From positions 421,942 to 485,941 of the forward strand of contig JAOAPE010000012.1 of the NCBI GenBank assembly GCA_025462725.1: a stretch of DNA of 64,000 bases, written 5' to 3'. A model generated the notes under the pieces. It was given only the letters and a program-made list of their open reading frames with translations. It was not told the DNA's origin and did no database searches. This stretch comes from Terriglobales bacterium (GTDB taxonomy: Bacteria > Acidobacteriota > Terriglobia > Terriglobales > Acidobacteriaceae). The position numbers were made by a program, and so were the translations under genes. Positions 1 to 64,000 of this stretch are shown piece by piece. The stretch's first letter is position 1. The number at the start of each line of letters is the position of its first letter.

Positions 1-1129
1 CGAGGTCGCGAAGCTCCCCGAAGTGGACTTGAAGTTGTTCTATTGTTGCGATTGGGGGTCAGAGAAGTATCACGATCCACAATTCGGGGTCGAGATCAAA
101 TGGGACATACCGCTTCTGGAAGGCTACAACTACGAATTCTTGCCGATAAAGAAGCGGCCTAATTCGATGAGCTTTTGGGAGTTGGACAATCCAACCGCCG
201 TGGAAGCTCTGAACAACTTCGACCCTAACGTGGTGCTGGTACATGGCTATGCAAGCAGGACCAATTGGCGAGTGGCCCGATGGACGAAGAACAGTCGTAA
301 GCCATTGTTAATCTACTCTGATTCGAATAGCGGACAATCGATTCCGGCGTGGAAGCGGATGGCGAAGCGCGTAATTGTTGGTTTTTTCTATCGCCATGTA
401 GATGGGGCACTCTATGTGGGCGACAACAACTACGCTTACCATTCTCAATACGGAATTCCGAAAGGGCGACTTTTTCGTGGAACATTGCCGGTGGACCGAA
501 CGGCCCTGCTGAATGCAGCGCCAAATGTGGGACAGGCCCGCAGGCGGATTCGTGAAACATTGGAGATTCCGCAGGATGCGTTCGTTGTTCTGCTATGTGG
601 CAAACTCACTCCAGGGAAACGTCCAATGGATTTAGTGAAAGCCCTGCATCAATGCAGCGACATTTTCGGATTCATCGTGGGCGATGGCCCGGAGCGTCCG
701 GCGGTGGAAGAGTATTGCAAGCAGAATGAGCTGAAAAACGTTCGGTGCACAGGATTTGTGAATCAGGCGCAGATCGCAAATTATTATGCCGCGGCTGATT
801 GCCTGGCGGTGACGTCGGAAAAGGATTCCCATCCGTTGGTCATAACAGAGGCCGCAACATTCGGCTTGCCGGTGGTCGCGAGCGATGCGATAGGGTGCAT
901 TGGTGCAGAGGACACGACGCGCGATGGCGAGAATGCGATCGTGTATCCCTGCGGCGATATTGAGGCGTTGAAGAATGCGCTTGTGCGTCTCAGTTCTGAC
1001 CGCGACTTCTATGCTGATGCGAGTGCGGCTTCGTTGCGCATGTCAAAAGAACAGGATGTGACCGTCGCTGCTCGGCACCTGTTGGTTGCGGCGACCGAGT
1101 TGAGGAAGCTGGGGAAATCAAAATCTTGA
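1..1129 (+). CDS. GT4 family glycosyltransferase (5' end outside window)
   Basis: Probable GT-B retaining sugar transferase acting on a nucleotide sugar at the cytoplasmic membrane as part of the polysaccharide locus. The frame is open to the left edge and already reads as coding before the GTG at 23 (EVAKLPEVDLKLFYCCDWG), so the true start lies outside the window. The C-terminal half carries the family features: LLCGKLTPGKRP, VGDGPE, and an EKDSHPLVITEA stretch corresponding to the nucleotide-binding E-x7-E region near residue 275. The donor and acceptor sugars cannot be told. Stop is TGA at 1127-1129, followed by a 292-bp gap before the next gene on the same strand. Confidence 0.9.
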   Translation, partial: EVAKLPEVDLKLFYCCDWGSEKYHDPQFGVEIKWDIPLLEGYNYEFLPIKKRPNSMSFWELDNPTAVEALNNFDPNVVLVHGYASRTNWRVARWTKNSRKPLLIYSDSNSGQSIPAWKRMAKRVIVGFFYRHVDGALYVGDNNYAYHSQYGIPKGRLFRGTLPVDRTALLNAAPNVGQARRRIRETLEIPQDAFVVLLCGKLTPGKRPMDLVKALHQCSDIFGFIVGDGPERPAVEEYCKQNELKNVRCTGFVNQAQIANYYAAADCLAVTSEKDSHPLVITEAATFGLPVVASDAIGCIGAEDTTRDGENAIVYPCGDIEALKNALVRLSSDRDFYADASAASLRMSKEQDVTVAARHLLVAATELRKLGKSKS

Positions 1130-1132
1130 ACC

Positions 1133-1297
1133 ACAGAGAATACAGAGGAGCACAGAGGAAAAAAGGTTTCGGATCGTGGTAGGTGTCGAGGATGGTTTGT
1201 GGTTTGTGAATTGTGATTCGCAAATAAAATTTTGAGTTGTGAATGCAAGAGCGTGAAAGCGCAAGATCCTTCGCGCCAGAAACAAGGCGCTCAGGAT
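1133..1297. repeat. Intergenic ACAGAG triplication and 32-bp imperfect palindrome
   Basis: The 292-bp gap 1130-1421 has no supported gene. It holds three ACAGAG copies (1133, 1142, 1152) and, at 1266-1297, a nested inverted repeat: ATCCT and AGGAT outside, GCGCC and GGCGC inside, around an 8-nt loop. There is no T-run after it, so it is a poor terminator. It resembles dispersed palindromic intergenic repeats of this phylum (recollection, not checked). Confidence 0.5.
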
Positions 1298-1421
1298 GAC
1301 AATTATGGATAGTTGGACAACGGCTGCGAGGTTGCAGATGAATTAAGGATGGGCGCGTTCCTAGACCGTAAACTGAGCCGCCAGACAGAAACAACATTAT
1401 GATATTGGAAGCCACACAACA

Positions 1422-2516
1422 ATGACGGCGACGGAAATGACTCAGACGGGCGAGCGGCCGCAGAGTGGGGCTTATGAGGGTCTGCGTGTTCTTTTCTTGG
1501 GAGAGAATTGGCTGGGGAGCAATGCGCGCTCATGCTCTGAGAGCCTGCGACGGCTTGGCTGCGATGCCTTGGACATTGATTCGCAAACCTTCTTCCCGAC
1601 GTTTCAGTCTCCTGGTTCGCGAGCTGTGGCACGACTGCTAAGACCCGGGCTGGTTCGAGAATACAACCAATATGTACTAGAGCTGACAGTGCAATTTCGT
1701 CCGGATATTTTGCTGGCTTTCAAAGGCAATTACATTCTGCCGGAGACACTGCGCGCGATCCGCAAGCAGGGCGTTGCGCTCTACAACTACTATCCGGACA
1801 CCTCAGCCTTTACGCACGGCAAATGGCTGCCCAGGTCTTTGCCCGAGTACGATTGCGTCTTCTACACGAAAAAGTTCTGGCTCAAAGATGTATCCGAAAA
1901 GATCAACATCAGATGCGGGAGCTATCTGCCCCATGGATACGATCCGAGCCTACACAGACGGGTTGTTGCAAGCGAGAGAGATAAAAAGGATTATGGTCGG
2001 GATATAAGCTTCATTGCCACTCACACCTCTTATAAGGAAGAAATCCTCACTAAACTAGCGCAATTGCGGCCGAATCTTGATCTCTCGATATGGGGATCTG
2101 GATGGACGGAGCGTGGCCCGAAGGAATTGTCGAAGTACGTCAGAGGGTTTCATCTTCTAGGGGAAAGTTATGTTCGCGCGATTCAGGCTGCGAAGATAAA
2201 TCTGGCGATTATGTCAGGCAAGGTCGCAGGTGCTTCGCAAGGGGACGAAACAACCAGCCGCACGTACATCATCCCCGCGTGTGGCGGCTTCATGCTCCAC
2301 GAGCGCAACGCAGAAGTTTTGGAGCTGTATAAAGAGGGCGAAGAAGTAGCGTGCTTCGAATCCGCGGAAGAGCTTGCGGGAAAGATTGATTACTATCTAG
2401 GGCATCCTGAAGAGCGGCTACCGATCGCAAAAGCTGGTCATGCGCGATGCGTTCCGGCATATTCGTATGACAACCGCATGGCGGAAATACTTAGCTGGCA
2501 CCGGGCTCGAACTTAG
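1422..2516 (+). CDS. CgeB-like glycosyltransferase
   Basis: A 364-aa protein of the CgeB / Glyco_trans_1_2 type. Residues 22-50 form the first Rossmann strand of a GT-B fold (VLFLGENWLGSNARS). The middle part has the DIFLAFKGNYILPE-like segment where CgeB proteins read DxVlvfKG, then LYNYYPDTSAF. The C-terminal half contains NLAIMSGKVAGASQGDETTSR and CGGFMLHERNAEVLELY, which match the family's usual R-x-FE/pacG region. Start is ATG 1422 with only a weak upstream purine stretch. The last 26 bp overlap the convergent methyltransferase. Likely adds a sugar in surface glycan synthesis; substrate unknown. Confidence 0.8.
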   Translation: MTATEMTQTGERPQSGAYEGLRVLFLGENWLGSNARSCSESLRRLGCDALDIDSQTFFPTFQSPGSRAVARLLRPGLVREYNQYVLELTVQFRPDILLAFKGNYILPETLRAIRKQGVALYNYYPDTSAFTHGKWLPRSLPEYDCVFYTKKFWLKDVSEKINIRCGSYLPHGYDPSLHRRVVASERDKKDYGRDISFIATHTSYKEEILTKLAQLRPNLDLSIWGSGWTERGPKELSKYVRGFHLLGESYVRAIQAAKINLAIMSGKVAGASQGDETTSRTYIIPACGGFMLHERNAEVLELYKEGEEVACFESAEELAGKIDYYLGHPEERLPIAKAGHARCVPAYSYDNRMAEILSWHRART

Positions 2517-3219
2517 CCGCTTCTATCGCCGGAGCTGCGGCGATGAATTGCATCTCATGGCCGAACATGTTGGGCCATCTTCCGCAGGCGGCCGAATCGG
2601 CATATTTGCGTGCTGAAGCGGGAATCACCTTGCGGGAGAGATACCAGGGCAAACCGCCGACCGCTTGGTCCTTCAAAATGCGAAAACCAGCTTGAGTGAG
2701 TAGATCCCGACTGGTGGAATGCGTGTAAAACTTCAAATGGGTATTGTCCATCAGCCCGTGTTGTGTGTAGCTCCATTCGCCGCGAAGGAGTTTGAGACGC
2801 TGTGAGTAATGGGCCACGTTGGGCAATGCAACGGCGATACGTCCTTCCGATGTAAGCATGCCACGTACCTGGACAAGCAAGTTATTCGGATTTCTCAAAT
2901 GTTCCAAGACGTGCGACATCAAGACGAGATCGAATTTGTCGGACTGCAATTCGAGTGGAATCCCGTTTTCAAGATCCTGAACATAAACCTGTTCACAGAA
3001 TCTGCTCGCAATAGAGTGTTCATGTTGGCTTAAAGTGATTCCGGTGATATGCCAACCGGCAGCGCTCAGAATGCGGGCGTTGTCCCCGGCGCCGCAGCCA
3101 ATGTCAAGCAGACGTCCATTTTTGTTGGAGAAATGAGAATCGATGAGTGCGAGAAGTGGTGCATTGCCTTGATTCTGGTACACCTTGTCGGAAGTGTTTT
3201 GTGTTGAATCAAGTGGCAT
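2491..3219 (-). CDS. Class I SAM-dependent methyltransferase
   Basis: Methyltransf_23/11-type enzyme. Motif I is LLDIGCGAGDNARIL, followed by GITLS, and the post-motif LVLMSHVLEHLRNPNNLL is typical of UbiG-like and glycan methyltransferases. The ORF runs further upstream, but ATG 3219 (MPLDSTQN) is preferred because the residues before it look unlike the family and run through an overlapping palindrome. It is transcribed toward the CgeB-like gene and overlaps its 3' end by 26 bp. Probably methylates a sugar or acceptor of the locus; the acceptor is not inferable from sequence. Confidence 0.85.
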   Translation of the reverse strand: MPLDSTQNTSDKVYQNQGNAPLLALIDSHFSNKNGRLLDIGCGAGDNARILSAAGWHITGITLSQHEHSIASRFCEQVYVQDLENGIPLELQSDKFDLVLMSHVLEHLRNPNNLLVQVRGMLTSEGRIAVALPNVAHYSQRLKLLRGEWSYTQHGLMDNTHLKFYTHSTSRDLLTQAGFRILKDQAVGGLPWYLSRKVIPASARKYADSAACGRWPNMFGHEMQFIAAAPAIEAAKFEPGAS

Positions 3220-3235
3220 GGCAGGTGAGTAGTCC

Positions 3236-3257
3236 GTACAGTGTACAAAATTTGTAC
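3236..3257. promoter_or_regulatory. Two overlapping GTAC palindromes, candidate operator
   Basis: Between the divergent methyltransferase (start 3219) and acyltransferase (start 3337) lie GTACAGTGTAC (3236-3246, 5-1-5) and GTACAAAATTTGTAC (3243-3257, 7-1-7), both perfect and sharing GTAC at 3243-3246. Position and symmetry suggest a dimer-binding operator. TACA/TGTA half-sites are used by BlaI/MecI-type repressors, but the binder here is unknown. Confidence 0.45.
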
Positions 3258-3336
3258 CCCATTGCACCGCAGTATTTTGGAGGTAGCGAATTGGCCTGCA
3301 AAGCATTAAGATGGCCGTTCCCTACCTAAGTTGCCG

Positions 3337-4401
3337 ATGAGACTCACTTCGATAGACGCCGCCAGAGGCGTTGCGGCTTGCCTTGTTGTCGCATTTCATG
3401 CGAATGGCACGGTAAAAAGTTATTTCCACGAATTTCCATTCGGTTCCTGGTTCCGGTTCGGATACGCGGGAGTAGATTTCTTTTTCGTCTTGAGCGGATT
3501 CGTCATTTACACGATTCACGCCAACGACATTGGAAAACGTGATCGACTTGCCCGGGTCACCTTCAGGCGATTTAGCAGAATTTTCCCAACCTACTGGATC
3601 GTGCTTGGAATTTTAGTGTTGGTTTACGTTGCCGTCCCGTCCTTAGGTGAAGCGCATCACCGAGATTGGCATGCTATAGGCAAGTCATTTGTGCTCTGGC
3701 CAATGACTGACCTGAACATTTTGGCGGTCGCTTGGACACTTTCTCACGAGCTGCTTTTTTATGCTCTGTTCGGCGTAGCAATACTCAATAGAAGAATCGG
3801 GATTTCATTGTTCTTGCTTTGGCAGTTCTGCTTGATAGCTTGGAACTTGTCTGGCGGGAGTGTCAACTTTCTTCTGAATCTGAGAAATATAGGGTTTCTT
3901 ATTGGAATACTTTCTGCGGCTCTGCCGTATAAGCGACCGCTTCCTTTGGTTCCGATCGGCATCTTCTTTTTTCTGGCTACCGGGACATTTGACTCTCTGT
4001 CTCTGGTTGGAAACGAAAATTTTCTGCTGCTCTGTTACAGCCTGAGCTCAGGACTGATTGTGTATGGTCTGCGCGCCCCTGAATTCCTAACCGCAAAGAT
4101 TCCGCGCATTTTCCTCTTCATAGGGGAGGCCTCATATTCCATCTATTTAGTGCACCTCGCGATGGTGGCACTTCTCGCCAAGGTGTTCACAAGAATTCCG
4201 CATCTGCCCGGATCAATCGTGTTTCTTGCCTTGATATGTTTCGGCGTCAAGCATTGGTATTGTTTTTCATCTTCCAGTCGAGAAGCCCATGCTTCTAGTT
4301 TTAAATCGCCATACAAAAACCACGGGAGCTATTGCTCAAGTTGCGAAAGCTCAAAGCGTTTGAGGTCATCACTCAAGACTCTATCCAAGGCACAAGCGTG
4401 A
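3337..4401 (+). CDS. Acyltransferase 3 (OafA/YrhL-like), C-terminus frameshifted
   Basis: Multi-pass membrane O-acyltransferase that would acetylate or acylate sugars. The N-terminus has the family hallmarks: SIDAARGVAACLVVAFHA, then FRFGYAGVDFFFVLSGFVIY and RFSRIFPTYW, and about ten hydrophobic segments follow. After about residue 302 (ICFGV) the frame becomes Ser/Lys-rich and unlike the family. The +2 frame from 4244 reads ASSIGIVFHLPVEKPMLLVL and stops at 4363; VEKPM is the expected final motif. One extra base near 4240-4255 would explain this. ATG 3337 is chosen over TTG 3331. Confidence 0.82.
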   Translation: MRLTSIDAARGVAACLVVAFHANGTVKSYFHEFPFGSWFRFGYAGVDFFFVLSGFVIYTIHANDIGKRDRLARVTFRRFSRIFPTYWIVLGILVLVYVAVPSLGEAHHRDWHAIGKSFVLWPMTDLNILAVAWTLSHELLFYALFGVAILNRRIGISLFLLWQFCLIAWNLSGGSVNFLLNLRNIGFLIGILSAALPYKRPLPLVPIGIFFFLATGTFDSLSLVGNENFLLLCYSLSSGLIVYGLRAPEFLTAKIPRIFLFIGEASYSIYLVHLAMVALLAKVFTRIPHLPGSIVFLALICFGVKHWYCFSSSSREAHASSFKSPYKNHGSYCSSCESSKRLRSSLKTLSKAQA

Positions 4402-5582
4402 AGAAGATTCTGATATTCGTGGACCACTATCTGCCGGGCAACCGATTCGGCGGACCCGTGCGCACGATAGCGAACCTGGTGAGCAGGCTGCAAGAGTATG
4501 AGTTCTTCATACTCACATCTGACCGCGACCAGGGTGATACCAAAACTTACGCAGGCATCGCGATAGAGGAGTGGAATGCGGTGGAAGGCGCGCGTGTCCT
4601 TTATACGAGAGACAAATCGCTTAGAAATATTTTGCGGCGGGTACGAGAGATATCGCCGAGCGTTGTTTATTTGAATAGTTTTTTTTCGCGGACGACGATC
4701 AGAGTGTTGTTTGCGAGGCGAGTGGGATGGTTTCCTGATATCCCGGTGCTGCTCGCGCCGCGCGGAGAGTTTGGCGATGGCGCGTTGGTGATCAAGCCAT
4801 GGCGCAAAAAACTCTACATCTGGTTCATCAATCGGCTGGGGATATTGGATGGAGTAACGCTACAGGCATCGAGCAAGTTCGAGAAGGCGGACATTGAATC
4901 GCACGTGGTTCCGGTGAAAGCAGTGTCACTGGCGATGGTGGCTCCGGACCTGCCGTCGCAGGAAGCGGGAGTTTCCGTGGCGAGGCCTACGAAGCAAACG
5001 GGCTTCCTGAAGATCATTTACCTTTCGCGCATCAGTAGGAACAAGAATCTCGAGGGAGCACTCAAGATGCTGACTCGCGTGTCCGGGCGCATTGATTTCT
5101 CAATCCATGGGCCGATCAGCGATGAGCAGTATTGGGAAGATTGTCAGCAGGTGATGCGCAATCTGCCCGGCAATGTGCATGTGCAATACAAAGGCCTGCT
5201 GAAACATGAAGACGTACATGGCGGACTGCTAGAGAATGAAGTGCTGCTGCTGCCAAGTTACGGAGAAAATTTTGGGCACGCGATACTCGAAGCGTTTGCT
5301 GCAGGGTGTCCGGTGCTGATCAGCGATCAGACTCCGTGGAGAAACCTGGAGCAACGCGGCGTAGGAGCGGACATCCCGCTGGAGCGATTGGATCTCTTTG
5401 ATGAGATGCTGCAGAAATTCATCGACATGAATGATGACGAATACCAGCGATGGTCAAAGCGGGCCGAGCAATACGGTATTGAGTGCATGCAAAACGAAGG
5501 TCCACTGCGCGAAACGATGGCCATGTTCTCGAAGTTAATAGCGGGCGACCCAGGGACGGCAGTTGCGAAGGACATTGATTGA
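4398..5582 (+). CDS. GT4 family glycosyltransferase
   Basis: GT-B glycosyltransferase of about 394 aa. It begins KKILIFVDHYLPGNRFGGPVR, a common N-terminus in exopolysaccharide GT4 enzymes, with the glycine-rich acceptor loop GGP. The donor-site signature is PSYGENFGHAILEAFAAGCPVL near residue 290, with both glutamates of E-x7-E. GTG 4398 with AAGG upstream is chosen because the earlier ATG (4332) lies inside the 3' part of the acyltransferase and adds residues with no family similarity. The gene follows the repaired acyltransferase stop (4363) by 34 bp, so cotranscription is likely. Confidence 0.88.
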   Translation: MKKILIFVDHYLPGNRFGGPVRTIANLVSRLQEYEFFILTSDRDQGDTKTYAGIAIEEWNAVEGARVLYTRDKSLRNILRRVREISPSVVYLNSFFSRTTIRVLFARRVGWFPDIPVLLAPRGEFGDGALVIKPWRKKLYIWFINRLGILDGVTLQASSKFEKADIESHVVPVKAVSLAMVAPDLPSQEAGVSVARPTKQTGFLKIIYLSRISRNKNLEGALKMLTRVSGRIDFSIHGPISDEQYWEDCQQVMRNLPGNVHVQYKGLLKHEDVHGGLLENEVLLLPSYGENFGHAILEAFAAGCPVLISDQTPWRNLEQRGVGADIPLERLDLFDEMLQKFIDMNDDEYQRWSKRAEQYGIECMQNEGPLRETMAMFSKLIAGDPGTAVAKDID

Positions 5583-5739
5583 CACTCGCGATAGGATAGT
5601 AGGCATCGCTTGCACCCCCCCGCAAGCTGATGTGGTGACGAAAGTAAGTGGAACGACTTATCTCGTGAGGGTGTTCTCTGACATACACTTTTTAGACAAT
5701 ATTCCGGACTAAAAACATTCAATTGAAATCAGGACGACG
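5583..5739. other. Short intergenic gap with C-loop hairpin
   Basis: No gene seen. A perfect 6-bp stem GCTTGC/GCAAGC (5608-5613, 5622-5627) closes a loop of A plus seven C. No T-run follows, so it is not a convincing terminator; it may be a leader structure for the epimerase-wecB genes. Confidence 0.3.
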
Positions 5740-6714
5740 ATGAAGATTTTGGTCACAGGTTCAACGGGAACCCTGGGCATTCCTTTGCTCCAGGAATTGC
5801 GTAAACGCGGGCACAAAGCCTTTGGTTCCGACATGTGCCATAACGAAGATCCTGAGTACATGCGCTGCGATGTAAGGGAGTATCGGCAGCTCGAAGAGCT
5901 TTTCCAAAAAGCGAAACCGGAGTTTGTCTACCACCTGGCGGCGGAGTTCGGACGCAACAACGGTGAAGCGTATTACGAACAACTGTGGACGTCGAACCAG
6001 ATCGGCACGGAAAATGTGATCCGTCTGTGCATTGCGAACAAGGCAAAGCTGGTGCTGGCAGGATCGTCAGAAGCTTACGGCGACAGTGGATTGCCGATGC
6101 TGGAAGAAGGCGTTCTCGATGACAACGTCCATCTGTTTCACAACAATTACGCACTGAGCAAGTGGGTACAGGAACGGCAAGTGATGATTTCCGCGAAGAG
6201 AAAAGGTTTGAATGCGGTCATCCTACGGTTCTTCAATGCCTACGGAGATGGCGAGTACTACAACGAATATCGCAGCGTGGTGTGCCTGTTCTGTTATCGG
6301 CTGATGCATGGTCTGCCGATCACTGTGTACAAAGATGGGCATCGTGAATTTATGTATATCGATGACTGGACGAGAACGGTGGCGAATGTCGCAGACAAAT
6401 TTGATAAGTTGCCGCGGGGCAGCAATTTCGCCGGTGTCCCGGTGTACAACATCGGCGGCGACGATTACAGAAGTATCGAAGAGATGGCGCAGATCGTGAT
6501 CGAAGAGGTCGGGAAGATCCGGCCGGTCGACAAAAAACTGATCACATACATCGCGAGTGAGGTGGGGAACGTTCCGAATAAGCGTCCTGATCTTACGCTG
6601 ACGAAGCGCGATCTGGACCACAAGACACTAGTGGCGCTGCCGGAAGGAATTGCGCGAACCGTGAAGTGGATGCAATCGGTGTACGGCGAGAAATCGAATG
6701 CCCAAAAGGCATAA
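5740..6714 (+). CDS. NAD-dependent epimerase/dehydratase (extended SDR)
   Basis: Extended short-chain dehydrogenase acting on nucleotide sugars. The Rossmann motif at residues 4-14 is VTGSTGTLGIP (GxxGxxG). Catalytic features are LAGSSEAYGD and YALSK (Tyr and Lys of YxxxK) near residues 135-140, then ILRFFNAYGDGEYY. A 324-aa length fits UDP-glucose/GlcNAc 4-epimerases and 4,6-dehydratases. AGGA precedes ATG 5740. The last 17 bp overlap wecB, so the two are translationally coupled and probably act in one UDP-sugar pathway. The exact product sugar is unknown. Confidence 0.88.
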   Translation: MKILVTGSTGTLGIPLLQELRKRGHKAFGSDMCHNEDPEYMRCDVREYRQLEELFQKAKPEFVYHLAAEFGRNNGEAYYEQLWTSNQIGTENVIRLCIANKAKLVLAGSSEAYGDSGLPMLEEGVLDDNVHLFHNNYALSKWVQERQVMISAKRKGLNAVILRFFNAYGDGEYYNEYRSVVCLFCYRLMHGLPITVYKDGHREFMYIDDWTRTVANVADKFDKLPRGSNFAGVPVYNIGGDDYRSIEEMAQIVIEEVGKIRPVDKKLITYIASEVGNVPNKRPDLTLTKRDLDHKTLVALPEGIARTVKWMQSVYGEKSNAQKA

Positions 6715-7762
6715 GTTCCTGCATGTTGTCGGGGCGCGCCCGAATTTCATGAAGGCTGCGCCGGTCATCCAGGCACTGAACACATTTTCTGAAAACGTAG
6801 TCCTGCATACGGGCCAACATACGGACGCGAAGATGTCCGATGTGGTGATGGAGCAGCTTGGACTCAAGCCGGATGTAACGCTTCCGCATGGAAATGTGCA
6901 GGAGATGAAAATCAACATTCTGAAACAGTTTGCGGAATACGATCCCGAAGCGGTATTTGTTTATGGGGATGTTCATTCCACGCTGGCGGGAGCGCTGGCG
7001 GCGAATCACGATGGACGCAAGTTGTATCACGTTGAGGCTGGTCTCCGTTCTGGAGACAACAGCATGCCAGAAGAGATCAATCGGATCGTGGTGGATGAGC
7101 TGAGCGATGTTTTGTTCGTCACCGAAAAAGCCGGGCTGGAGAATCTGCAACGAGAAGTATTTGGCGATTTGAGTGCGATCCACTTCGTGGGCAACACGAT
7201 GATCGACAGTCTCCAGAGGGTTTGGAAGACGATTCCTGCGAAAGATAAGCCGCGGCGCAAGTACGTGCTGATGACCTTGCATCGGCCATCGAATGTGGAT
7301 GACCGAGAGAATCTGAGGAAAGTGCTGGAGACCGTGGATGCGATCGGGACGACGGTGGTGTTTCCGGTGCATCCGAGGACGAAGAAGCTTTTGGATTTGG
7401 CCGATTACAAGAACATCGAATTCGTCGAGCCGATGGACTACGTGAATTTTGTCACGCACATGGGGCATGCGGAAGCGGTGATCACGGACTCGGGCGGCGT
7501 GCAAGAAGAGACAACGTGGCTGAGGGTTCCGTGTTTCACGTTGCGCAAAAACACCGAACGGCCTTGCACGATCGAAGTGGGTACCAACACGCTGGTCACG
7601 GACTTGAAGGAGCTGCTTCCGGCGGTTCGAGCGGCACTGGCGGACGGGTACAAGAGTGAAAGCGCTATCCCGGAGAAGTGGGACGGCAAGGCAGGGGAGA
7701 GAATCGCGCAGGCGGTCAAAGCGGAGTACTCCCTATTGAGCGCTGCGCAGGCTGGCGTCTAG
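6698..7762 (+). CDS. wecB: UDP-N-acetylglucosamine 2-epimerase (non-hydrolysing)
   Basis: Interconverts UDP-GlcNAc and UDP-ManNAc for envelope polysaccharides. The 354-aa protein shows all family landmarks: HVVGARPNFMKAAPV (9-23), GDVHSTLAGALAA (90-102), HVEAGLRSGDNSMPEEINR (111-129), HRPSN, VHPRT and TDSGGVQEE. ATG 6698 lies inside the previous gene, and 17 bp overlap. With the preceding SDR and following GT4 it forms a set resembling the N-acetylated amino-sugar modules of O-antigen clusters (for example FucNAc or ManNAc synthesis). That specific product is inference only. Confidence 0.95.
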   Translation: MPKRHKFLHVVGARPNFMKAAPVIQALNTFSENVVLHTGQHTDAKMSDVVMEQLGLKPDVTLPHGNVQEMKINILKQFAEYDPEAVFVYGDVHSTLAGALAANHDGRKLYHVEAGLRSGDNSMPEEINRIVVDELSDVLFVTEKAGLENLQREVFGDLSAIHFVGNTMIDSLQRVWKTIPAKDKPRRKYVLMTLHRPSNVDDRENLRKVLETVDAIGTTVVFPVHPRTKKLLDLADYKNIEFVEPMDYVNFVTHMGHAEAVITDSGGVQEETTWLRVPCFTLRKNTERPCTIEVGTNTLVTDLKELLPAVRAALADGYKSESAIPEKWDGKAGERIAQAVKAEYSLLSAAQAGV

Positions 7763-7790
7763 CCGCAACATTGTTAAAGAAGAGTTTCTA

Positions 7791-9020
7791 TTGCGAATCC
7801 TCATCATCGTTGATTGCTACTACCCGACTACCAAGTCCAGCGCCAAGCTGATCCATGACTTGGGAGTCGAGTTTCATCGGACGGGACATGATGTGACTGT
7901 CCTCGCGCCCTCCGAGGCCATCCGCAGCGACATGGAAATTTCGACGGAAGAGGATTTGAGAATCGTTCGGGTGCGGACGGGCAAGATCAAAGGGGCGTCG
8001 AACTTTTTTCGGGCGTTGCAGGAAGTACCGCTCTCCGGAACCATGTGGCGCCGCAGCAAGCAATTCCTCCAGCAGAATCCATGTGACCTGATCATCTACT
8101 ACTCTCCCAGCATATTCTTTGGGCCTCTAGTGAAAAGACTCAAGCAGATTTGGGGATGTCCCTCCTATTTAATCTTGCGGGACATTTTTCCACGATGGTC
8201 AGTGGATGCGGGAGTGCTGCGGAAGGGCATTGTTCACGACTATTTCCGAAGACGCGAATTGCAACAGTACGATGTAGCGGATGTGATCGCGGTGCAGACT
8301 CCGGCGAATTTTGATTACTTCAACGAGGAGTTAGCGCACAAACGATATCGGCTGGAGTTGCTCTTCAATTGGACGAACCTGAACGAAGAAGATGTTCCAC
8401 GTTCAAATTACCGAAAAGAGTTGGGCCTGGAAGAGAAGGTGGTGTTCTTTTTCGGTGGGAACATCGGGGTAGCGCAGGACATGGACAATATCGTCCGGCT
8501 GGCGGCTTCGCTGCAGGAGCATCCCCGGATTTTTTTCCTGTTGGTAGGTGAGGGAAGCGAAGTCGAGCGCCTGAAACTGAAGGTGCGCGACGAAGAGATC
8601 AAGAACTTCCGCATTCTGCCTGCTGTGGGACAGAAGGAATACCTGGCGATGCTCTCTGAGTTTGACGTGGGGCTGATGTCGCTGGATAGGAAACTGAAAA
8701 CGCAGAATTTTCCCGGCAAGCTGTTGACCTATATGTACAACTCCGTTGCCATACTGGCCAGCTTCAATCCCGAGAATGATCTGATGAAAATATTGATCGA
8801 AGCGGAGGCCGGTTTGTGCACGGTGAATGGCGATGACGAAGGGTTGAAAGCCAACGCATTGAAATTGGCAGAAAGTGCCGAGCTGCGCCGGAGAGTCGGC
8901 ATGAACGGGAGAAAACTGCTGGAAAAGGAATTTTCTTCCGCCGCAGCAGTCAACAGGGTGATTGAACAGGTAAAAGCATTTCAAGGTGTGAAAGCGAAGG
9001 CCGCTGTCGGGAGAGGATAA
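7791..9020 (+). CDS. GT4 family glycosyltransferase, WbuB-like
   Basis: A 409-aa GT-B transferase beginning RILIIVDCYYPTTKSSAKLIHDLG and continuing with SYLILRDIFPRWSVDAGVL, the pattern of WbuB-like (FucNAc/amino-sugar) transferases. The donor domain has VVFFFGGNIGVAQDMDNIV and the C-terminal KLLTYMYNSVAILAS segment where this subfamily has K-x-x-x-Y rather than a classic E-x7-E. Start is TTG 7791, preceded by AAAGAAGAG; no ATG/GTG fits the conserved N-terminus. It sits 28 bp after wecB, supporting a shared transcript and use of the UDP-sugar made upstream. Confidence 0.87.
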   Translation: MRILIIVDCYYPTTKSSAKLIHDLGVEFHRTGHDVTVLAPSEAIRSDMEISTEEDLRIVRVRTGKIKGASNFFRALQEVPLSGTMWRRSKQFLQQNPCDLIIYYSPSIFFGPLVKRLKQIWGCPSYLILRDIFPRWSVDAGVLRKGIVHDYFRRRELQQYDVADVIAVQTPANFDYFNEELAHKRYRLELLFNWTNLNEEDVPRSNYRKELGLEEKVVFFFGGNIGVAQDMDNIVRLAASLQEHPRIFFLLVGEGSEVERLKLKVRDEEIKNFRILPAVGQKEYLAMLSEFDVGLMSLDRKLKTQNFPGKLLTYMYNSVAILASFNPENDLMKILIEAEAGLCTVNGDDEGLKANALKLAESAELRRRVGMNGRKLLEKEFSSAAAVNRVIEQVKAFQGVKAKAAVGRG

Positions 9021-9121
9021 AGGATTGATTCGCGCGGTGAGTTCATAGTAATGTGCGCTGTAATCCCTCCGAAATAAATCAACTGTGCAGTGATCTACAG
9101 ATTTAGCCGGACAAGAAGATT

Positions 9122-10609
9122 TTGATCGGAATCATCGGATTCGCTTATTTCGCGTTCTTTATCACTTCCATGTTCCTCTCCATGGGAGCGACGTGGTATG
9201 TCCGCAATATTGCCGTTCGAAGGAACTGGATACGCGAAGGGGACCGAAGACGGCAAGTACAGACTGCGGGCATTCCGCGACTGGGCGGCGTGGGGCTGTT
9301 TACCGCTTTCAACGTCAGTCTTGCTTTGCTGGTTGCGGGCTACTACCTGATCGGCAGAAATCCTATTTACCTGACCGGGACACTGCGGCAGTTTTGGATG
9401 CCCGCCGTGTTGATCTTCCTACTCGGGCTGGCAGATGACATCTTCGACATTCCAGTCTGGGTAAAGTTTGCCGTGCAAACAGCGGCGGCGATGATGATGT
9501 TCGGTGTGGGGCTGAAGGTGAATCCCCTTATCTTCGGGACATACCCGTTTAGTACGGCAGTGTCACTGGTGCTGACCATCCTGTGGGTTGTGGGGATCAC
9601 CAACGCATTTAATCTGATCGATGGGCTTGACGGTCTGGCGGCGGGTTCCGCGCTCTTCTCGACGATGGCGGTATTTGTGGTCGCGCTGATCAGCGGGAAT
9701 CGTCCGATGGCGATGATCACAGTCGGATTAACGGGCGCGATACTTGGATTCCTGCGCTTCAACTTCAATCCGGCGACGATATTTTTGGGCGACTCCGGAA
9801 GCCTGTTCGTCGGCTTCATGATGAGCGCGATCTCTTTGGCCGGTTCGCAGAAGTCACCAACGTTGGTCGCCGTTGCAATTCCGATGGTCGCTTGCGGACT
9901 TCCGATCCTGGATACGTTCGTCGCGATCGGTCGAAGGTTCCTGAGCGGGAAGCCGATCTTCGGGGCGGACCGCGACCACATTCACCACAAGCTGCTGAAC
10001 AAAGGAATGACGCATCGGCAGGCAGTGATCGTGCTGTACGGAATCTCTGCGCTGTTCGCGTTCATGAGCCTTTTTCTGCTGTATCCGGGAGCGGGGCCTG
10101 GCGGCGTGGTGCTCGCGGTCCTCGGCATTGGCGCTTGGCTCGGTTTCCAGCAGCTTGATTACAGAGAAATCACGGAACTCAAAAGACTGGCGAGAAGGAC
10201 GATCGACCAAAAGCGTGTGATCGCCAATAATCTCGCCGTCCAATACGCTGCCGAGCATTTGCCGCAGGCGCAATCCATGGATGAGGTCTTCGAACTCTTG
10301 GCGGGGATGTTCCACGACAATGATTTCGATGGCTTCGAATTGAATGCGGGCGGTCAGAATCGAACTTGGCGGAAGCCAGACACAGATTCCGCGGCGGGTG
10401 AATGGAATATTTCGCTAAAGCTCGGTTCAGGCGAACAGCTTGAAGCAGGCAAATTGACCATCTATCGGGCACACTCACAGTCGCCATTGCTGGTTGACAT
10501 CAACCTGATCACGTCAGACTTCCATCGCGCATTGGCGGACGCGGTGATGCGGATATCCCAAGTGGAGACGAAGGCCGTGGCTGCCCATGCTGCTGGCTCG
10601 TCGGCTTAG
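9122..10609 (+). CDS. WecA/MraY-type undecaprenyl-phosphate sugar-1-phosphate transferase with C-terminal extension
   Basis: Polyprenyl-phosphate phosphosugar transferase that starts glycan assembly on the lipid carrier. Signature loops are present: GLADDIFD (the paired Asp), NAFNLIDGLDGLAAG, FNFNPATIFLGDSGSLF and DRDHIHHKL. About ten membrane segments fill residues 1-345. Unlike WecA/TagO (about 350 aa) there is a soluble tail of about 150 residues (345-495) with alternating hydrophobic pattern and no recognised motif. Start is TTG 9122 after AGAAGA. Located just after the nucleotide-sugar genes, it is the likely initiating enzyme of this locus. Confidence 0.9.
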   Translation: MIGIIGFAYFAFFITSMFLSMGATWYVRNIAVRRNWIREGDRRRQVQTAGIPRLGGVGLFTAFNVSLALLVAGYYLIGRNPIYLTGTLRQFWMPAVLIFLLGLADDIFDIPVWVKFAVQTAAAMMMFGVGLKVNPLIFGTYPFSTAVSLVLTILWVVGITNAFNLIDGLDGLAAGSALFSTMAVFVVALISGNRPMAMITVGLTGAILGFLRFNFNPATIFLGDSGSLFVGFMMSAISLAGSQKSPTLVAVAIPMVACGLPILDTFVAIGRRFLSGKPIFGADRDHIHHKLLNKGMTHRQAVIVLYGISALFAFMSLFLLYPGAGPGGVVLAVLGIGAWLGFQQLDYREITELKRLARRTIDQKRVIANNLAVQYAAEHLPQAQSMDEVFELLAGMFHDNDFDGFELNAGGQNRTWRKPDTDSAAGEWNISLKLGSGEQLEAGKLTIYRAHSQSPLLVDINLITSDFHRALADAVMRISQVETKAVAAHAAGSSA

Positions 10610-10658
10610 TAGGCACTTCGAAGCCGTATCTCAGTCGTGCTTGTTATAGTTGTCATGA

Positions 10659-11621
10659 ATGTCGAGCGCTGTGTCCCCTCAAGAAAACCTATCCTGCGCG
10701 GTAGTGATCTGCACGAGGAACCGGTCCGTCCAGCTTGAGAAATGCCTGGCGGCGGTCTCCGAGCAGACACTCAAACCGGCGGAGATCATTGTTGTGGACA
10801 ACGCACCCGACGACAACAGCACGCGCGAGACTGCGTCTCGCTGGGGAGTGCAGTATGTAGTGGAACCGCAATTGGGATTGAGCCGCGCGCGTAACCGCGG
10901 CGCTTCTGAATCAAGAAGCGATATCGTGGCTTATATAGACGATGACGCGTTGCCACAGCGCGACTGGCTGGCGCAATTCGTAACCGTGTTTCAGCAGCCG
11001 GAGATACTAGCGGCTGGGGGGCGAACAGTCCCACCGCAGGAAAGCGCTGAGGTAGTGCAGCTGTGCAGCATGATTCAGGGCCCCGGTACCGCGCTTGAGC
11101 CGTTGATCGTGGACAAAGCGCATCCGCAATGGTTCGAGATAACGGCTTTTGGCGGACTTGGCGGAGGCGGCAACATGGCGCTGCGCCGCAGCGCGTTTTC
11201 TCAGTGGGGAGGATTTGATGAACGGCTCGGATTTCCCGGCGCTGCGGGAGAAGAACAGTTCGCGGTCTTTTCACTAGTAGATAAAGGACACCGGGTCGCA
11301 TACGTTCCGGAAGCAGTGGTCACGCACCCGAGCGTGTACACAGTAGAAGGATTGCGCGCACGATATCTCGAGGGCTGCGCCTACGCGACCTCTTACTTGT
11401 TATTCCTGTTCTTCCAAGCGCCGCGGTATAGAACGCAACTTCTGAAATTTGTTTACGAAGGATTCAAAGGCGTTCGACGCGAATGGCGGCACGCACCTGA
11501 GTCGCCACGCGCAAAAACCGGGCTGGGACGATCGAAGATTTTCGCCGCGCGGCTTCGGGGATTATGGCTCTACTTCCGCTTAAGGAACCGAACCGCTCAC
11601 AACGCGAGTAGTTCGTCATAG
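10659..11621 (+). CDS. GT2 family glycosyltransferase
   Basis: GT-A fold inverting transferase, 320 aa. The N-terminus reads CAVVICTRNRSVQLEKCLAAV, followed by IIVVDNAPDD and LSRARNRG. The metal-binding acidic stretch is VAYIDDDALPQRDWL near residues 90-104. A later GGNMALRRSAF and GAAGEEQF supply the acceptor/catalytic region usual for rhamnosyl- and galactosyl-type GT2 enzymes. No transmembrane helix is evident. ATG 10659 lies 49 bp after the WecA-like gene. The 3' end overlaps the opposite GT4 gene by 25 bp. Confidence 0.88.
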   Translation: MSSAVSPQENLSCAVVICTRNRSVQLEKCLAAVSEQTLKPAEIIVVDNAPDDNSTRETASRWGVQYVVEPQLGLSRARNRGASESRSDIVAYIDDDALPQRDWLAQFVTVFQQPEILAAGGRTVPPQESAEVVQLCSMIQGPGTALEPLIVDKAHPQWFEITAFGGLGGGGNMALRRSAFSQWGGFDERLGFPGAAGEEQFAVFSLVDKGHRVAYVPEAVVTHPSVYTVEGLRARYLEGCAYATSYLLFLFFQAPRYRTQLLKFVYEGFKGVRREWRHAPESPRAKTGLGRSKIFAARLRGLWLYFRLRNRTAHNASSSS

Positions 11622-12631
11622 ATTCTGGCCACCGACTCGACCATCTGAGGCGAAGAAAAGTAATGTTGAACGCGTAAACGTCCCGCCTCTCCCATTTTCT
11701 GAGTAGCGCTGCTGTCTGCCAACATCCCGCGAATACATTCGGCAAGCGCGGCGGGGTCTGCAGGAGAAACTAGTCGTCCCGTAACACAATCTTGCACTGC
11801 CTCGGGGATTCCGCCCACGTTGGAAGCGACCACTGGAAGCCCCGCAGACATTCCCTCCAGCAATGAGAGTGGTATGCCTTCATCAAGCGATGGTTGCGCG
11901 AAGATTGTCCAGCGCAAGAGCGTGGGGCGCAGGTCTTGAACCCAACCGAGGAATTCAACAGAGCCGGACAATCCGAGTGCGGCGACTTCGCGCCGTAGGT
12001 TCGCTTCCTCCTGCCCAGAACCGGCGAGCTCTAATCGCAAATCGGGAAACTCAGGACGGAGAAGATGCAGTGCTTGTAACAGGTAGGTGACTCCTTTGAT
12101 AGTTTCGAGGCGTCCTGCAAAACCTATCGTTGATCCCGATGTAGCGGGGCTTGCGGCGTTTTGAACCTCCACGCCTGAGTAAACGACTTTCGTATTGATG
12201 TGACTGGAACTTGCAGCCACTGCTTTGGATACCGCAATCACGGCATCCGCGTTTGCTGTGGATGATGCGCCGTATCCGGTTGAGCCATGGAGATGGAGTA
12301 TGACTTTCGCGCCCGTCCTTTGAGCGAGTGCACGGACAAAGCGGCCGCCCCAGTGGACATGAATGATGTCGAAAGATTCCTTGCGCAGTGTGTTCCAGAA
12401 GGTGAAAAGCCCGATGGGATCGCGGCTGGGATGTCGCCACTTGATGATCGTGGCGGGAATGTTTGTCTGCTGGAATTGGTGTGAGAGAGGGCCGGGCTGT
12501 CCGAAAAAGTAAACTGAAGTTGAATAACGGTTCGGGTCAATCCCCAACGCTAATGTGGAAGCGATCCTGGCGATGCCAGTGCCTTCGTGTCCGCTGCTTC
12601 CGAGTAAATGCAGAACGCGACGAGGGCTCAT
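11597..12631 (-). CDS. GT4 family glycosyltransferase
   Basis: A 344-aa GT-B enzyme. The N-terminus MSPRRVLHLLGSSGHEGTGIAR has the glycine loop of GT4 proteins. The donor domain carries GFAGRLETIKGVTYLLQAL and PSLDEGIPLSLLEGMSAGLPVV, with both E-x7-E glutamates, then SNVGGIPEAV. It faces the rest of the cluster and overlaps the GT2 gene tail-to-tail by 25 bp. Its promoter should lie in 12632-12817, shared with msrA. Substrate unknown. Confidence 0.9.
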   Translation of the reverse strand: MSPRRVLHLLGSSGHEGTGIARIASTLALGIDPNRYSTSVYFFGQPGPLSHQFQQTNIPATIIKWRHPSRDPIGLFTFWNTLRKESFDIIHVHWGGRFVRALAQRTGAKVILHLHGSTGYGASSTANADAVIAVSKAVAASSSHINTKVVYSGVEVQNAASPATSGSTIGFAGRLETIKGVTYLLQALHLLRPEFPDLRLELAGSGQEEANLRREVAALGLSGSVEFLGWVQDLRPTLLRWTIFAQPSLDEGIPLSLLEGMSAGLPVVASNVGGIPEAVQDCVTGRLVSPADPAALAECIRGMLADSSATQKMGEAGRLRVQHYFSSPQMVESVARIYDELLAL

Positions 12632-12699
12632 CTAGGAGTACCAGTGTGCATTGGTCGTCGCGAGTGGAAAGTGCATGGACATTGGTGAATTGTTCTGAG

Positions 12700-12719
12700 T
12701 GTACTCAAGCCAGAGTACA
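12700..12719. promoter_or_regulatory. TGTACTC inverted repeat, candidate operator
   Basis: TGTACTC (12700-12706) and GAGTACA (12713-12719) form a perfect 7-6-7 dyad between the divergent GT4 gene (start 12631) and msrA (start 12818). The TGTAC half-site is also found in the 3236-3257 palindromes at the other end of the glycan locus, which hints at a common regulator. There is no T-run, so it is not a terminator. Confidence 0.4.
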
Positions 12720-12817
12720 AGTGCGGTAAATGGCTGTAAATCGAAAAGCTGTTGCCCTACACTGACTGCATCTTTCGAGCGGCCAACTCATCTACTAAGT
12801 CTTTGAGGTGTTCAGTC

Positions 12818-13483
12818 ATGAAGCGAAGTGTTTGCGTAGTTTTAGGAGCGATGCTGGTATCAATCATGACCATATCGTGTGCCAGTGCGCGAACGATACC
12901 GAATCCGGTTGCTGATGCTCCATTAGCCAAGACGCCAGGAGAGGAGAGCGTGGTATTCGCGGGCGGATGTTTCTGGGGCGTGCAAGCGGTATTCGAGCAT
13001 GTGAAAGGCGTAAAGAGCGCGACCGCCGGCTACGCGGGAGGCGCAGCGAAGACGGCCGAGTATGAACTCGTCAGCAATGGTGACACAGGACATGCCGAAT
13101 CAGTACTGGTGGTCTATGATCCGTCGAAAGTGACATTCGGACAACTGATGAAGGTGTTTTTCTCCGTCGCCCATGATCCGACGGAGTTGAACCGTCAAGG
13201 GCCGGATGAGGGGACACAATATCGCTCAGCCATTTTTTATAAGACGCCGGAACAGAAGCGATTGGCTGAGGCTTACATCGCGCAGATGAATGCCGCAAAA
13301 TCGTTTTCAACAAAGATCGTGACAGAAGTGACGGGCGGAAAGGCGTTCTATCCGGCGGAGCAATATCATCAGCATTATCTTGTGAATCATCCTACGAGCC
13401 CTTACATCGTGATCAACGACATTCCCAAAGTGCGCGGACTGCAAAAGGAGTTTCCGCAATTGTATGTAGGGAAGGCGATCTAG
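12818..13483 (+). CDS. msrA: Peptide methionine sulfoxide reductase A, exported
   Basis: Reduces methionine-S-sulfoxide in proteins. The catalytic motif is GGCFWG with Cys at residue 51, followed by GYAGG, GDTGHAES and EQYHQHY, all MsrA landmarks. Residues 1-24 form a signal peptide (MKRSVCVVLGAMLVSIMTISC); Cys21 might be lipidated, although the lipobox is imperfect. ATG 12818 is chosen because GAGGTG precedes it and it begins the signal sequence. There is no Cys after residue 51, so no resolving cysteine; regeneration would need an external thiol. Probably acts outside the cytoplasm. Confidence 0.95.
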   Translation: MKRSVCVVLGAMLVSIMTISCASARTIPNPVADAPLAKTPGEESVVFAGGCFWGVQAVFEHVKGVKSATAGYAGGAAKTAEYELVSNGDTGHAESVLVVYDPSKVTFGQLMKVFFSVAHDPTELNRQGPDEGTQYRSAIFYKTPEQKRLAEAYIAQMNAAKSFSTKIVTEVTGGKAFYPAEQYHQHYLVNHPTSPYIVINDIPKVRGLQKEFPQLYVGKAI

Positions 13484-13543
13484 TCGAAAACCCCACGTTA
13501 GTTTTTTCGAACTGGGGCAGCCGATAGATGATTCTTCCAAAAG

Positions 13544-13575
13544 AAAGAGGCTGATCGTTTCCGATCAGCCTCTTT
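13544..13575. terminator. Bidirectional hairpin terminator
   Basis: A perfect 14-bp stem AAAGAGGCTGATCG (13544-13557) with TTTC loop and its complement (13562-13575). Both outer ends are A- or T-rich (AAA before, TTT after), so it can serve msrA (plus) and the convergent glycine-zipper gene (minus). Confidence 0.85.
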
Positions 13576-13589
13576 GCAGACGCGTAGTT

Positions 13590-14219
13590 CTACTGGGGTT
13601 GTGGAGTGGTATGTGAGTTGTGGTGCACACCGGCACTTGAACGAGTGGAAGCGGGCTGCATCGTAAGGTCCTGTGCGGTCTTGAAGCTCAGTTCGGTCTC
13701 TGCCGGGATTTCCTTTTTGCGTCCTGTATAAACCTGAGCGCCTGCACCACCCGCGCCGCCGAGAAGAGCGCCGATGGCCGCTCCTTTACCGCCGCCCATC
13801 AAGGCACCGAGTACGGCACCTACTGCCGCGCCACCACCCACATACTTTCCAGTACGTGCATTAGCGCCGAGTCCGCCGGGAGCTGAACCATTGGTTGAGC
13901 CCTGCATGGAGAGCAACTGGCGTTGTCCGTTCACAGTGACTGAACGGAGATCCAAATTGGTATCTTTGCCATCGCTGCTGGGGACAGCCACAAGTTGGGC
14001 TCGCGATCCGCGTGGAATCACCACGGCGCCAGAGCTGTCGACAACGTCATTGGAAATGCTGCCGGTGAATTTCGCATTCGCTGTCGGTTTGGCCGGAATG
14101 GCGGTGTCAGTGCGAACCTTGATCTCAGCGCCTGAAGGTACTACACGCGCCGTTTGCGCAGAAGCTGCTGTGAACGCAGCCAGAACGATGAGTCCAGAAA
14201 GTGCTTTCCTTAGTTTCAT
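13590..14219 (-). CDS. Secreted glycine-zipper protein of unknown function
   Basis: A 209-aa exported protein. Residues 1-22 are a signal peptide (KLRKALSGLIVLAAFTAASAQ), and the start ATG 14219 follows GAGAAGAG. Residues about 25-105 form a beta-rich domain with VPSGAEIKVRTDTAI and VVIPRGSRAQL, reminiscent of TrbI/VirB10-like segments. Residues about 125-165 are a glycine zipper (GGGAAVGAVLGALMGGG and GAAIGALLGGAGGAG), as in membrane-inserting outer-membrane proteins. A charged C-terminus follows. No enzymatic motif. Likely an envelope component; function not assignable. Confidence 0.75.
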   Translation of the reverse strand: MKLRKALSGLIVLAAFTAASAQTARVVPSGAEIKVRTDTAIPAKPTANAKFTGSISNDVVDSSGAVVIPRGSRAQLVAVPSSDGKDTNLDLRSVTVNGQRQLLSMQGSTNGSAPGGLGANARTGKYVGGGAAVGAVLGALMGGGKGAAIGALLGGAGGAGAQVYTGRKKEIPAETELSFKTAQDLTMQPASTRSSAGVHHNSHTTPQPQ

Positions 14220-14605
14220 AGATATCTCTTCTCCCACCAGAATGGATGCGGGTAGACGAGCGGCTGCTGCCAAGCAGCTCACAGCAATTCAAGCGGAGCA
14301 GGTACTCTGCCGCGAGACAAGGGGTTCCGGAACTCTGGAGGACTCGAAAATAACGACTTGCCAAGAACAAGCGACGCTGGTAGAGCTGCTCTCTTGCGAA
14401 TATAAATTCATTAAATATTCACTTGCCCAATCCAGCATGGAATGCGGATACTAGCCACGGTAGTTATTAAGTCGAATCGCTTAACCACCTCCCCTCGACT
14501 TGAATTCGCCCTTCCGTAAGGAGGCGCGAAGACGACCGGCACCGAGTTGTTCCAGAGATCGATCGAAAGCCCGCAAACTCTACAAATTAAATAAGAGGAA
14601 GAATG
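14220..14605. other. Divergent intergenic region
   Basis: The 386 bp between the glycine-zipper gene (minus) and the giant repeat protein (plus) contain no supported gene. An A/T-rich patch at 14400-14430 is the most promoter-like part, but no confident -35/-10 pair was identified. AAGAGGAAG at 14593-14601 is the ribosome binding site for the plus-strand gene. Confidence 0.4.
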
Positions 14606-17600
14606 ATGCCGAACTTTGTCGCCAAATCCAGAGTTGTGTCTTCTGTGTTGTTGCTGGTGTTGATCTGCACTTGCCTTGCATATGCAGCCATTTCGTTGTC
14701 CACAGGTACGGCAGCAACGCAGAACTTTGATGGAATCGGGACGATAGCGACTGCGGTATTGCCGGCAGATTTTCGAGTGGACAAGCCGAGCGTGGTGCGG
14801 ACGGTGGGTACGTTCGCGGGGGCGACCTCGAACACGACCGCGGCGGGCGGGGCAAATCTTTCAAGCACAGCAGCCAATGGAATTTACAACTTCGGATCAG
14901 GGACGACTACCACCGGCAGCGACCGGGCGATCGGATTCCTCTCTTCCGGAACAGCCACGGCCAGCGGAAATCTTTATGCGCAATACGTGAACAACACCGG
15001 AACCAGTCTTTCCGGATTGAAGATCTCATACAACGTTGAAAAATACCGAACGGGCTCGAATCCGGCGGGATTCAGGATCCAACTGTTCTATTCAACTGAC
15101 GGTGCAACGTGGGTGAGTGCCGGTTCCAACTTTCTGACTAGCTTCCCGGCAGATGCAGCTAATGCTGGATACGCTAATGCTCCCGGCGTGACTGTTGCAA
15201 TCACGAATCAGCCGTTGACGGTCACCATACCGAACGGCACGAACTTCTATTTGGCATGGAATTACTCAGTGGCGACGGGTTCGACCACGACGAATGCGCA
15301 AGCGCTTGCGGTGGATGATATTTCGGTTCTGGGACTGCCGCCCGTAAATACGCCGACGAATCCGGCGGGTGTTGGAAGCAGCGGAACAGTGCAAGCGGGC
15401 AATGCAGCGTTGTTGACGATGACGGTCACACCGGGTGCGAATCCGACGAGCACCGGACTTGCAGTGACGGCGGACTTGTCTTCCATCGGCGGAAGTGCAA
15501 GCCAACAATTTTTTGACAATGGTACTTTCGGCGACGTGACTGCGGGCGACAACATCTTTTCATTCAGCGCTACAGTCCCTGCTGCAACAACGAGTGGAGC
15601 GAAATCGCTCCCGGCCACGATAACGGATGCGCAAGGTAGAAGTGGAAGCGCTTCCATCTCAGTCAACGTGACGCCGAGTTCGACGCCTCCGACCGGCGTA
15701 GGAGCGGCTGCACCGAGCAGTCTTCAGGAAGGGAACACAACGCTTCTTACAGTGAAGGTCACGTCGGGAACGAATCCTCCGAGCACAGGCGTGACAGTAT
15801 TCGGAAACTTGAGTTCCATCGGCGGTTCGCACAATCAGCAGTTCCTTGATAACGGCCTGAATGGCGATGCGGCTGCCAATGACGGTATCTATTCATTCCA
15901 GATCGCGATTGCGAGCGGAACGACTCAGGGAGGAAAGTCGCTGGCAATCAATCTCAGCGATGCGCAAGGACGGACGAATACAGCGACGATTGCGCTGACG
16001 ATCCAACCGCCTCCGCCACCGACGACGGTGAAGATCAGCCAAGTGTATGGAGGCGGCGGCAATTCCGGTTCGACGTACACAAACGACTTCATCGAGATCT
16101 TCAACCAAGCTACGACACCGGTAAATATCACCGGGTGGTCTGTGCAGTACAGTTCCGCCGGAGCAACTAGTTGGGCGGTAACGAAGCTTTGCGCGACCGG
16201 AGCAACGTGCTTCCTCGCGCCTGGGCACTACTTTTTGGTGCAAGAGTCGAAGGGAAATGGTGGCACTACCCCCTTACCCACTGCGGATGTGGTCGGTGAT
16301 GCAAGTGTAGCCGGTGATGGTTTGGGTATCGCCATGAGTGGCACGCAGGCGAAAGTGGCGCTGGTGGCGAGCACAACGCCGTTAAGCGGGGCTTGCCCGT
16401 CGGGCGGTGCTATCGCGGACATGGTTGGATATGGTGTCGCGAACTGTTCTGAAACCGTGCCGACACCGGTGGTCAGCGCTACTACGGCTGCTGTCCGCAA
16501 AGGCAATGGCTGCGTTGACACAGACAATAACTTGAACGATTTCGTGATCGTTGGACCGATTCCGCGGAACAGCGCCTCACCGGCGAATTCATGCGGAGGC
16601 GATCCGACACAGCCTTCAGGGTTGGGAATCGGAACGCCGGGGTCGCTTGATCCCGCCAGCAATACGCTGCTTACAGTGAAGGTGACACCTGCAACCACTC
16701 CGGCAAGCACGGGGATTGCGGTATCGGCGGATGTCAGCAGCATTGGTGGCGCGTCGTCGCAAGTTTTCTTTGACGATGGCACGAATGGTGACCAAGTCGC
16801 CGGAGATAACATTTTTTCATTTCAACAGACCGTCGGCGCATTCATCCCGACTGGCGCGAAGAGTGTAGTAGCAACGATCACGGATTCACAAGGTAGGACT
16901 GCGACTGCTCCCATCACGTTGACGGTCGCGAGCCCAACCTGCGGCGTCGAGAGATGGTCAGTCAAGACGGGAACGGATCCCGATGCTGCGTTGATCGATC
17001 TGTCGAAGTCCAGCCGGGGCAATATAGAGAACCTGGGTGCGCTGACGCCTCCGACGACCCCGCCTGACAATGCCAGGTTCGGCGAAGCAGAATTCACGCA
17101 GTATGTACTGAACGCGACGATGACCTTCTTCAAGAAAGAAGGTGATGTGGATTATCACATCGTGTTGCAGGATGATGCTCTTCCGGCGCACACGCTCATC
17201 GCGGAAATACCTTCACCAGCATGCGTAGGACCGACCAGCCCGCTGGGCGCGTTGGTATCCGCGGCAAGGAAGAAGTTCGATGCTCGATTCGCGGTGACAG
17301 ACCAGTTCCAGCAGGTGTTAGTCCCGGTGCAGATCAAAGGAATCGGATTCTTCGATTTCATCCACGGCCAGAACGGCGTGGCGCCAAACGGGATAGAACT
17401 GCACTCCGTGACAGAGATCAACTTCACGGCGAATACGACGACGACACTGATGTCGAGCGCGAGCCCGACACATTATGGGGAGTCAGTGGCGATCACGGGA
17501 ACGGTGAGCAACGGGACTAGCACGTTGCCGACGGGGACGCTGTCATTCACTGACGGCGCAACGCCGATCGGAACTGCGATCATCAACCCGAGCGGTCAAG

Positions 17601-19726
17601 CAACAATTACCACGAGCACTTTGCCGGCGGGGACACATTCCATCACCGCATCCTACGATGGCGATTCGACATCCGCACCGAGTGTCTCATCGGCACTGTT
17701 GCAAGTGGTGAATAAGGCAGACCAGTCGATCACGTTCGGCGCTCTCAGCGGAAAAGTCTATGGAGCAGCTGACTTTTCGGTGAGTGCTAGCGCGTCATCG
17801 GGATTGCCGGTGGTGCTCAGCATCTTCTCGGGACCGGCGACGATCTCGGGCAATAGCGTGCACATCACAGGGGCGGGGAGTATTACCGTCCGGGCTTCCC
17901 AAGCGGGAGACGACAATCACAACGCCGCGAGCGATGTCGATCAGTCCTTCGAAGTGTCCAAAGCGAGCCAGCAGATAACTTTCGCAGCGCTGGCAGATAA
18001 GACTTACGGTGACGCGGCATTCACGGTAAGTGCGACGGGCGGAGCATCCGGCAATGCGGTCAACTTTGTTGCGGCGGGCAATTGCGCATCGAGCGGCGTT
18101 AATGGCAGCACGATCACAATTTCGGGTGGGGGATCCTGCAGCGTGACGGCCTCACAGGCGGGGAACTCCAACTATGATGCAGCGGAAGATGTGGCTCGTA
18201 CTTTCACGATCAAGCAGGCAGCTGCAATCGTCACGGTAAGCGGTTACACCGGCGTGTATGACGGCAACCAGCACGGCGCCAGCGGATCTGCAACCGGCGT
18301 GAACGGCGAAGACCTGACCAGCATGCTCAACCTTGGTGCCGCGTTCATTGACGTACCCGGCGGAACTGCACACTGGTCGTTCGCGGGAGACAGCAATTAC
18401 AAACCCTCGAGCGGCGATGCTGTTATCGCGATCTCGCAGGCGACTCCGACCATCCACGTCTCCGGATATTCGGGCACGTACGATGGGCACGCACATGGGG
18501 CTGCGGGTTCGGCGGCAGGGGTAAGTAACGAGGACCTGAGCAGCTTGTTGAATCTGGGTGCAAGCTTCACGGATGTCCCGGGCGGAACAGCGCACTGGAC
18601 TTTTGCGGGAAACACGAACTATCCACCGGCAAGCGGTGATGCAGCCATCACCATCACGCAGGCTTTGGCAAACATTGCGGTGTCAGGATACTCAGGCACA
18701 TACGATGGGCACGCACATGGGGCCACGGGTTCGGCGACAGGAGTCTCAGGCGAGAACTTGAGCTCCTTGTTGAACTTTGGCAGCACTTTCACAACCGTAC
18801 CCGGCGGAACAGCGCACTGGACGTTTGCGGGAAACACGAACTATCCAGCTGCTAGCGGAGACGCAGCCATCACGATCACGCAGGCTTCGGCGAACATCGC
18901 GGTGAGCGGATATAACGGCATCTATGATGGTGGCGCGCATGGTGCATCCGGTTCGGCTACGGGAGTTTCGGGAGAGAACCTCAGTGCGCTCCTAAACCTG
19001 GGCGCGAGCTTCACCAACGTTCCGGGCGGAACTGCGAATTGGACCTTTGCCGGTAACGGAGATTACAGCGCAAGCTCCGGGACGGCAGCGATCGTCATCT
19101 CCGCGGCGGCACCGTCATTCAGCAACATCAGTTCGCCGGTGATCGTGTACGGCACGGGGACGACAACGTTATCCGGAAGGATCAGCAATGGTTCGTTGAT
19201 TCCTACGGGCAGCGTGAACGTCGTGTTGAACGGAGTCACCCAGAGTGCAGCCATTCAACCCAATGGCAGCTTCTCTTCTGCTTTTGCCACGGGAAATCTC
19301 GCGGCGACGACTCCTCCGTACGGCGTTGCTTACAACTATGCGGGAGACAACAACTTCACTGCGGCGATTGGAAGCGGCACCCTGACTGTGACTTACGGTT
19401 GGACGGCACTTTATGACGCCAGCAAGTCCGCCCAAAGCGGCAGCACGATACCTTTGAAGATCGCACTCACCAATGCGGCCGGATCGAATGTTTCATCTTC
19501 CTCGGTTGCGGTTACCGCAGTCAGGTTGACGCAGGTATCCACAAATTCCAGTGTCGATGTACAAGACTCCGGCAATGCCAATCCGGATGGTAATTTCCGG
19601 TTTGTGGGAGATGGCACTTACATCTTCAACTTGAGTACAAAAGGACTTGCTAGCGGAACGTGGCAGATGGTCTTCAGGGTTTCTGGAGATCCGCAAGAAC
19701 ACGCTCTGACTTTCCAGATCCGGTAA
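14606..19726 (+). CDS. Giant secreted Ig-like/MBG repeat protein with lamin-tail domain
   Basis: A 1706-aa exported adhesin-like protein. A signal peptide (1-30, ending LAYA) precedes a choice-of-anchor-like beta domain (about 35-245). Two homologous Ig-like units follow (about 250-470), then a lamin-tail domain (TVKISQVYGGGGNSG, FIEIFNQ, ITGWSVQY), a third such unit, a Big_3-type Ig domain (TTLMSSASPTHYGESVAITG), two YG-x-x-F repeats, four 74-aa MBG-type repeats encoded by exactly 222-bp units (18236-19123), another Ig-like unit and a C-terminal PxKF-like domain (SGSTIPLKIAL). No sortase, LPXTG or other anchor is seen. ATG 14606 fits AGAGGA better than ATG 14603. Likely surface adhesion or matrix binding. 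Confidence 0.88.
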   Translation: MPNFVAKSRVVSSVLLLVLICTCLAYAAISLSTGTAATQNFDGIGTIATAVLPADFRVDKPSVVRTVGTFAGATSNTTAAGGANLSSTAANGIYNFGSGTTTTGSDRAIGFLSSGTATASGNLYAQYVNNTGTSLSGLKISYNVEKYRTGSNPAGFRIQLFYSTDGATWVSAGSNFLTSFPADAANAGYANAPGVTVAITNQPLTVTIPNGTNFYLAWNYSVATGSTTTNAQALAVDDISVLGLPPVNTPTNPAGVGSSGTVQAGNAALLTMTVTPGANPTSTGLAVTADLSSIGGSASQQFFDNGTFGDVTAGDNIFSFSATVPAATTSGAKSLPATITDAQGRSGSASISVNVTPSSTPPTGVGAAAPSSLQEGNTTLLTVKVTSGTNPPSTGVTVFGNLSSIGGSHNQQFLDNGLNGDAAANDGIYSFQIAIASGTTQGGKSLAINLSDAQGRTNTATIALTIQPPPPPTTVKISQVYGGGGNSGSTYTNDFIEIFNQATTPVNITGWSVQYSSAGATSWAVTKLCATGATCFLAPGHYFLVQESKGNGGTTPLPTADVVGDASVAGDGLGIAMSGTQAKVALVASTTPLSGACPSGGAIADMVGYGVANCSETVPTPVVSATTAAVRKGNGCVDTDNNLNDFVIVGPIPRNSASPANSCGGDPTQPSGLGIGTPGSLDPASNTLLTVKVTPATTPASTGIAVSADVSSIGGASSQVFFDDGTNGDQVAGDNIFSFQQTVGAFIPTGAKSVVATITDSQGRTATAPITLTVASPTCGVERWSVKTGTDPDAALIDLSKSSRGNIENLGALTPPTTPPDNARFGEAEFTQYVLNATMTFFKKEGDVDYHIVLQDDALPAHTLIAEIPSPACVGPTSPLGALVSAARKKFDARFAVTDQFQQVLVPVQIKGIGFFDFIHGQNGVAPNGIELHSVTEINFTANTTTTLMSSASPTHYGESVAITGTVSNGTSTLPTGTLSFTDGATPIGTAIINPSGQATITTSTLPAGTHSITASYDGDSTSAPSVSSALLQVVNKADQSITFGALSGKVYGAADFSVSASASSGLPVVLSIFSGPATISGNSVHITGAGSITVRASQAGDDNHNAASDVDQSFEVSKASQQITFAALADKTYGDAAFTVSATGGASGNAVNFVAAGNCASSGVNGSTITISGGGSCSVTASQAGNSNYDAAEDVARTFTIKQAAAIVTVSGYTGVYDGNQHGASGSATGVNGEDLTSMLNLGAAFIDVPGGTAHWSFAGDSNYKPSSGDAVIAISQATPTIHVSGYSGTYDGHAHGAAGSAAGVSNEDLSSLLNLGASFTDVPGGTAHWTFAGNTNYPPASGDAAITITQALANIAVSGYSGTYDGHAHGATGSATGVSGENLSSLLNFGSTFTTVPGGTAHWTFAGNTNYPAASGDAAITITQASANIAVSGYNGIYDGGAHGASGSATGVSGENLSALLNLGASFTNVPGGTANWTFAGNGDYSASSGTAAIVISAAAPSFSNISSPVIVYGTGTTTLSGRISNGSLIPTGSVNVVLNGVTQSAAIQPNGSFSSAFATGNLAATTPPYGVAYNYAGDNNFTAAIGSGTLTVTYGWTALYDASKSAQSGSTIPLKIALTNAAGSNVSSSSVAVTAVRLTQVSTNSSVDVQDSGNANPDGNFRFVGDGTYIFNLSTKGLASGTWQMVFRVSGDPQEHALTFQIR
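18236..19123 (+). repeat. Four in-frame 222-bp repeats (MBG-type domains)
   Basis: Units start at 18236, 18458, 18680 and 18902, each encoding VSGY-x-G-x-YDG, GxSGENLSxLLNxGxxFTxVPGG and FAGxxNYxxxSGDAAI. Spacing is exactly 222 bp. Units two and three share long stretches of identical DNA (for example ACGATGGGCACGCACATGGG), which indicates recent duplication or gene conversion. Confidence 0.9.
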
Positions 19727-19740
19727 TCGTAAGGCAATGA

Positions 19741-19770
19741 AAAAAGGCTCCGCGAAAGCGGAGCCTTTTT
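19741..19770. terminator. Bidirectional hairpin terminator
   Basis: A perfect 13-bp stem AAAAAGGCTCCGC (19741-19753), GAAA tetraloop, and complement ending in TTTTT with more T after. It separates the giant repeat gene (plus) from the AhpD-like gene (minus), with A-tract and T-tract suited to both directions. Confidence 0.92.
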
Positions 19771-19800
19771 TTCGATAGTTCTCTGCTTGCGGATATTGTC

Positions 19801-20133
19801 CTAAGCCTTGTCGAAGAATTTGAGGGCCATGGCACCGTGAGTTGCTGCGCCTCCCGCCCGCAATGCGGCGGCAATGAGTGAACATTCCGTGATCTCTTCG
19901 CGGGTGGCACCAGCCGCCTTCAGCGCTTTGACGTGCGCCTCAATGCAGTAGGGGCATTGCGTAGTGCAAGCGACAGCGAGAGCGATCAGCTCGCGATATT
20001 TGCGGGGGATAGCGCCGTCTTCGCGTCCGACGATCTTGTCGAGGTTGAGCCAGGCATTGAATTCGGTGGGCGCGAGCTTGCCCATTTCTTTGATGAAGCG
20101 CATGTCAGCGGGATCGTGATAGTGGTCAGCCAT
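19801..20133 (-). CDS. AhpD-like/carboxymuconolactone decarboxylase family protein
   Basis: A 110-aa all-helical protein of the CMD/AhpD family. The redox motif C-P-Y-C followed by IEAH near residues 60-66 matches the peroxidase-type active site (CxxC plus His). RKYRELIALAVACTTQ leads into it, and GATREEITE follows as in the family. GAAAGAGGAACT precedes the ATG. The likely role is a peroxidase or thiol-disulfide reaction protecting against peroxides; the electron donor is unknown. It heads a minus-strand group with an EVE and a DinB gene. Confidence 0.88.
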   Translation of the reverse strand: MADHYHDPADMRFIKEMGKLAPTEFNAWLNLDKIVGREDGAIPRKYRELIALAVACTTQCPYCIEAHVKALKAAGATREEITECSLIAAALRAGGAATHGAMALKFFDKA

Positions 20134-20143
20134 AGTTCCTCTT

Positions 20144-20524
20144 TCATTTTCCTAGCAGGAATTCATGTTGGACGTCTGTGAGTGGGACGACAGAGAGCCT
20201 CGATTGCTTAATAAGGGGAGAGTCTTTGAATCGGGAATTGGATTTGATCTCCGCAAGCGATGTCGGTTGAGGAAGCGGCTTGCCGGCTTTTATCTTTACG
20301 AGTGGTTTCCTGGGATCGTTCGCATCCACCGAAACGACGCTCGCGCTGCCGACCGCCCTCTTCTCCCCACCAGTGTGATAGATGACGAGCTGGTCTCCCG
20401 CTTTCATCTCGCGCAGGTTCTTAACGGCAGCAGGATTGGTGACTCCGTCCCATGTGGTGTTTTTGTCGCGTTGAAGATCAGCGAATGAGTAAACAGAAGG
20501 CTCGGTCTTGAGAAGATAGGGCAC
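20144..20524 (-). CDS. EVE domain protein
   Basis: A 126-aa protein that consists of one EVE domain (PUA-like fold, thymocyte nuclear protein 1 type), predicted to bind modified bases in DNA or RNA. Features: YLLKTEPSVYSFADL at the start, TTWDGVTNPAAVKNLREMKAGDQLVIYHTG, VKIKAGKPLP, and a final LSVVPLTDVQHEFLL. The length is on the short side for bacterial EVE proteins. It stops 10 bp before the AhpD-like gene begins and starts 5 bp after the DinB gene ends. Target modification unknown. Confidence 0.9.
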   Translation of the reverse strand: MPYLLKTEPSVYSFADLQRDKNTTWDGVTNPAAVKNLREMKAGDQLVIYHTGGEKRAVGSASVVSVDANDPRKPLVKIKAGKPLPQPTSLAEIKSNSRFKDSPLIKQSRLSVVPLTDVQHEFLLGK

Positions 20525-20529
20525 GCTGT

Positions 20530-21030
20530 CTAGCTAAGAAGCTTTCGCACCTGCTCGAGATGGTTGATGTCGTGTCCGGCCATCATTCGGGAGAGATGAC
20601 GGACGGTCTCCTTGCCGCGTTCGGCGTGCATGCCAAACATCTCCCACTGCTCGGGAGTGAGCCGCTCGAGCAATCGCAGATTCCGTTCGCGAAGAAGACG
20701 GAATAGCACTAACGAAGTGTGGGGGTCGAGATTAGCGTAGTCGCCAAGATTCTCCCAGACATCCTGGTCATAGGGAATGATGTTGCTGCCGCTGCTCTCG
20801 AGCATCTGGCGATATCGCCAGAAAGCGACGACTTCACTTTCTGATAGATGCGCAATGATCTGCGCGACAGACCATTTGCCCGGCTGCGGACTGTGGAGAA
20901 GAGCATCAGCATTGCGGTTTTCGATCAACTCCGCGAGCGCACGCGGAGTCGCTTGCAGAACCTCGAGCGGCTCCTTGCCCTCCATGTTGGACATGATGCG
21001 CGCCTTGTATTGCTCGATGGTCTCGGGCAT
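20530..21030 (-). CDS. DinB family protein
   Basis: A 166-aa four-helix-bundle protein of the DinB/YfiT metalloenzyme superfamily. GKWSVAQIIAHLSESEVVAFWRYR supplies the first metal histidine, and LSRMMAGHDINHLEQVRKLL the C-terminal HxxxH-like pair. Such proteins often act as thiol (including bacillithiol) transferases; bshC in this window makes that plausible but unproven. The start ATG 21030 follows AGAGG, and the longer frame upstream lacks family similarity. First gene of the EVE and AhpD-like run. Confidence 0.85.
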   Translation of the reverse strand: MPETIEQYKARIMSNMEGKEPLEVLQATPRALAELIENRNADALLHSPQPGKWSVAQIIAHLSESEVVAFWRYRQMLESSGSNIIPYDQDVWENLGDYANLDPHTSLVLFRLLRERNLRLLERLTPEQWEMFGMHAERGKETVRHLSRMMAGHDINHLEQVRKLLS

Positions 21031-21092
21031 GGAAGCCTCTATGGATTCAGATAAATGGGAAAGGCGAAACCAGTTTAGCATTTGGATGGCAT

Positions 21093-21115
21093 CTATCTAT
21101 GCTATGCTATCTATG
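21093..21115 (+). promoter_or_regulatory. CTATCTATG direct repeat upstream of TA-like pair
   Basis: CTATCTATG occurs at 21093-21101 and again at 21107-21115 (14-bp period, with a CTATG between). It lies in the short gap between the divergent DinB gene and the candidate antitoxin and just before its ribosome binding site GAGAGG, where an autoregulatory operator would sit. Confidence 0.4.
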
Positions 21116-21131
21116 TTATGAGAGGATTGCT

Positions 21132-21533
21132 ATGGGGCCAACCGAGGCTGTACGGGAACTATTTGTAACGCAGTACCTGAATCCTGCAAAACGACGTGGA
21201 GAGAAGCGATTCTCGGTCACAGCAGGCGAGATTCACAATGCGCTTCGATTTCACAATCGCGTACCGGTGGTATGTCAGGCGCTCAAATCCGAAAAGCTTT
21301 TATCTGAGAATGGTCTGAGGATCGTGGATAAGAAAGGGCCACCGTCTGGACTGAGCACCACCGTCACATACACGTATGAGATCGTTGAAAGTCGGCCCGT
21401 CCAGGGCCGCTTTGAAGGGCTCATAAATCTCCGCGGAGCGGGGAAGCACCTGTTCAAGCGCGGAGGGGAGAGCTTCCTGAAACAAGAGAGAAGAGAACTA
21501 GAGGCGGGTTCCTCAAGGAAAACGTCGGAATGA
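21132..21533 (+). CDS. Uncharacterised protein coupled to a PIN toxin, candidate antitoxin
   Basis: I do not recognise this 133-aa family. The N-terminal 75 residues alternate helix and strand (TEAVRELFVTQYL, FSVTAGEIHNALRFHNRVP, VVCQALKSEKLL), consistent with a winged helix-turn-helix, followed by a beta hairpin STTVTYTYEIV. The C-terminus is basic (GKHLFKRGGESFLKQERRE). ATG 21132 follows GAGAGG. Its TGA overlaps the ATG of the PIN gene (ATGA at 21530-21533), the arrangement of type II toxin-antitoxin operons. It does not match Phd, AbrB, RHH or MazE patterns. The antitoxin role is inference from position only. Confidence 0.6.
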   Translation: MGPTEAVRELFVTQYLNPAKRRGEKRFSVTAGEIHNALRFHNRVPVVCQALKSEKLLSENGLRIVDKKGPPSGLSTTVTYTYEIVESRPVQGRFEGLINLRGAGKHLFKRGGESFLKQERRELEAGSSRKTSE

Positions 21534-21955
21534 GCCGGATCTATTGGGACACGATGCTGTTCGTGTACTGGTTGGAAGACAACGCGCAATTCGGAGGGCG
21601 AGTTGCGCAGATCCTGTTGAGCATGCAGGAGCGCGAAGATGTGCTTTTGACGAGCGCCTTCGGAGTGGGCGAACTTCTGGTGGCGCCGACGAAAGCTGAA
21701 GACTTGGCATTGACGTCGCGCATAGAAGAAATATTTAAAGCGCCATTTGTGGAAGTGATCCCTTTTGACCTAGCTGCAGCAGTGCGATATGCGGAGATCA
21801 GGGCAAAGTACCGCTTTAGTCCGGCAGATGCTGTTCATTTGGCTTGCGCAGCACAGGCAAAGGCTGATCTGTTCCTGACGAATGACAAAAAATTAATCGG
21901 AAAGCATGTTCCGGGAATCCAGTTTGTGGCTGGATTGGACGTAAATCTTTTTTGA
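21530..21955 (+). CDS. PIN domain ribonuclease (VapC-like toxin)
   Basis: A 141-aa PIN protein, the usual length for VapC. The four acidic residues are visible: Asp7 (IYWDT), Glu48 (GVGELL), Asp near 99 (SPADAVHLACA) and Asp near 118 (TNDKKL). Expected activity is Mg-dependent RNA cleavage in the cytoplasm, held in check by a cognate antitoxin. It is coupled through ATGA to the unknown 133-aa gene before it. No feature suggests inactivation. Confidence 0.9.
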   Translation: MSRIYWDTMLFVYWLEDNAQFGGRVAQILLSMQEREDVLLTSAFGVGELLVAPTKAEDLALTSRIEEIFKAPFVEVIPFDLAAAVRYAEIRAKYRFSPADAVHLACAAQAKADLFLTNDKKLIGKHVPGIQFVAGLDVNLF

Positions 21956-22032
21956 ACTTGTCTGCCACAGTAATCATGATCCATGGGCGCTGGTATTCTT
22001 ATTTGCATTCCTTGTCTTACGCCGGAGGTATT

Positions 22033-24003
22033 TTGAAAACACACGTCAAACGTTTCCTTCTCTTGGTGGTCTTCACCCTTACGCTCACTCTGGTTGCGAA
22101 TTCGCAAGATAAGCGCGGCCCAAACCCCGTTCCGTATCCGCCGGCGATCGCTGCGCCGGTCGATGTGCCCTATCCCGGAACCATCAGCCTGCTGGTTGAC
22201 CTGACGGACAACACTCACCGCGTGGCGAATGTCCATGAGACCGTACCCGTTTCGGCGGGAGAGCTTACGCTGCTTTACCCGAAGTGGATACCCGGGAACC
22301 ACTCGCCGACGGGGCCGATCTCAAAGGTCGCGGGACTGGTGGTAACCGCGGGGGGTAAACGAATTCCGTGGTTGCGCGATCCGGTGAATGTTTACGCATT
22401 CCACATCACGGTGCCAACGGGAGTGAAGAGTGTCGACGTTGAGTTCCAATACCTTTCGCCAGTGACGGGCAGGGAAGGGCGCATCGAGATCTCAAACGAG
22501 ATCGCTGACTTGGCGTGGGACACTGTGCTGCTTTATCCCGCGGGTTATTTCGTGCGCAACATTCAGGTCGAAGCTAGTTTGAAATTGCCAGAGGGATGGA
22601 AGTTTGCGTCGGCGCTGGATGTGAATTCGCAGGCAGGCAGCCTGGTGCATTTCAAAACGACAACGCTGAATACGCTGGTGGATTCGCCGGTTTATGCTGG
22701 CATCCATTACAAGCGGGTGGACCTTTCTACCGATGCGCAGAACAAAGTCTTTCTGGACGTTTTCGGTGACAAGGAAGCGGATCTGGCAATCTCACCGGAA
22801 GAGCTCACGTTCCATCGCAACATGGTGAAAGAAGCGGCCAAGCTTTACGCTTCACGCCATTATGACCACTACGACTTCCTTTTTTCAGTGAGTGACAAGA
22901 TCGGCGGCATGGGACTGGAGCATCACCAGTCGAGCGAAGATGGCGAGCGCGCCAACTACTTTACTGATTGGGCGGCGGGAGTGCGCAGCCGCGATCTGCT
23001 CGCACATGAATACACACATTCTTGGGACGGAAAGTTTCGGCGTCCCGCGGATATTTGGACCCCGAACTACGACGTCCCGATGCGCGACAGCCTGCTATGG
23101 GTCTATGAAGGAATGACGGAGTATTACGGGTTCGTGCTGACAGCGCGTTCAGGAATGCGCACGGCGGCGCAAACACGAGACCTCATCGGGGAAATCGCGG
23201 CAAATTTTGATATCAGCCCGGGGCGGAAGTGGCGTCCGATGGAAGACACGACGAACCAGCCGACGGTCTCACAACGGACGCCTGTGAGTTGGGTGAGCTG
23301 GCAGAGGCCGGAAGACTATTACACCGAGGGCCTGCTCATTTGGCTGGATGCTGATACGAAGATTCGGGAGATGAGTGGCGGCAAGAAATCACTGGATGAT
23401 TTCGCGAAGATATTTTACGGAATCGACAATGGTAGTTATGTAACGCGAACGTACACATTCGATGATGTGGTCGCGGCACTCAATCAGGTCCAGCCATTTG
23501 ATTGGGCAACGTTCCTGCACAAGCGGGTGGACGAGCTGGCGCCGGAGACTCCGAAAGATGGGATAACTCGCGGCGGGTATCGGCTGGCGTATAGCGATAC
23601 GCCTCCTGATTGGTTGAAAGCAGTGGAGCAAGCCGAGGCGGCGGAAAGCGAAGACGGAGAGCCTTCCAAAGCCACGACAAATTTTTCCACTTCGCTAGGA
23701 TTCACGGCGAAGTCTGACGGAAGCCTGGGAAATGTGTGGTGGGATAGTCCGGCATTTAAAGCGGGCATGGCTCCCGACATGCAAATTGTTGGTCAGAACG
23801 GGACGGCGTTCAGCACCACGGCAATAAAGCAAGCGATTGTTGCGGCAGAGTCAAGCAAGGAACCGATTCACCTGCTGGTCAAACGAGGTCGCGAGATCAA
23901 GACGATTGATATCGACTACCACGGAGGGCTGCGGTATCCGAAACTGGAGCGGGTGGAAGGAACTCCGGCCCGGTTGGACGAGATATTGGCGCCGGGGAAG
24001 TAG
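22033..24003 (+). CDS. M61 family metallopeptidase with PDZ domain, exported
   Basis: A 656-aa glycyl-aminopeptidase-like (M61) enzyme. TTG 22033 with GGAGG five bases before starts a clean signal peptide (KRFLLLVVFTLTLTLVANSQ); the open frame upstream does not. The zinc motif HEYTH lies in LLAHEYTHSWDGKFRRP, followed by the third ligand region WVYEGMTEYYG. A C-terminal PDZ-like domain (about 545-640) includes GNVWWDSPAFKAGMAPDMQIVGQNG. Likely periplasmic peptide hydrolysis. It follows the PIN gene but its own ribosome site suggests separate expression. Confidence 0.93.
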   Translation: MKTHVKRFLLLVVFTLTLTLVANSQDKRGPNPVPYPPAIAAPVDVPYPGTISLLVDLTDNTHRVANVHETVPVSAGELTLLYPKWIPGNHSPTGPISKVAGLVVTAGGKRIPWLRDPVNVYAFHITVPTGVKSVDVEFQYLSPVTGREGRIEISNEIADLAWDTVLLYPAGYFVRNIQVEASLKLPEGWKFASALDVNSQAGSLVHFKTTTLNTLVDSPVYAGIHYKRVDLSTDAQNKVFLDVFGDKEADLAISPEELTFHRNMVKEAAKLYASRHYDHYDFLFSVSDKIGGMGLEHHQSSEDGERANYFTDWAAGVRSRDLLAHEYTHSWDGKFRRPADIWTPNYDVPMRDSLLWVYEGMTEYYGFVLTARSGMRTAAQTRDLIGEIAANFDISPGRKWRPMEDTTNQPTVSQRTPVSWVSWQRPEDYYTEGLLIWLDADTKIREMSGGKKSLDDFAKIFYGIDNGSYVTRTYTFDDVVAALNQVQPFDWATFLHKRVDELAPETPKDGITRGGYRLAYSDTPPDWLKAVEQAEAAESEDGEPSKATTNFSTSLGFTAKSDGSLGNVWWDSPAFKAGMAPDMQIVGQNGTAFSTTAIKQAIVAAESSKEPIHLLVKRGREIKTIDIDYHGGLRYPKLERVEGTPARLDEILAPGK

Positions 24004-24054
24004 AGGGAATCGTTCAGCGGTTCGGTTCCAAATATGAAATCGTCATTGCAAGGA

Positions 24055-24092
24055 AACAGCCGTCGCGAGTTCTGGACGGCTGTTCTGTTTTT
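24055..24092 (+). terminator. Rho-independent terminator after M61 gene
   Basis: Stem AACAGCCGTC (24055-24064) with GACGGCTGTT (24075-24084), 10-nt loop, then CTGTTTTT. Lies 52 bp after the M61 stop. Confidence 0.85.
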
Positions 24093-24151
24093 GAGAATCT
24101 GCAAAGCACGGCCGCTCATCTCATGGAAATCGCTACTAAGAAGGAGAAATC

Positions 24152-24334
24152 GTGAAGAGCAGCTATTCAAGACTTGAGCCTGAAACGTGCCTCGATGTAA
24201 AACCGTGTTTTGATCCGATAAGAGAAGATGGGCGCTGTGTGGTTAGCAAAGTCGACGTGGATGGTGAGTCTACAGAGAAGAAGGAATCAACGCTGAACCG
24301 CGTCTTCGCATATGCGTCGCGCTTGGTTGCTTGA
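24152..24334 (+). CDS. Possible small hypothetical protein
   Basis: A 60-codon frame with GTG 24152 and a strong ribosome site AAGGAG five bases upstream. The product is acidic to neutral, with SRLEPETCLDVKPCFDP and two closely spaced Cys, and has no signal peptide or membrane segment. It occupies most of the 359-bp gap between the M61 terminator and the tmRNA 3' end, and is convergent to the tmRNA. No family recognised; it may not be translated. Confidence 0.35.
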   Translation: MKSSYSRLEPETCLDVKPCFDPIREDGRCVVSKVDVDGESTEKKESTLNRVFAYASRLVA

Positions 24335-24362
24335 GCGATTCGGCGAAAGTTCAAAGAAAAAT

Positions 24363-24731
24363 TGGTGGAGGCGGCGGGAGTTGAACCCGCGTCCGAAAAT
24401 GTTACTAGCAAAGAGAACTACATGCTTATTCAGTTCATGCTACCGGCCTTCACCGGCAACGTTCGCTGGACACGCTCAGAACCGACAAGAAACGCGGACA
24501 GCTAGCCCGTTGATCTCATCCCCGACCCCCTGGCTTAGAGTAAGGAACCAGCCCGCTGAATGACGTTCTTTCATGGCCCGCGGACGTGGCCACGAAGAAC
24601 GGCTACTTAACTAATTAAGCAGCGTATGCCATTTCTTGATTGGCAATTATCGTTTTGCACTCGATCACAGGTGTGTGCACCCTGGCATGCCTCTTTGCCG
24701 CAAGCAATTCCGTCGAAGCCGTGACGCCCCC
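24363..24731 (-). ncRNA. ssrA: Transfer-messenger RNA (tmRNA)
   Basis: Trans-translation RNA, 369 nt, one-piece type. The 5' end GGGGGCGTCAC and the 3' end CGCCTCCACCA pair as a 7-bp acceptor stem, with an encoded CCA (24363-24365) and a T-arm GGGTTCAACTCCCGCC. The 5' half reads GGCTTCGACGGAATTGC, typical of tmRNA. The tag frame at 24644-24615 begins at GCC and reads ANQEMAYAA then TAA; the AYAA end fits SsrA degradation tags. The resume codon is inferred from the A-N start. Small frames crossing this RNA are spurious. Confidence 0.97.
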
Positions 24732-24772
24732 ATTTTCCCGTTATGCGCAATGTGCGCTGCGGGGAAATTCGG

Positions 24773-24799
24773 AATCGACCTGGGCAGGTCGATTGTCAA
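24773..24799 (-). promoter_or_regulatory. 22-bp inverted repeat and TTGACA upstream of ssrA
   Basis: AATCGACCTG (24773-24782) and its complement (24785-24794) form a perfect 10-2-10 dyad about 40-60 bp before the tmRNA 5' end. On the minus strand TTGACA (24799-24794) abuts it. The matching -10 is poor at 17 bp. Possibly an operator or an alternative promoter element. Confidence 0.35.
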
Positions 24800-25040
24800 A
24801 GAACTAAAGTACTGACTCCAGTGTGGCTGGTTTGCCGGGTGGAGTCAACTCGGTAGTTATTAGATGATCGGGAATGATGTCTAGATTCAGGGCGTTTATT
24901 CAGGCGCGGATTCCCGGTGGGGTCGCGTAAGATGGTGCGAATTAAACTGTGACGAAAAGCCAAAGTCCACATCCAACATCAGTGCCGCGCCAAAGCCTAA
25001 TCCGCGAGTGTAGTTGTTGTACGCGCCAGGAGTGTTTGTA
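24800..25040. other. Intergenic region before bshC
   Basis: No gene supported. TGACTCCA (24813-24820) and TGGAGTCA (24840-24847) could pair around a 19-nt loop. AGGAG at 25028-25032 is the bshC ribosome site. Confidence 0.35.
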
Positions 25041-26642
25041 ATGCGCGCGGAATGTCTACCCATCAGTTCTATCCCCCACGCCTCAAAGCTGTTTCAGGAT
25101 TACCTCCACAACTTCCAAAAAGTCACTGCGTATTATCCGCATGCGCCGTTTGCGAACTTCTATGCTGCGGAAGCTGCGGCGTTGAAGTATCCCGGGGAGA
25201 GGCGCAAGCGGGTGGCGGATGTTCTGGAGCGGCAGAACAAGAACTGGGGGGTATCGGCGAAGACGCTAGAGAATATTGATCGACTGCGGAATGGAGCGGC
25301 GGCAGTAGTCACCGGACAGCAAGTGAGCTTGTTTGGAGGCCCGCTGTTTTCGTTGCTGAAGGCGCTCACGGCGGTGAAACATGCGGCGGCGGCGACGGCG
25401 GCGGGCGTGGAATCCGTGCCGGTTTTTTGGCTAGCGACAGAGGACCACGATCTTGCGGAAGTGAGCACGGCAACGCTTTACGGCAAGGGCTTTGCGCTAC
25501 GGAAGTTGGCGGTGGATCCGAAAGCTGTCGAAGGAGCGCCGGTTGGCACGGTTCAATTCGGAGCCGAGATACAGCCGGTAGTTCAAGAAGCACTTGAACT
25601 ATTAGGCGAGTCCGAAGTTACTGACATCCTACGCGAGAGCTACGCGCCGGGAGCATTGTTCGGCGATGCGTTCGCGAAACTTTTCGCGCGGTTGTTTGCG
25701 GATTTCGGCGTTGTGATTCTTGACGCTAGAGATGCTGAATTGCATCGGATTGCGGAGCCGATTTATGTTGCTGCGGCGGAGAAAGCTGCGGCCATAAACT
25801 CCGGGCTGATGGAGCGAAGCAAAGCACTGGAGAGCGCCGGGTACCATGCGCAAGTGAAAGTCACCGGGTCATCCACAACGATTTTCATGCTGCAGGACGG
25901 AGTGCGGACTCCGGTGCAGCGGAGCAATTCGCATTTCGCCGTGGGGAAGGAAAAGTTTTCGCCCGGGGAGTTGGTGTCACGGATCAAAGCGTGTCCGGAG
26001 GATTTCAGCGCGAATGCGTTAATGCGTCCTGCGGTGCAGGACTTTCTGTTGCCGACGATTGCTTACGTCGGCGGTCCGGCAGAGGTGGCTTACTTCGCGC
26101 AGTCGGCGATTGTCTATCGAGAACTGCTTGGAAGGGTCACTCCGATCCTGCCAAGGATATCGGCGACACTCGTTGAGCCGAAAATTGAGCGATTGCTAGC
26201 GAAGTACGGCTTGAGCATCGCCGAGACAATGCAAGGGCCGGAGCACCTGCGGCAGTTGCTGGCGGCGAAGACGTTGCCGAGCGATTTGACCTCGCAGTTC
26301 GATCTAACGAGGTCAGCAGTTGAAAGCGGCTTGCGGAGATTGTCGGCAGAGCTTGAGCGGCTTGATCCGACATTAGTGGAAGCGGCCACAAAAGCGGGTT
26401 CGAAGATCCGATATCAGTTGACGCGATTGCAATCGCGGGCAGCGTATGCGGTGGCGAGGAAGGACTTGGAAATTGCGCAACACGGGGAACAGATCTCGAA
26501 TGCGTTGTTTCCGCGCAAGAACTTGCAGGAGCGAGAGATCGCCGGAATCGCCTTCCTTGCGCGGTATGGGGTTGGGTTGCTGAAGCAGATCTATGATGCG
26601 GGGCAGATCAATTGTCCAGATCATCAGGTGTTTTTTCTGTAA
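25041..26642 (+). CDS. bshC: Bacillithiol biosynthesis cysteine-adding enzyme BshC
   Basis: Adds cysteine to GlcN-malate in the last step of bacillithiol synthesis, in the cytoplasm. The 533-aa length is normal. Diagnostic segments are VVTGQQVSLFGGPLFSLLKA (about 89-108), FWLATEDHDLAEV, FVVIL-type core FGVVILDARDAELHR, and DFLLPTIAYVGGPAEVAYFAQ near residue 335. ATG 25041 is chosen because AGGAG lies eight bases upstream and the family starts with a short C-x-P-I-S segment. BshA and BshB are not in this window. Confidence 0.96.
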   Translation: MRAECLPISSIPHASKLFQDYLHNFQKVTAYYPHAPFANFYAAEAAALKYPGERRKRVADVLERQNKNWGVSAKTLENIDRLRNGAAAVVTGQQVSLFGGPLFSLLKALTAVKHAAAATAAGVESVPVFWLATEDHDLAEVSTATLYGKGFALRKLAVDPKAVEGAPVGTVQFGAEIQPVVQEALELLGESEVTDILRESYAPGALFGDAFAKLFARLFADFGVVILDARDAELHRIAEPIYVAAAEKAAAINSGLMERSKALESAGYHAQVKVTGSSTTIFMLQDGVRTPVQRSNSHFAVGKEKFSPGELVSRIKACPEDFSANALMRPAVQDFLLPTIAYVGGPAEVAYFAQSAIVYRELLGRVTPILPRISATLVEPKIERLLAKYGLSIAETMQGPEHLRQLLAAKTLPSDLTSQFDLTRSAVESGLRRLSAELERLDPTLVEAATKAGSKIRYQLTRLQSRAAYAVARKDLEIAQHGEQISNALFPRKNLQEREIAGIAFLARYGVGLLKQIYDAGQINCPDHQVFFL

Positions 26643-26700
26643 CGGTTCCGCAAGTTTCCTTCAGCAGCAATCGTCAGCCAATCTGGAGTATGATTTGCCT

Positions 26701-27009
26701 ATGGCGAAGACTCAAGAACCGTTTGATGTTGGGTGTCCGTGCTGTGGGGCGCTGATCAAGGTGGATCCCGCGACCAAGGCGGTGATCGCTCATACGGCGC
26801 CTGTCCGGCCGAAGACGTTCAATGACTTTGAGGAAGCGACGCGCGCGATGAGAGAGCAGGACGTGCGCAGGGAATCACTGTTTCAGCAGTCGATCGAGAA
26901 CGAGCGGAACAAGGCTGACCTGATGGAAAAGAAATTCCAGGAAGCCGTGAAGCGGGCCAAAGAAACTCCCGATAGCGGGAAGCCACTCCGCGACATCGAC
27001 CTCGGCTAG
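26701..27009 (+). CDS. Small zinc-ribbon/coiled-coil protein of unknown function
   Basis: A 102-aa protein. Residues 8-17 contain VGCPCCGALIKVD, half of a zinc ribbon with three closely spaced Cys and no second Cys pair. Residues about 45-90 are highly charged and predicted to be a helical coiled coil (RRESLFQQSIENERNKADLMEKK). It sits 58 bp after bshC and 20 bp before the GDPD gene on the same strand, so the three may be cotranscribed. No family name can be given. Confidence 0.6.
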   Translation: MAKTQEPFDVGCPCCGALIKVDPATKAVIAHTAPVRPKTFNDFEEATRAMREQDVRRESLFQQSIENERNKADLMEKKFQEAVKRAKETPDSGKPLRDIDLG

Positions 27010-27029
27010 AACGCCCAGCGCGTTCACCT

Positions 27030-27743
27030 ATGAGCAGCGAGCGCTTGCCTACAACCCGGCAGAGTCCTTTGTTCCTGGGCCACCGGGGAACGCGCGTATA
27101 CGCTCCCGAAAATACCTTTGCAGCATTCGACATTGCGCTGGAACACGGCTGCGATGGATTCGAGTTCGACGTACGCCGCACTTGCGATAACGTGGCAGCC
27201 ATCTGCCATGACGCGCATTTCCACAAACTGAAAGTTGAAGAGAATACGCTGGCGGAGTTGCGGGCGGTGCATCCGCTGGCTACGCTGGAGGAATTGCTGC
27301 GCGAGTATGGCGCGCGATGTTATCTCAACATTGAATTGAAAGACGCCGGGTTGGAAGAGGAGACGGTTCGGTTGTTGAAGAAGTATCCGGTAAGCGGTGG
27401 AGTGCTGGTTTCGTCATTTCTGCCGGAAGTGATCGAGTGCATGGCGGAGTTGAGCGGCGGGATGGATTTGTCCTTGGGATACATCTGCCGCAACTTGAGG
27501 CTGCTGAGTAAATGGAAGAAGCTGCCGATATCGCACGCGATCATCAATCACAAGATATATTCCAAATCACTGCATAAGGAACTGCGGGCTGCGGGCATTG
27601 CGACATTCGTGTGGACGATCAATGATGCGGCAGAAGCCGAGAAGTTCCGGGATTTGGGTGTGGACGGAATCATCTCCGACGACACGAAGCTGAGCCGGTA
27701 TGCGCGTGTCGCCAAGGCGCAAGCAGTGCCAATCAGCGAGTAG
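27030..27743 (+). CDS. Glycerophosphodiester phosphodiesterase
   Basis: Hydrolyses glycerophosphodiesters to glycerol-3-phosphate plus an alcohol. The 237-aa GDPD barrel has all catalytic features: HRG (18-20), PEN (26-28), E45 and D47 of FEFDVRR, the general-acid CHD near residue 60, NIELK, and the late TFVWTINDAAEAEKFRDLGVDGIISDD. There is no signal peptide, so it is cytoplasmic (UgpQ-like). The end overlaps the convergent GlpD-like gene by 11 bp, an enzyme that would use its product. Confidence 0.95.
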   Translation: MSSERLPTTRQSPLFLGHRGTRVYAPENTFAAFDIALEHGCDGFEFDVRRTCDNVAAICHDAHFHKLKVEENTLAELRAVHPLATLEELLREYGARCYLNIELKDAGLEEETVRLLKKYPVSGGVLVSSFLPEVIECMAELSGGMDLSLGYICRNLRLLSKWKKLPISHAIINHKIYSKSLHKELRAAGIATFVWTINDAAEAEKFRDLGVDGIISDDTKLSRYARVAKAQAVPISE

Positions 27744-29313
27744 AGGTAGCGGCGGCTACCGGCTTGTGCATGAAGCGGCTGTGCTCGATCTCGAAGTCTT
27801 CCTTTGCCGTGCTGATCTCTTCCTGCGTCCATTGAAGAGCGGCGCCGATATTCTTCGCTGCATGATCGGTACATTCACTATTCCAACATTGGCCAAGCGC
27901 TACGGGAACTCGCCTTAGAAGCATGTCACCGAGTGTGACTGCGCATTCGGATTCGACGGCGTGGACTGCTTCGGCAACGATGTGATCGCTGTGCGGGCAG
28001 AGTTTCGCCGCGAGTTGCGGATTGCCAGCGGCGGCGCGGACAATCGCCTCGGCATGTCGCGGATGCCATTCGGAGATGGCGCGCTGGTCGTGTGTAGCTG
28101 CTACCTTGTTGGCAACAATCGTGATTGGCTCTGCAACCGCGATGCCGATCTTGCGCGCGCAATCGCGCGCGAGGCTTGCGGCGGTCGTGAGCTTGCCGCC
28201 GATGACGGAGTAGAGTCCGAGGGCGCCATCGTCGCGGTGATCATGTATGAAATGTTTGCGCGTGACCGCGGAAGCTTTCTTCCCCTGCACAAATGGCAGC
28301 GGGCGGACTCCGGCAAATCCGGCGGTGATGTCGGCAAAGTGCAGGCCGGAATTAGGGAAGATGCGACTGAAGCACGCGAAGAGATATTGGAACTCGTCTG
28401 TTGTAGGCGTGCTGCGGCCAGGATCGCCGTCGTCGGCGACTTCAGTAGTGCCGACCAGAGTCTGTCCGTTCCATGGGATAACGAAAACCTGGCGGCGGTC
28501 GACCGCTTCGGCGTAAATGGCAGAATGCGGAGCGCCTGCGAATTTCGGCAGCAGAATATGCGAGCCGCGAATTCCGCCGATCATGCGATTAGCGGAGATC
28601 CCGGAATCGGCGCAGATACGATCTGCCCAAGGACCAGTGGCGTTGATGATGCAATCTGAGGGAAATGTAGTTTCTAAGTTGGAGAGCGAGTCACGGGTGA
28701 TGACTCCGCTCACTTTTCCTTCGGCCCTGGTAACGGCAAGCACTTGCGTGTGATTGCGGGCCACCGCGCCAGCTTCGATTGCTTCTACCAACCACTCGGC
28801 GATGAGCCGCTCCGGGAATTCACATTGCGCGTCTTCGTAATCAAACACAGACCATTTCATTCCGGAGTCGAGCGAGCGCTGCAACGTTTCCATCTCCTGC
28901 TCCGGCGAGTCCAAATGCGATTGCGATTTGGCAATTCGCCGGTACATGGCGAGTCCGGCGCGAACGGCGAGCGCGCTGCGTCGGCCGAAGCTGTTGCGAT
29001 CTGGCAACGCGAGGATGAAGTTCATGGGACGAACGAGTGTGGGTCGTTGTCGCAACAGCAAGTCGCGTTCACGCAGTGATTCGCGCACGAGTGCCAGTTC
29101 GCCGTGTTCGAGATAACGCAATCCGCCGTGGATGATGCGAGTGGAACGACTGGAAGTGCCGGAGGCGAAATCCTGTTGCTCAAGAATAAGAGTGCGCTTG
29201 CCGGCAAGAGCGCATTCTCGGGCGATGGCTACTCCGTTCACGTCCCCACAAATGACGATGACGTCGTAGCGGCTTGCTACGAGTGGCGCGCGGACGCGAT
29301 AGCGTGTGGTCAT
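27733..29313 (-). CDS. Glycerol-3-phosphate dehydrogenase-like FAD oxidoreductase with altered dinucleotide motif
   Basis: A 526-aa member of the GlpD/GlpA family, which oxidises glycerol-3-phosphate to DHAP and feeds electrons to quinone. Family stretches are clear: LEQQDFASGTSSRSTRIIHGGLRYLEHGE, NATGPWADRI, GSHILLP, FVIPWNGQTLVGTTE, and GVRPLPF. However, the FAD-binding loop at residues 21-27 reads I-C-G-D-V-N-G where the family has I-G-G-G-x-x-G. Two of the three motif glycines (22 and 24) are therefore Cys and Asp. Activity may be lost or altered. Convergent with the GDPD gene. Confidence 0.88.
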   Translation of the reverse strand: MTTRYRVRAPLVASRYDVIVICGDVNGVAIARECALAGKRTLILEQQDFASGTSSRSTRIIHGGLRYLEHGELALVRESLRERDLLLRQRPTLVRPMNFILALPDRNSFGRRSALAVRAGLAMYRRIAKSQSHLDSPEQEMETLQRSLDSGMKWSVFDYEDAQCEFPERLIAEWLVEAIEAGAVARNHTQVLAVTRAEGKVSGVITRDSLSNLETTFPSDCIINATGPWADRICADSGISANRMIGGIRGSHILLPKFAGAPHSAIYAEAVDRRQVFVIPWNGQTLVGTTEVADDGDPGRSTPTTDEFQYLFACFSRIFPNSGLHFADITAGFAGVRPLPFVQGKKASAVTRKHFIHDHRDDGALGLYSVIGGKLTTAASLARDCARKIGIAVAEPITIVANKVAATHDQRAISEWHPRHAEAIVRAAAGNPQLAAKLCPHSDHIVAEAVHAVESECAVTLGDMLLRRVPVALGQCWNSECTDHAAKNIGAALQWTQEEISTAKEDFEIEHSRFMHKPVAAATSTR

Positions 29314-29378
29314 CTGGCGATTTACGAGCGTAGAGATGCGGAACGGATGCGTCCGCTTAGAGGTAATGATGTATTACG

Positions 29379-29400
29379 GGCGGTTGCTGGCGCAACCGCC
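29379..29400. terminator. GC hairpin between GlpD-like gene and small membrane gene
   Basis: GGCGGTTG (29379-29386) and CAACCGCC (29393-29400) around CTGGCG. It lies just after the minus-strand membrane protein stop (29411) and upstream of the GlpD-like start. No strong T-run, so an attenuator or weak terminator. Confidence 0.4.
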
Positions 29401-29410
29401 GCACTGCTGA

Positions 29411-29560
29411 TCAAACTGCTGAACGGCGTCCGGTGACCATGTGAAAGATCGCAACGATAACGGCGATCACGAGCAGCGCATGAATAAGACCGCCGCCCAC
29501 TTTAAGTACGACTCCCATGAGCCACAGTAGGATCAAGATTCCCGCAATTGCTAGAAGCAT
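29411..29560 (-). CDS. Lmo0937-type small membrane protein
   Basis: A 49-aa hydrophobic protein with two membrane segments, reading LLAIAGILILLWLMGVVL, then KVGGGLIHALLVIAVIVAI, then a basic C-terminal tail. The LWLMGVxLKVGGGLIHxLLVIAxI pattern is the lmo0937 family. ATG 29560 is preceded by GGGAGGG, a strong ribosome site. Function unknown; such peptides are often stress-linked (family knowledge, weak). Confidence 0.8.
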   Translation of the reverse strand: MLLAIAGILILLWLMGVVLKVGGGLIHALLVIAVIVAIFHMVTGRRSAV

Positions 29561-29650
29561 GTGTATTCCCTCCCCGTACTCAGATTCTGAGTGCAAGTAG
29601 GATGTTGCCTAAATAGTAACGCTATGGGTTAGGGCCCGAAGATTTACACA

Positions 29651-30892
29651 CTAGCCAATCAGGCCGAGGAAGTCCTTGCCGCTGGCGCGGAAGCCGGGGA
29701 AGACCGATGCTAATTGGCTATTGCCCATATGTCGGCTAAGACCCTCGCTGAGGACGGTGCGGAAGTCGGTAGTTACTTCAAGGTCACGGCCTTCATATAG
29801 GTGGCGCGAATCAAGCCCGGGCCAGCGTCCGTAAACCTTACCGCCTTTCACCGGGCCACCGAGGACGAACATCACATTTGCGTGTCCGTGATCTGTGCCG
29901 CGGCTGCCATTTTCGCGCGCTGTGCGTCCGAACTCAGACATGGTCACAAGGACAGTCTCGCCGCCAAGGTTGCCGATGTCTGTCCAGAAAGCGGCGATGG
30001 CCTGCGAAAATTCGCGAGTAAGATTTGCGATCTGACCTTGCGTGGAACCTTCGTTGACGTGGTGGTCCCACCCCCCGATGTCGGCAAATGCCACTTCGAC
30101 GCCGAGGTCTGCTTTGAGTAGTTGCGCGACTTGCTTGAGGCTGTCGCCGAAGCGGCCGCGGGGATAGTTTGCGTTCGCCGCAGGAGTGTATTTAGCAGGG
30201 TCTGCGGACTTCAGCATCTTCACGGCTTCGAAAGTTTCCTGTCCGGTGCCATGCAGGACAGAGTCTACGGACTGCGCGTACATGGATTCAAAACTGTTGG
30301 AGAGGCCGCCGGCAGCAGGCCCGGCATTTCTGCCGCCGACTCCGAATTCGTTGATGTTGCTGATAGCGACTGCCGGATTCGGGCCAGCGAGCGTGCGTGG
30401 AAGTGCGGTGCCGAGCGCGACGGCGCGGAATGGCGACTGCTTTTCCCATTCTTTCTGCAACGCGCGGTTGAGCCATCCATCTTCAGTGGACTTCACCCCT
30501 GGCGTTCCTGATTCCATGTAGTCCTGCGCATCAAAATGCGAACGCGTGTTGTCAGGCGACCCGGAGGCGTGGACGATGGCGAGTTGCTTGCTGTCCCACA
30601 GTGGCTTGAATGCGGCCATGGAAGGATGCAATCCGAAGAGACCGTCGAGATCGATCACTGACGCCCGGGGAATGGCGATGGTCGGGCGCATCTGGTAGTA
30701 GGTGGGCTCGCCGTGGGGTACAACAATATTGAGTCCATCGGCGGCACCGCGCTGGAACAAGACGACCATGCGCTTCTTGCCAGTGCTGTTGACGTCGGCA
30801 AAGGCGGCGCGGGTCAAGAAGCTGGGGATGGCAGTGGTGCCAACGACCGCGAGTGCGCTGTTCTTCAGGAATACGCGTCGAGTGAGTGCCAT
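29651..30892 (-). CDS. DUF1501 domain protein, Tat-exported
   Basis: A 413-aa protein with a twin-arginine signal (LTRRVFLKNSALAVVG) and cleavage near AAFA. The DUF1501 domain shows MVVLFQRGAADGLNIVVPHG, LGLHPSMAAFKPLW, SHFDAQDYMESGTPG, and near the end TVLVTMSEFGRTARENGSRGTDHGHANVMFVLGG, resembling alkaline-phosphatase/sulfatase-superfamily metal sites. It starts 4 bp after the DUF1800 stop, the usual order for this pair in Acidobacteria, Planctomycetes and Proteobacteria. The physiological role is unknown; probably periplasmic. Confidence 0.93.
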   Translation of the reverse strand: MALTRRVFLKNSALAVVGTTAIPSFLTRAAFADVNSTGKKRMVVLFQRGAADGLNIVVPHGEPTYYQMRPTIAIPRASVIDLDGLFGLHPSMAAFKPLWDSKQLAIVHASGSPDNTRSHFDAQDYMESGTPGVKSTEDGWLNRALQKEWEKQSPFRAVALGTALPRTLAGPNPAVAISNINEFGVGGRNAGPAAGGLSNSFESMYAQSVDSVLHGTGQETFEAVKMLKSADPAKYTPAANANYPRGRFGDSLKQVAQLLKADLGVEVAFADIGGWDHHVNEGSTQGQIANLTREFSQAIAAFWTDIGNLGGETVLVTMSEFGRTARENGSRGTDHGHANVMFVLGGPVKGGKVYGRWPGLDSRHLYEGRDLEVTTDFRTVLSEGLSRHMGNSQLASVFPGFRASGKDFLGLIG

Positions 30893-30896
30893 GGCG

Positions 30897-32981
30897 TTAT
30901 CTCCTCTGAAATTCCGGCGAGCCTAGAACCAGGCCTGCGATCACGCCGAGTTGCTTCATCGGATCTGTGACATTGCGCTGATTGAGCGTGGGGTCGTCGA
31001 GTTGTTTGCGGATAGTGTCACGCGTCTGCTGCGAGATGTCGCCAGCGAGTATGGCGTTCGAGATCACCGCGACGGCGGCGTCAGCATCAGCCGGCGGCAT
31101 GGAATCTTTCATCAAAAGATCTTTATTCACGCTGATGCCGCGAAGTTTTCCGCTGGCGAGCGCGAGTCCGAAATTCATACGATTCAACAACGCGGCGGAG
31201 TTCACCCAGGCGTCGGCCTTCATTGAATATCCGGTGGGCGGCTGCATTCCGTATAGCGGCATCCCGAGGCGCTGAAGCGTTTGCGCCAGCGGCTGCGCGT
31301 TGCTCACATCGCTTCCCGTGATGCGCACGGCAGAGACGACAAACTCCAGAGGCGTTTTCACTTTCGCGCGGTACGACTCAGGCGACCAGAATTCCGGCGA
31401 CTTGAACATGGTGCGCAAAACTTCTTTGATGTCGCCATCGGACTTGAGATATGTGGCGGACATGGAATCAATGAGAGACTGCGGCGGAGTGTCAGAGACG
31501 AAGCGCATGGCCAATTTGCGGGAGATGAACTTCGCGGTGGAAGGATGCTTGGCGAGCATCTCAAGGACTTTTTTGCCTTCCTTTTCGCCGTCCTCATTGA
31601 TCTTTTGTCCGAGAATGTGTTTTTCGCCGGGTTCGTGCAGCTTGTCATTGAACTCGAAACTGCCGCCGAGTTGTGGTTGTTTGATGGTCCAGCCGGTCAG
31701 GACCTTTGCGACTTCGATGATGTCCTGCTGCGTGTATCCGCCATCGACACCGAGTGTGTGGAGCTCCATCAGCTCGCGGGCATAGTTTTCGTTCACTCCG
31801 CGTTGCGGTTTGGGCGCGGCGTTGGGATCCATGTTGTTGGGATTCCGCTGCTGTTGTGGTCGCTGGCGGCGTGGCTGAGGTGCGAGTCCGATACGCTGGA
31901 AGAAAGTCTCACGGCGCTGATTGCGGTTGTTGGCAAGGTTCGCTCCACGGCCGCCGCCGCGTTGTGCAGCGATGGAGTTCGGCCCGACGCTCTGAAAATT
32001 ATCCAGGTAAAAGAGCATGGCGGGATGAGTTGCCGTCGCCATGAGCAAGTCTTTGAACTTGCCAAGCGCATGCGGACGGATAGCGTCACGTTCGTAGGAG
32101 GTGGTGAGGACGCGGTCAGCGCCCTTCTGCACGAACACGTTGAAGTGATTGAACCAGAAGTCGGTCATCACTTCGTCGAGTTGCCGTTCGCTGTAGATGG
32201 CGCGGATAAGTTTGCTCTGCACCAGCTCGTTGGTGATCACGCCTTGGGGGTTCGCCAACGCTTGCAGTTGCTCACGCTGTTCAGCGGACATTCCTTGTAA
32301 GAGTTTCTCGCGCTCTTCTGGCTGAAAGCCCTGGACCATGATCCGGCGCTCATCGGCCGGCATCTTCAGAACGGCGTTGAAGCGGTCTTGCGGAGATTTC
32401 TGCAACAAGGCGTCAGCATCGGAATTTGCATTCATGCGCGCTTCGCGCCGTTCGGCGCGGCGATCCATGGCTTCAGGAGCCATGTCATTGGCCATGTTGC
32501 CGTCGTCGGATTTGGTAGCTGCGGCGTTGTCGTTCTGCGCTTTGCGCTCGGCGCGATTCTTGTAGTTCTCAAGTTGGGCTTCGTAGATGGCGCGTTCTTT
32601 GGGATCGGACGGCATGCGGAGGCGTCCGTCAGCAACGGCTTTGATCACTTGCGGTGGTGGGAAGTTCTGCACCAAGGTGCGCGAATCCATGCGGAGCGTG
32701 CGGAATGGTTCGAGGCGGGATTGCAATGCGGAATCGTCGATCTTGTCAGGCGATAGCTGCTGGTCAATCCACTTGTCGACGCCAATGGCTTTTACTTTAT
32801 CGATATCGCCAGGACGAGGTCCGAAGGTTAAGCGATTCAGCGCATGCAGCGCGCGCTGGGAGTCGTCCATTTGTGCAACGGATTTTTTTGGTTTCGATTT
32901 TGCGAGAAGAAGTGAGGCTGAGGCACTGGAGATTGCGATGAAGATCACTACAGCGATTAAACGCTTTGATTTGAGTGTCAT
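30897..32981 (-). CDS. DUF1800 domain protein with low-complexity insertions
   Basis: A 694-aa exported protein with an N-terminal hydrophobic signal (LIAVVIFIAISSASASLLL). The DUF1800 start ALHALNRLTFGPRPGDIDKV, central MTDFWFNHFNVFVQKG, NYARELMELHTLGVDGGYTQQDI and C-terminal KTPLEFVVSAVRI are all clear. Two inserts are unusual: a charged Asn/Asp/Arg-rich stretch (about 150-200) and an Arg/Gln/Pro/Asn-rich stretch (about 335-385) just before ENYARELMELH. ATG 32981 with GGAG is preferred over GTG 32987. Operon partner of the DUF1501 gene; function unknown. Confidence 0.92.
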   Translation of the reverse strand: MTLKSKRLIAVVIFIAISSASASLLLAKSKPKKSVAQMDDSQRALHALNRLTFGPRPGDIDKVKAIGVDKWIDQQLSPDKIDDSALQSRLEPFRTLRMDSRTLVQNFPPPQVIKAVADGRLRMPSDPKERAIYEAQLENYKNRAERKAQNDNAAATKSDDGNMANDMAPEAMDRRAERREARMNANSDADALLQKSPQDRFNAVLKMPADERRIMVQGFQPEEREKLLQGMSAEQREQLQALANPQGVITNELVQSKLIRAIYSERQLDEVMTDFWFNHFNVFVQKGADRVLTTSYERDAIRPHALGKFKDLLMATATHPAMLFYLDNFQSVGPNSIAAQRGGGRGANLANNRNQRRETFFQRIGLAPQPRRQRPQQQRNPNNMDPNAAPKPQRGVNENYARELMELHTLGVDGGYTQQDIIEVAKVLTGWTIKQPQLGGSFEFNDKLHEPGEKHILGQKINEDGEKEGKKVLEMLAKHPSTAKFISRKLAMRFVSDTPPQSLIDSMSATYLKSDGDIKEVLRTMFKSPEFWSPESYRAKVKTPLEFVVSAVRITGSDVSNAQPLAQTLQRLGMPLYGMQPPTGYSMKADAWVNSAALLNRMNFGLALASGKLRGISVNKDLLMKDSMPPADADAAVAVISNAILAGDISQQTRDTIRKQLDDPTLNQRNVTDPMKQLGVIAGLVLGSPEFQRR

Positions 32982-33088
32982 TGCCACTCCACTGTTTCAT
33001 GATGCGAGACAAGTGCCCGGGCCCGCTGCTTACTTCATTGTACAAACACTCCGGAAACAAAAAGTTGTAATCCCCGGTTACCAAAGGC

Positions 33089-33844
33089 CTAGAAGTGCAG
33101 GCGTAAATCGCTGAACCGCTGTACTTCCAGCAGCTTTCTGCCATCCACCGGCGCGGCAGAAATCTCTTCGTGCTCCAGCACCCACGTCTGGCAATGGGGG
33201 ACGAAGACCGCGTGAATACCGGCTGCGAGCGCGGGATTGATGTCTGACTTGGGGCTGTTGCCGATCATCCATGTGGTCTCAGGCAACAAGGCATACTTGG
33301 CGATGATCTCGCGATACGTGGCGACGTTCTTTTCGGCGACGATCTCAATGGCGACGAAGAAATCTTTTAGTCCGGAGCGGTCGATCTTTCCAGATTGCTC
33401 GGTGATGTTGCCCTTCGTCATCACGATGAGATGATGTCTTTCGGCGAGGTAGGCGAGGGTTTCTGAGACTCCGTCGATTATTTCCAGCGGATGTTCGGCG
33501 ATCTGATGCGAGAAGCTCCAGATCTTTTGGTGGAGTTCCGGGGTGATGGGCTCGACAGAAAGGCGCTCGAAGCTGCCGACGAGGGAATGCGCGAAGCTGT
33601 GGAGGCCGTATCCGTGCTTGAGGATGGATTCGCGCTCAACCTGATTGATGACCTCGCGGACTTGTTCAGTCGAGTATTCGCGATGATTCAGAAAAGAGAT
33701 GAAGTCAGCAATCGCGCGCTCGAAATAAATATTGTTTTCGCAAAGGGTGTCGTCAAGATCGATAAGAAGAGTCTGCGCGCCTTCAGGCTTGCTGGCCGGA
33801 TCGATGACTGAGAGCGGTTTCGATTGTGACGGTGCTTCCAACAT
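33089..33844 (-). CDS. HAD superfamily hydrolase (subfamily IA)
   Basis: A 251-aa phosphatase-like protein. Motif I is LLIDLDDTL near residues 26-34 (nucleophile and general acid Asp). A helical cap follows (about 40-120), then motif II VMTKGN (Thr), a Lys in EKNVATY (motif III) and motif IV WMIGNSPKSDINPALAAG. The arrangement resembles noncanonical pyrimidine nucleotidases and HAD-IA phosphatases, but the substrate cannot be named. Divergent from the PilZ gene; the 89-bp gap likely holds both promoters. Confidence 0.88.
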   Translation of the reverse strand: MLEAPSQSKPLSVIDPASKPEGAQTLLIDLDDTLCENNIYFERAIADFISFLNHREYSTEQVREVINQVERESILKHGYGLHSFAHSLVGSFERLSVEPITPELHQKIWSFSHQIAEHPLEIIDGVSETLAYLAERHHLIVMTKGNITEQSGKIDRSGLKDFFVAIEIVAEKNVATYREIIAKYALLPETTWMIGNSPKSDINPALAAGIHAVFVPHCQTWVLEHEEISAAPVDGRKLLEVQRFSDLRLHF

Positions 33845-33933
33845 GAGCTCCTGAAAACGAAAGGCAATGATAGCGCGAATGAGCCGATGCTGACTCTGCT
33901 AAAATGTGGTTCCAAGAACGAAGGAGTCCCCGC

Positions 33934-34281
33934 ATGACCGATGAACGGAGAAAATTCGAACGTATCAACCTGCCGCAAATGGAGCATGCATTCGTCAGTA
34001 CAGCGGATGGCCAACGGCTGGGCGATCTCACTGTCTTAGGTCGCGGCGGATTTCAGGTAAACACCAAGAAGCCGTTCAAGAGTGGCGAGGAACATGATCT
34101 TGTGATCGTAGATACGAGCGAGGGCATCAAGCGCAGCGTGCGGGCGATAGTGAGAATGAGCGTGTCCGGCGCGGTGGGCTTCGAGTTTCAGGACCTTGAT
34201 CCCGATGGAGCGGTCGAGGTTGGCGTGATCATCGGTAAGTATTATTCGGCAGCGAATAAATCGGCTTCGAACAAACCGTAG
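33934..34281 (+). CDS. PilZ domain protein
   Basis: A 115-aa single-domain protein. The c-di-GMP loop RRKFERI supplies the RxxxR motif (residues 5-9). The second element is VLGRGGFQV, a variant of D/NxSxxG in which the Ser is Gly or Arg, so ligand affinity may differ. Beta-barrel strands follow (DLVIVDT, SVRAIVRM, AVGFEFQDL). ATG 33934 with AAGGAG eight bases upstream is the start. Probably a c-di-GMP effector controlling motility or polysaccharide; target unknown. Confidence 0.87.
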   Translation: MTDERRKFERINLPQMEHAFVSTADGQRLGDLTVLGRGGFQVNTKKPFKSGEEHDLVIVDTSEGIKRSVRAIVRMSVSGAVGFEFQDLDPDGAVEVGVIIGKYYSAANKSASNKP

Positions 34282-34293
34282 AACGCAAATATC

Positions 34294-34322
34294 AAGCCCG
34301 CACTCGAAGTGAGTGCGGGCTT
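34294..34322. terminator. Bidirectional hairpin terminator
   Basis: Stem AAGCCCGCACTC (34294-34305) with GAGTGCGGGCTT (34311-34322), loop GAAGT, followed by TTTGTTTT. Serves PilZ (plus) and, less strongly, mqnD (minus). Confidence 0.9.
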
Positions 34323-34359
34323 TTTGTTTTGAGATCAGAGTGGGAATCAGTTAGTTCTG

Positions 34360-35223
34360 CTAGACGAATTCCACTTTGGCTTGGTGCGGGATGATGCCGG
34401 CGCGGAATCCCATGTCGAGCAGGCGGCGCACGGCTTCCTTGCCGTCGTCACCGTAGTCAACGGTGCGGTCGTTCACGTACATCCCAACGAATTGATTGGC
34501 GGTTGAACGGTCGAGGTCGCGAGCAAATTGCATCGCGTACTCGAGAGCTTCATCGCGGTTCGCGAGCGCGTACTCGATGCTTTCTTTCAATGCTTGTCCT
34601 ACGCTGCGCATGAGTTCGGGGCCGAGGTCGCGACGGATGGCGTTGCCACCAAGAGGCAAGGGAAGCCCGGTCATGTCGCGCCACCACTTGCCGCAATCGA
34701 GAATTTTCTGCAGGCCGGATTGCCCGTAAGAGAGCTGGCCTTCGTGGATGATGAGTCCCGCCTCGTACTTGCCTTCCAGAATTTGCGGAATGATCTGGTC
34801 GAAAGGAACGACTTCCGTTTCGATATGCGGTGCGAAAAGCTTGAGCGCCAGATAAGCAGTGGTCAGTTTTCCCGGAACGGCAATGACTTTCGTCTTCACT
34901 TCGTCGAGGGTGAGCGCGCGCGGAGAGACGATCATCGGACCATAGCCATCGCCAACGCTGCCGCCGCTAGATAGCAAAGCGTATTTTTCCTGAATATAAG
35001 GATACGCGTGGAAGGAGATGGCGCTGACGTCATAGGTGCCATTGCCGTCGAGAGCCATGCGGTTCAGGGTTTCGATGTCGCAAAGGGTGTGCGTGAAGCG
35101 GAGCCCGGGAGTACGAATCTTGTTGGTTGCAAGACCGTAAAACATGAATGCGTCGTCAGAGTCAGGACTGTGCGCGACGGTGATCTCGCGAAGCTGATTT
35201 GGAACAGATTGGGTAACAGACAA
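34360..35223 (-). CDS. mqnD: 1,4-dihydroxy-6-naphthoate synthase MqnD
   Basis: Splits cyclic dehypoxanthine futalosine to 1,4-dihydroxy-6-naphthoate in the futalosine route to menaquinone. Family segments: ITVAHSPDSDDAFMFYGLA, DIETLNRMALDG, YDVSAISFHAYPYI, LLSSGGSVGDGYGPMIV, GLIIHEGQLSYG and LPLGGNAI. TTG 35223 with AGGAAAG upstream gives 287 aa, the normal length, and removes an overlap with bioY that an earlier start would cause. mqnA and mqnC are 20 kb away in the same window. It follows bioY by 46 bp. Confidence 0.95.
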   Translation of the reverse strand: MSVTQSVPNQLREITVAHSPDSDDAFMFYGLATNKIRTPGLRFTHTLCDIETLNRMALDGNGTYDVSAISFHAYPYIQEKYALLSSGGSVGDGYGPMIVSPRALTLDEVKTKVIAVPGKLTTAYLALKLFAPHIETEVVPFDQIIPQILEGKYEAGLIIHEGQLSYGQSGLQKILDCGKWWRDMTGLPLPLGGNAIRRDLGPELMRSVGQALKESIEYALANRDEALEYAMQFARDLDRSTANQFVGMYVNDRTVDYGDDGKEAVRRLLDMGFRAGIIPHQAKVEFV

Positions 35224-35269
35224 AGAAATAACTTTCCTGAAACAAAATTTGAGAGTGCGTCGCGAGAAA

Positions 35270-35851
35270 TTATCGCGAGAGTTTGCGCTGTAATACCGCG
35301 CCCAAAGCGCATGCGGCGGCAATCTTCAGCATTTCACCAGGGATGAACGGAACAACCGTCATTGACAGTGCTTTCGTAAATCCGGTGCCGGTGAGGACCA
35401 TGAACCAGAGCAGTCCGCCGGTGAATAGAACGAACTCCGCGCACACAGCCGCGGAGAGAAATTTGGTCTTGGCAGAAACTTGCGAACGAGCTAGCATTCC
35501 GGCCACATATGCTGCGGCGGGATAGGCGAAGAGAAATCCGCCGGTTGTGCCGAGCATTTGCGCCACGCCGCCGAGTCCTGCGGGACTGAAGACGGGCAAT
35601 CCGGCTGCGCCTTCGATGAGGTAGAGCATCATGGCTGCAAGAGCGCGACGGCTGCCGAGGGTGAATCCGATGATGAGCAATCCGAACGTTTGAAGCGTGA
35701 TGGGCACGGGACTAAAAGCCAGCGGCACCGCAACGTGCGCGCAGACAGCCATAAGAATGCTGGCACCGACGACGAGCGCGGCGTCCTTGGCCAAGTCATG
35801 TGTGCGGACTTCTGAAAGACTTACGGGTGTTTCCAAGCTGCGTGTGGTCAT
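35270..35851 (-). CDS. bioY: Biotin transporter BioY
   Basis: S-component of an energy-coupling factor transporter for biotin, 193 aa with about six membrane helices. Landmarks are LAFSPVPITLQTFGLLIIGFTLGSRRA, LYLIEGAAGLPVF, GTTGGFLFAYPAAAYVAG and the C-terminal FIPGEMLKIAAACALG. No EcfA/EcfT genes lie nearby, so it may work alone or with a shared module. It starts 9 bp after the small membrane gene and precedes mqnD, forming a probable operon. Confidence 0.96.
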   Translation of the reverse strand: MTTRSLETPVSLSEVRTHDLAKDAALVVGASILMAVCAHVAVPLAFSPVPITLQTFGLLIIGFTLGSRRALAAMMLYLIEGAAGLPVFSPAGLGGVAQMLGTTGGFLFAYPAAAYVAGMLARSQVSAKTKFLSAAVCAEFVLFTGGLLWFMVLTGTGFTKALSMTVVPFIPGEMLKIAAACALGAVLQRKLSR

Positions 35852-35860
35852 AATTTCGGC

Positions 35861-36052
35861 CTACCGTTCGCTCTTGCGCATTTCTATTACGCGTCCGGCT
35901 TCGCGGTCGCGTGCTGCCTTGATCTGTTGAGTCTCTTCGGAAGAGAGTTTGGACTTCATCCTCTTCCTTATGCGGACAAACACAGCCGCCGATACACCCA
36001 ATACGGCAACGACTGAGAGTACCAAAACAACGTAAAGCGCAATCATCATCAT
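35861..36052 (-). CDS. Small single-pass membrane protein
   Basis: A 63-aa protein with one N-terminal membrane helix (IALYVVLVLSVVAVLGVSAAVFV) and a basic, charged tail (RIRKRMKSKLSSEETQQIKAARDREAGR). Three consecutive ATG codons (36052, 36049, 36046) make the exact start uncertain, and no clear ribosome site is seen. Its close spacing to bioY (9 bp) supports a real gene. No family recognised. Confidence 0.6.
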   Translation of the reverse strand: MMMIALYVVLVLSVVAVLGVSAAVFVRIRKRMKSKLSSEETQQIKAARDREAGRVIEMRKSER

Positions 36053-36118
36053 GATTCAGCTAGCCCGTGGGCGAATCCTTGGCTTGCGGGCGGTTTCACT
36101 AGGATACCAGATGCGATG

Positions 36119-37472
36119 TTACCGAACAGGTTGAGCGAGCCGCGAGTTTGCCATTGATTTCTCAACCGCTTCGGGTGTGCTCGGCAGTGCTCCGCTGAGG
36201 TTCACTAGTTCTCCTTTGCCATTGACCCACATCACGTCCTCAATGCGCGCCGAGTTTTTCCTCCGGAATGTAAATTCCCGGCTCGATCGTGAAGACAGCG
36301 CCGGGCTGAAGCGGAGCGCTGATATCTCCGACATCGTGCACATTGAGTCCGACAAAGTGTCCGAGGCCGTGAATGAAGTACTTGCCCAGCGGCTCGCCGT
36401 GTAGGTCCTTGCCGTGAGTATTGATGTACTCGTAGGCGACCTGATAGAGCGAGTTCTCTCCCGCACGCGACAGTGACGATGCTCCGGATTTGAAGGCTGC
36501 GATTGCGGCATCATGCGCGCCGAGAACGATGTTATAGATCTCGCGCTGTCGGGCGGTGAAGTGTCCGTTGGCCGGGAGGGTACGCGTGATGTCAGAGGCG
36601 TACATGGAGTATTCGCCAGCGACGTCGATCACCACCAAGTCGCCATCTTTTACGGTCTGGTCGTCTTCGGAATAGTGCAGCACAGTGCTGTAGAAGCCGG
36701 AGCCAACGATAGGCGCGTAGGCGGGGCGCTCGCATCCGCGCTTGCCGAATTCGTATTGCATGAGCGCAGAGATCTCTCGCTCAGTAATGCCGGGCTTCAT
36801 GGCGCGCATAGCGGCGAATTGCGCAGAGACTGAGGCGTCAGTCCCTTTGCGCATGAGTTCCATTTCGCCTGCATCCTTTTTCACGCGCAGGGAAGCAATC
36901 ACAGGATTCACATCGCCGAATCCGATGTAGTTAGGAAATGCGTTCGCGCGGGAGAGCCACTCGATGGGGCCGGCAGAGCCGGAGGATTTCGACTGATCAG
37001 TAAAAACCATGGCGCGGGGTTGCGGCAGGATGCGAACGACTTCATCGCGAATGTCGTCGAGTTTGGCTATGCGATCAAAGCCGGTGCGTCGCTGGGCATC
37101 GGGACTGTCGGGGCCGAGCTTCGGGCCAGTCCATTTCTCTTGCGAAATGTTGTGTCCGGGCAGAAAAAGAATTTCGGTATAAGGACGCGCCGGCGTGGTG
37201 CCGGTAGCGGCTTGCGCGGGCGCAATCAGCAGGCCCACTCCGGGCTCGCTGAGTCCGGTGAGGTAATAGAAGTTGTCTTCCTGCCGGAATCCGTAGAGCG
37301 CGTTGGGGCCCTCGGCCTCCATGGGCGCGAACAGGATGATGACGCCGCCGTTGGTTTTCTCTGAGAGCGCCTGGCGACGAGCATGGTAAGTCGCGTTGGG
37401 CTGGCGCTCGGTGGCGAATGCGAGCGCACTAGTTACAAGAATAAAGAAGAGAGCGTATTTCGTTTTAGACAA
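36119..37472 (-). CDS. Xaa-Pro aminopeptidase-like M24B protein, frameshifted near C-terminus
   Basis: Exported creatinase-fold peptidase with signal peptide (1-20), AMP_N domain and M24 domain. Metal ligands visible are D283 (VVIDVAGE), D294 (ASDITRT), H372 (HGLGHFVG) and E397 (TIEPGIY). The frame then ends after PEEKLGAH at 36240. The alternative frame downstream continues RIEDVMWVNGKGELVNLSGA to a stop at 36119, exactly the family ending with the fifth ligand Glu. Adding one CG to the GCGCGC at 36245-36250 gives LGARIED and repairs it. As read, the protein lacks its last metal ligand. Confidence 0.88.
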
Positions 37473-37486
37473 GAAGCACCTCGAAA

Positions 37487-39001
37487 CTACACGCCGACGG
37501 GAAACGGCTTGGAATGGTCGCCCGCGCGTTGCAATGAAAACTTTTCAAATCTGCCCTGCAGCAAGGACATTAGGCCGGTGTACCAGTATCCGAGAACAAA
37601 TAGCAGAAGAAAGGGTACGGTGATGTAATTCTGGTTGGTTATCGCATAAACAACCGCGAGGGCAAAGTATCCGCCAATTGCCAACTCAATCCAAGGAATG
37701 AGGCCCAAGCGGCGACGATACTTGCTGGCTTGAGCTCTGTCGGATTTTTTTTCCACGCGATATTTCGGCGTGCGCTTGAATGACGACTGGATACCCAGCA
37801 GCGCTTCCATGACTGCTTTCGTGTTGGTCACAGTAAGTCCGATTCCCAACGACATCAGGAACGGTAGATAGAGAAAAGTGCGATACCAATTCTTGGGGAA
37901 GAGTTCCTTTTGTGAAACCAGATAAAACGACGAAACCGAAAATGTGGAAGCCATGAAGAGCGGCAGGTCAATGACCAGCATCTGGAACCAGCCCTGATAA
38001 AAGCGGATCATCATGGCGGGCAGCAACAGAGTAGAAAGCACGATCATGAGCGGATAGCTGATGTTTGCCGTGAGGTGATACCAAGCTTCCATCTTCACGC
38101 GGCGGGGGACGTCACTGCGCAGCACCTTGGGCAAAATTTTCTTTGAGACTTGGATCAAGCCCTTTGCCCAGCGCGCTTGCTGCGTCTTGAAGGCGGTCAT
38201 TTCGATGGGCAGCTCAGCAGGACATTCCACATCCTGCAAATACTTAAACTTCCATCCCTTCAACTGCGAACGATAAGAAAGATCAGTGTCTTCAGTGAGC
38301 GTGTCATGCTGCCATCCGCCAGCTTCCTCGATCGCCTGTCTGCGCCACATGCCCGCGGTGCCATTGAAATTGAAAAACACATTCGAGCGCGAGCGTCCGC
38401 CGTGCTCGAGGACGAAGTGTCCGTCAAGCAGAATGGCTTCGACTTGCGTCAGAAATGAGTAGTCACGATTGAGGTGCGTCCAGCGGGTTTGCACCATGCC
38501 GATCTGCGGCTCGGTGAAATGGTGAACAACCTTCATCAGCCAGTCTTCGTAGGGGACGAAATCCGCGTCAAAGATGGCGATGAGCTCCCCCCTGCATTGC
38601 TTCATGCCTTCGTCGAGCGCGCCCGCTTTGAATCCATGGCGGTTGCAGCGATGGATGTATGTGATGGGATAGCCCAGCGCGGCGTAGCGGTCAACGACGG
38701 CGCTGGCGACGGCGACCGTCTCGTCAGTGGAATCGTCGAGCACCTGGATGTCGAGCTTGTCTTTTGGATATTGCATCTTGCAGATGGCATCAACGAGACG
38801 GTCAATCACGAACTGCTCGTTGAAGATGGGAAGCTGAACGGTGATACGCGGCAAATCTTGCTCAGCAAAAAATCCGGGCGGTGAAGCCGAGTGTGAGGCG
38901 TTCTTGCGGTTCTTGTAATAGAGGTAGACGAGAACATACCGGTGAACGCCGTATGAGGCCAGAAAGACCAACACAATGAAGTACGGGATCAACAACATCA
39001 T
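37487..39001 (-). CDS. Membrane GT2 glycosyltransferase, cellulose synthase-like
   Basis: Processive-type GT2 with an N-terminal membrane helix, a cytosolic GT-A domain and several C-terminal membrane helices. Motifs: PIFNE, LDDSTDET (first Asp), AIFDADF (DxD), TLTEDTDLSYR (TED catalytic Asp) and QQARWAKG (QxxRW). This is the CESA/CslA and glucomannan/beta-glycan synthase pattern. ATG 39001 lacks a ribosome site, and the frame reads as coding upstream (EQQRGFSQFVQRQFLDKTF) up to a stop at 39152-39154, so the real start is probably further out, perhaps CTG 39130 after AGGA. Confidence 0.9.
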   Translation of the reverse strand: MMLLIPYFIVLVFLASYGVHRYVLVYLYYKNRKNASHSASPPGFFAEQDLPRITVQLPIFNEQFVIDRLVDAICKMQYPKDKLDIQVLDDSTDETVAVASAVVDRYAALGYPITYIHRCNRHGFKAGALDEGMKQCRGELIAIFDADFVPYEDWLMKVVHHFTEPQIGMVQTRWTHLNRDYSFLTQVEAILLDGHFVLEHGGRSRSNVFFNFNGTAGMWRRQAIEEAGGWQHDTLTEDTDLSYRSQLKGWKFKYLQDVECPAELPIEMTAFKTQQARWAKGLIQVSKKILPKVLRSDVPRRVKMEAWYHLTANISYPLMIVLSTLLLPAMMIRFYQGWFQMLVIDLPLFMASTFSVSSFYLVSQKELFPKNWYRTFLYLPFLMSLGIGLTVTNTKAVMEALLGIQSSFKRTPKYRVEKKSDRAQASKYRRRLGLIPWIELAIGGYFALAVVYAITNQNYITVPFLLLFVLGYWYTGLMSLLQGRFEKFSLQRAGDHSKPFPVGV

Positions 39002-39207
39002 GTCGAATGTGTTGGGCGTATAGAGGCCCTTGAAAGTCTTGTCGAGGAATTGGCGCTGAACGAACTGCGAGAATCCGCGCTGCTGTTCGAAGGCGAATAC
39101 AAATGACGCGAATGTGAAGAGGAGTGTCAGGTTGGTAATCCTAAGCCGGGGTCATGTGGCCGACCTAGGATTGTAAATGAAGAGGGAAGTCAGGACGGAA
39201 AGCTTTC

Positions 39208-39723
39208 CTAGCCTCCTGACGCGGCTCTTATCAGACATGTGCAGGAGGCTGTTGCATACAGCCGGCCTTTTCCATCTTTGACCGTCGCTTCCGAAATGGC
39301 TGTGGTGCGTCCGCGATGGACAATCTTGCCTTCGCTCACTACCCGATCCGTGTCGACCGTCAGTGTGCGCGTGAAATTCACTTTGAACTCGAGCGTTGTA
39401 TAGCTCTCGCCGGGTAACAGCGTGGAATGGACTGCGACACCCATGGCGCTGTCGAGCAGCGTGGCAATGACTCCCCCGTGAACGCATCCGATCGGATTGT
39501 ATTGGTGCTCGCCGATTTCCATCTCGAAGACTGCACGGCCTTCGTCGACTTCTGTGAGTTTGAAACCGAGCACGACGGAGATCGGCGGTGCGGGATAGCC
39601 GCCGGCCATTAATTTTCTCAGCAGTTCGAGTCCGGAGATTTTTTCTTGCGCGGCAGCGACGGTCAGCATGGGATCGCCCCATTCTGAAATGCGGGTGCGG
39701 GCGGGCTGTGCAGGTGTGGCCAT
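39208..39723 (-). CDS. PaaI family hotdog thioesterase
   Basis: A 171-aa acyl-CoA thioesterase-like protein. The hotdog signature lies at about residues 78-98: NPIGCVHGGVIATLLDSAMGVAV, including the HGG turn and the catalytic Asp. The beta strands after it (TLEFKVNFTRTL, GKIVHRGRTTAISEATVKD) fit the PaaI/YbgC-like uncharacterised clade 4HBT. Cytoplasmic; substrate acyl group unknown. Divergent from the MFS exporter. Confidence 0.9.
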   Translation of the reverse strand: MATPAQPARTRISEWGDPMLTVAAAQEKISGLELLRKLMAGGYPAPPISVVLGFKLTEVDEGRAVFEMEIGEHQYNPIGCVHGGVIATLLDSAMGVAVHSTLLPGESYTTLEFKVNFTRTLTVDTDRVVSEGKIVHRGRTTAISEATVKDGKGRLYATASCTCLIRAASGG

Positions 39724-39837
39724 GCTGGAAGTCCTCGGTAGGCTTTGTGAATAGATGACTATGTCAGAGGAAAGACTCTTTACAATTTGCGAAACAGTCT
39801 GACACCTCCCCTCTCACGAAAGTAATCTTATCTCCGC

Positions 39838-41391
39838 ATGAAAGCACCTTGCGAAGAAGCCGCCATTTTGTCGCATCCGGCGGAGGCCCCGTGCAAGGCG
39901 AACACTGGCCGCTGGGTCTTGGCCGCGACGATACTCGGCTCGAGCATGGCCTTCATTGATACGACAGTCGTCAATGTTGCGCTTCCATCCATACAGACCG
40001 AACTCAAGGCCAGTGCCGTCGGCGTGCTCTGGGTGGTCGAATCTTACGGGCTGTTTCTTAGCGCACTGATACTCGTTGGCGGTTCGCTCGGCGATCTCTA
40101 CGGACGTCGCCGGATATTCGACATTGGTGTTTCGATCTTCGCGGTTGCTTCGGTTGCAAGCGGATTTGCCTTGGACGTTCGGCAATTGATCATTGCTCGC
40201 GCAATTCAAGGAATAGGCGCTGCAATGCTTGTTCCTTCGAGCCTGGCTTTGATAAGCGCGTCGTTTGCCGAAAACGAAAGAGGACGCGCGATTGGAACGT
40301 GGTCCGGACTTACTTCGATCACTATGGCGATTGGCCCGGTACTCGGCGGATGGCTCATTGAACACGCCTCGTGGCGATGGGCGTTCTTCATCAATGTGCC
40401 GATTGCCGCTGCGGTTCTGGTGATCACGTTGTGGCGCGTGCCAGAGAGTCGCGGGGCCAGTGCCACTCACAAGCTGGATTACGGGGGAGCGGCACTGGCA
40501 ACACTCGGACTCGGCGGACTGGTTTATGCGTTCATTATGTCCGCTGCAAAAGGATGGCGAGATCCGTTGATCGAGGCCGCGGTCATTATCGGAGTCTTAG
40601 GCATCGCCGCATTGCCGAGCGTGGAACGCAAGAGCAAAGAGCCGATGATCCCGCTTGGCCTCTTTCGTTCTCGGACGTTTGTAGCAGCAAACCTGGTCAC
40701 GTTCGCTTTGTACGCAGCGCTCGGAGTATTTTTTTTCGTGTTCCCGCTCGACCTCATCCAGATTCAGGGATACTCAGCGACCGCAGCCGGCGCGGCCACC
40801 CTTCCCATGATCCTGCTGGTCTTTATCATGTCACGATGGTCAGGGGGACTGGTCAGCCGAGTGGGGCCGCGCTTGCCATTGGTGGTCGGTCCTCTGCTGT
40901 GCGCTGCCGGATTCGCGTTATGCTCGCGTCCGTCAGTAGATGCGAATTATTGGACTGCATTCCTTCCTGCTGTCCTGACCCTGGGATTAGGACTGGCCGT
41001 TACCGTAGCTCCGTTGACTACGACAGTTATGAACTCCGTTCCGTCCGACCACGCTGGAGCGGCCTCCGGGATCAACAATGCTGTAGCCAGAGTCTCCGGC
41101 TTACTTGCCGTCGCGATACTCGGAGCTGTAATGGTCGCGGCCTTCGGACATAAGCTGCATCAGCAAATCCGCAAAGCAGCTGTTTCGCCAGATGTAGTCG
41201 CAAGCATCGAAGCGAACCACACCAGGCTGGCGGCGATTCCGATACCGGAGAACCTTGACCCCGACTCGAAAGCGTCGGTGAAGCGAGTGATCCAGGACTC
41301 ATTCATTTTTGGGTTCCGGATCGTGACTCTGACGTGTGCGGGGTTGGCGGTGTTGAGTGCGGGAATTGCGTGGATGTTTGTGAGAAGTTAA
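39838..41391 (+). CDS. DHA2 family MFS drug exporter
   Basis: A 517-aa, 14-helix proton antiporter of the EmrB/QacA group. Motif A is GSLGDLYGRRR, motif C GPVLGGWLIEHASWRWAFFINVPI, and the DHA2 start ATILGSSMAFIDTTVVNVALPSI places the key Asp in helix 1. It expels hydrophobic compounds at the inner membrane. No EmrA-type membrane fusion partner or adjacent regulator is visible. A run of hydrophobic residues fills the whole length without disruption. Confidence 0.93.
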   Translation: MKAPCEEAAILSHPAEAPCKANTGRWVLAATILGSSMAFIDTTVVNVALPSIQTELKASAVGVLWVVESYGLFLSALILVGGSLGDLYGRRRIFDIGVSIFAVASVASGFALDVRQLIIARAIQGIGAAMLVPSSLALISASFAENERGRAIGTWSGLTSITMAIGPVLGGWLIEHASWRWAFFINVPIAAAVLVITLWRVPESRGASATHKLDYGGAALATLGLGGLVYAFIMSAAKGWRDPLIEAAVIIGVLGIAALPSVERKSKEPMIPLGLFRSRTFVAANLVTFALYAALGVFFFVFPLDLIQIQGYSATAAGAATLPMILLVFIMSRWSGGLVSRVGPRLPLVVGPLLCAAGFALCSRPSVDANYWTAFLPAVLTLGLGLAVTVAPLTTTVMNSVPSDHAGAASGINNAVARVSGLLAVAILGAVMVAAFGHKLHQQIRKAAVSPDVVASIEANHTRLAAIPIPENLDPDSKASVKRVIQDSFIFGFRIVTLTCAGLAVLSAGIAWMFVRS

Positions 41392-41400
41392 TCCTACTAG

Positions 41401-41430
41401 TTGACTTAGTCCAGAGACTTAGTCTATTAT
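41401..41430 (+). promoter_or_regulatory. Promoter with two GACTTAGTC dyads before phd-vapC pair
   Basis: TTGACT (41401-41406), 18-bp spacer, TATTAT (41425-41430). GACTTAGTC, a 4-1-4 palindrome, occurs at 41403-41411 and 41416-41424, within and around the spacer. The predicted transcription start at about 41437 coincides with the ATG, so the mRNA may be leaderless. The dyads would block RNA polymerase when bound by the antitoxin complex. Confidence 0.7.
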
Positions 41431-41436
41431 CGCACG

Positions 41437-41688
41437 ATGAAAATTAACATCCACGATGCCAAGACCAATTTTTCTAAACTCCTACGCCGGGTAGCCTCAG
41501 GTGAAGAGATCACGATCGCCCAGTCGGGAGTTCCTGTAGCCCGCTTGGTGCCAGTAGATAAAGAGCAAAGCGCGCGCAAGCTGGGTCTTGGTTCCGGAAC
41601 GCTCAAGATTGCGGATGATTTCGACGCTCCGCTTCCCAGGAAGGTGCTGGATTCCTTTTACCGCAAATCGGCAAAAAAGCGCGTATGA
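41437..41688 (+). CDS. Phd/YefM-type antitoxin
   Basis: An 83-aa antitoxin. The N-terminus KINIHDAKTNFSKLLRRVASGEEITIAQSGVPVARLVPV is the classic Phd/YefM DNA-binding fold; the C-terminal half (DDFDAPLPRKVLDSF) would neutralise the toxin. No Shine-Dalgarno precedes ATG 41437 and the promoter's -10 ends six bases before it. The stop overlaps the next ATG (ATGA at 41685-41688). Confidence 0.95.
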   Translation: MKINIHDAKTNFSKLLRRVASGEEITIAQSGVPVARLVPVDKEQSARKLGLGSGTLKIADDFDAPLPRKVLDSFYRKSAKKRV

Positions 41689-42089
41689 GATACCTACTGG
41701 ACACCTCAATCTTCCTTTGGATGGTTGCGCAACCAGAGAACCTGAACGTAAGAGCGCGCAACGCGCTTGCGAAGTCTGAGAGTGAGTTGTATTTGTCGGC
41801 CGCTAGTTGCTGGGAGATTGTGATTAAAACCGCTCTCGGAAGGTTGCAATTGGAATCCCCACCCGCGCAGTACATCCCGAGGTGGCAAGCAGCGTATGGG
41901 ATACGTCCGTTGGGCATCTCGCAGATTCACGCGTTAGAGCTCGACCAACTTCCGGCCAAAACTGACCACAAGGACCCATTTGACCGGATGTTGGTAGCTC
42001 AGGCGCGCAGCGAGGATATGGTGTTGTTGACCTCGGATCGTGCGGTCATTAAATATCCGGTCGAAACGCTTTGGTGTGGGAAAGGATGA
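41685..42089 (+). CDS. vapC: PIN domain toxin (VapC-like)
   Basis: A 134-aa RNase toxin. Catalytic acids: Asp6 (YLLDTS), Glu in AASCWEIVIK near residue 44, Asp in DPFDRMLVAQA near 98, and Asp in TSDRAV near 115. The FDRMLVAQA motif marks the VapC clade usually paired with Phd-like antitoxins. Translationally coupled to the antitoxin by a 4-bp overlap. Appears intact. Confidence 0.95.
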   Translation: MRYLLDTSIFLWMVAQPENLNVRARNALAKSESELYLSAASCWEIVIKTALGRLQLESPPAQYIPRWQAAYGIRPLGISQIHALELDQLPAKTDHKDPFDRMLVAQARSEDMVLLTSDRAVIKYPVETLWCGKG

Positions 42090-42236
42090 AAAGGCTGGGT
42101 ATCCGATTGGGGCCTTCCGTTCCGCTGCCAGAAGCTGATATCCAGTGTTAAAATAAATAAGTAAGAGTAGTTGCTTCTGACCTGTTCTTTAGCCCCTATC
42201 TCGCACTATCCCAAAGACCAAGGCACCTGATCCACA

Positions 42237-43856
42237 ATGATTTCAGTCTCAAATGTCACCATGCGCTACGGCGCAAAACTGCTCTTCGAAGACGTCAGCG
42301 TCGCGTTCACTCCCGGCAAGCGCTACGGACTCACCGGCCCCAACGGCTCTGGCAAATCCACGTTCATGAAGGTCCTCACCGGCGAGATTGACGCGCAAAA
42401 AGGCAGCGTAGTTCGTCCTAAAAAGCTGGGTGTGTTGAGCCAGAACCAGTTCGCGTTCGACGCTTTCCGCGTGATCGACACCGTCATCATGGGCAACAAG
42501 CCGCTATGGAAGGCGATGGAAGAACGTGAGCTGATCTATGCGAAGCCTGACATGACGGATGCCGATGGCATGCGCCTGGGCGAACTCGAAGGCGTAGTCG
42601 CAGAAGAAGACGGATACACCGCGGAAGCGGACGCCGCCATCCTGCTTGATGGTCTCGATATCCCCGAAGAGCTGCATGAGCGCAAGATGGGCGAGTTGCA
42701 AGGTGGACAGAAGGTTCGCGTGCTGTTGGCACAGGCGCTGTTTGGACATCCACAAGCGTTGCTGCTCGACGAACCTACTAACCACTTGGATCTTGACTCG
42801 ATCCACTGGCTCCAGGATTTTCTGAACCACTACGAAGGTTCGCTGATCGTCATCTCACACGATCGCCATTTCCTGAATAGCGTTTGCACGCACATTGCTG
42901 ACATCGATTACGAAACCATCATCACCTACACCGGCGGATACGACGACATGGTGATGGCCAAGACGCAAGTCCGCTCGCAGATCGAATCGCAGAATGCGCA
43001 ACGCGAAAAGAAAATCGCGCAGCTGAATGAGTTCATCGCGCGCTTCGCGGCCGGCACCCGTTCCAGCCAGGTGACATCGCGCAAGAAAGAAGTCGAGCGA
43101 TTACAGACGATTGACCTCGCGCGCTCAAACATCGCGCGTCCGTTCATCAAGTTCACGATGAACCGTCCCTCTGGCCGACATGCGTTGGAGTTCGAGCACG
43201 TCAACAAGAGTTACGACGATAAGGCGATCATCAAGAACTTCACCGCAAACGTTTCCCGCGGAGAAAAAATCGGCTTGATGGGCCGCAATGGTGTTGGCAA
43301 GACCACGCTGCTGAAGGCTCTGCTCGCGAGCGCTCCGAATTTCGACAAGAAGGAAGCCGCGGATTACGAGTTCAGCATCGACTCCGGGACAGTGAAGTGG
43401 GGCCACGAAGCGCAGATCGGATACTTTGCTCAGGACCACAAGCAGACGATCGAGAAGGGTTCCACTACTCTTGAATGGTTGCGACAGTTCGACCTGCAGG
43501 CTTCCACAGAAGAGTTGCGGGGCCTGCTCGGGCAAATGCTCTTCATACGCGAAGAAGGGCTGAAGCCGACCGACGCGCTATCCGGCGGCGAAGCTGCGCG
43601 GCTGCTCTTCTGCAAACTGATGTTGCAGAAGCCGAACATCCTGGTCTTCGACGAACCTACAAACCACTTGGACTTGGAATCGATCAATGCGCTGAACATC
43701 GCCCTGCAGAGGTTCGAAGGCACAGTGTTGCTGGTGACGCACGATCACGACCTGATTGAGGAAGTGGCCACGCGCATCTGGCACTTTGACCACGATGGCA
43801 ACATCGAAGACTTCAAGGGCACGTACGACGAATACACCGCGCAAGTCACGGCCTGA
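42237..43856 (+). CDS. ABC-F family ATPase, YbiT-like
   Basis: A 539-aa soluble protein with two ABC domains and no membrane part. Domain 1: Walker A GPNGSGKST, signature LQGGQKVR, Walker B LLLDEPTNHLDLDS. Domain 2: GRNGVGKTT, LSGGEAAR, LVFDEPTNHLDLES. A basic linker (REKKIAQLNEFIARFAAGTRSSQ) between them is the P-site-tRNA interaction motif of ribosome-associated ABC-F proteins. The closest pattern is YbiT. Probable role in translation, with an ATP-gated action at the ribosome E site. Confidence 0.94.
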   Translation: MISVSNVTMRYGAKLLFEDVSVAFTPGKRYGLTGPNGSGKSTFMKVLTGEIDAQKGSVVRPKKLGVLSQNQFAFDAFRVIDTVIMGNKPLWKAMEERELIYAKPDMTDADGMRLGELEGVVAEEDGYTAEADAAILLDGLDIPEELHERKMGELQGGQKVRVLLAQALFGHPQALLLDEPTNHLDLDSIHWLQDFLNHYEGSLIVISHDRHFLNSVCTHIADIDYETIITYTGGYDDMVMAKTQVRSQIESQNAQREKKIAQLNEFIARFAAGTRSSQVTSRKKEVERLQTIDLARSNIARPFIKFTMNRPSGRHALEFEHVNKSYDDKAIIKNFTANVSRGEKIGLMGRNGVGKTTLLKALLASAPNFDKKEAADYEFSIDSGTVKWGHEAQIGYFAQDHKQTIEKGSTTLEWLRQFDLQASTEELRGLLGQMLFIREEGLKPTDALSGGEAARLLFCKLMLQKPNILVFDEPTNHLDLESINALNIALQRFEGTVLLVTHDHDLIEEVATRIWHFDHDGNIEDFKGTYDEYTAQVTA

Positions 43857-43874
43857 TTGTCGTCCCAAAAAAAG

Positions 43875-43900
43875 AGCGCGGAAGCAGAGGCTTCCGCGCT
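43875..43900. terminator. Hairpin terminator
   Basis: Stem AGCGCGGAAGC (43875-43885), loop AGAG, complement to 43900, followed by TTATTTTT and preceded by an A-run. It separates the ABC-F gene (plus) from the Asp-box gene (minus). Confidence 0.88.
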
Positions 43901-43919
43901 TTATTTTTCATGCGACTAT

Positions 43920-45800
43920 TTACGGTGTGTGGTCGCCAAAAATGTCTTGGTCGATCCCCCCCGCATGCGGACAAAGATCGCCACTCCAAGCTCCGAGAGA
44001 TGTGCTGAAGGTTCGGCACTGATGCACATCAGCACTGGCCGCGTCTTCGTCTTCAGGAGTCTCTCGTGGATCGGTTCCTTGCACCGTGTTGCGCCAATCT
44101 GTCCACGCTCCGTAGGAGAAACTGCCCATCGAGGTGATCCAAAGATAATCACCCGCAAACGGTATTTCGCGGTTTGAGAACTGCTCGAAGTTAGGATTGC
44201 TCGTCACATCTGTAACACGCGTTGATGTCGCAAACGAATCACCGTGATTGGTGGAAGTCGTAGCAAAGACATCAAGTGCAGGCCCGGTGACACCGGTCGC
44301 GCTATTGCCGATCGGTCGCGTCGGCGAGTAGAACGCATCATTCCGGCTGTCCCACCAGAGCAGATGGAGAACTCCGCCGTCGGCAGAGACATCGGGATAG
44401 ATCTGGTGCCCAACCGCTTGGTTGTCGACAAGCACCGGAGTCGTGTGGCTGCCGGTGGCACCATCGAGACGAGTAAAGAAGATGCCTGCCTGGCTACCAA
44501 CTCCCAATCCGGCTGAACCGTAGCTGGTGCCGGTACTGACAAGTGTCCCCGGCTTGCTTGCGTCATACACGATATACACGAACTCATTTGTTGGGTCGAA
44601 TTGATCGGCAGTCGAACGCACTTGCGTGCCAAGCGCGTCCACGCGGAAGAAGGTGTACCCGGCGTTACAGTGGGTATCGAAGTCGCCGCAGTCACGGGAG
44701 ATAGCGCCCGGTGCTCCGCGCTCCTCTTCTCCTGACGGATCGTCAAGCGAACTCGCCGGGATCGAGATCGGCTCAGGCGATGAAACATCGAGTGGTCGAT
44801 AGCGGGTGAAGGTCTGCAAGGTTACTGGCCTCGAAAAAGATTGTCCGCAGTCTGTCGATTTCGAGTATGCGACTGCGTCGACGGTCTGCCCTGCAACCCT
44901 TGCCTCGTTCCAAGTGATGTAGACGTGTCCGTTGCCCGTGATCGCGATATCGGGAGTCTGCAGGAGCTGTACGCTTTCAGTCAGCTTTGTGGGTTGAGAA
45001 AATGTGGCGCCATGGTCAGTGCTGCGCGAAAGGTAAGCAGCCACTCCACCATTTCCGCTGAAGCGCACCCATGAAAAATAAACAGTACCATCACACGGTC
45101 CTCCGGTACGGTCGACTTCCAACGCGGTCTTGTCTTGAAAATTGCCGAGGAGATTTGGTGCGGAGGAGCCGTGCTGGACGATCTCACTACCGGCGAATTG
45201 CTTGCCATCATTGATGCTAGCTCCACCTTCACCGGCCGGATTCACATATCGGGCCACCCAGACATCTCCAAACGTTTTCTTTGTTCCGGCCGGATCGCCG
45301 GAGCTTTCAGAACCCATAAAAACGCGTCCGTGGTTGTCCCATGCAATCACCGGATCACCTGAGCTTGCAGTGCGAATATGTGCGAGGGAAGCAAATGGAG
45401 AAACGTCTCCCGGATAACCGGGAACGAGCGAGCTTTGAAAACTGGTTCCGCCGTTCTCGGAGCGATAGTAGCCCAACCATATCGGGCCGAGAGGTACGGG
45501 AGTGCCATTGACAACGGTTGAATACACTCCGCAATAGTCATTGGAGCTCCCGATCAGTACGCTTACATTTCTAGGATCAACAGCGACCGCGGGCTCGTTC
45601 TGGCGCCCGCGTGCAATAGAACATTCACTGAGCACAGGATCGGTATAGGCAGTTCCGGTAGCAAGGGTGAAAGCGCTGATATACCCCGAAGTGCCAGGAG
45701 AATCATTTGTTAACCGGGTGTCGGCTCCCGGGGTTTGCGCAATGGAGAGTGGGATTACGAATGCGGCCATGCAGGCCAGCAGTAGCGTCTTGTATGTCAC
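43920..45800 (-). CDS. Secreted Asp-box (BNR/sialidase-like) beta-propeller protein
   Basis: A 626-aa exported protein with a signal peptide (1-21, ending SIAQ). Several Asp-box turns are visible: SENGGTSF, STDHGATF, STDCGQSF and TNHGDSF, at the blades of a predicted propeller. NEPAVAVDPRNVSVLIG precedes the first. No catalytic sialidase arginine triad can be assigned with confidence, so a carbohydrate-binding or hydrolase role is uncertain. Codon usage and start (signal peptide after ATG 45800) look normal. Stands alone between convergent and same-strand neighbours. Confidence 0.82.
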   Translation of the reverse strand: MTYKTLLLACMAAFVIPLSIAQTPGADTRLTNDSPGTSGYISAFTLATGTAYTDPVLSECSIARGRQNEPAVAVDPRNVSVLIGSSNDYCGVYSTVVNGTPVPLGPIWLGYYRSENGGTSFQSSLVPGYPGDVSPFASLAHIRTASSGDPVIAWDNHGRVFMGSESSGDPAGTKKTFGDVWVARYVNPAGEGGASINDGKQFAGSEIVQHGSSAPNLLGNFQDKTALEVDRTGGPCDGTVYFSWVRFSGNGGVAAYLSRSTDHGATFSQPTKLTESVQLLQTPDIAITGNGHVYITWNEARVAGQTVDAVAYSKSTDCGQSFSRPVTLQTFTRYRPLDVSSPEPISIPASSLDDPSGEEERGAPGAISRDCGDFDTHCNAGYTFFRVDALGTQVRSTADQFDPTNEFVYIVYDASKPGTLVSTGTSYGSAGLGVGSQAGIFFTRLDGATGSHTTPVLVDNQAVGHQIYPDVSADGGVLHLLWWDSRNDAFYSPTRPIGNSATGVTGPALDVFATTSTNHGDSFATSTRVTDVTSNPNFEQFSNREIPFAGDYLWITSMGSFSYGAWTDWRNTVQGTDPRETPEDEDAASADVHQCRTFSTSLGAWSGDLCPHAGGIDQDIFGDHTP

Positions 45801-45929
45801 AGGGATACCCTCTGGAAAATTGGTTGCTAGCCGTTAGGAATGGCCGTATTTACCAGAGTGTTGTCCAAGAATGATCAGGCGAATGGTTCGTAGTTGGACG
45901 GAGCTGACCGCGAGCTCCGGCCAGAGTCA

Positions 45930-46844
45930 TTAGTGTTTGCCATACTTCATCTCTCCCGCGCGGATTGGAATCGATAGCCGATTCTCTGGCGGGGGTAGCG
46001 GACACGTCGCGTACGGCGTGAACGCGCACGGCGGATTTTCAGCTTTGTTGAAGTCGAGCACGAGTTTGCCGTCCTTGGCGTTGAGTGTGTAGAGGAATCT
46101 GCCTGCGCCGTAGGTCTCAGAGCCGGACGTCGTGTCCTTGAAGACGAAGAAGAGCGTGTCTGCATCTTCGACTGTCGGCTCCAGAGTGAACTTCTTCCCG
46201 GCGATGACAAACTCCGCGCGACCCGGACTCGGCTGGTCCACACTGGTGCCTAGCAGCGTTGGAATTTTTATCTTCTTGGGCGGATCGTAAGGAATAAAAT
46301 CCGCGACGATACGCAACTTCGGGTCGATCTTGTAATAAGTGAGTCCGGAGAATTCCTTTCGCATCCTGCTGTTCTTGTCGCGCAATCGGATCCCGAATTT
46401 GTCGCCGCGATTAATCACGAACATGGTCAAATCGCCGGATTGCAGTTTGTCAGAATCGGGATGCAGTTCGCCATTCTGTGCGGGCTTACCGTTCATCAGC
46501 ATTTTCACTGCTGAACTAACCTGCAAGAACACGTGACCTTGTTTCAGCGCGAAGCTTCCGGCCTTCGCTGGCGAATCTTTCGGCAGCACAATGTCATTCA
46601 TCGGCGCCGATCCAAAAGTATTGTCGCCTTCCTTCAGCCAAAACAATCCTGAGACTGTAAGCCAGCCGTCATCGGCGCGGAGTTTCGCTTGGCGTTCTTC
46701 ACGCCACTTCAAAATAGTGGCCGGGTAATCGCCTGCTTGCACTTTTTCTTGTGCATTGAGCGAAAGCAGAACAGCGCAGATCGCGGAAATCGTCAGGAAG
46801 AACGCGCGCACTCGCATCTTGCGATGGTATCGCATGACTCGCAT
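45930..46844 (-). CDS. DUF1684 domain protein, exported
   Basis: A 304-aa secreted protein. A hydrophobic signal (VRAFFLTISAICAVLLSLNAQ) follows a short basic leader. The DUF1684 part has KWREERQAKLRADDGWLTVSGLFWLKEGDN, YKIDPKLRIVADFIPYDPP, GAGRFLYT and the diagnostic FNKAENPPCAFTPYATCPLPPPENRL. Start could be ATG 46844 (GGGG upstream) or 46817. Function unknown; no enzyme motif. Confidence 0.92.
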   Translation of the reverse strand: MRVMRYHRKMRVRAFFLTISAICAVLLSLNAQEKVQAGDYPATILKWREERQAKLRADDGWLTVSGLFWLKEGDNTFGSAPMNDIVLPKDSPAKAGSFALKQGHVFLQVSSAVKMLMNGKPAQNGELHPDSDKLQSGDLTMFVINRGDKFGIRLRDKNSRMRKEFSGLTYYKIDPKLRIVADFIPYDPPKKIKIPTLLGTSVDQPSPGRAEFVIAGKKFTLEPTVEDADTLFFVFKDTTSGSETYGAGRFLYTLNAKDGKLVLDFNKAENPPCAFTPYATCPLPPPENRLSIPIRAGEMKYGKH

Positions 46845-46961
46845 GTTTAATCCCCGTGATTAAGTTGAAACCTTAACTCAAATTTTTCCACACTTCTGGG
46901 TCGCAACTTGGCGTTAGCAGCTTTTGGTATAGAAGGTCAATATATTCGGGTACTCGGATAG

Positions 46962-47144
46962 ATGAGTGCGTTCGACGGTAGCGAACCAAGGACGTGCAAG
47001 ATGGGCTCCCCCAAACAAAATGAAATGTATCCGCCAAAGAAGCCAGCTTTGAGCACTACTCAGAACGAGAGATTTGACCGCTACATGAAGCTTGCGGCGG
47101 TGGCGTTACAACAGAGCAAGGCGACGCAACAAAAGCGGGACTGA
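46962..47144 (+). CDS. Possible small hypothetical protein
   Basis: A 60-codon frame in the 325-bp gap before the receiver protein. The product is hydrophilic and lysine-rich with a possible short helix at the end (RYMKLAAVALQQSKATQQ). TATATT lies about 20 bp upstream, but no ribosome site. It ends 25 bp before the receiver-protein ATG, so it might be a leader. No family match. Confidence 0.3.
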   Translation: MSAFDGSEPRTCKMGSPKQNEMYPPKKPALSTTQNERFDRYMKLAAVALQQSKATQQKRD

Positions 47145-47169
47145 CGTTGCGCTGCAGAATGGAAATAAA

Positions 47170-47547
47170 ATGGCTAGAGTCGTTCGAGTGCTTTGCGTTC
47201 ATGAAGACCGCCTTCGCATCAATACGCGCCGGCGGATACTTGAAAATTGCGGCTTCAATGTTTCATGGTCAGCCAATGGCCTTGATGGACTCATCCAATT
47301 TCGATTCTTCGTGCCAGACCTGGTGGTGATCGACTACGATCTGCCGGACATTTCCGGTGACGTGATCGCTGCCGGCATGAAGAAGATCAATGCTCGCATC
47401 CCGGTCCTGATGTTTGCACCTCACATCTTTTTGCCGCCGAGTGCTATCGCGAATGTTGATGTTTGCCTCATAAAAGGCGATTCACCTGAATTGCTTCTGG
47501 CAAGGATCAACGAACTGCTGGGAAACTCGACCGCCATGGCAGCTTGA
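47170..47547 (+). CDS. Stand-alone receiver-domain protein with a degenerate active site
   Basis: A 125-aa CheY-fold protein. Phosphoacceptor Asp55 (LVVIDYDLPDISG) and Lys102 (CLIKGDSPELLL) are conserved. The acidic pocket is reduced to E12-D13 (CVHEDR). The usual Ser/Thr switch after strand 4 is replaced by Ala83 (VLMFAPHIF). It may bind without normal phospho-switching. ATG 47170 follows GGA. No output domain and no adjacent kinase. Confidence 0.85.
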   Translation: MARVVRVLCVHEDRLRINTRRRILENCGFNVSWSANGLDGLIQFRFFVPDLVVIDYDLPDISGDVIAAGMKKINARIPVLMFAPHIFLPPSAIANVDVCLIKGDSPELLLARINELLGNSTAMAA

Positions 47548-47659
47548 ATCGGCGATGCTCCCCCTGCGGAACTTCTAGCCTATTCCTCCGGCTCTTTGCT
47601 ATATTTGCGGCGTCCTACTTGCGCAAAAAATAGCATCGTAAGAGAAAGCCTTCGAACCT

Positions 47660-48445
47660 ATGCAACTAATCTCTCCCGTGGAGATCGTCAAGGGAAACGT
47701 CTTGGCGGTCCAGGATTACGCGCAGCTTTCCGGGCGCGCGCTGAAGAACATCTTCAAGCAGCCGCGCTACGTTGCTGACACTTTGCAGCAGGCGGATCTC
47801 ATCGGCGTTGGTTCGTTGCCAATCGTTGTCCTCACCGGATTCTTCACCGGCGCAGTGTTGGCGCTGCAGTCGTCCGCCACTTTGATCAAGTTCGGATCGC
47901 TGTCCTTAACGGGACAACTGGTTTCGCTTTCAATGGTGCGCGAACTCGGCCCCGTGCTCACCAGCCTCATGGTGGCGGGACGCAACGCCTCTGGCATGGC
48001 CAGCGAATTAGGATCGATGAAAGTGACCGAGCAGATCGACGCGATGCGAGCGCTCGGAACGGATCCGACGAAAAAACTAGTCACCCCGCGCGTGGTCTCC
48101 AGCGTAGTCATGCTGTTTTTCCTGACCATCATTTCCGATCTCGTAGGCCTCACTGGCGGATGGGTGGTTTCGCTGCTCTTGCTCGGACTGAACAGCTACC
48201 AGTTTTGGAACCAGGCTTATCAGAACCTGGTCGCAGAAGATGTGACCATGGGATTGGTCAAGCCCGTCATCTTCGGTTTTATCATTTCGACGGTCGGCTG
48301 CTATTACGGGCTGTCAACAAAAGGCGGAACGCAAGGTGTGGGTCGCTCGACCACGCAGGCAGTAGTCGCGGCTTCAGTGCTAATCCTCGTGGTGGATTTC
48401 TTTATCACTCGCATAATCATGTCTTGGTTTGGGAGCGGTATTTAG
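47660..48445 (+). CDS. mlaE: MlaE/YrbE-type lipid ABC transporter permease
   Basis: A 261-aa integral membrane subunit. Family pattern: QADLIGVGSLPIVVLTGFFTGAVLALQSS, then VRELGPVLTSLMVAGRNASGMASELGSMKVTEQIDAMRALGTDPTKKLVTPRV, which is the EQIDAL/ALG-P core of MlaE. Five or six membrane helices. It works with the ATPase two bases downstream to move phospholipids between membranes. ATG 47660. Confidence 0.95.
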   Translation: MQLISPVEIVKGNVLAVQDYAQLSGRALKNIFKQPRYVADTLQQADLIGVGSLPIVVLTGFFTGAVLALQSSATLIKFGSLSLTGQLVSLSMVRELGPVLTSLMVAGRNASGMASELGSMKVTEQIDAMRALGTDPTKKLVTPRVVSSVVMLFFLTIISDLVGLTGGWVVSLLLLGLNSYQFWNQAYQNLVAEDVTMGLVKPVIFGFIISTVGCYYGLSTKGGTQGVGRSTTQAVVAASVLILVVDFFITRIIMSWFGSGI

Positions 48446-48447
48446 CG

Positions 48448-49290
48448 ATGCCCTCGCAGCAATCCAGATCAGGCACGCTCGTGATGGAACCGGAACAGCA
48501 GGATTTTACCGTCACATACGATGACGTCCGATTGGCATTTGAGGAGAATCAAGTCCTCCAGGGCATCTCATTCCAATTGCGTCGTGGGGAAACAAAGGTT
48601 CTGCTCGGCGTCGCTGGATCAGGCAAGAGCACCATCCTCAAACTGGGTCTGGGATTAATGAAACCGGATAGCGGACGGATCACCGTGCTGGGGCAAGAAG
48701 TCTCCAGCATGCCGGAAGAAGATTTGTTTGCGCTGCGCCGACGCGTGGGAATGGTCTTCCAAGAAAGCGCGCTGTTCGATTCATTCAACGTGGAAGAGAA
48801 CGTGTCTTACCGTCTGCGGGAAGAGCATGTGGCGGAAGATGAAATAAATCGCCGTGTTATTGAGGCGTTGCGTTTCGTCGAGCTGGAACATACGTTGAAG
48901 AAATTCCCTTCGGAACTCTCAGGTGGCATGCGACGCAGAGTGGCCATTGCCCGCGCCATTATCACGGAACCAGAAGTCATTCTCTACGACTCTCCCACCG
49001 GCGGCCTTGATCCCATCACGTCTACACGCATCATTGAACTCGTGGTGAAACAGCGGGACGTTTACAAGACGAGCGCTTTGCTGGTGACGCATCGCCTGCA
49101 AGATGCTTTTACCATGGCGTCGAGCTACTTTGATACAAAGGCCAATGAGATGCGCCCGGTCACAGCAGAAACTCCCGTGGACACGAACACTTCGTTCCTG
49201 ATCATGCGCGACGGCAAGGTGATTTTCGACGGCAGCGCCGGCGAACTGGCATGCACGGATAACGAGTACATCCGCGAATACATCTCGTAG
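48448..49290 (+). CDS. mlaF: MlaF-type ABC transporter ATPase with altered Walker B
   Basis: A 280-aa nucleotide-binding subunit starting at ATG 48448, two bases after the mlaE stop. Walker A is GVAGSGKST, signature LSGGMRRR, His of the H-loop in LVTHRL. Walker B reads VILYDSPTGGLDP, where the family has DEP: the catalytic Glu is Ser. The region after the H-loop is longer than usual (SYFDTKANEMRPVTAETPVDTNTS). The gene-level partner is clear; ATPase activity is uncertain. Confidence 0.92.
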   Translation: MPSQQSRSGTLVMEPEQQDFTVTYDDVRLAFEENQVLQGISFQLRRGETKVLLGVAGSGKSTILKLGLGLMKPDSGRITVLGQEVSSMPEEDLFALRRRVGMVFQESALFDSFNVEENVSYRLREEHVAEDEINRRVIEALRFVELEHTLKKFPSELSGGMRRRVAIARAIITEPEVILYDSPTGGLDPITSTRIIELVVKQRDVYKTSALLVTHRLQDAFTMASSYFDTKANEMRPVTAETPVDTNTSFLIMRDGKVIFDGSAGELACTDNEYIREYIS

Positions 49291-49299
49291 GGAATTGCG

Positions 49300-49677
49300 A
49301 TGAAGGTGGCCAAAACGATATTCAATGTCGCCGGGATCTACGGCATTGTTGTGCTGCTGCCCCACTACTTCATGGAAGAGGCGATCGGGCGTGCGCAACC
49401 TCCAGCAATCACGCATCCTGAATTCTTTTACGGTTTTGTGGGCGTCGGACTGGCGTGGCAGTTTGCGTTTTTGGTGATCGCTCAAAATCCCATTCGATAC
49501 CGCTTGCTGATGCTGCCTGCAATCTTTGAGAAGTGGGGATTCGTCGCTGCCAGTGGCACTTTGATCGCGATGCATCGGGTGGCCCCGAGTTTTGCTGTTC
49601 CAGTCGCGATAGATTTCATTCTTGGATCGCTGTTCCTGTGGGCCTTTCTGAAGACTCCACAGGAACAGAATCCTTGA
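49300..49677 (+). CDS. Four-helix membrane protein after mlaEF
   Basis: A 125-aa hydrophobic protein with about four membrane helices (IFNVAGIYGIVVLLPHYFM, FYGFVGVGLAWQFAFLVIA, LLMLPAIFEKWGFVAASGTLI, FAVPVAIDFILGSLFLWAFL). It begins 9 bp after mlaF on the same strand. No family name. It occupies the place where an MlaD-type lipid-binding gene is often found but has no MCE domain, so it is either an unrelated gene or an accessory subunit. Confidence 0.8.
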   Translation: MKVAKTIFNVAGIYGIVVLLPHYFMEEAIGRAQPPAITHPEFFYGFVGVGLAWQFAFLVIAQNPIRYRLLMLPAIFEKWGFVAASGTLIAMHRVAPSFAVPVAIDFILGSLFLWAFLKTPQEQNP

Positions 49678-49680
49678 GTC

Positions 49681-50115
49681 TTATTTCTGCGCGGCCGCTC
49701 TTGCGCTCGCGATAGTGGCTGCCATCCGCTCTACGCGGTCTTGATTTTCTTTGGAAAGGTTTACGACCTTTTCCATGTTCGCCAGGAACTGCGGATTCGT
49801 CTTGCGGATCTCAGCCATGAACGGGCGGAATTTCGCAAACAGAAAAAACAGCTCTCCGGCTGAATCGCTGAACAATTCAACATTCACAGCGCCGCGTGTG
49901 ACGAAGCTGGCAGCCATGTCCCAGTACGACATCACCTGCCGATAATAAGCATTTTCGTCGGTGCCGAAAGAGCTTTGCAGCTTGACCACGTCTTCAATGC
50001 TTTTGGGCGAAAATTCGATAGCGACGAACTTCCGCGCCTTGCGCATGGTCTCTTCCGTACGCAGCTTGTAAAGTTTCAGGATAATATTCGCATCGGCAGG
50101 AGTAGCAGTAGGCAT
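49681..50115 (-). CDS. Conserved hypothetical helical protein
   Basis: A 144-aa soluble, mostly helical protein with no signal peptide. It begins ADANIILKLYKLRTEETMRKARKFV and contains NAYYRQVMSYWDMAASFV and FFLFAKFRPFMAEIRK. The sequence does not contain a known enzyme motif. It sits 24 bp downstream of topA on the same strand, so it may be cotranscribed, and is convergent with the mlaEF operon (3-bp gap). Function not assigned. Confidence 0.7.
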   Translation of the reverse strand: MPTATPADANIILKLYKLRTEETMRKARKFVAIEFSPKSIEDVVKLQSSFGTDENAYYRQVMSYWDMAASFVTRGAVNVELFSDSAGELFFLFAKFRPFMAEIRKTNPQFLANMEKVVNLSKENQDRVERMAATIASARAAAQK

Positions 50116-50139
50116 TTTTGAGATCCTCTTTTCGTGAAT

Positions 50140-52677
50140 TTATGCGTTAGTCGTGGCTGGTTCAAGTTCTGCGGCGCGGGTGTAGTCACACTGGATCATT
50201 TTGGCCGGCTCTTCCGCTTCAGCCTTGCCTTTTTTCTTTCGGCGCTTGGGTTTCTCTTCTTCTTCTGAAGTCTTTTTATTGTTCGGGCACACGATCACTG
50301 TGCCTGATTTCAGAGTCTTCTCTAACAAGTAAGGACTGTCACACTGCGGACACTTTTCCGCGATGGGCTTGTAGTTGGAAGTGAATTCGCAATCCGGATA
50401 ATTCGAGCATCCGTAGAAGTAGTTTCCGCGACGTGCCTTCTTCTCCGCAATGTCTCCGTCTTTGCAATCCGGACACTTCACACCGATGTAATTCTGCTTG
50501 ATGTATTTGCATTCGGGATAGCCGCTGCAGGAGGTAAACTCGCCATATTGGCCGTGTCGTAAGACCATAGTGCGCTCGCACTTAGGGCACTTTTCCTCAA
50601 GTGGAACATCAGGTACTTTTTTGTTCTGGTCCAGGCGCCTGGTTGTGCGGCAGGTCGGATAACCGGTGCACGCTAGGAATTGGCCGAAGCGCCCGCGCTT
50701 CAGCACCATGGGCTGACCGCAGTTCTCGCACATGTCATCGAGCAGGTCTTCGTCAACGGCGAGTTCTTTGTCCGGCTTTTCCTTGGTGAAGTCGCAGCTT
50801 CCTTTTTTCTTTTTGTCGTACGAAGAGCAGGCATAGAACCAGCCGTGCCGTCCCCAGCGCTCGATCAACGGTGAGCCACAACGCTCACACATTTCGCCAG
50901 TCGGCTTCTTCATGGTCTTGATGTTGACCATGTTCTTTTCCGCGTAACTAATGTCTTTGGACAGCTTCTTATAGAAACTGGCCATCGTCTTGGTCCACTT
51001 CTCGCGGCCTTCTTCGATCTCGTCCAATTCTTCTTCCAACCCTGCGGTGTAGTTCGGGTCGAAGATATCTTCGAAGTTGTCCACCAACAACGTTGCGACG
51101 ATCTCGCCTGTTTCAGTCGGAGAGAAGCGGCGCTCGTGTTTCACAACGTATCCGCGTTCTTGGATGGAACTAATGATGGCTGCGTAAGTGGAGGGACGTC
51201 CTACTCCGCGCTCTTCCAACTCTTTCACCAGCGACGCTTCGTTGTATCGCGGGGGAGGCTCAGTGAAATGCTGTTCAGGCTTGAGCACTTCCAACTTCAG
51301 CGCGTCTCCGGTCTCGACCGGCGGAAGCTTGTGCTCCAGCGCTTCATCGTCTTCATCCTTCGATTCTTTAGTTTCCTCATAGACCTTTAGGAAACCGGCG
51401 AACTTCATGATCGAGCCCGTCGCGCGGAACTGGTATGTATCTTTGTCAGCCTTCGCGTCAATCTCAATGGTTGTGCGATCGAAGATTGCGGGCATCATCT
51501 GCGACGCCACGAACCGCTGCCAAATCAACTTGTAAACTTTGTATTCGTTCGGCTGAAGATATTGGCGGACACTCTCAGGATCCTTCTCGACCGAAGTAGG
51601 ACGAATCGCTTCGTGTGCATCCTGCGTGTCTTTTTTCGACTTGAAGGTGTTCGGCGACTCTGGCAAGAACTCTTTTCCGTACTCTTTGCCGATGTGCTCG
51701 CGGACCTCGTCTAGCGCTTCTTTTCCAACGCGCGTCGAATCCGTACGCATATAAGTGATGAGACCGACAGAACCTTCGTCGCCGAGTTCCACGCCCATAT
51801 AAAGTTTCTGAGCGATACCCATTGCTACCTTTACAGGCAGACTGAGTTTGCGTGACGCATCCTGCTGGAATTTGCTGGTAGTGAAAGGCGGCACAGGACG
51901 ACGCTGCTGCTCGCGCTTTTCAACATTGCTGACGCGCCAATCGGCCTTCTCGAGAGCAGAAGTAATCGCCGTCGCAGAGGCTTCATCACCGATCTGCAGC
52001 TTGTCGTATTTATCGCCGTTCTTGCCTGAGAATGCCGCATCGAAAACAGGCGGAGTCTTCCCAGCCAGCGCTGCGTCAATGCTCCAATATTCTTGCTTCG
52101 TAAATGCGCGGATCTCACGCTCGCGCTCCACGATGAATCGCAGGGCAACAGTCTGGACACGGCCAGCGGAAAGCCCACGCTTTACTTTGTCCCAAAGCAG
52201 CGGAGAGATCTTGTATCCCACCAACCGATCGAGAACGCGGCGCGCCTGCTGCGCGTCTACCAGGTTCCAGTCAATACCGCGGGCATGCTCGAATGCTTCC
52301 TTCACCGCGCGCTGCGTGATCTCGTTGAACGTGACTCGATATACCGGTATAGCCAGCTTCTTTTTGCTGTCGCGGGTCACGCCAAACTCTTCCGCCAAGT
52401 GCGCAGCGATGGCCTCACCTTCACGGTCAGGATCAGGCGCAAGGTACACGGCGACAGCCTTGGCGGCCATCTTCTTCAGCTTGGCCATCACTTTTTCTTT
52501 GCCTGGGATGATGGCCAGTTCGGTGGCAAAGTCGTTGTCCACGTCAACGGAGAGACCGCTCTTAGGCAGGTCTTTGACGTGTCCGAGTGAGGCTTCAACC
52601 TCAAACTCTTTGCCGAGATATTTGTTGATCGTCTTGGCTTTCGCCGGCGATTCAACGATGACTAATGATTTTGCCAA
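50140..52677 (-). CDS. topA: DNA topoisomerase I
   Basis: Type IA topoisomerase that relaxes negative supercoils. The 845-aa protein has the Toprim domain (SLVIVESPAKAKTINKYLG, then DPDREGEAIAAHL near residue 83), the active Tyr309 in LITYMRTDSTRV, the GLSAGRVQTVAL segment, and a long C-terminal tail with five Cys4-type zinc modules (CERCGSPL, CENCGQPM, CPKCERTM, CPDCKDG, CPQCDSPY). A basic low-complexity tail (PKRRKKKGKAEAEE) follows. Length and domain order are normal. Confidence 0.97.
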   Translation of the reverse strand: MAKSLVIVESPAKAKTINKYLGKEFEVEASLGHVKDLPKSGLSVDVDNDFATELAIIPGKEKVMAKLKKMAAKAVAVYLAPDPDREGEAIAAHLAEEFGVTRDSKKKLAIPVYRVTFNEITQRAVKEAFEHARGIDWNLVDAQQARRVLDRLVGYKISPLLWDKVKRGLSAGRVQTVALRFIVEREREIRAFTKQEYWSIDAALAGKTPPVFDAAFSGKNGDKYDKLQIGDEASATAITSALEKADWRVSNVEKREQQRRPVPPFTTSKFQQDASRKLSLPVKVAMGIAQKLYMGVELGDEGSVGLITYMRTDSTRVGKEALDEVREHIGKEYGKEFLPESPNTFKSKKDTQDAHEAIRPTSVEKDPESVRQYLQPNEYKVYKLIWQRFVASQMMPAIFDRTTIEIDAKADKDTYQFRATGSIMKFAGFLKVYEETKESKDEDDEALEHKLPPVETGDALKLEVLKPEQHFTEPPPRYNEASLVKELEERGVGRPSTYAAIISSIQERGYVVKHERRFSPTETGEIVATLLVDNFEDIFDPNYTAGLEEELDEIEEGREKWTKTMASFYKKLSKDISYAEKNMVNIKTMKKPTGEMCERCGSPLIERWGRHGWFYACSSYDKKKKGSCDFTKEKPDKELAVDEDLLDDMCENCGQPMVLKRGRFGQFLACTGYPTCRTTRRLDQNKKVPDVPLEEKCPKCERTMVLRHGQYGEFTSCSGYPECKYIKQNYIGVKCPDCKDGDIAEKKARRGNYFYGCSNYPDCEFTSNYKPIAEKCPQCDSPYLLEKTLKSGTVIVCPNNKKTSEEEEKPKRRKKKGKAEAEEPAKMIQCDYTRAAELEPATTNA

Positions 52678-52744
52678 TTGGTTCGTTTCCTAGTTTCAAA
52701 TATGAGTGACAGTAACATGGGACAACTGAGTTATGCGAATCGCA

Positions 52745-52779
52745 CAAGCTTCTAGCTCTTAGCCTTTAGCTCTTAGCTT
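52745..52779 (-). repeat. Heptad tandem repeat, left arm
   Basis: Read on the minus strand, units of (A/G)(A/G)GCTAA repeat about five times (first 3 exact, then decaying). The 26 bp at 52754-52779 are the reverse complement of 53222-53247 with one mismatch. The repeat encodes the last residues (LKLRAKG) and stop of the four-helix-bundle gene. Confidence 0.85.
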
Positions 52780-53148
52780 AAGGCCTGCATTCTTCGCGAT
52801 TCCGATGGTTGAGGAGAGCGAACTTAGCATCTTTCTGATCTCAGTCAGCTCCGAAGCAAGGGAGCTGTGCTTTTCAACCTGTATCAATTTCAAGTCGCGA
52901 GCAAGCAAGAGGTGGTACTCAAGCTCACTCGCAGATCCCATTGCGATCTGAACAAACCTTGCCATCTCGCCATCGCCTTTGCGGCCGCAACCCTCCGCAA
53001 GATTTGCTCCGATCGACGCCGCGGCTCGTCTCATCTGGCTGGTTAAACCAAACAGCTCTTCTCTTGGAAACGTCTGCGTTGCTGAATACAGTGACAAAGT
53101 TAATTGATGGGCTCTGTCCCAAACTTTCAAATCTTTGAAGTCCCGCAT
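52759..53148 (-). CDS. Four-helix-bundle protein (23S rRNA intervening-sequence / Avd-like family)
   Basis: A 129-aa helical protein. The family pattern is plain: FKDLKVWDRAHQLTLSLYSAT, FPREELFGLTSQMRRAAASIGANLAEGCGRK, and ELEYHLLLARDL. Such proteins are encoded in 23S rRNA insertions and, in a related branch, beside diversity-generating retroelements, but no rRNA or reverse transcriptase is near. The gene is enclosed by inverted heptad repeats 442 bp apart, and its stop codon is supplied by the left repeat. ATG 53148. Probably a mobile or degenerate element passenger; function unknown. Confidence 0.9.
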   Translation of the reverse strand: MRDFKDLKVWDRAHQLTLSLYSATQTFPREELFGLTSQMRRAAASIGANLAEGCGRKGDGEMARFVQIAMGSASELEYHLLLARDLKLIQVEKHSSLASELTEIRKMLSSLSSTIGIAKNAGLKLRAKG

Positions 53149-53207
53149 CTCTCACCTTTTCAGTTAATCATGCCGCTTAGAACTACAAGCGTGGACATCT
53201 TGGGCCT

Positions 53208-53247
53208 GAGCTAAAAGCTAAAAGCTAAGAGCTAAAGGCTAAAAGCT
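53208..53247 (+). repeat. Heptad tandem repeat, right arm
   Basis: Five full heptads (A/G)(A/G)GCTAA plus five bases, 53208-53247. The arm is inverted relative to 52745-52779. Its minus strand supplies the final Ser-Phe-stop of dprA (53239). Confidence 0.85.
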
Positions 53248-54420
53248 CCTCACGAAATTCTTCCCCGGCAATTGCTTGATCTTGCCGGACATTTCCAGTT
53301 CAAATAATGCCGCGAATATTTCTGAAGAAGAGACGTCGCCATCGAGCTTGTCAATGATCTCGTCTATCTGAAGCGCTTCGTCCTGCTTCAGAGTCCTGAG
53401 GACCTTCTTCTCTTGTGGGGAGAACTGTTCGTCTCCAAATAGAGATGCAGTAGGGGTCGATTCGGTCGCACGGACCCAGTTCGCCTCCAGTTGGATCTTG
53501 ACCTGCGTCGGCAGTTCTTCCCAAATGTCTTCCCACGTCGCAACTAGCTTGGCGCCCTGTTTTATCAACGTGTTGGGGCCCCAGGAATTCTTGTTTGTAA
53601 CGTTTCCCGGGACAGCGTAAACGTCCCTAGATTGCTCCAGCGCACAACGAGCCGTAATGCGTGTGCCACTGTATTCGCCCGCTTCCACCACCAGCACCCC
53701 TATCGACATTCCGCTGATAATCCTGTTGCGGATGGGGAAATTCTGCGGCGCTGCAAAAGTTCCGATCGCGAACTCACTCACCACCGCCCCGCCAGTTGCC
53801 ACGATCTGCTCCGCCAGCTTCTTGTTCTCTCGCGGATACACCACATCCACGCCCGTTCCCCAGATCGCAATCGTCTTCCCCTGCGCCTCGATCGCACCTT
53901 TATGTGCCTGCGTGTCCACTCCGCGGGCCATGCCGCTGATGATCGTCAGACCCCGTGACGCCATATCCGCCGATAGCCGCTGCGACATCCCAATCCCATA
54001 CGGCGTGGGATGCCGCGTTCCCACAACCGCAATCCCCGGCTGCGTCAAAAGGCTTGCGTCGCCACGTACATATAAAACGAGCGGCGGATCGTAAATGTTA
54101 CGCAGCGTCTCCGGATAGAGATCGTCGTCCAGGCTGACGATCTCCGCTCCTGCCGAGACTGCCCGGATCAATTCCTCTTCCGCCAGCGTTGACGATTTGC
54201 CAAGAGCGATCGATTGCGCCGATTCAGCCCTGATGCCAGCGGCTTCCAATTCCGTCAACGATGCGCGGAACACTTTTTCGACGTCACCGAAATGCTGGAC
54301 TAATCGGCGTGCTTTGGCCGCGCCGAGTCCAGGCGTCATGGCCAGCGCCAGCCAGTGATTTCGACGCATACTGCTAGAAGGCTTTACTGCTGCAGCCGCA
54401 GCTGAGTTTTCGCTTGTCAT
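53239..54420 (-). CDS. dprA: DNA processing protein DprA
   Basis: Loads RecA on incoming single-stranded DNA in natural transformation. The 393-aa protein has an N-terminal SAM/HhH-like part (LALAMTPGLGAAKARRLVQHFG), a Rossmann core with GIAVVGTRHPTPYG, TIISGMARGVDTQAHKGAI, GTGVDVVYPRENKKL, PIRNRIISGMS and YAVPGNVTNKNSWGPNTLIKQGA, and a C-terminal winged helix (EKKVLRTLKQDEALQIDEIIDKL). Its last codons and TAG lie in the heptad repeat. Start ATG 54420. Confidence 0.96.
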   Translation of the reverse strand: MTSENSAAAAAVKPSSSMRRNHWLALAMTPGLGAAKARRLVQHFGDVEKVFRASLTELEAAGIRAESAQSIALGKSSTLAEEELIRAVSAGAEIVSLDDDLYPETLRNIYDPPLVLYVRGDASLLTQPGIAVVGTRHPTPYGIGMSQRLSADMASRGLTIISGMARGVDTQAHKGAIEAQGKTIAIWGTGVDVVYPRENKKLAEQIVATGGAVVSEFAIGTFAAPQNFPIRNRIISGMSIGVLVVEAGEYSGTRITARCALEQSRDVYAVPGNVTNKNSWGPNTLIKQGAKLVATWEDIWEELPTQVKIQLEANWVRATESTPTASLFGDEQFSPQEKKVLRTLKQDEALQIDEIIDKLDGDVSSSEIFAALFELEMSGKIKQLPGKNFVRSF

Positions 54421-54492
54421 TCGGGGGGACCGGAAATACTCGAACTCGGCGGACTGTACACGCCAACAAAATTGGATGTCAAGCGGGAAGAA

Positions 54493-54527
54493 AGCTGTCA
54501 GCCATCAGCTGTCAGCCGTCAGCTCTA
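54493..54527. repeat. AGC-based heptad tandem repeat
   Basis: Five 7-bp units starting AGC (AGCTGTC, AGCCATC, AGCTGTC, AGCCGTC, AGCTCTA) in the 350-bp dprA-mqnA gap. The heptad period matches the repeats around the four-helix gene. Confidence 0.75.
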
Positions 54528-54580
54528 GAGTCAGTAGCACCGCGGGCGGCTATTCAAGAAGCTGAGACACCACGAAAATA

Positions 54581-54625
54581 GCGCCAAAGGCGCGAAAGTG
54601 ATTAGCCCACAGCGTAAGCTGTGGG
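54581..54625. repeat. REP-like double hairpin
   Basis: GCGCC-AAA-GGCGC (54581-54593) followed by CCCACAGC-GTAA-GCTGTGGG (54606-54625), both perfect stems. A pair of small palindromes separated by an A-rich spacer resembles dispersed intergenic repeats of Acidobacteria and Planctomycetes (from memory, not checked). Confidence 0.65.
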
Positions 54626-54674
54626 TACGAGTGTCAAAATTCCAATCGCCAGCGGCGCGACACTGGTTTGCCGA

Positions 54675-54702
54675 AAGCTGACAGCTAAAAGCCGACAAGT
54701 AA
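54675..54702. repeat. Heptad repeat, inverted relative to 54493-54527
   Basis: AAGCTGA, CAGCTAA, AAGCCGA, CAAGTAA. Together with 54493-54527 it flanks the REP-like hairpins in opposite orientation. Confidence 0.6.
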
Positions 54703-54737
54703 TCCAGCAATATAGAATCCCTTGTTCGGTTGTTCAC

Positions 54738-54765
54738 GAGAAACGAGAAACGGGAAACCAGAAAC
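54738..54765 (+). repeat. Four GAGAAAC-type heptads upstream of mqnA
   Basis: GAGAAAC, GAGAAAC, GGGAAAC, CAGAAAC in perfect register, ending five bases before the mqnA ATG (54771) and covering the ribosome-binding position. No better ribosome site is present, so a GGGAAAC unit may serve. Confidence 0.8.
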
Positions 54766-54770
54766 CGCTC

Positions 54771-55577
54771 ATGCGTCTGCGCGTCTCAGCTATCAGCTTT
54801 CTAAATACAGCCCCTTTAATGTGGGACTTTGATCACGGCGATCTGCGTCGCGATTACCGTGTGGACTACACGCTGCCATCGGCCTGCGCGGAGATTCTTC
54901 GCAACGGGATGGCTGATATAGGAATTATCCCCGCGGCGACTTATACGACAATCCCGGATCTCGTCATCATTCCTGATATCGCGATTGCTGCGCGCGGCCC
55001 GGTCCGTTCCATTCTGCTCATCAGTAAAGTGCCAATCGACCAGATCAAGACCGTTGCCGCGGACACCTCTTCGCGTTCCAGCGTGGCGCTGCTGCAAGTG
55101 CTGTTAAAAAAATTCCACAAGACCGCTCCGGAATTTGTTCCCATGCCTCCGCAACTCGGGCCTATGTTAAAAAGCTGCGATGCGGGACTGCTCATCGGTG
55201 ATCCGGCGCTGCTCGCGAAAACAGGGCAGCATCACGTATACGATCTCGCAGAAGAATGGAAACGGTGCACAGGGAAGCCATTCGTGTTCGCATTCTGGGC
55301 GATTAGGAAAAGCGCGCTCGAAGGACATGACTCAGTCAAGATCGTTCATGATTTCCAGCAATCACGCGACAACGGACTGAAGTCAGAGAACATCGCAAAG
55401 CTCGCGACAGAATGGTCCGTGCGCCTTGACCTTCCTGAATCCGAGATCACCAGCTACCTGACCGAGAACATTCATTACAAACTCGACGAAGACTGTCTCG
55501 CCGGGCTGCGCACCTTTTATTCCTACGCAGCGGAATGTGGGGCCCTGCCCCAAGCGCCAGCGCTCGAGTTCCTTTGA
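54771..55577 (+). CDS. mqnA: Chorismate dehydratase MqnA
   Basis: First committed enzyme of the futalosine menaquinone pathway, converting chorismate to 3-enolpyruvyl-benzoate. The 268-aa periplasmic-binding-protein-like fold begins LRVSAISFLNTAPLMWDFDHG and continues with NGMADIGIIPAATYTTIPDLVIIPDIAIAARGPVRSILLISKVP, LLIGDPALLA and YDLAEEWKRCTGKPFVFAFWAIRK, as in the family. ATG 54771 is chosen as it starts at the conserved N-terminus; upstream codons read through the heptad repeats. It precedes mqnC by 16 bp. Confidence 0.96.
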   Translation: MRLRVSAISFLNTAPLMWDFDHGDLRRDYRVDYTLPSACAEILRNGMADIGIIPAATYTTIPDLVIIPDIAIAARGPVRSILLISKVPIDQIKTVAADTSSRSSVALLQVLLKKFHKTAPEFVPMPPQLGPMLKSCDAGLLIGDPALLAKTGQHHVYDLAEEWKRCTGKPFVFAFWAIRKSALEGHDSVKIVHDFQQSRDNGLKSENIAKLATEWSVRLDLPESEITSYLTENIHYKLDEDCLAGLRTFYSYAAECGALPQAPALEFL

Positions 55578-55593
55578 TAAGATTGTTCAAGCG

Positions 55594-56640
55594 ATGTCCC
55601 TGACCAAACAGCAATGCGTGGAGATGCTCCGCTCTGATGACCTCATCGGTATCGGAATGGAAGCCGATGCTCTGCGCCGCAAGATGCATCCCGAGAACGT
55701 TGTCACCTACGTTATCGACCGCAACATTAATTACACCAACTTCTGTACTGAGTACTGCTCGTTTTGCGCGTTCTATCGGCCGCTGAAGGGCAAGATGGCT
55801 GCTGAGGGATACATCCTCGACTTCGACACCATCTTTGAGAAGATTCGCGAGACTGTTGAGGTCGGCGGCACTGGCGTGCTGATGCAGGGTGGCCTGCATC
55901 CTGATTTGAAGATCGATTGGTTCGAGCGGCTCTTCAAAGAAATCAAACAGCGATTTCCGATGGTGCATCTGCATTGCCTTTCCGCGTCTGAAATTTTGGC
56001 AATCGCGGAATACAGCGAGCTTTCATTGCGCGACACCATCGCGCGTCTCCGCGATGCAGGACTTGACTCAATCCCGGGCGGCGGTGCTGAGATTCTCGAC
56101 GACGAAGTTCGCCAGAAGGTCGCGCGATTGAAATGCCTGACCGAGGATTGGATCGCTGTCCATCGTACCGCGCATCAGCTTGGCATGAGAACGACTGCCA
56201 CCATGATGTTCGGTGTGGGTGAGACGTTTGAGCATCGCGCCAATCACTTTCAACGTGTTTACGATCTGCAGGAAGAGACTGGCGGATTCACCGCGTTCAT
56301 CCCGTGGAGCTTCCAGCCAAAGAACACCGCGCTCGGCGGACGCAAATGGGACGAAGCCACCTCTGTTGAATATTTGAAGACTCTCGCCGTCTCGCGATTG
56401 TTTCTATCCAACATCAAGAATGTTCAAGCCAGCTGGGTGACGCAAGGATTGAAAGTCCTTCAGCTCGGTCTTCGCTTTGGCGGAAACGACGTTGGCTCGG
56501 TGATGCTTGAAGAGAACGTCGTCCGTTCTGCGGGCGTCACGAATTGCACCACGGAAGAAGAGTTGCGTCACATCATTCGTGATGCTGGCTTCCGTCCCGC
56601 ACAACGCGACACGCTCTATCGCACTTATTTCCTGAATTAA
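55594..56640 (+). CDS. mqnC: Cyclic dehypoxanthinyl futalosine synthase MqnC
   Basis: Radical SAM enzyme that cyclises dehypoxanthinyl futalosine. The cluster motif CTEYCSFC (CxxxCxxC) is near residue 54, in NINYTNFCTEYCSFCAFYR. GGTGVLMQGGLHPDLKIDWFERLF, GLDSIPGGGAEILDDEVR and GGFTAFIPWSFQPKNT distinguish MqnC from the homologous MqnE. The 348-aa length is normal. It is cotranscribed with mqnA. MqnB and MqnE are not in this window; MqnD is at 34360-35223. Confidence 0.95.
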   Translation: MSLTKQQCVEMLRSDDLIGIGMEADALRRKMHPENVVTYVIDRNINYTNFCTEYCSFCAFYRPLKGKMAAEGYILDFDTIFEKIRETVEVGGTGVLMQGGLHPDLKIDWFERLFKEIKQRFPMVHLHCLSASEILAIAEYSELSLRDTIARLRDAGLDSIPGGGAEILDDEVRQKVARLKCLTEDWIAVHRTAHQLGMRTTATMMFGVGETFEHRANHFQRVYDLQEETGGFTAFIPWSFQPKNTALGGRKWDEATSVEYLKTLAVSRLFLSNIKNVQASWVTQGLKVLQLGLRFGGNDVGSVMLEENVVRSAGVTNCTTEEELRHIIRDAGFRPAQRDTLYRTYFLN

Positions 56641-56653
56641 CTGGATTGCCGGG

Positions 56654-57643
56654 TCAGATCGTCAGCACAATTTTCCCAAACGTTTCGTTGGATTCCATCC
56701 GCTTGTGTGCGGACTGAATCTCCGCCAGCGGGAACTCGCTATCGATAGTGGCGCGCAACTTGCCCGCCGCGAACAGAGGAACCACTTCCTTAGCGAAGGC
56801 CTGAGTGGCAATTATCTTTTCTTCTAGCGGGCGTGCACGCAAGACTGTGCCGATGATCTGCGCGCGTTTGCCGAGGAACTGTCCCAGGTTGAACTCGGCT
56901 TTGCCTCCGGCGGAAGAAGCCAAGAGCATGACGCGTCCTTTAAGGGCGAGCGCCTGGACATCCGCGGCGACGTACGCACCACCGACTAGATCGAGAATCA
57001 GATCGAAGCCCTTGCCGTGTGTCACGATCTTCGTGAAGTCGACAAGCGGCTCCATTGACTCCCTAAGTTGAACGCCTGCTTGCAATCCGTATTCCTGCTT
57101 CGCTCGCTGCAACTTATCGAGAGTTCGGGAGGTCCCGTATGGAACCGCGCCGATCGCGCGAACCAGTTGCGTGGCTGCCAGTCCAACACCGCTGCCGACG
57201 GCATGGATCAGGACTGATTCCGACGGATGCAGAGCGGCTTGCTTCCAGAGCGCGTCATGCGCGGTGATGAATGCTTCAGGGATTGCCGCGGCTTCTGACC
57301 ACGAGAGATTGTCAGGTATCGCAGCCAGCGTTCGCTGGTGCGCTATGATGTACTCGGCGTGGGCGCCGCCTCCGGTGATGCCGAAAACGCGCCGTCCCTT
57401 TTCATAGAGACGAGCAGCGGGGCCGCTTTCGACGACCACTCCCGCGAACTCGAGTCCGGAAATATTTTGTGGTGAGTCGGCAGGGGCGGGGTACTTACCT
57501 TCCCGCTGGTGGATGTCCGCACGATTGAGCGCGGATGCCTTCACCTGAACAAGGACCTGGTCGGCAACCGGAGAGGGTGTGGGAACTTCTTGAATCTCGA
57601 GAACTTCAGGTCCGCCGAAGCGGGTGATGATGACGGCTTTCAT
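56654..57643 (-). CDS. Quinone oxidoreductase, zinc-free MDR family (PIG3-like)
   Basis: A 329-aa NAD(P)H-dependent quinone or enal reductase of the medium-chain dehydrogenase superfamily. Features: KAVIITRFGGPEVLEIQEV, ALNRADIHQREGKYPAP, GLEFAGVVVE, AAAIPEAFITAHDALW, and a nucleotide fold with HAVGSGVGLAATQLVRAIG. Zinc-site Cys and His are absent, as in quinone reductases. The PIG3 pattern P-x-AFxTA-WxxL is close. Convergent with mqnC (13-bp gap). Confidence 0.92.
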   Translation of the reverse strand: MKAVIITRFGGPEVLEIQEVPTPSPVADQVLVQVKASALNRADIHQREGKYPAPADSPQNISGLEFAGVVVESGPAARLYEKGRRVFGITGGGAHAEYIIAHQRTLAAIPDNLSWSEAAAIPEAFITAHDALWKQAALHPSESVLIHAVGSGVGLAATQLVRAIGAVPYGTSRTLDKLQRAKQEYGLQAGVQLRESMEPLVDFTKIVTHGKGFDLILDLVGGAYVAADVQALALKGRVMLLASSAGGKAEFNLGQFLGKRAQIIGTVLRARPLEEKIIATQAFAKEVVPLFAAGKLRATIDSEFPLAEIQSAHKRMESNETFGKIVLTI

Positions 57644-57749
57644 TGGCAGCGAAGGGCAGGCGGCCTAGAATCCTGCGCTGGTTTATAATAACCAATTCCG
57701 TCCTAGTTGAGATTCAACTACATACAATCAGTTCTGGAGTTCTACAAAG

Positions 57750-59660
57750 ATGATTCGATTTCTACAAAACCCAACCAAGACACGCAAAGTCGTTCTGGCC
57801 CTCATCCTCGGCTTTGTGATCGTCTCGATGGTTGCATATTTGGGCCAGGCATTCACCAGCAATGGCCCGACCGCGCAGGGCGTGTACGCAACCGTTGCCG
57901 GCGAACCGGTAACCACCATGCAAGTTTCGCAATCCGCGCGCCGAATCGCCCAGCAGAGACTTCAAGGGCAAGCAGTCCCTGAGCAATACATGCCCATTTT
58001 TCAGAAGCAGGCAGCGGAACAGTTGATCATGCAGGCATCGCTCGTCAGCGAAGCCAACCGCATGGGACTGAAGGTCTCTGACCAGGAATTGCGCGATGAG
58101 TTGCAGCAGGGAAACTTCGCCAGGGAACTGTTTCCGAACGGCAATTTCATTGGTGAAGCGGGATACACGAATTTCATCGCCAATGCTTTCCAGATGGACG
58201 TTCCCACCTTTGAACGCATCATGAAGCAGGACATTCTGGTCAACAAACTGCGCAGCATCGTGGAAGGCGGCGTTGGCGTTCCTGATGCAGAGGTGCAGCG
58301 CGAGTTCCAGAAACAGAACGTGAAAGTGAAGTTCGATTACGCCGTACTCGGTGTCGAAGATCTGGCAAAGCAGGTCCAGGTGAACGATACGGAATTGCGC
58401 GCGTACTACGACAAGAACAAGGCGCGATACCAGAACTCGATCCCGGAACAACGCAAGGCCCGATACATCGTGGTTGACGCCAGCAAGGTCCCAGTGCAGA
58501 TCACTGAAGACGATTACAAGCGCGCCTATGCGCAGCGTCAGGACACGTTCAAGGAAGAAGAACAAGCTGACGTCCGCCACATTCTTGTGAAGACCAAAGA
58601 AGAAGCGGACAAGATCAAGAAAGAACTCGAAGCCGGCGGGAACTTTGATGTTCTTGCCAAGAAATATTCGCAAGACCCCGGCAGCAAAGACAATGGCGGC
58701 CTGTACAAAGGTGTGACCAAAGGAAAGATGGTTCCGGCTTTTGACAAAGCCACATTCACCCAGCCGGTCGGGAAGCTCAGCGATCCTGTGCAGACTGATT
58801 TTGGATTTCACATCATCCGCGTGGATGCCCGCCGTGAAGCCCGCGTGAAACCGCTGAACGAAGTAAAGCCTGAGTTGGAGAAAGCTATCCGCGCGGAAAA
58901 AAGCGCGACACAGGTTGACTCACTCGCAAACGCTATTGTGACTGAAGCGCGAACTTCAGGCCTCGACAAGGCTGCAGCAAAAAATGGATTGAACGTGATC
59001 ACCACTGATTTCTTCGATGAGACGAAAACACTGCCAGGGATCGGCAGCGATCCGCAATTCATGCAGGCCATGTTCTTGAGCCATCCGAAGAGCCCGGCGG
59101 AGAAGATTCAAATACCGCAGGGATTTGCCATCGCTGAAGTGATCGATTCGAAACCTCCGGCAACTCCAACCTTCGAACAGGCGAAGTCGAAGGTTGAGAC
59201 GGAGTTCCGCAATGAGCGCGCAGGCGGAATGCTGGCGAAGAAGATCGAAGAGCTCGCGGACAAAGCCCGCTCAATGAAAGATCTGAACAAGGCAGCCAAG
59301 GAAGTGGGCGCCACGGTGAAGACCAGCGAATTGGTTTCGCCTTCGGGACAAGTGGCTGAGTTGGGAGCGATGTCAGGTCCGGCAGCGGTGGCGTTTGATA
59401 TGTCACCGGGTCAGATCAGCGGAGCGTTAGCCATCGGACAAAAGGGAGCAGTCATCGCGCTGAAAGAAAAGCAGGAACCTTCGAGCGCGGATTACGCCAA
59501 GCAGCAGGAACAGTTGCGGCAGCAGTTGACGCAGCGTAAGCGCGGAGAAGTGATGCAGCTGTTCGCAGAGAACCTTCGCCAGCGTATGCAAAAGGACGGT
59601 AGCATCAAGGTGAACGCGCAGGAAGAAAAGAGACTGTTCGGTTCACTGGCCGGTTCGTAG
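57750..59660 (+). CDS. PpiD/SurA-like parvulin peptidyl-prolyl isomerase
   Basis: A 636-aa envelope chaperone anchored by an N-terminal helix (VVLALILGFVIVSMVAYLGQAF). A SurA_N-type helical part (about 40-230) precedes a rotamase domain (about 270-365) with ADVRHILVKTKEEADKI, FDVLAKKYSQDPGSKDNGGLYKGV and DPVQTDFGFHIIRV, and a second degenerate parvulin-like part follows. No lipid anchor. Predicted to fold exported proteins at the inner membrane. ATG 57750 has no strong ribosome site. Confidence 0.93.
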   Translation: MIRFLQNPTKTRKVVLALILGFVIVSMVAYLGQAFTSNGPTAQGVYATVAGEPVTTMQVSQSARRIAQQRLQGQAVPEQYMPIFQKQAAEQLIMQASLVSEANRMGLKVSDQELRDELQQGNFARELFPNGNFIGEAGYTNFIANAFQMDVPTFERIMKQDILVNKLRSIVEGGVGVPDAEVQREFQKQNVKVKFDYAVLGVEDLAKQVQVNDTELRAYYDKNKARYQNSIPEQRKARYIVVDASKVPVQITEDDYKRAYAQRQDTFKEEEQADVRHILVKTKEEADKIKKELEAGGNFDVLAKKYSQDPGSKDNGGLYKGVTKGKMVPAFDKATFTQPVGKLSDPVQTDFGFHIIRVDARREARVKPLNEVKPELEKAIRAEKSATQVDSLANAIVTEARTSGLDKAAAKNGLNVITTDFFDETKTLPGIGSDPQFMQAMFLSHPKSPAEKIQIPQGFAIAEVIDSKPPATPTFEQAKSKVETEFRNERAGGMLAKKIEELADKARSMKDLNKAAKEVGATVKTSELVSPSGQVAELGAMSGPAAVAFDMSPGQISGALAIGQKGAVIALKEKQEPSSADYAKQQEQLRQQLTQRKRGEVMQLFAENLRQRMQKDGSIKVNAQEEKRLFGSLAGS

Positions 59661-59698
59661 TCCGCTTACACGCATAGAAGCAACAATCGTTTAAGATG

Positions 59699-59732
59699 AA
59701 GGCAGAAGGCTGGAATATCGGCTTTCTGCCTT
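59699..59732 (+). terminator. Terminator after the PpiD-like gene
   Basis: A 12-bp stem AAGGCAGAAGGC with GCTTTCTGCCTT (one G-T pair), loop of 10, followed by GTTTCATTTT. It lies 38 bp after the stop and would be inside malQ if the earlier ATG (59696) were used. Confidence 0.8.
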
Positions 59733-59767
59733 GTTTCATTTTCACTCCGAAGTTCCACGTTCGCATA

Positions 59768-61279
59768 ATGGACCGCAAGTTTGAACGAAGATCGGGAATC
59801 CTTCTTCACCCAACGTCATTGCCGTCGCGAGGCGGCATCGGAGACTTGGGCCCGGAAGCGCACGCTTTTGTGGATTTCCTGCATGATGCCGGACAAGGTC
59901 TTTGGCAGATTCTTCCACTCAACCCCGTGGGACTCGGCAACTCACCCTATTCGGCGATATCGGCATTCGCGGGAAATCCGCTGCTGATCAGTTTGGAAAA
60001 GCTGGCGCAGCACGATTGGCTCGCTTCTGCGGATTTGAAACCGCTGCCGGAAAAGAATGGTCCTGTCGAGTTCAAAGATGTCTACGCGCGCAAAGTTCCC
60101 TTACTGGAAAAAGCTGCGGAAAGATTTCTCGCCAAACCGCGCGACGCATTCGGTGAGCGCGACCGCTTTGACCAATTTTGCAAAGAGAATTCATGGTGGC
60201 TTGAAGATTTCGTCCTATTCGACTGCTTGCGCGCGCACTTCGGCGAGCAGAGTTGGAACAAGTGGCCGCGCGACCTCGCCGCTCGAAACCGCGAAGCGAT
60301 AGAACAAGCCCGCAAGGAATTCAAACCGCAGATGCAGATCGGCCGCGCTTTGCAGTTCGCATTCTTCGAGCAGTGGAAAGAACTGCATTCATACTGCGCG
60401 GAGAAGGACGTTCGCATCATCGGGGACGTGGCCATCTTCGTGAACTTCGACAGCGCCGATGTGTGGACGCATCCTGAGATCTTTTACTTGAACGCCGAGC
60501 TTGAGCCGGAGATCGTCGCCGGAGTCCCGCCGGATGCGTTCAGCAAAACGGGCCAACGGTGGGGCAATCCACTCTACCGCTGGGACGCGCTGAGATCGCG
60601 CGGATACGACTGGTGGATCCAACGCATGCGATGGGCGCTCACCACCTGCGATTTCATCCGGCTCGATCACTTCCGCGGTTTCCAACAGTACTGGGAGATT
60701 CCCGGAGAAGAGCCAACCGCGATTCACGGACAGTGGGTGGACGGTCCGCAAGACGATCTCTTCAACGCCTTACGCGCCGCATTGGGAGACCTGCCGTTTA
60801 TTGCGGAAGATCTAGGACTAATCACTTCGGATGTGACCGAACTGCGCCTACGACTCGGAATGCCGGGCATGAAGGTGTTGCAATTCGGATTCTCTGATCC
60901 GGGCGCGCACATTTATCTGCCGCACAGATACGAGCAGAATTGTGTCGCTTACACGGGAACCCATGACAATGACACCACACTGGGATGGTGGAATGAACTC
61001 AGCGCAGCCGAACGGCAAAGTGTTACCGCGTATTTAGGCGAAGCCAAGGACGGGATCCATTGGGCGCTGATTCGCGCGGTCGAGGGCTCGCCGGCGGTAT
61101 TTGCGGTTGTTCCGCTGCAAGATGTGCTGGGACTCGACAGCGATGCCCGTATGAACACCCCATCGCGAATGCATGGAAATTGGGGATGGAGATATCCTGG
61201 TGGCGCGCTGAAGCCGGAACTCGCGAAGAAGTTGCGGACGTTAGCGGAAGTCAGCGACCGTGTCCCGCTCGAGAAGTAG
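59768..61279 (+). CDS. malQ: 4-alpha-glucanotransferase (amylomaltase)
   Basis: GH77 enzyme that transfers alpha-1,4-glucan segments in glycogen or maltodextrin metabolism. Segments: RRSGILLHPTSLPSRGGIGDLG, LPLNPVGLGNSPYSAISAFAGNP, IGDVAIFV, the nucleophile Asp in FIRLDHFRGF, the acid Glu in FIAEDLG, and YTGTHDNDTTLGWW. ATG 59768 is chosen because the conserved start (MDRKFERRSGILLHP) begins there and the earlier ATG lies in a terminator. 503 aa. Confidence 0.96.
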   Translation: MDRKFERRSGILLHPTSLPSRGGIGDLGPEAHAFVDFLHDAGQGLWQILPLNPVGLGNSPYSAISAFAGNPLLISLEKLAQHDWLASADLKPLPEKNGPVEFKDVYARKVPLLEKAAERFLAKPRDAFGERDRFDQFCKENSWWLEDFVLFDCLRAHFGEQSWNKWPRDLAARNREAIEQARKEFKPQMQIGRALQFAFFEQWKELHSYCAEKDVRIIGDVAIFVNFDSADVWTHPEIFYLNAELEPEIVAGVPPDAFSKTGQRWGNPLYRWDALRSRGYDWWIQRMRWALTTCDFIRLDHFRGFQQYWEIPGEEPTAIHGQWVDGPQDDLFNALRAALGDLPFIAEDLGLITSDVTELRLRLGMPGMKVLQFGFSDPGAHIYLPHRYEQNCVAYTGTHDNDTTLGWWNELSAAERQSVTAYLGEAKDGIHWALIRAVEGSPAVFAVVPLQDVLGLDSDARMNTPSRMHGNWGWRYPGGALKPELAKKLRTLAEVSDRVPLEK

Positions 61280-61283
61280 GGCG

Positions 61284-61679
61284 TTAACCTTGCTGCGCGA
61301 ATGTGACGATATGCCCTGCGGGTTCCTTCACTGCAATTTCTTTTGCGCCGTAGAAGGTGTCTCGAAGCGGCATTGTCACCTCAACCCCATTCATCGCTGC
61401 AATCAGTTTCTGTATGTCCTCCACATCAACATATAAAAACGAGGGCCCTTTACGCACGCTCTCCACTCGAGTGCCAGCATCATCGTCCACGCTCTTGAAT
61501 GTCTGATACATGAGCTCGAGGTTGTCCTTCTTCAGGGCCACAAACGCGAGCTTATCGCCATCCGGCACCTCGATCGCTTTCGTGAATCCCAAGCGCTCGA
61601 CCCAAAAGCTAACCGATGGCTCAATCTGCTCTGCGAACAAAAGGGCGGTGATCTTCTGCACTTTCACTTGGGATGACAT
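61284..61679 (-). CDS. VOC family protein (glyoxalase/bleomycin resistance fold)
   Basis: A 131-aa vicinal-oxygen-chelate protein. The first beta-alpha-beta unit is ITALLFAEQIEPSVSFWVERLGFTK and a second DVEDIQKLIAAMNGVEV repeats the fold; FYGAKEIAVKEPAGHIVTF is the usual end. The N-terminal metal His is not obvious. AAGGATAA precedes ATG 61679. It diverges from the Cdd1/PadR genes across a shared operator, so the PadR protein likely regulates it. The ligand is unknown. Confidence 0.9.
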   Translation of the reverse strand: MSSQVKVQKITALLFAEQIEPSVSFWVERLGFTKAIEVPDGDKLAFVALKKDNLELMYQTFKSVDDDAGTRVESVRKGPSFLYVDVEDIQKLIAAMNGVEVTMPLRDTFYGAKEIAVKEPAGHIVTFAQQG

Positions 61680-61701
61680 ATTTTATCCTTGATTCCGTCA
61701 A

Positions 61702-61720
61702 CTAGTCTAAATTAGACTAG
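61702..61720. promoter_or_regulatory. Perfect 9-1-9 palindrome, PadR operator candidate
   Basis: CTAGTCTAAATTAGACTAG sits between divergent VOC and Cdd1/PadR genes and overlaps the -10 of the minus-strand promoter. PadR regulators commonly autoregulate through such palindromes in their own promoter. Confidence 0.75.
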
Positions 61721-61739
61721 AGACAGTATAGCTTGTCAA
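61711..61739 (-). promoter_or_regulatory. Strong promoter for the VOC gene
   Basis: On the minus strand: TTGACA (61739-61734), 17-bp spacer, TCTAAT (61716-61711). Start expected near 61704, giving a 25-nt leader to ATG 61679. The -10 lies inside the palindrome. Confidence 0.75.
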
Positions 61740-61748
61740 GAGGGACAC

Positions 61749-62040
61749 ATGCCTTCGCAACCGAGAACGTTGAAAGACCTCATCTCGATCGGACCGGCAA
61801 TGCTTCGCGACTTTGAAGTGCTCGGCATCCGGTCTGTGCAGCAGCTTGCGACAAAAAATCCCAAGCGGATGTACGAGAAACTTTGCCGGGGCAGCGCACG
61901 ACATCTGTTGTCTGGACGTATTTGCCTGCGCGATAGCACAAGCGAAAGATCCGCTGCTGTCCGCTGAGAAATGCCAGTGGTGGTACTGGAGCCAGCTTCG
62001 CAAATCCGGCGGGGGGAAGGCAAAGAATGCCCGCTGCTAA
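61749..62040 (+). CDS. Cdd1-like helix-hairpin-helix protein, frameshifted
   Basis: Residues 1-46 (PSQPRTLKDLISIGPAMLRD, FEVLGIRSVQQLATKNPKRMYEKLCR) match the Cdd1 (pathogenicity locus) helix-hairpin-helix start. After 61888 the frame turns unlike the family and stops at 61967. The +1 frame from about 61890 reads GAAHDICCLDVFACAIAQ, then KDPLLSAEKCQWWYWSQLRK, the expected second half, ending at 62040. One extra base in the CCGGGG run (61885-61890) explains it. The repaired gene is about 96 aa and overlaps padR by 14 bp. Family function is unclear; probably DNA- or protein-binding. Confidence 0.75.
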
Positions 62041-62617
62041 GAAACACAACCTTACTACGCCGGATCTGGTCTTGCTGAGTTTGCTCGCTGAACGTCCCAT
62101 GCATGGCTATGAGGCAAATGCGGAGCTTGAGCGGCGAGAGGTCCGCGACTGGGCTGGGATATCGCGCCCCCAGGTCTATTACTCGCTAGAAAAGCTGGCG
62201 CGCGCAGGACTGATCGGCCCCGGGGAAACGGAAGAAGCGTCGGCGGGACCGGAACGCCAGGCTTTCGCTACCAATGCAAAAGGGATCGTAGCTTTGGGCA
62301 AGGCACTCGAAGCAGAGAGCTGGGCTACCCAGCGTGAGCGTCCACCGTTTCTCACTTGGATGGCATTGTCATGGCAGGCTTCGCCCGGTGTGTTCAAGAA
62401 GCAACTCGCAGCACGAAGAGAATATTTGCGAGCGGAGTTTACGCGCGAAGCGGAAACCCTACGGGCGATCAAACGCGAGGTAGGTCACAAATATCATGAG
62501 GCCGTGTGGATGGTCACCCTGGTGATCGAACAATTCAAGACTGAGTTGAAGTGGCTGGACAAAGTTGAGCGGGAAATGAAAAAGCGTGGTCCGGCGAAAA
62601 AGCCGAGCCACGCTTGA
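62027..62617 (+). CDS. PadR family transcriptional regulator
   Basis: A 196-aa repressor. The N-terminal winged helix (about 8-90) carries the PadR pattern TTPDLVLLSLLAERPMHGYEANAELE and ISRPQVYYSLEKLARAGLI. A C-terminal helical dimerisation domain (about 105-190, LTWMALSW, VGHKYHEAVWMVTLVIEQFKTELKWL) is of the Vir_act_alpha_C type. ATG 62027 lies in the end of the repaired Cdd1-like gene. Probable binder of the palindrome at 61702-61720, controlling its own unit and the VOC gene. Confidence 0.93.
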   Translation: MPAAKKHNLTTPDLVLLSLLAERPMHGYEANAELERREVRDWAGISRPQVYYSLEKLARAGLIGPGETEEASAGPERQAFATNAKGIVALGKALEAESWATQRERPPFLTWMALSWQASPGVFKKQLAARREYLRAEFTREAETLRAIKREVGHKYHEAVWMVTLVIEQFKTELKWLDKVEREMKKRGPAKKPSHA

Positions 62618-62639
62618 TTGTTCGTACGGAAATAACCTT

Positions 62640-64000
62640 CTACCGTGACGCTGGCTGGCTCTTTCCCATCGGCATCGGAAGCTTTCCATCCGCGCCTTTG
62701 GTCAGTGACAGGAACTGAGGATCGCTCCGCAAAGATGCGAACACCGCATCCACGCGTGCTTCCATCATCTCTTTCGTGCGCACCGCATCGTACTGCTCAT
62801 ATTCAGTGAAATGGCGCTTCAGCATCGAAAGCGCTTTGTCATGCTGTCCTGTTTGGGCGTAGATTGCGGCCAAGTTGTAAGACGCAGCCATGGAACTCAC
62901 GTTCTTGTCCGCGATCTTTACGGCTTCAGCGCCCTTGCCATTGCCGGCCATGAATGCTGCGGCGAATATCTGGTTGAAAGGATCATTCGGATCTAGCGCC
63001 AGCGCCTGCTTCGTGTAGCTGTCCGCTTTCTTCACGTCGCCTTCCGAGTTCCAATACACTGCCAGGTTTCTGTAGGTCAGCGCCAGTGGATACTCTTTCG
63101 CGGACTGCTCCATAAGCGTCAATCCCTTTTTGAATTCGCCATCGTGGATGGTCATCTTGCCGAGTCCATGCAGCGCTACAGCGCGCGACATCGGATCAGC
63201 CTGCATCTTGAGAAGCTTGTTGAAGACGACGCGCGCCTTGTCCCACTCCCCAGTGTGATGACGATACACTTCGCCTAAATATCGCAGCGGCGCCGGGTCA
63301 GCAGGATCCATCGTGTGGGCTTCGGCATACAGCTTGCCTGCTTCAACGTAGTTTCCTTTTTCCTCGGCCGCCAAGCCGCTGAGCATCTTGCGTTCGATTC
63401 GCGCGCTCGCAGCCTTTTCAAAGATCGGCGGATCGGCAATCGCAGCCAGATCATTCACGCCCAACTTCTTCAATTCTTTCGCGGCATCCTTGGCTTTCTT
63501 CGGAAAGAGGCACTTCTCCTCATAGACAGAGCGCAGCATGGGGATAGCGCCATTGTTGTCGCCGGCCTTTGCTTTCTCACGCGCCTGGTTCAGCTTTTGC
63601 TCCAAACCGTTTTCGCGATTCTTCAACTCGGTCTCAAGCATCTTCTCAACGTTCTCGACCTTGAGCTTGCCGTCGTTGTTCTCGATCTTGGAAATCACGG
63701 TGCCGTCGGGAGTCGCAATCACCGCGATTGGCAGCTTTGAGTCTGCAATCTTTGGCCAAATCGGAGCTTTTGAGTCGGCGATCTCCAACGACACGCATTG
63801 GGTGGCATACATTGAGAGTTGTCGCGATTGACGCATGCTCGACTTGTTTACTTCGTCCTGCGAGGCAGGGAACCAATACAGCACCAGCCCTGTTGTGACA
63901 GGCGGCGCTGTGGGCGTGCGGAACTTCCACGGCACGCTATAAACTTGCGGCGCGTCATTGGGGCCGCTCGGCGATATTCCACCTTTTCCTCCGCCTCCTC
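62640..64000 (-). CDS. TPR protein with N-terminal thioredoxin-like part (5' end outside window)
   Basis: The frame is open to the right edge, so GTG 63935 is not the real start. The first part visible (VYSVPWKFRTPTAPPVTTGLVLYWFPASQDEVNKSSM, PIAVIATPDG) resembles a degraded thioredoxin/TlpA-like fold without a CxxC. Residues about 200-400 carry several TPR repeats (EAGKLYAEAHTMDPADPAPLRYLGEVYRHHTGEWDKA, EGDVKKADSYTKQALALDPNDPFNQI). A role in protein-protein contacts is likely; nothing more can be said. Confidence 0.75.
   Translation of the reverse strand, partial: GGGGKGGISPSGPNDAPQVYSVPWKFRTPTAPPVTTGLVLYWFPASQDEVNKSSMRQSRQLSMYATQCVSLEIADSKAPIWPKIADSKLPIAVIATPDGTVISKIENNDGKLKVENVEKMLETELKNRENGLEQKLNQAREKAKAGDNNGAIPMLRSVYEEKCLFPKKAKDAAKELKKLGVNDLAAIADPPIFEKAASARIERKMLSGLAAEEKGNYVEAGKLYAEAHTMDPADPAPLRYLGEVYRHHTGEWDKARVVFNKLLKMQADPMSRAVALHGLGKMTIHDGEFKKGLTLMEQSAKEYPLALTYRNLAVYWNSEGDVKKADSYTKQALALDPNDPFNQIFAAAFMAGNGKGAEAVKIADKNVSSMAASYNLAAIYAQTGQHDKALSMLKRHFTEYEQYDAVRTKEMMEARVDAVFASLRSDPQFLSLTKGADGKLPMPMGKSQPASR

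Follow-up and report, generated by a model that had tools for sequence, protein, structure and literature searches.

A four-helix-bundle gene between inverted heptad arrays: a small, probably mobile element whose protein may recognize its own ends

How did a small four-helix-bundle gene come to lie between dprA and topA in a Terriglobales genome, enclosed by inverted arrays of a 7-nt repeat that overlap stop codons? The original prediction suggested that a repeat-bounded unit had been inserted between the two host genes, with the four-helix gene as its passenger. We examined this locus within the window (the whole 64-kb stretch of DNA analysed here), together with related loci elsewhere. The features that matter are as follows.

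50140–52677, minus strand: topA, the host gene that follows the unit when read in the sense direction
52747–52785, no strand: left arm, an inverted heptad array of AGCTNNN units, giving the four-helix gene its last residues and stop
52759–53148, minus strand: four-helix-bundle gene, PF05635/TIGR02436 (IVP, S23p), 129 aa
53202–53247, no strand: right arm, an array of inverted heptads that covers the stop codon of dprA
53239–54420, minus strand: dprA, the host gene that precedes the unit when read in the sense direction, with the native end VRSF*

Alignment confirmed the predicted arms at 52754–52779 and 53222–53247, which are 26 nt long and 96 per cent complementary, with one mismatch. A longer alignment pairs 52747–52785 with 53202–53240 (39 nt, 82 per cent). 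When all 26-mers in the window were scanned for an inverted copy within 1 kb (at most one mismatch), this arm pair alone was found. Its heptad units read (A/G)GCTNNN, and the complementary ends enclose the S23p ORF. As predicted, the C-terminus of that ORF (...LKLRAKG*) and its stop codon (TAA, 52759–52761) fall inside the left arm, and the dprA stop codon (TAG, 53239–53241) falls inside the right. An Rfam search (E ≤ 1) gave one weak miRNA match.

The window protein scores 130.3 bits against the PF05635 profile (cut-off 33.8) and 125.9 against TIGR02436 (cut-off 24). Otherwise the Pfam and NCBIfam profiles gave weak Avd matches only, and no nuclease or transposase domain. Its solved relatives, 2gsc and 2rld, each list five chains (A–E), and the title of the 2gsc paper reportedly speaks of five four-helix bundles. 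An AF2 model of the protein (mean pLDDT 94.5) has four helices. Foldseek ranked 2gsc and 2rld first, then bAvd (4dwl) and the ribonucleoproteins of diversity-generating retroelements (DGRs); the match to 2gsc_B (TM 0.87 by query length) places the model in a four-helix fold like that of 2gsc. One same-site gene pair shows purifying selection (dN 0.07, dS 1.0).

Three PF05635 matches are present in this genome; each is enclosed by inverted heptad arrays and flanked by a pair of co-directional genes. The unit differs per copy: AGCTAAA-type between dprA and topA, AGTTTCA/G between trpE and trpG, and AGTTTCT between sdhA and sdhB (we take the last four to be these genes from their ORFs). The other two proteins share 35 and 43 per cent identity with the window protein. 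Since these copies have diverged, no recent jump within this genome is seen. The original prediction had suggested looking for further copies of the gene with its arms; none was found elsewhere in this genome, where the arms alone match other places.

At all three sites, the unit is absent in some same-genus genomes (for trp and sdh, those readable at these sites). The dprA–topA site is empty in two of them (L013 and L014, with dprA 93 per cent identical), and topA begins about 80 bp past dprA. Gene and repeats are thus not conserved here in all relatives, and the idea of a repeat-bounded unit inserted between topA and dprA holds. trpE and trpG abut without a unit in three same-genus genomes (L164–L166), and sdhA and sdhB lie close together in two same-genus genomes (L180 and L181) and in two genomes of other genera (L182 and L183).

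The original prediction also saw the repeats as a way to replace native C-termini. For dprA this was ruled out: both empty sites end VRSF*, like the window dprA, so this C-terminus is native. The proposal fares better at the filled trpE–trpG site, where the array gives trpE a new stop (ARG* vs ARQA* in L164 and L165), and on an Aulosira plasmid, where the gene upstream of the insertion is left with a shorter C-terminus.

Other relatives carry IVP genes with different units at the dprA site. These include two same-genus genomes in which dprA is not beside topA (L015 and L016) and genomes of four other genera (L017, L020, L040, and L242). There are also three remnants, one found by tblastn (L024) and two by eye (L021 and L022). 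In a quick tree, built with L024 left out, all six dprA-linked genes fall in a set of 27 rows, together with 21 copies that come from other loci or repeat the same ones. The dprA site may have been hit repeatedly, or an old copy may have been kept while its arms turned over. Two same-site copies elsewhere (L151 and L154) have, by eye, near-identical 5′ halves and differing 3′ halves, and one half of the unit looks as if it had been exchanged. Beside trpE in another genome (G010, L168), AGTGGTC-type arrays enclose other sequence in place of an IVP gene; trpG there has the opposite orientation to trpE.

We assessed arms around other PF05635 genes by aligning each upstream flank with the reverse complement of the downstream flank. 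Both gene sets are the best matches listed by the search, and are non-random samples. Among the best matches in the host family, 27 of 32 genes had arms scoring at least 30, compared with 10 of 300 cross-locus control pairs and 0 of 96 shifted pairs. Among the best matches from many phyla, 48 of 79 loci scored at least 30 (controls: 12/500 cross, 0/245 shifted) and 59 of 79 at least 26 (controls: 18/500 cross, 4/245 shifted). The family loci include the window copy and L059, which is cut by a contig end; the many-phyla set has eighty loci, of which L147 (short flank) was left out of the test. Four loci (L021, L022, L157, and L168) had no gene match. The shifted and cross-locus controls, together with the scan of the window, rule out a chance origin of the arms. 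When loci were pooled (130, including two repeats), 106 reached a score of 26, and their best period was 7 in eighty-two, 8 in eleven, 9 in seven, and another value in six. The repeats, L159 and L161, duplicate L015 and L016; they stand in this period tally and were dropped from the co-variation analysis onward.

The mean repeat unit is roughly AG-Y-N-N-Y-Y, and its variation follows that of the protein. Unit similarity climbs with protein identity (r = 0.254, 80 loci), and none of 5,000 permutations gave a value as high. The same was true (0/5,000 each time) without same-site orthologues (0.239, 76 loci), within the host family (0.262, 35 loci), and outside it (0.381, 41 loci). Simple joint descent of gene and arms would by itself produce part of this correlation. 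The gene's supposed role as passenger is doubtful, because the unit follows protein relatedness.

Unit number is also regular. The median arm is 4.43 units (31 nt) long on either side of the gene (n = 80), and single arrays have the same median (n = 86). Counting units as RG anchors at unit spacing, five is the commonest number in period-7 arms (left 32/80, right 30/80), in period-8 arms (4/11 and 6/11), and in single arrays (35/92); shuffled flanks mostly have two or three. With inward defined as YAG in the upstream arm, read on the sense strand, units point inward at 61 of 80 loci and outward at nine, with ten tied. One arm resembled an in-order copy of the other above the 95th percentile at only 7 of 80 loci, in a test that is conservative because the unit model was derived from the same arms.

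Armed loci have a marked position in operons. The upstream gene is co-directional in eighty-eight cases and not in ten (p = 1e-16), and among same-strand gene pairs around these loci the split is 63 to 5. In 81 of 88 cases the start of the upstream arm falls in the interval from 18 nt ahead of the stop codon to 27 nt past it, so the protein can come from the transcript of the host operon. TAG stops are enriched upstream (43/88, compared with 553/1708 among mechanical ORFs 300 aa or longer; p = 0.002). As RNA, the window element folds with its arms paired (z = -4.9), and none of 100 shuffles was as stable. On two cyanobacterial plasmids (L345 and L350) the four-helix gene sits inside a CRISPR operon, in the orders cas6-IVP-cas4 and cas10-IVP-cmr3, and PCC 7002 lacks the unit at the cas10-cmr3 site. 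The family is listed in a figure legend of a CRISPR-association survey, and these two operons may explain that listing.

Plasmids offer filled and empty sites for comparison. Thirty plasmid records matched, twenty-four of them cyanobacterial, and no phage record did. Arms scored at least 29 in 13 of 14 plasmid copies examined, L361 scoring 20. Plasmid C of Trichormus variabilis ATCC 29413 carries a unit that is absent from three plasmids 97.7–98.1 per cent identical to it, and the junctions indicate an exact insertion with a 5-bp duplication, GTAAT; the upstream stop lies within this duplication (the aligner reports an overlap of 8 with one mismatch, of which 5 are exact). In Nostoc ATCC 53789, comparison of pNsp_a with p057_H of strain C057 (88.5 per cent identical) gives the duplication TTCTA; against three other empty plasmids the junctions at this site either overlap by 10, with mismatches, or leave a gap of 7. 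Clean 5-bp duplications were thus read at two of seven filled plasmid sites, and not at the window site. The other five (Azospirillum, pNsp_c, PCC 7003, Aulosira, and Calothrix) show gaps instead. The T. variabilis site holds a gene-less pair in Brasilonema and a 3′-deleted remnant in Nostoc C052. The most direct evidence that arms and gene move as a unit is homology among L348, L347, and L363: these elements occupy three different plasmid sites and are 78–83 per cent identical over 416–419 bp, with the homology confined to the element and stopping at the arms. That arms and gene are mobile together is well supported.

Arrays also occur away from any IVP gene. Across fifteen genomes of the host family, which are relatives and of which twelve were sampled over 100 kb only, the density of such period-7 arrays rises with the number of IVP copies per Mb (Spearman 0.83, p = 1.3e-4). 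No array occurred in 400 kb of one complete genome that lacks IVP, and three others lacking it had one in 300 kb, the family genome G049 having a period-7 array in its 100 kb. The window's own genome has 20 per Mb, and the two richest have 88 and 90. These single arrays show no strand bias (10, 10, 9, and 7 in four neighbour classes, with nineteen ambiguous and eight at edges). Sampled stretches and two loci matching the window arms yielded fifteen inverted pairs, eleven of them gene-less with loops of 15–129 nt; of the other four, two belong to a single IVP unit and the remaining two are wider. The own genome has gene-less inverted pairs of the repeat at L002 and L004.

Upstream of dprA, the window itself holds a second inverted pair of AGCTGNN-like heptads (54496–54523 and 54670–54697; 28 nt, 75 per cent complementary) with 146 nt and no recognized gene between, which looks like a gene-less relative of the window element. 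Nearby at 54740–54767 is a single array that reads, by eye, GAAACGA GAAACGG GAAACCA GAAACCG. This is the AGTTTC type, as in the other two units of this genome.

Similar arms surround a second gene family. PF13366 genes (GxxExxY, PDDEXK_3) from the same host family had arms scoring at least 30 at 24 of 30 loci (L315–L344; three short loci, L327, L329, and L330, count as misses), compared with 0 of 120 shifted pairs. Their GAG anchors are mostly 8–9 nt apart, and the upstream gene is co-directional in twenty-one cases and not in three. The arrays are therefore not peculiar to IVP. Across sixty genomes, co-occurrence of PF13366 and IVP was not significant (29/45 vs 5/15, p = 0.07).

The window copy lies between protein genes and not, like a 23S rRNA intervening sequence, within a 23S rRNA gene. 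On Azospirillum lipoferum 4B plasmid p2, in what we take from the sequence to be a 23S gene, a unit with heptad arms replaces a 19-nt loop present in the p3 copy, and the flanks are 100 per cent identical. This case came from plasmids; a search with four 23S motifs near 131 IVP loci gave no match.

Taken together, we think it reasonably probable that the window holds a mobile element whose protein, itself probably pentameric, recognizes its own heptad ends. The element is about 0.4–0.5 kb long, with a single gene for an Avd-like four-helix protein (IVP/S23p), and is bounded by a pair of arrays that face inward, each with about five short units, mostly of 7 nt and YAGNNNN-like. It lies at or just past the stop codon of a co-directional gene. 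The protein most likely reads the array, each subunit taking one unit, and would thereby mark where its own element ends; this would account for the joint change of unit and protein. Recognition of its own ends is, we infer, the best reading of the co-variation and unit number: the protein would bind the arrays, five units would match five subunits, and the protein would take part in movement. Gene-less inverted pairs and single arrays would be derivatives or remnants, and the 23S intervening sequence the same element in a special target. Several observations weigh against this reading: the protein matches no nuclease or transposase domain, the three copies of this genome have diverged, clean duplications came from two of seven filled plasmid sites, arms were not shown to copy each other in order, single arrays have no strand bias, G049 has an array but no IVP, and PF13366 genes have similar arms.

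The same observations could be read in other ways. The unit could be mobile with the four-helix gene as cargo, moved like a MITE by an enzyme encoded elsewhere that acts on array-bounded DNA, while IVP does something else. We consider this rather unlikely. The protein does lack a catalytic domain match, inverted pairs without the gene recur throughout the samples (one, L357, at the same plasmid site), and PF13366 units have similar arms; against it, unit type tracks IVP relatedness, array density tracks IVP copy number, and five anchors recur in arms and single arrays alike. These last results also bear on a role in RNA alone, with the arms forming a stem for RNase III excision from operon transcripts and the repeats a by-product of slippage and selection for pairing. 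The stable fold of the window element and the sense orientation (88 to 10) fit such a role, as does the excision reported for Coxiella (PMC4990558), but it accounts neither for single arrays in proportion to copy number nor for unit–protein co-variation and a constant unit number. As a full explanation we find it improbable, and action of the arms in RNA may well be true in addition to mobility.

Very improbable, in our judgement, is that the arrays are pre-existing, slippage-prone host repeats in or between which IVP-like genes land. Xanthomonas and Nostoc do have arrays near stops that carry no mobile-element link in the part of PMC4692102 consulted. Sequenced empty sites, however, lack arrays (excepting L013 and one remnant), the complete genome without IVP had none in its 400 kb, and homology between copies stops at the arms.

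A wider version can be offered tentatively, as something we would not yet favour. PF05635 could be a new end-recognition or transposition protein whose pentamer reads five units per end, each lineage with its own unit, and the source of 23S intervening sequences, of many heptad arrays (cyanobacterial, Xanthomonas, and Acidobacteria-type), and of hairpins; PF13366 nucleases could be a sister system with 8–9-nt units. Neither PF05635 nor GxxExxY proteins, both of them common, have an assigned function, and no maker is known for intergenic heptad arrays. A link between the gene, its arrays, the empty sites, and 23S intervening sequences offers a single cause that can be tested; it also draws attention to a mobile element with a protein unlike any known transposase.

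Several known systems invite comparison. A MITE has short inverted ends and a target duplication of fixed length; here, 5-bp duplications were read at two of seven plasmid sites. TRAP is an RNA-binding ring that reads spaced triplets, and the proposed reading of one unit per subunit by a five-subunit protein may be compared with it. Avd of DGRs has a similar fold (4dwl and DGR ribonucleoprotein chains in Foldseek), and the window protein has a weak bAvd profile match; unlike Avd, it falls under both curated cut-offs (21.9 of 40 bits and 29.4 of 80 bits), and its gene is flanked by topA and dprA.

REPINs and RAYTs, as described in PMC3116915, likewise involve diverged genes of low copy number, each associated with a repeat flavour of its own. 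Gene-less inverted pairs are scattered through the genome there too, and gene and repeat are believed to co-evolve. RAYTs, however, are tyrosine (Y1/HUH) transposases, whereas the window protein has no transposase match and no known catalytic domain, and REPs are palindromes rather than tandem 7-nt units.

Xanthomonas arrays have 7-nt units, mostly four and often under 50 bp from stop codons, with 70 and 75 inverted pairs in two genomes (PMC4692102), and the Beggiatoaceae TAACTGA repeats are also 7 nt (PMC4679880). The roles proposed for the Xanthomonas/Nostoc and Beggiatoaceae arrays differ from ours, being G-quadruplexes or regulation. For a link to IVP, ‘S23’ has 0 occurrences in the accessible text of PMC4679880 and ‘xcc0516’ has 0 in that of PMC4692102; a general link of PF05635 genes to flanking arrays was not found in the open-licence literature as far as it was covered. 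These arrays may stem from IVP elements. Xanthomonas heptad regions are reported as more stable than controls between two species (PMC4692102), which speaks against frequent movement there.

The closest counterpart is the Coxiella 23S intervening sequence. As reported in PMC4990558, it has one PF05635 ORF in about 0.43 kb, complementary ends that form a stem of 28 bp, and GACAGAT heptads ahead of the ORF; it is excised by RNase III and suspected to be selfish or mobile. The same source infers that the S23p protein is probably not produced, and this argues against the protein having a role there today. The Coxiella sequence lies in rRNA, unlike the window unit between protein genes, and its heptads are tied in that paper to one insert in one species. 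The loci studied here add arrays at both ends, co-variation with the protein, and a spread over phyla.
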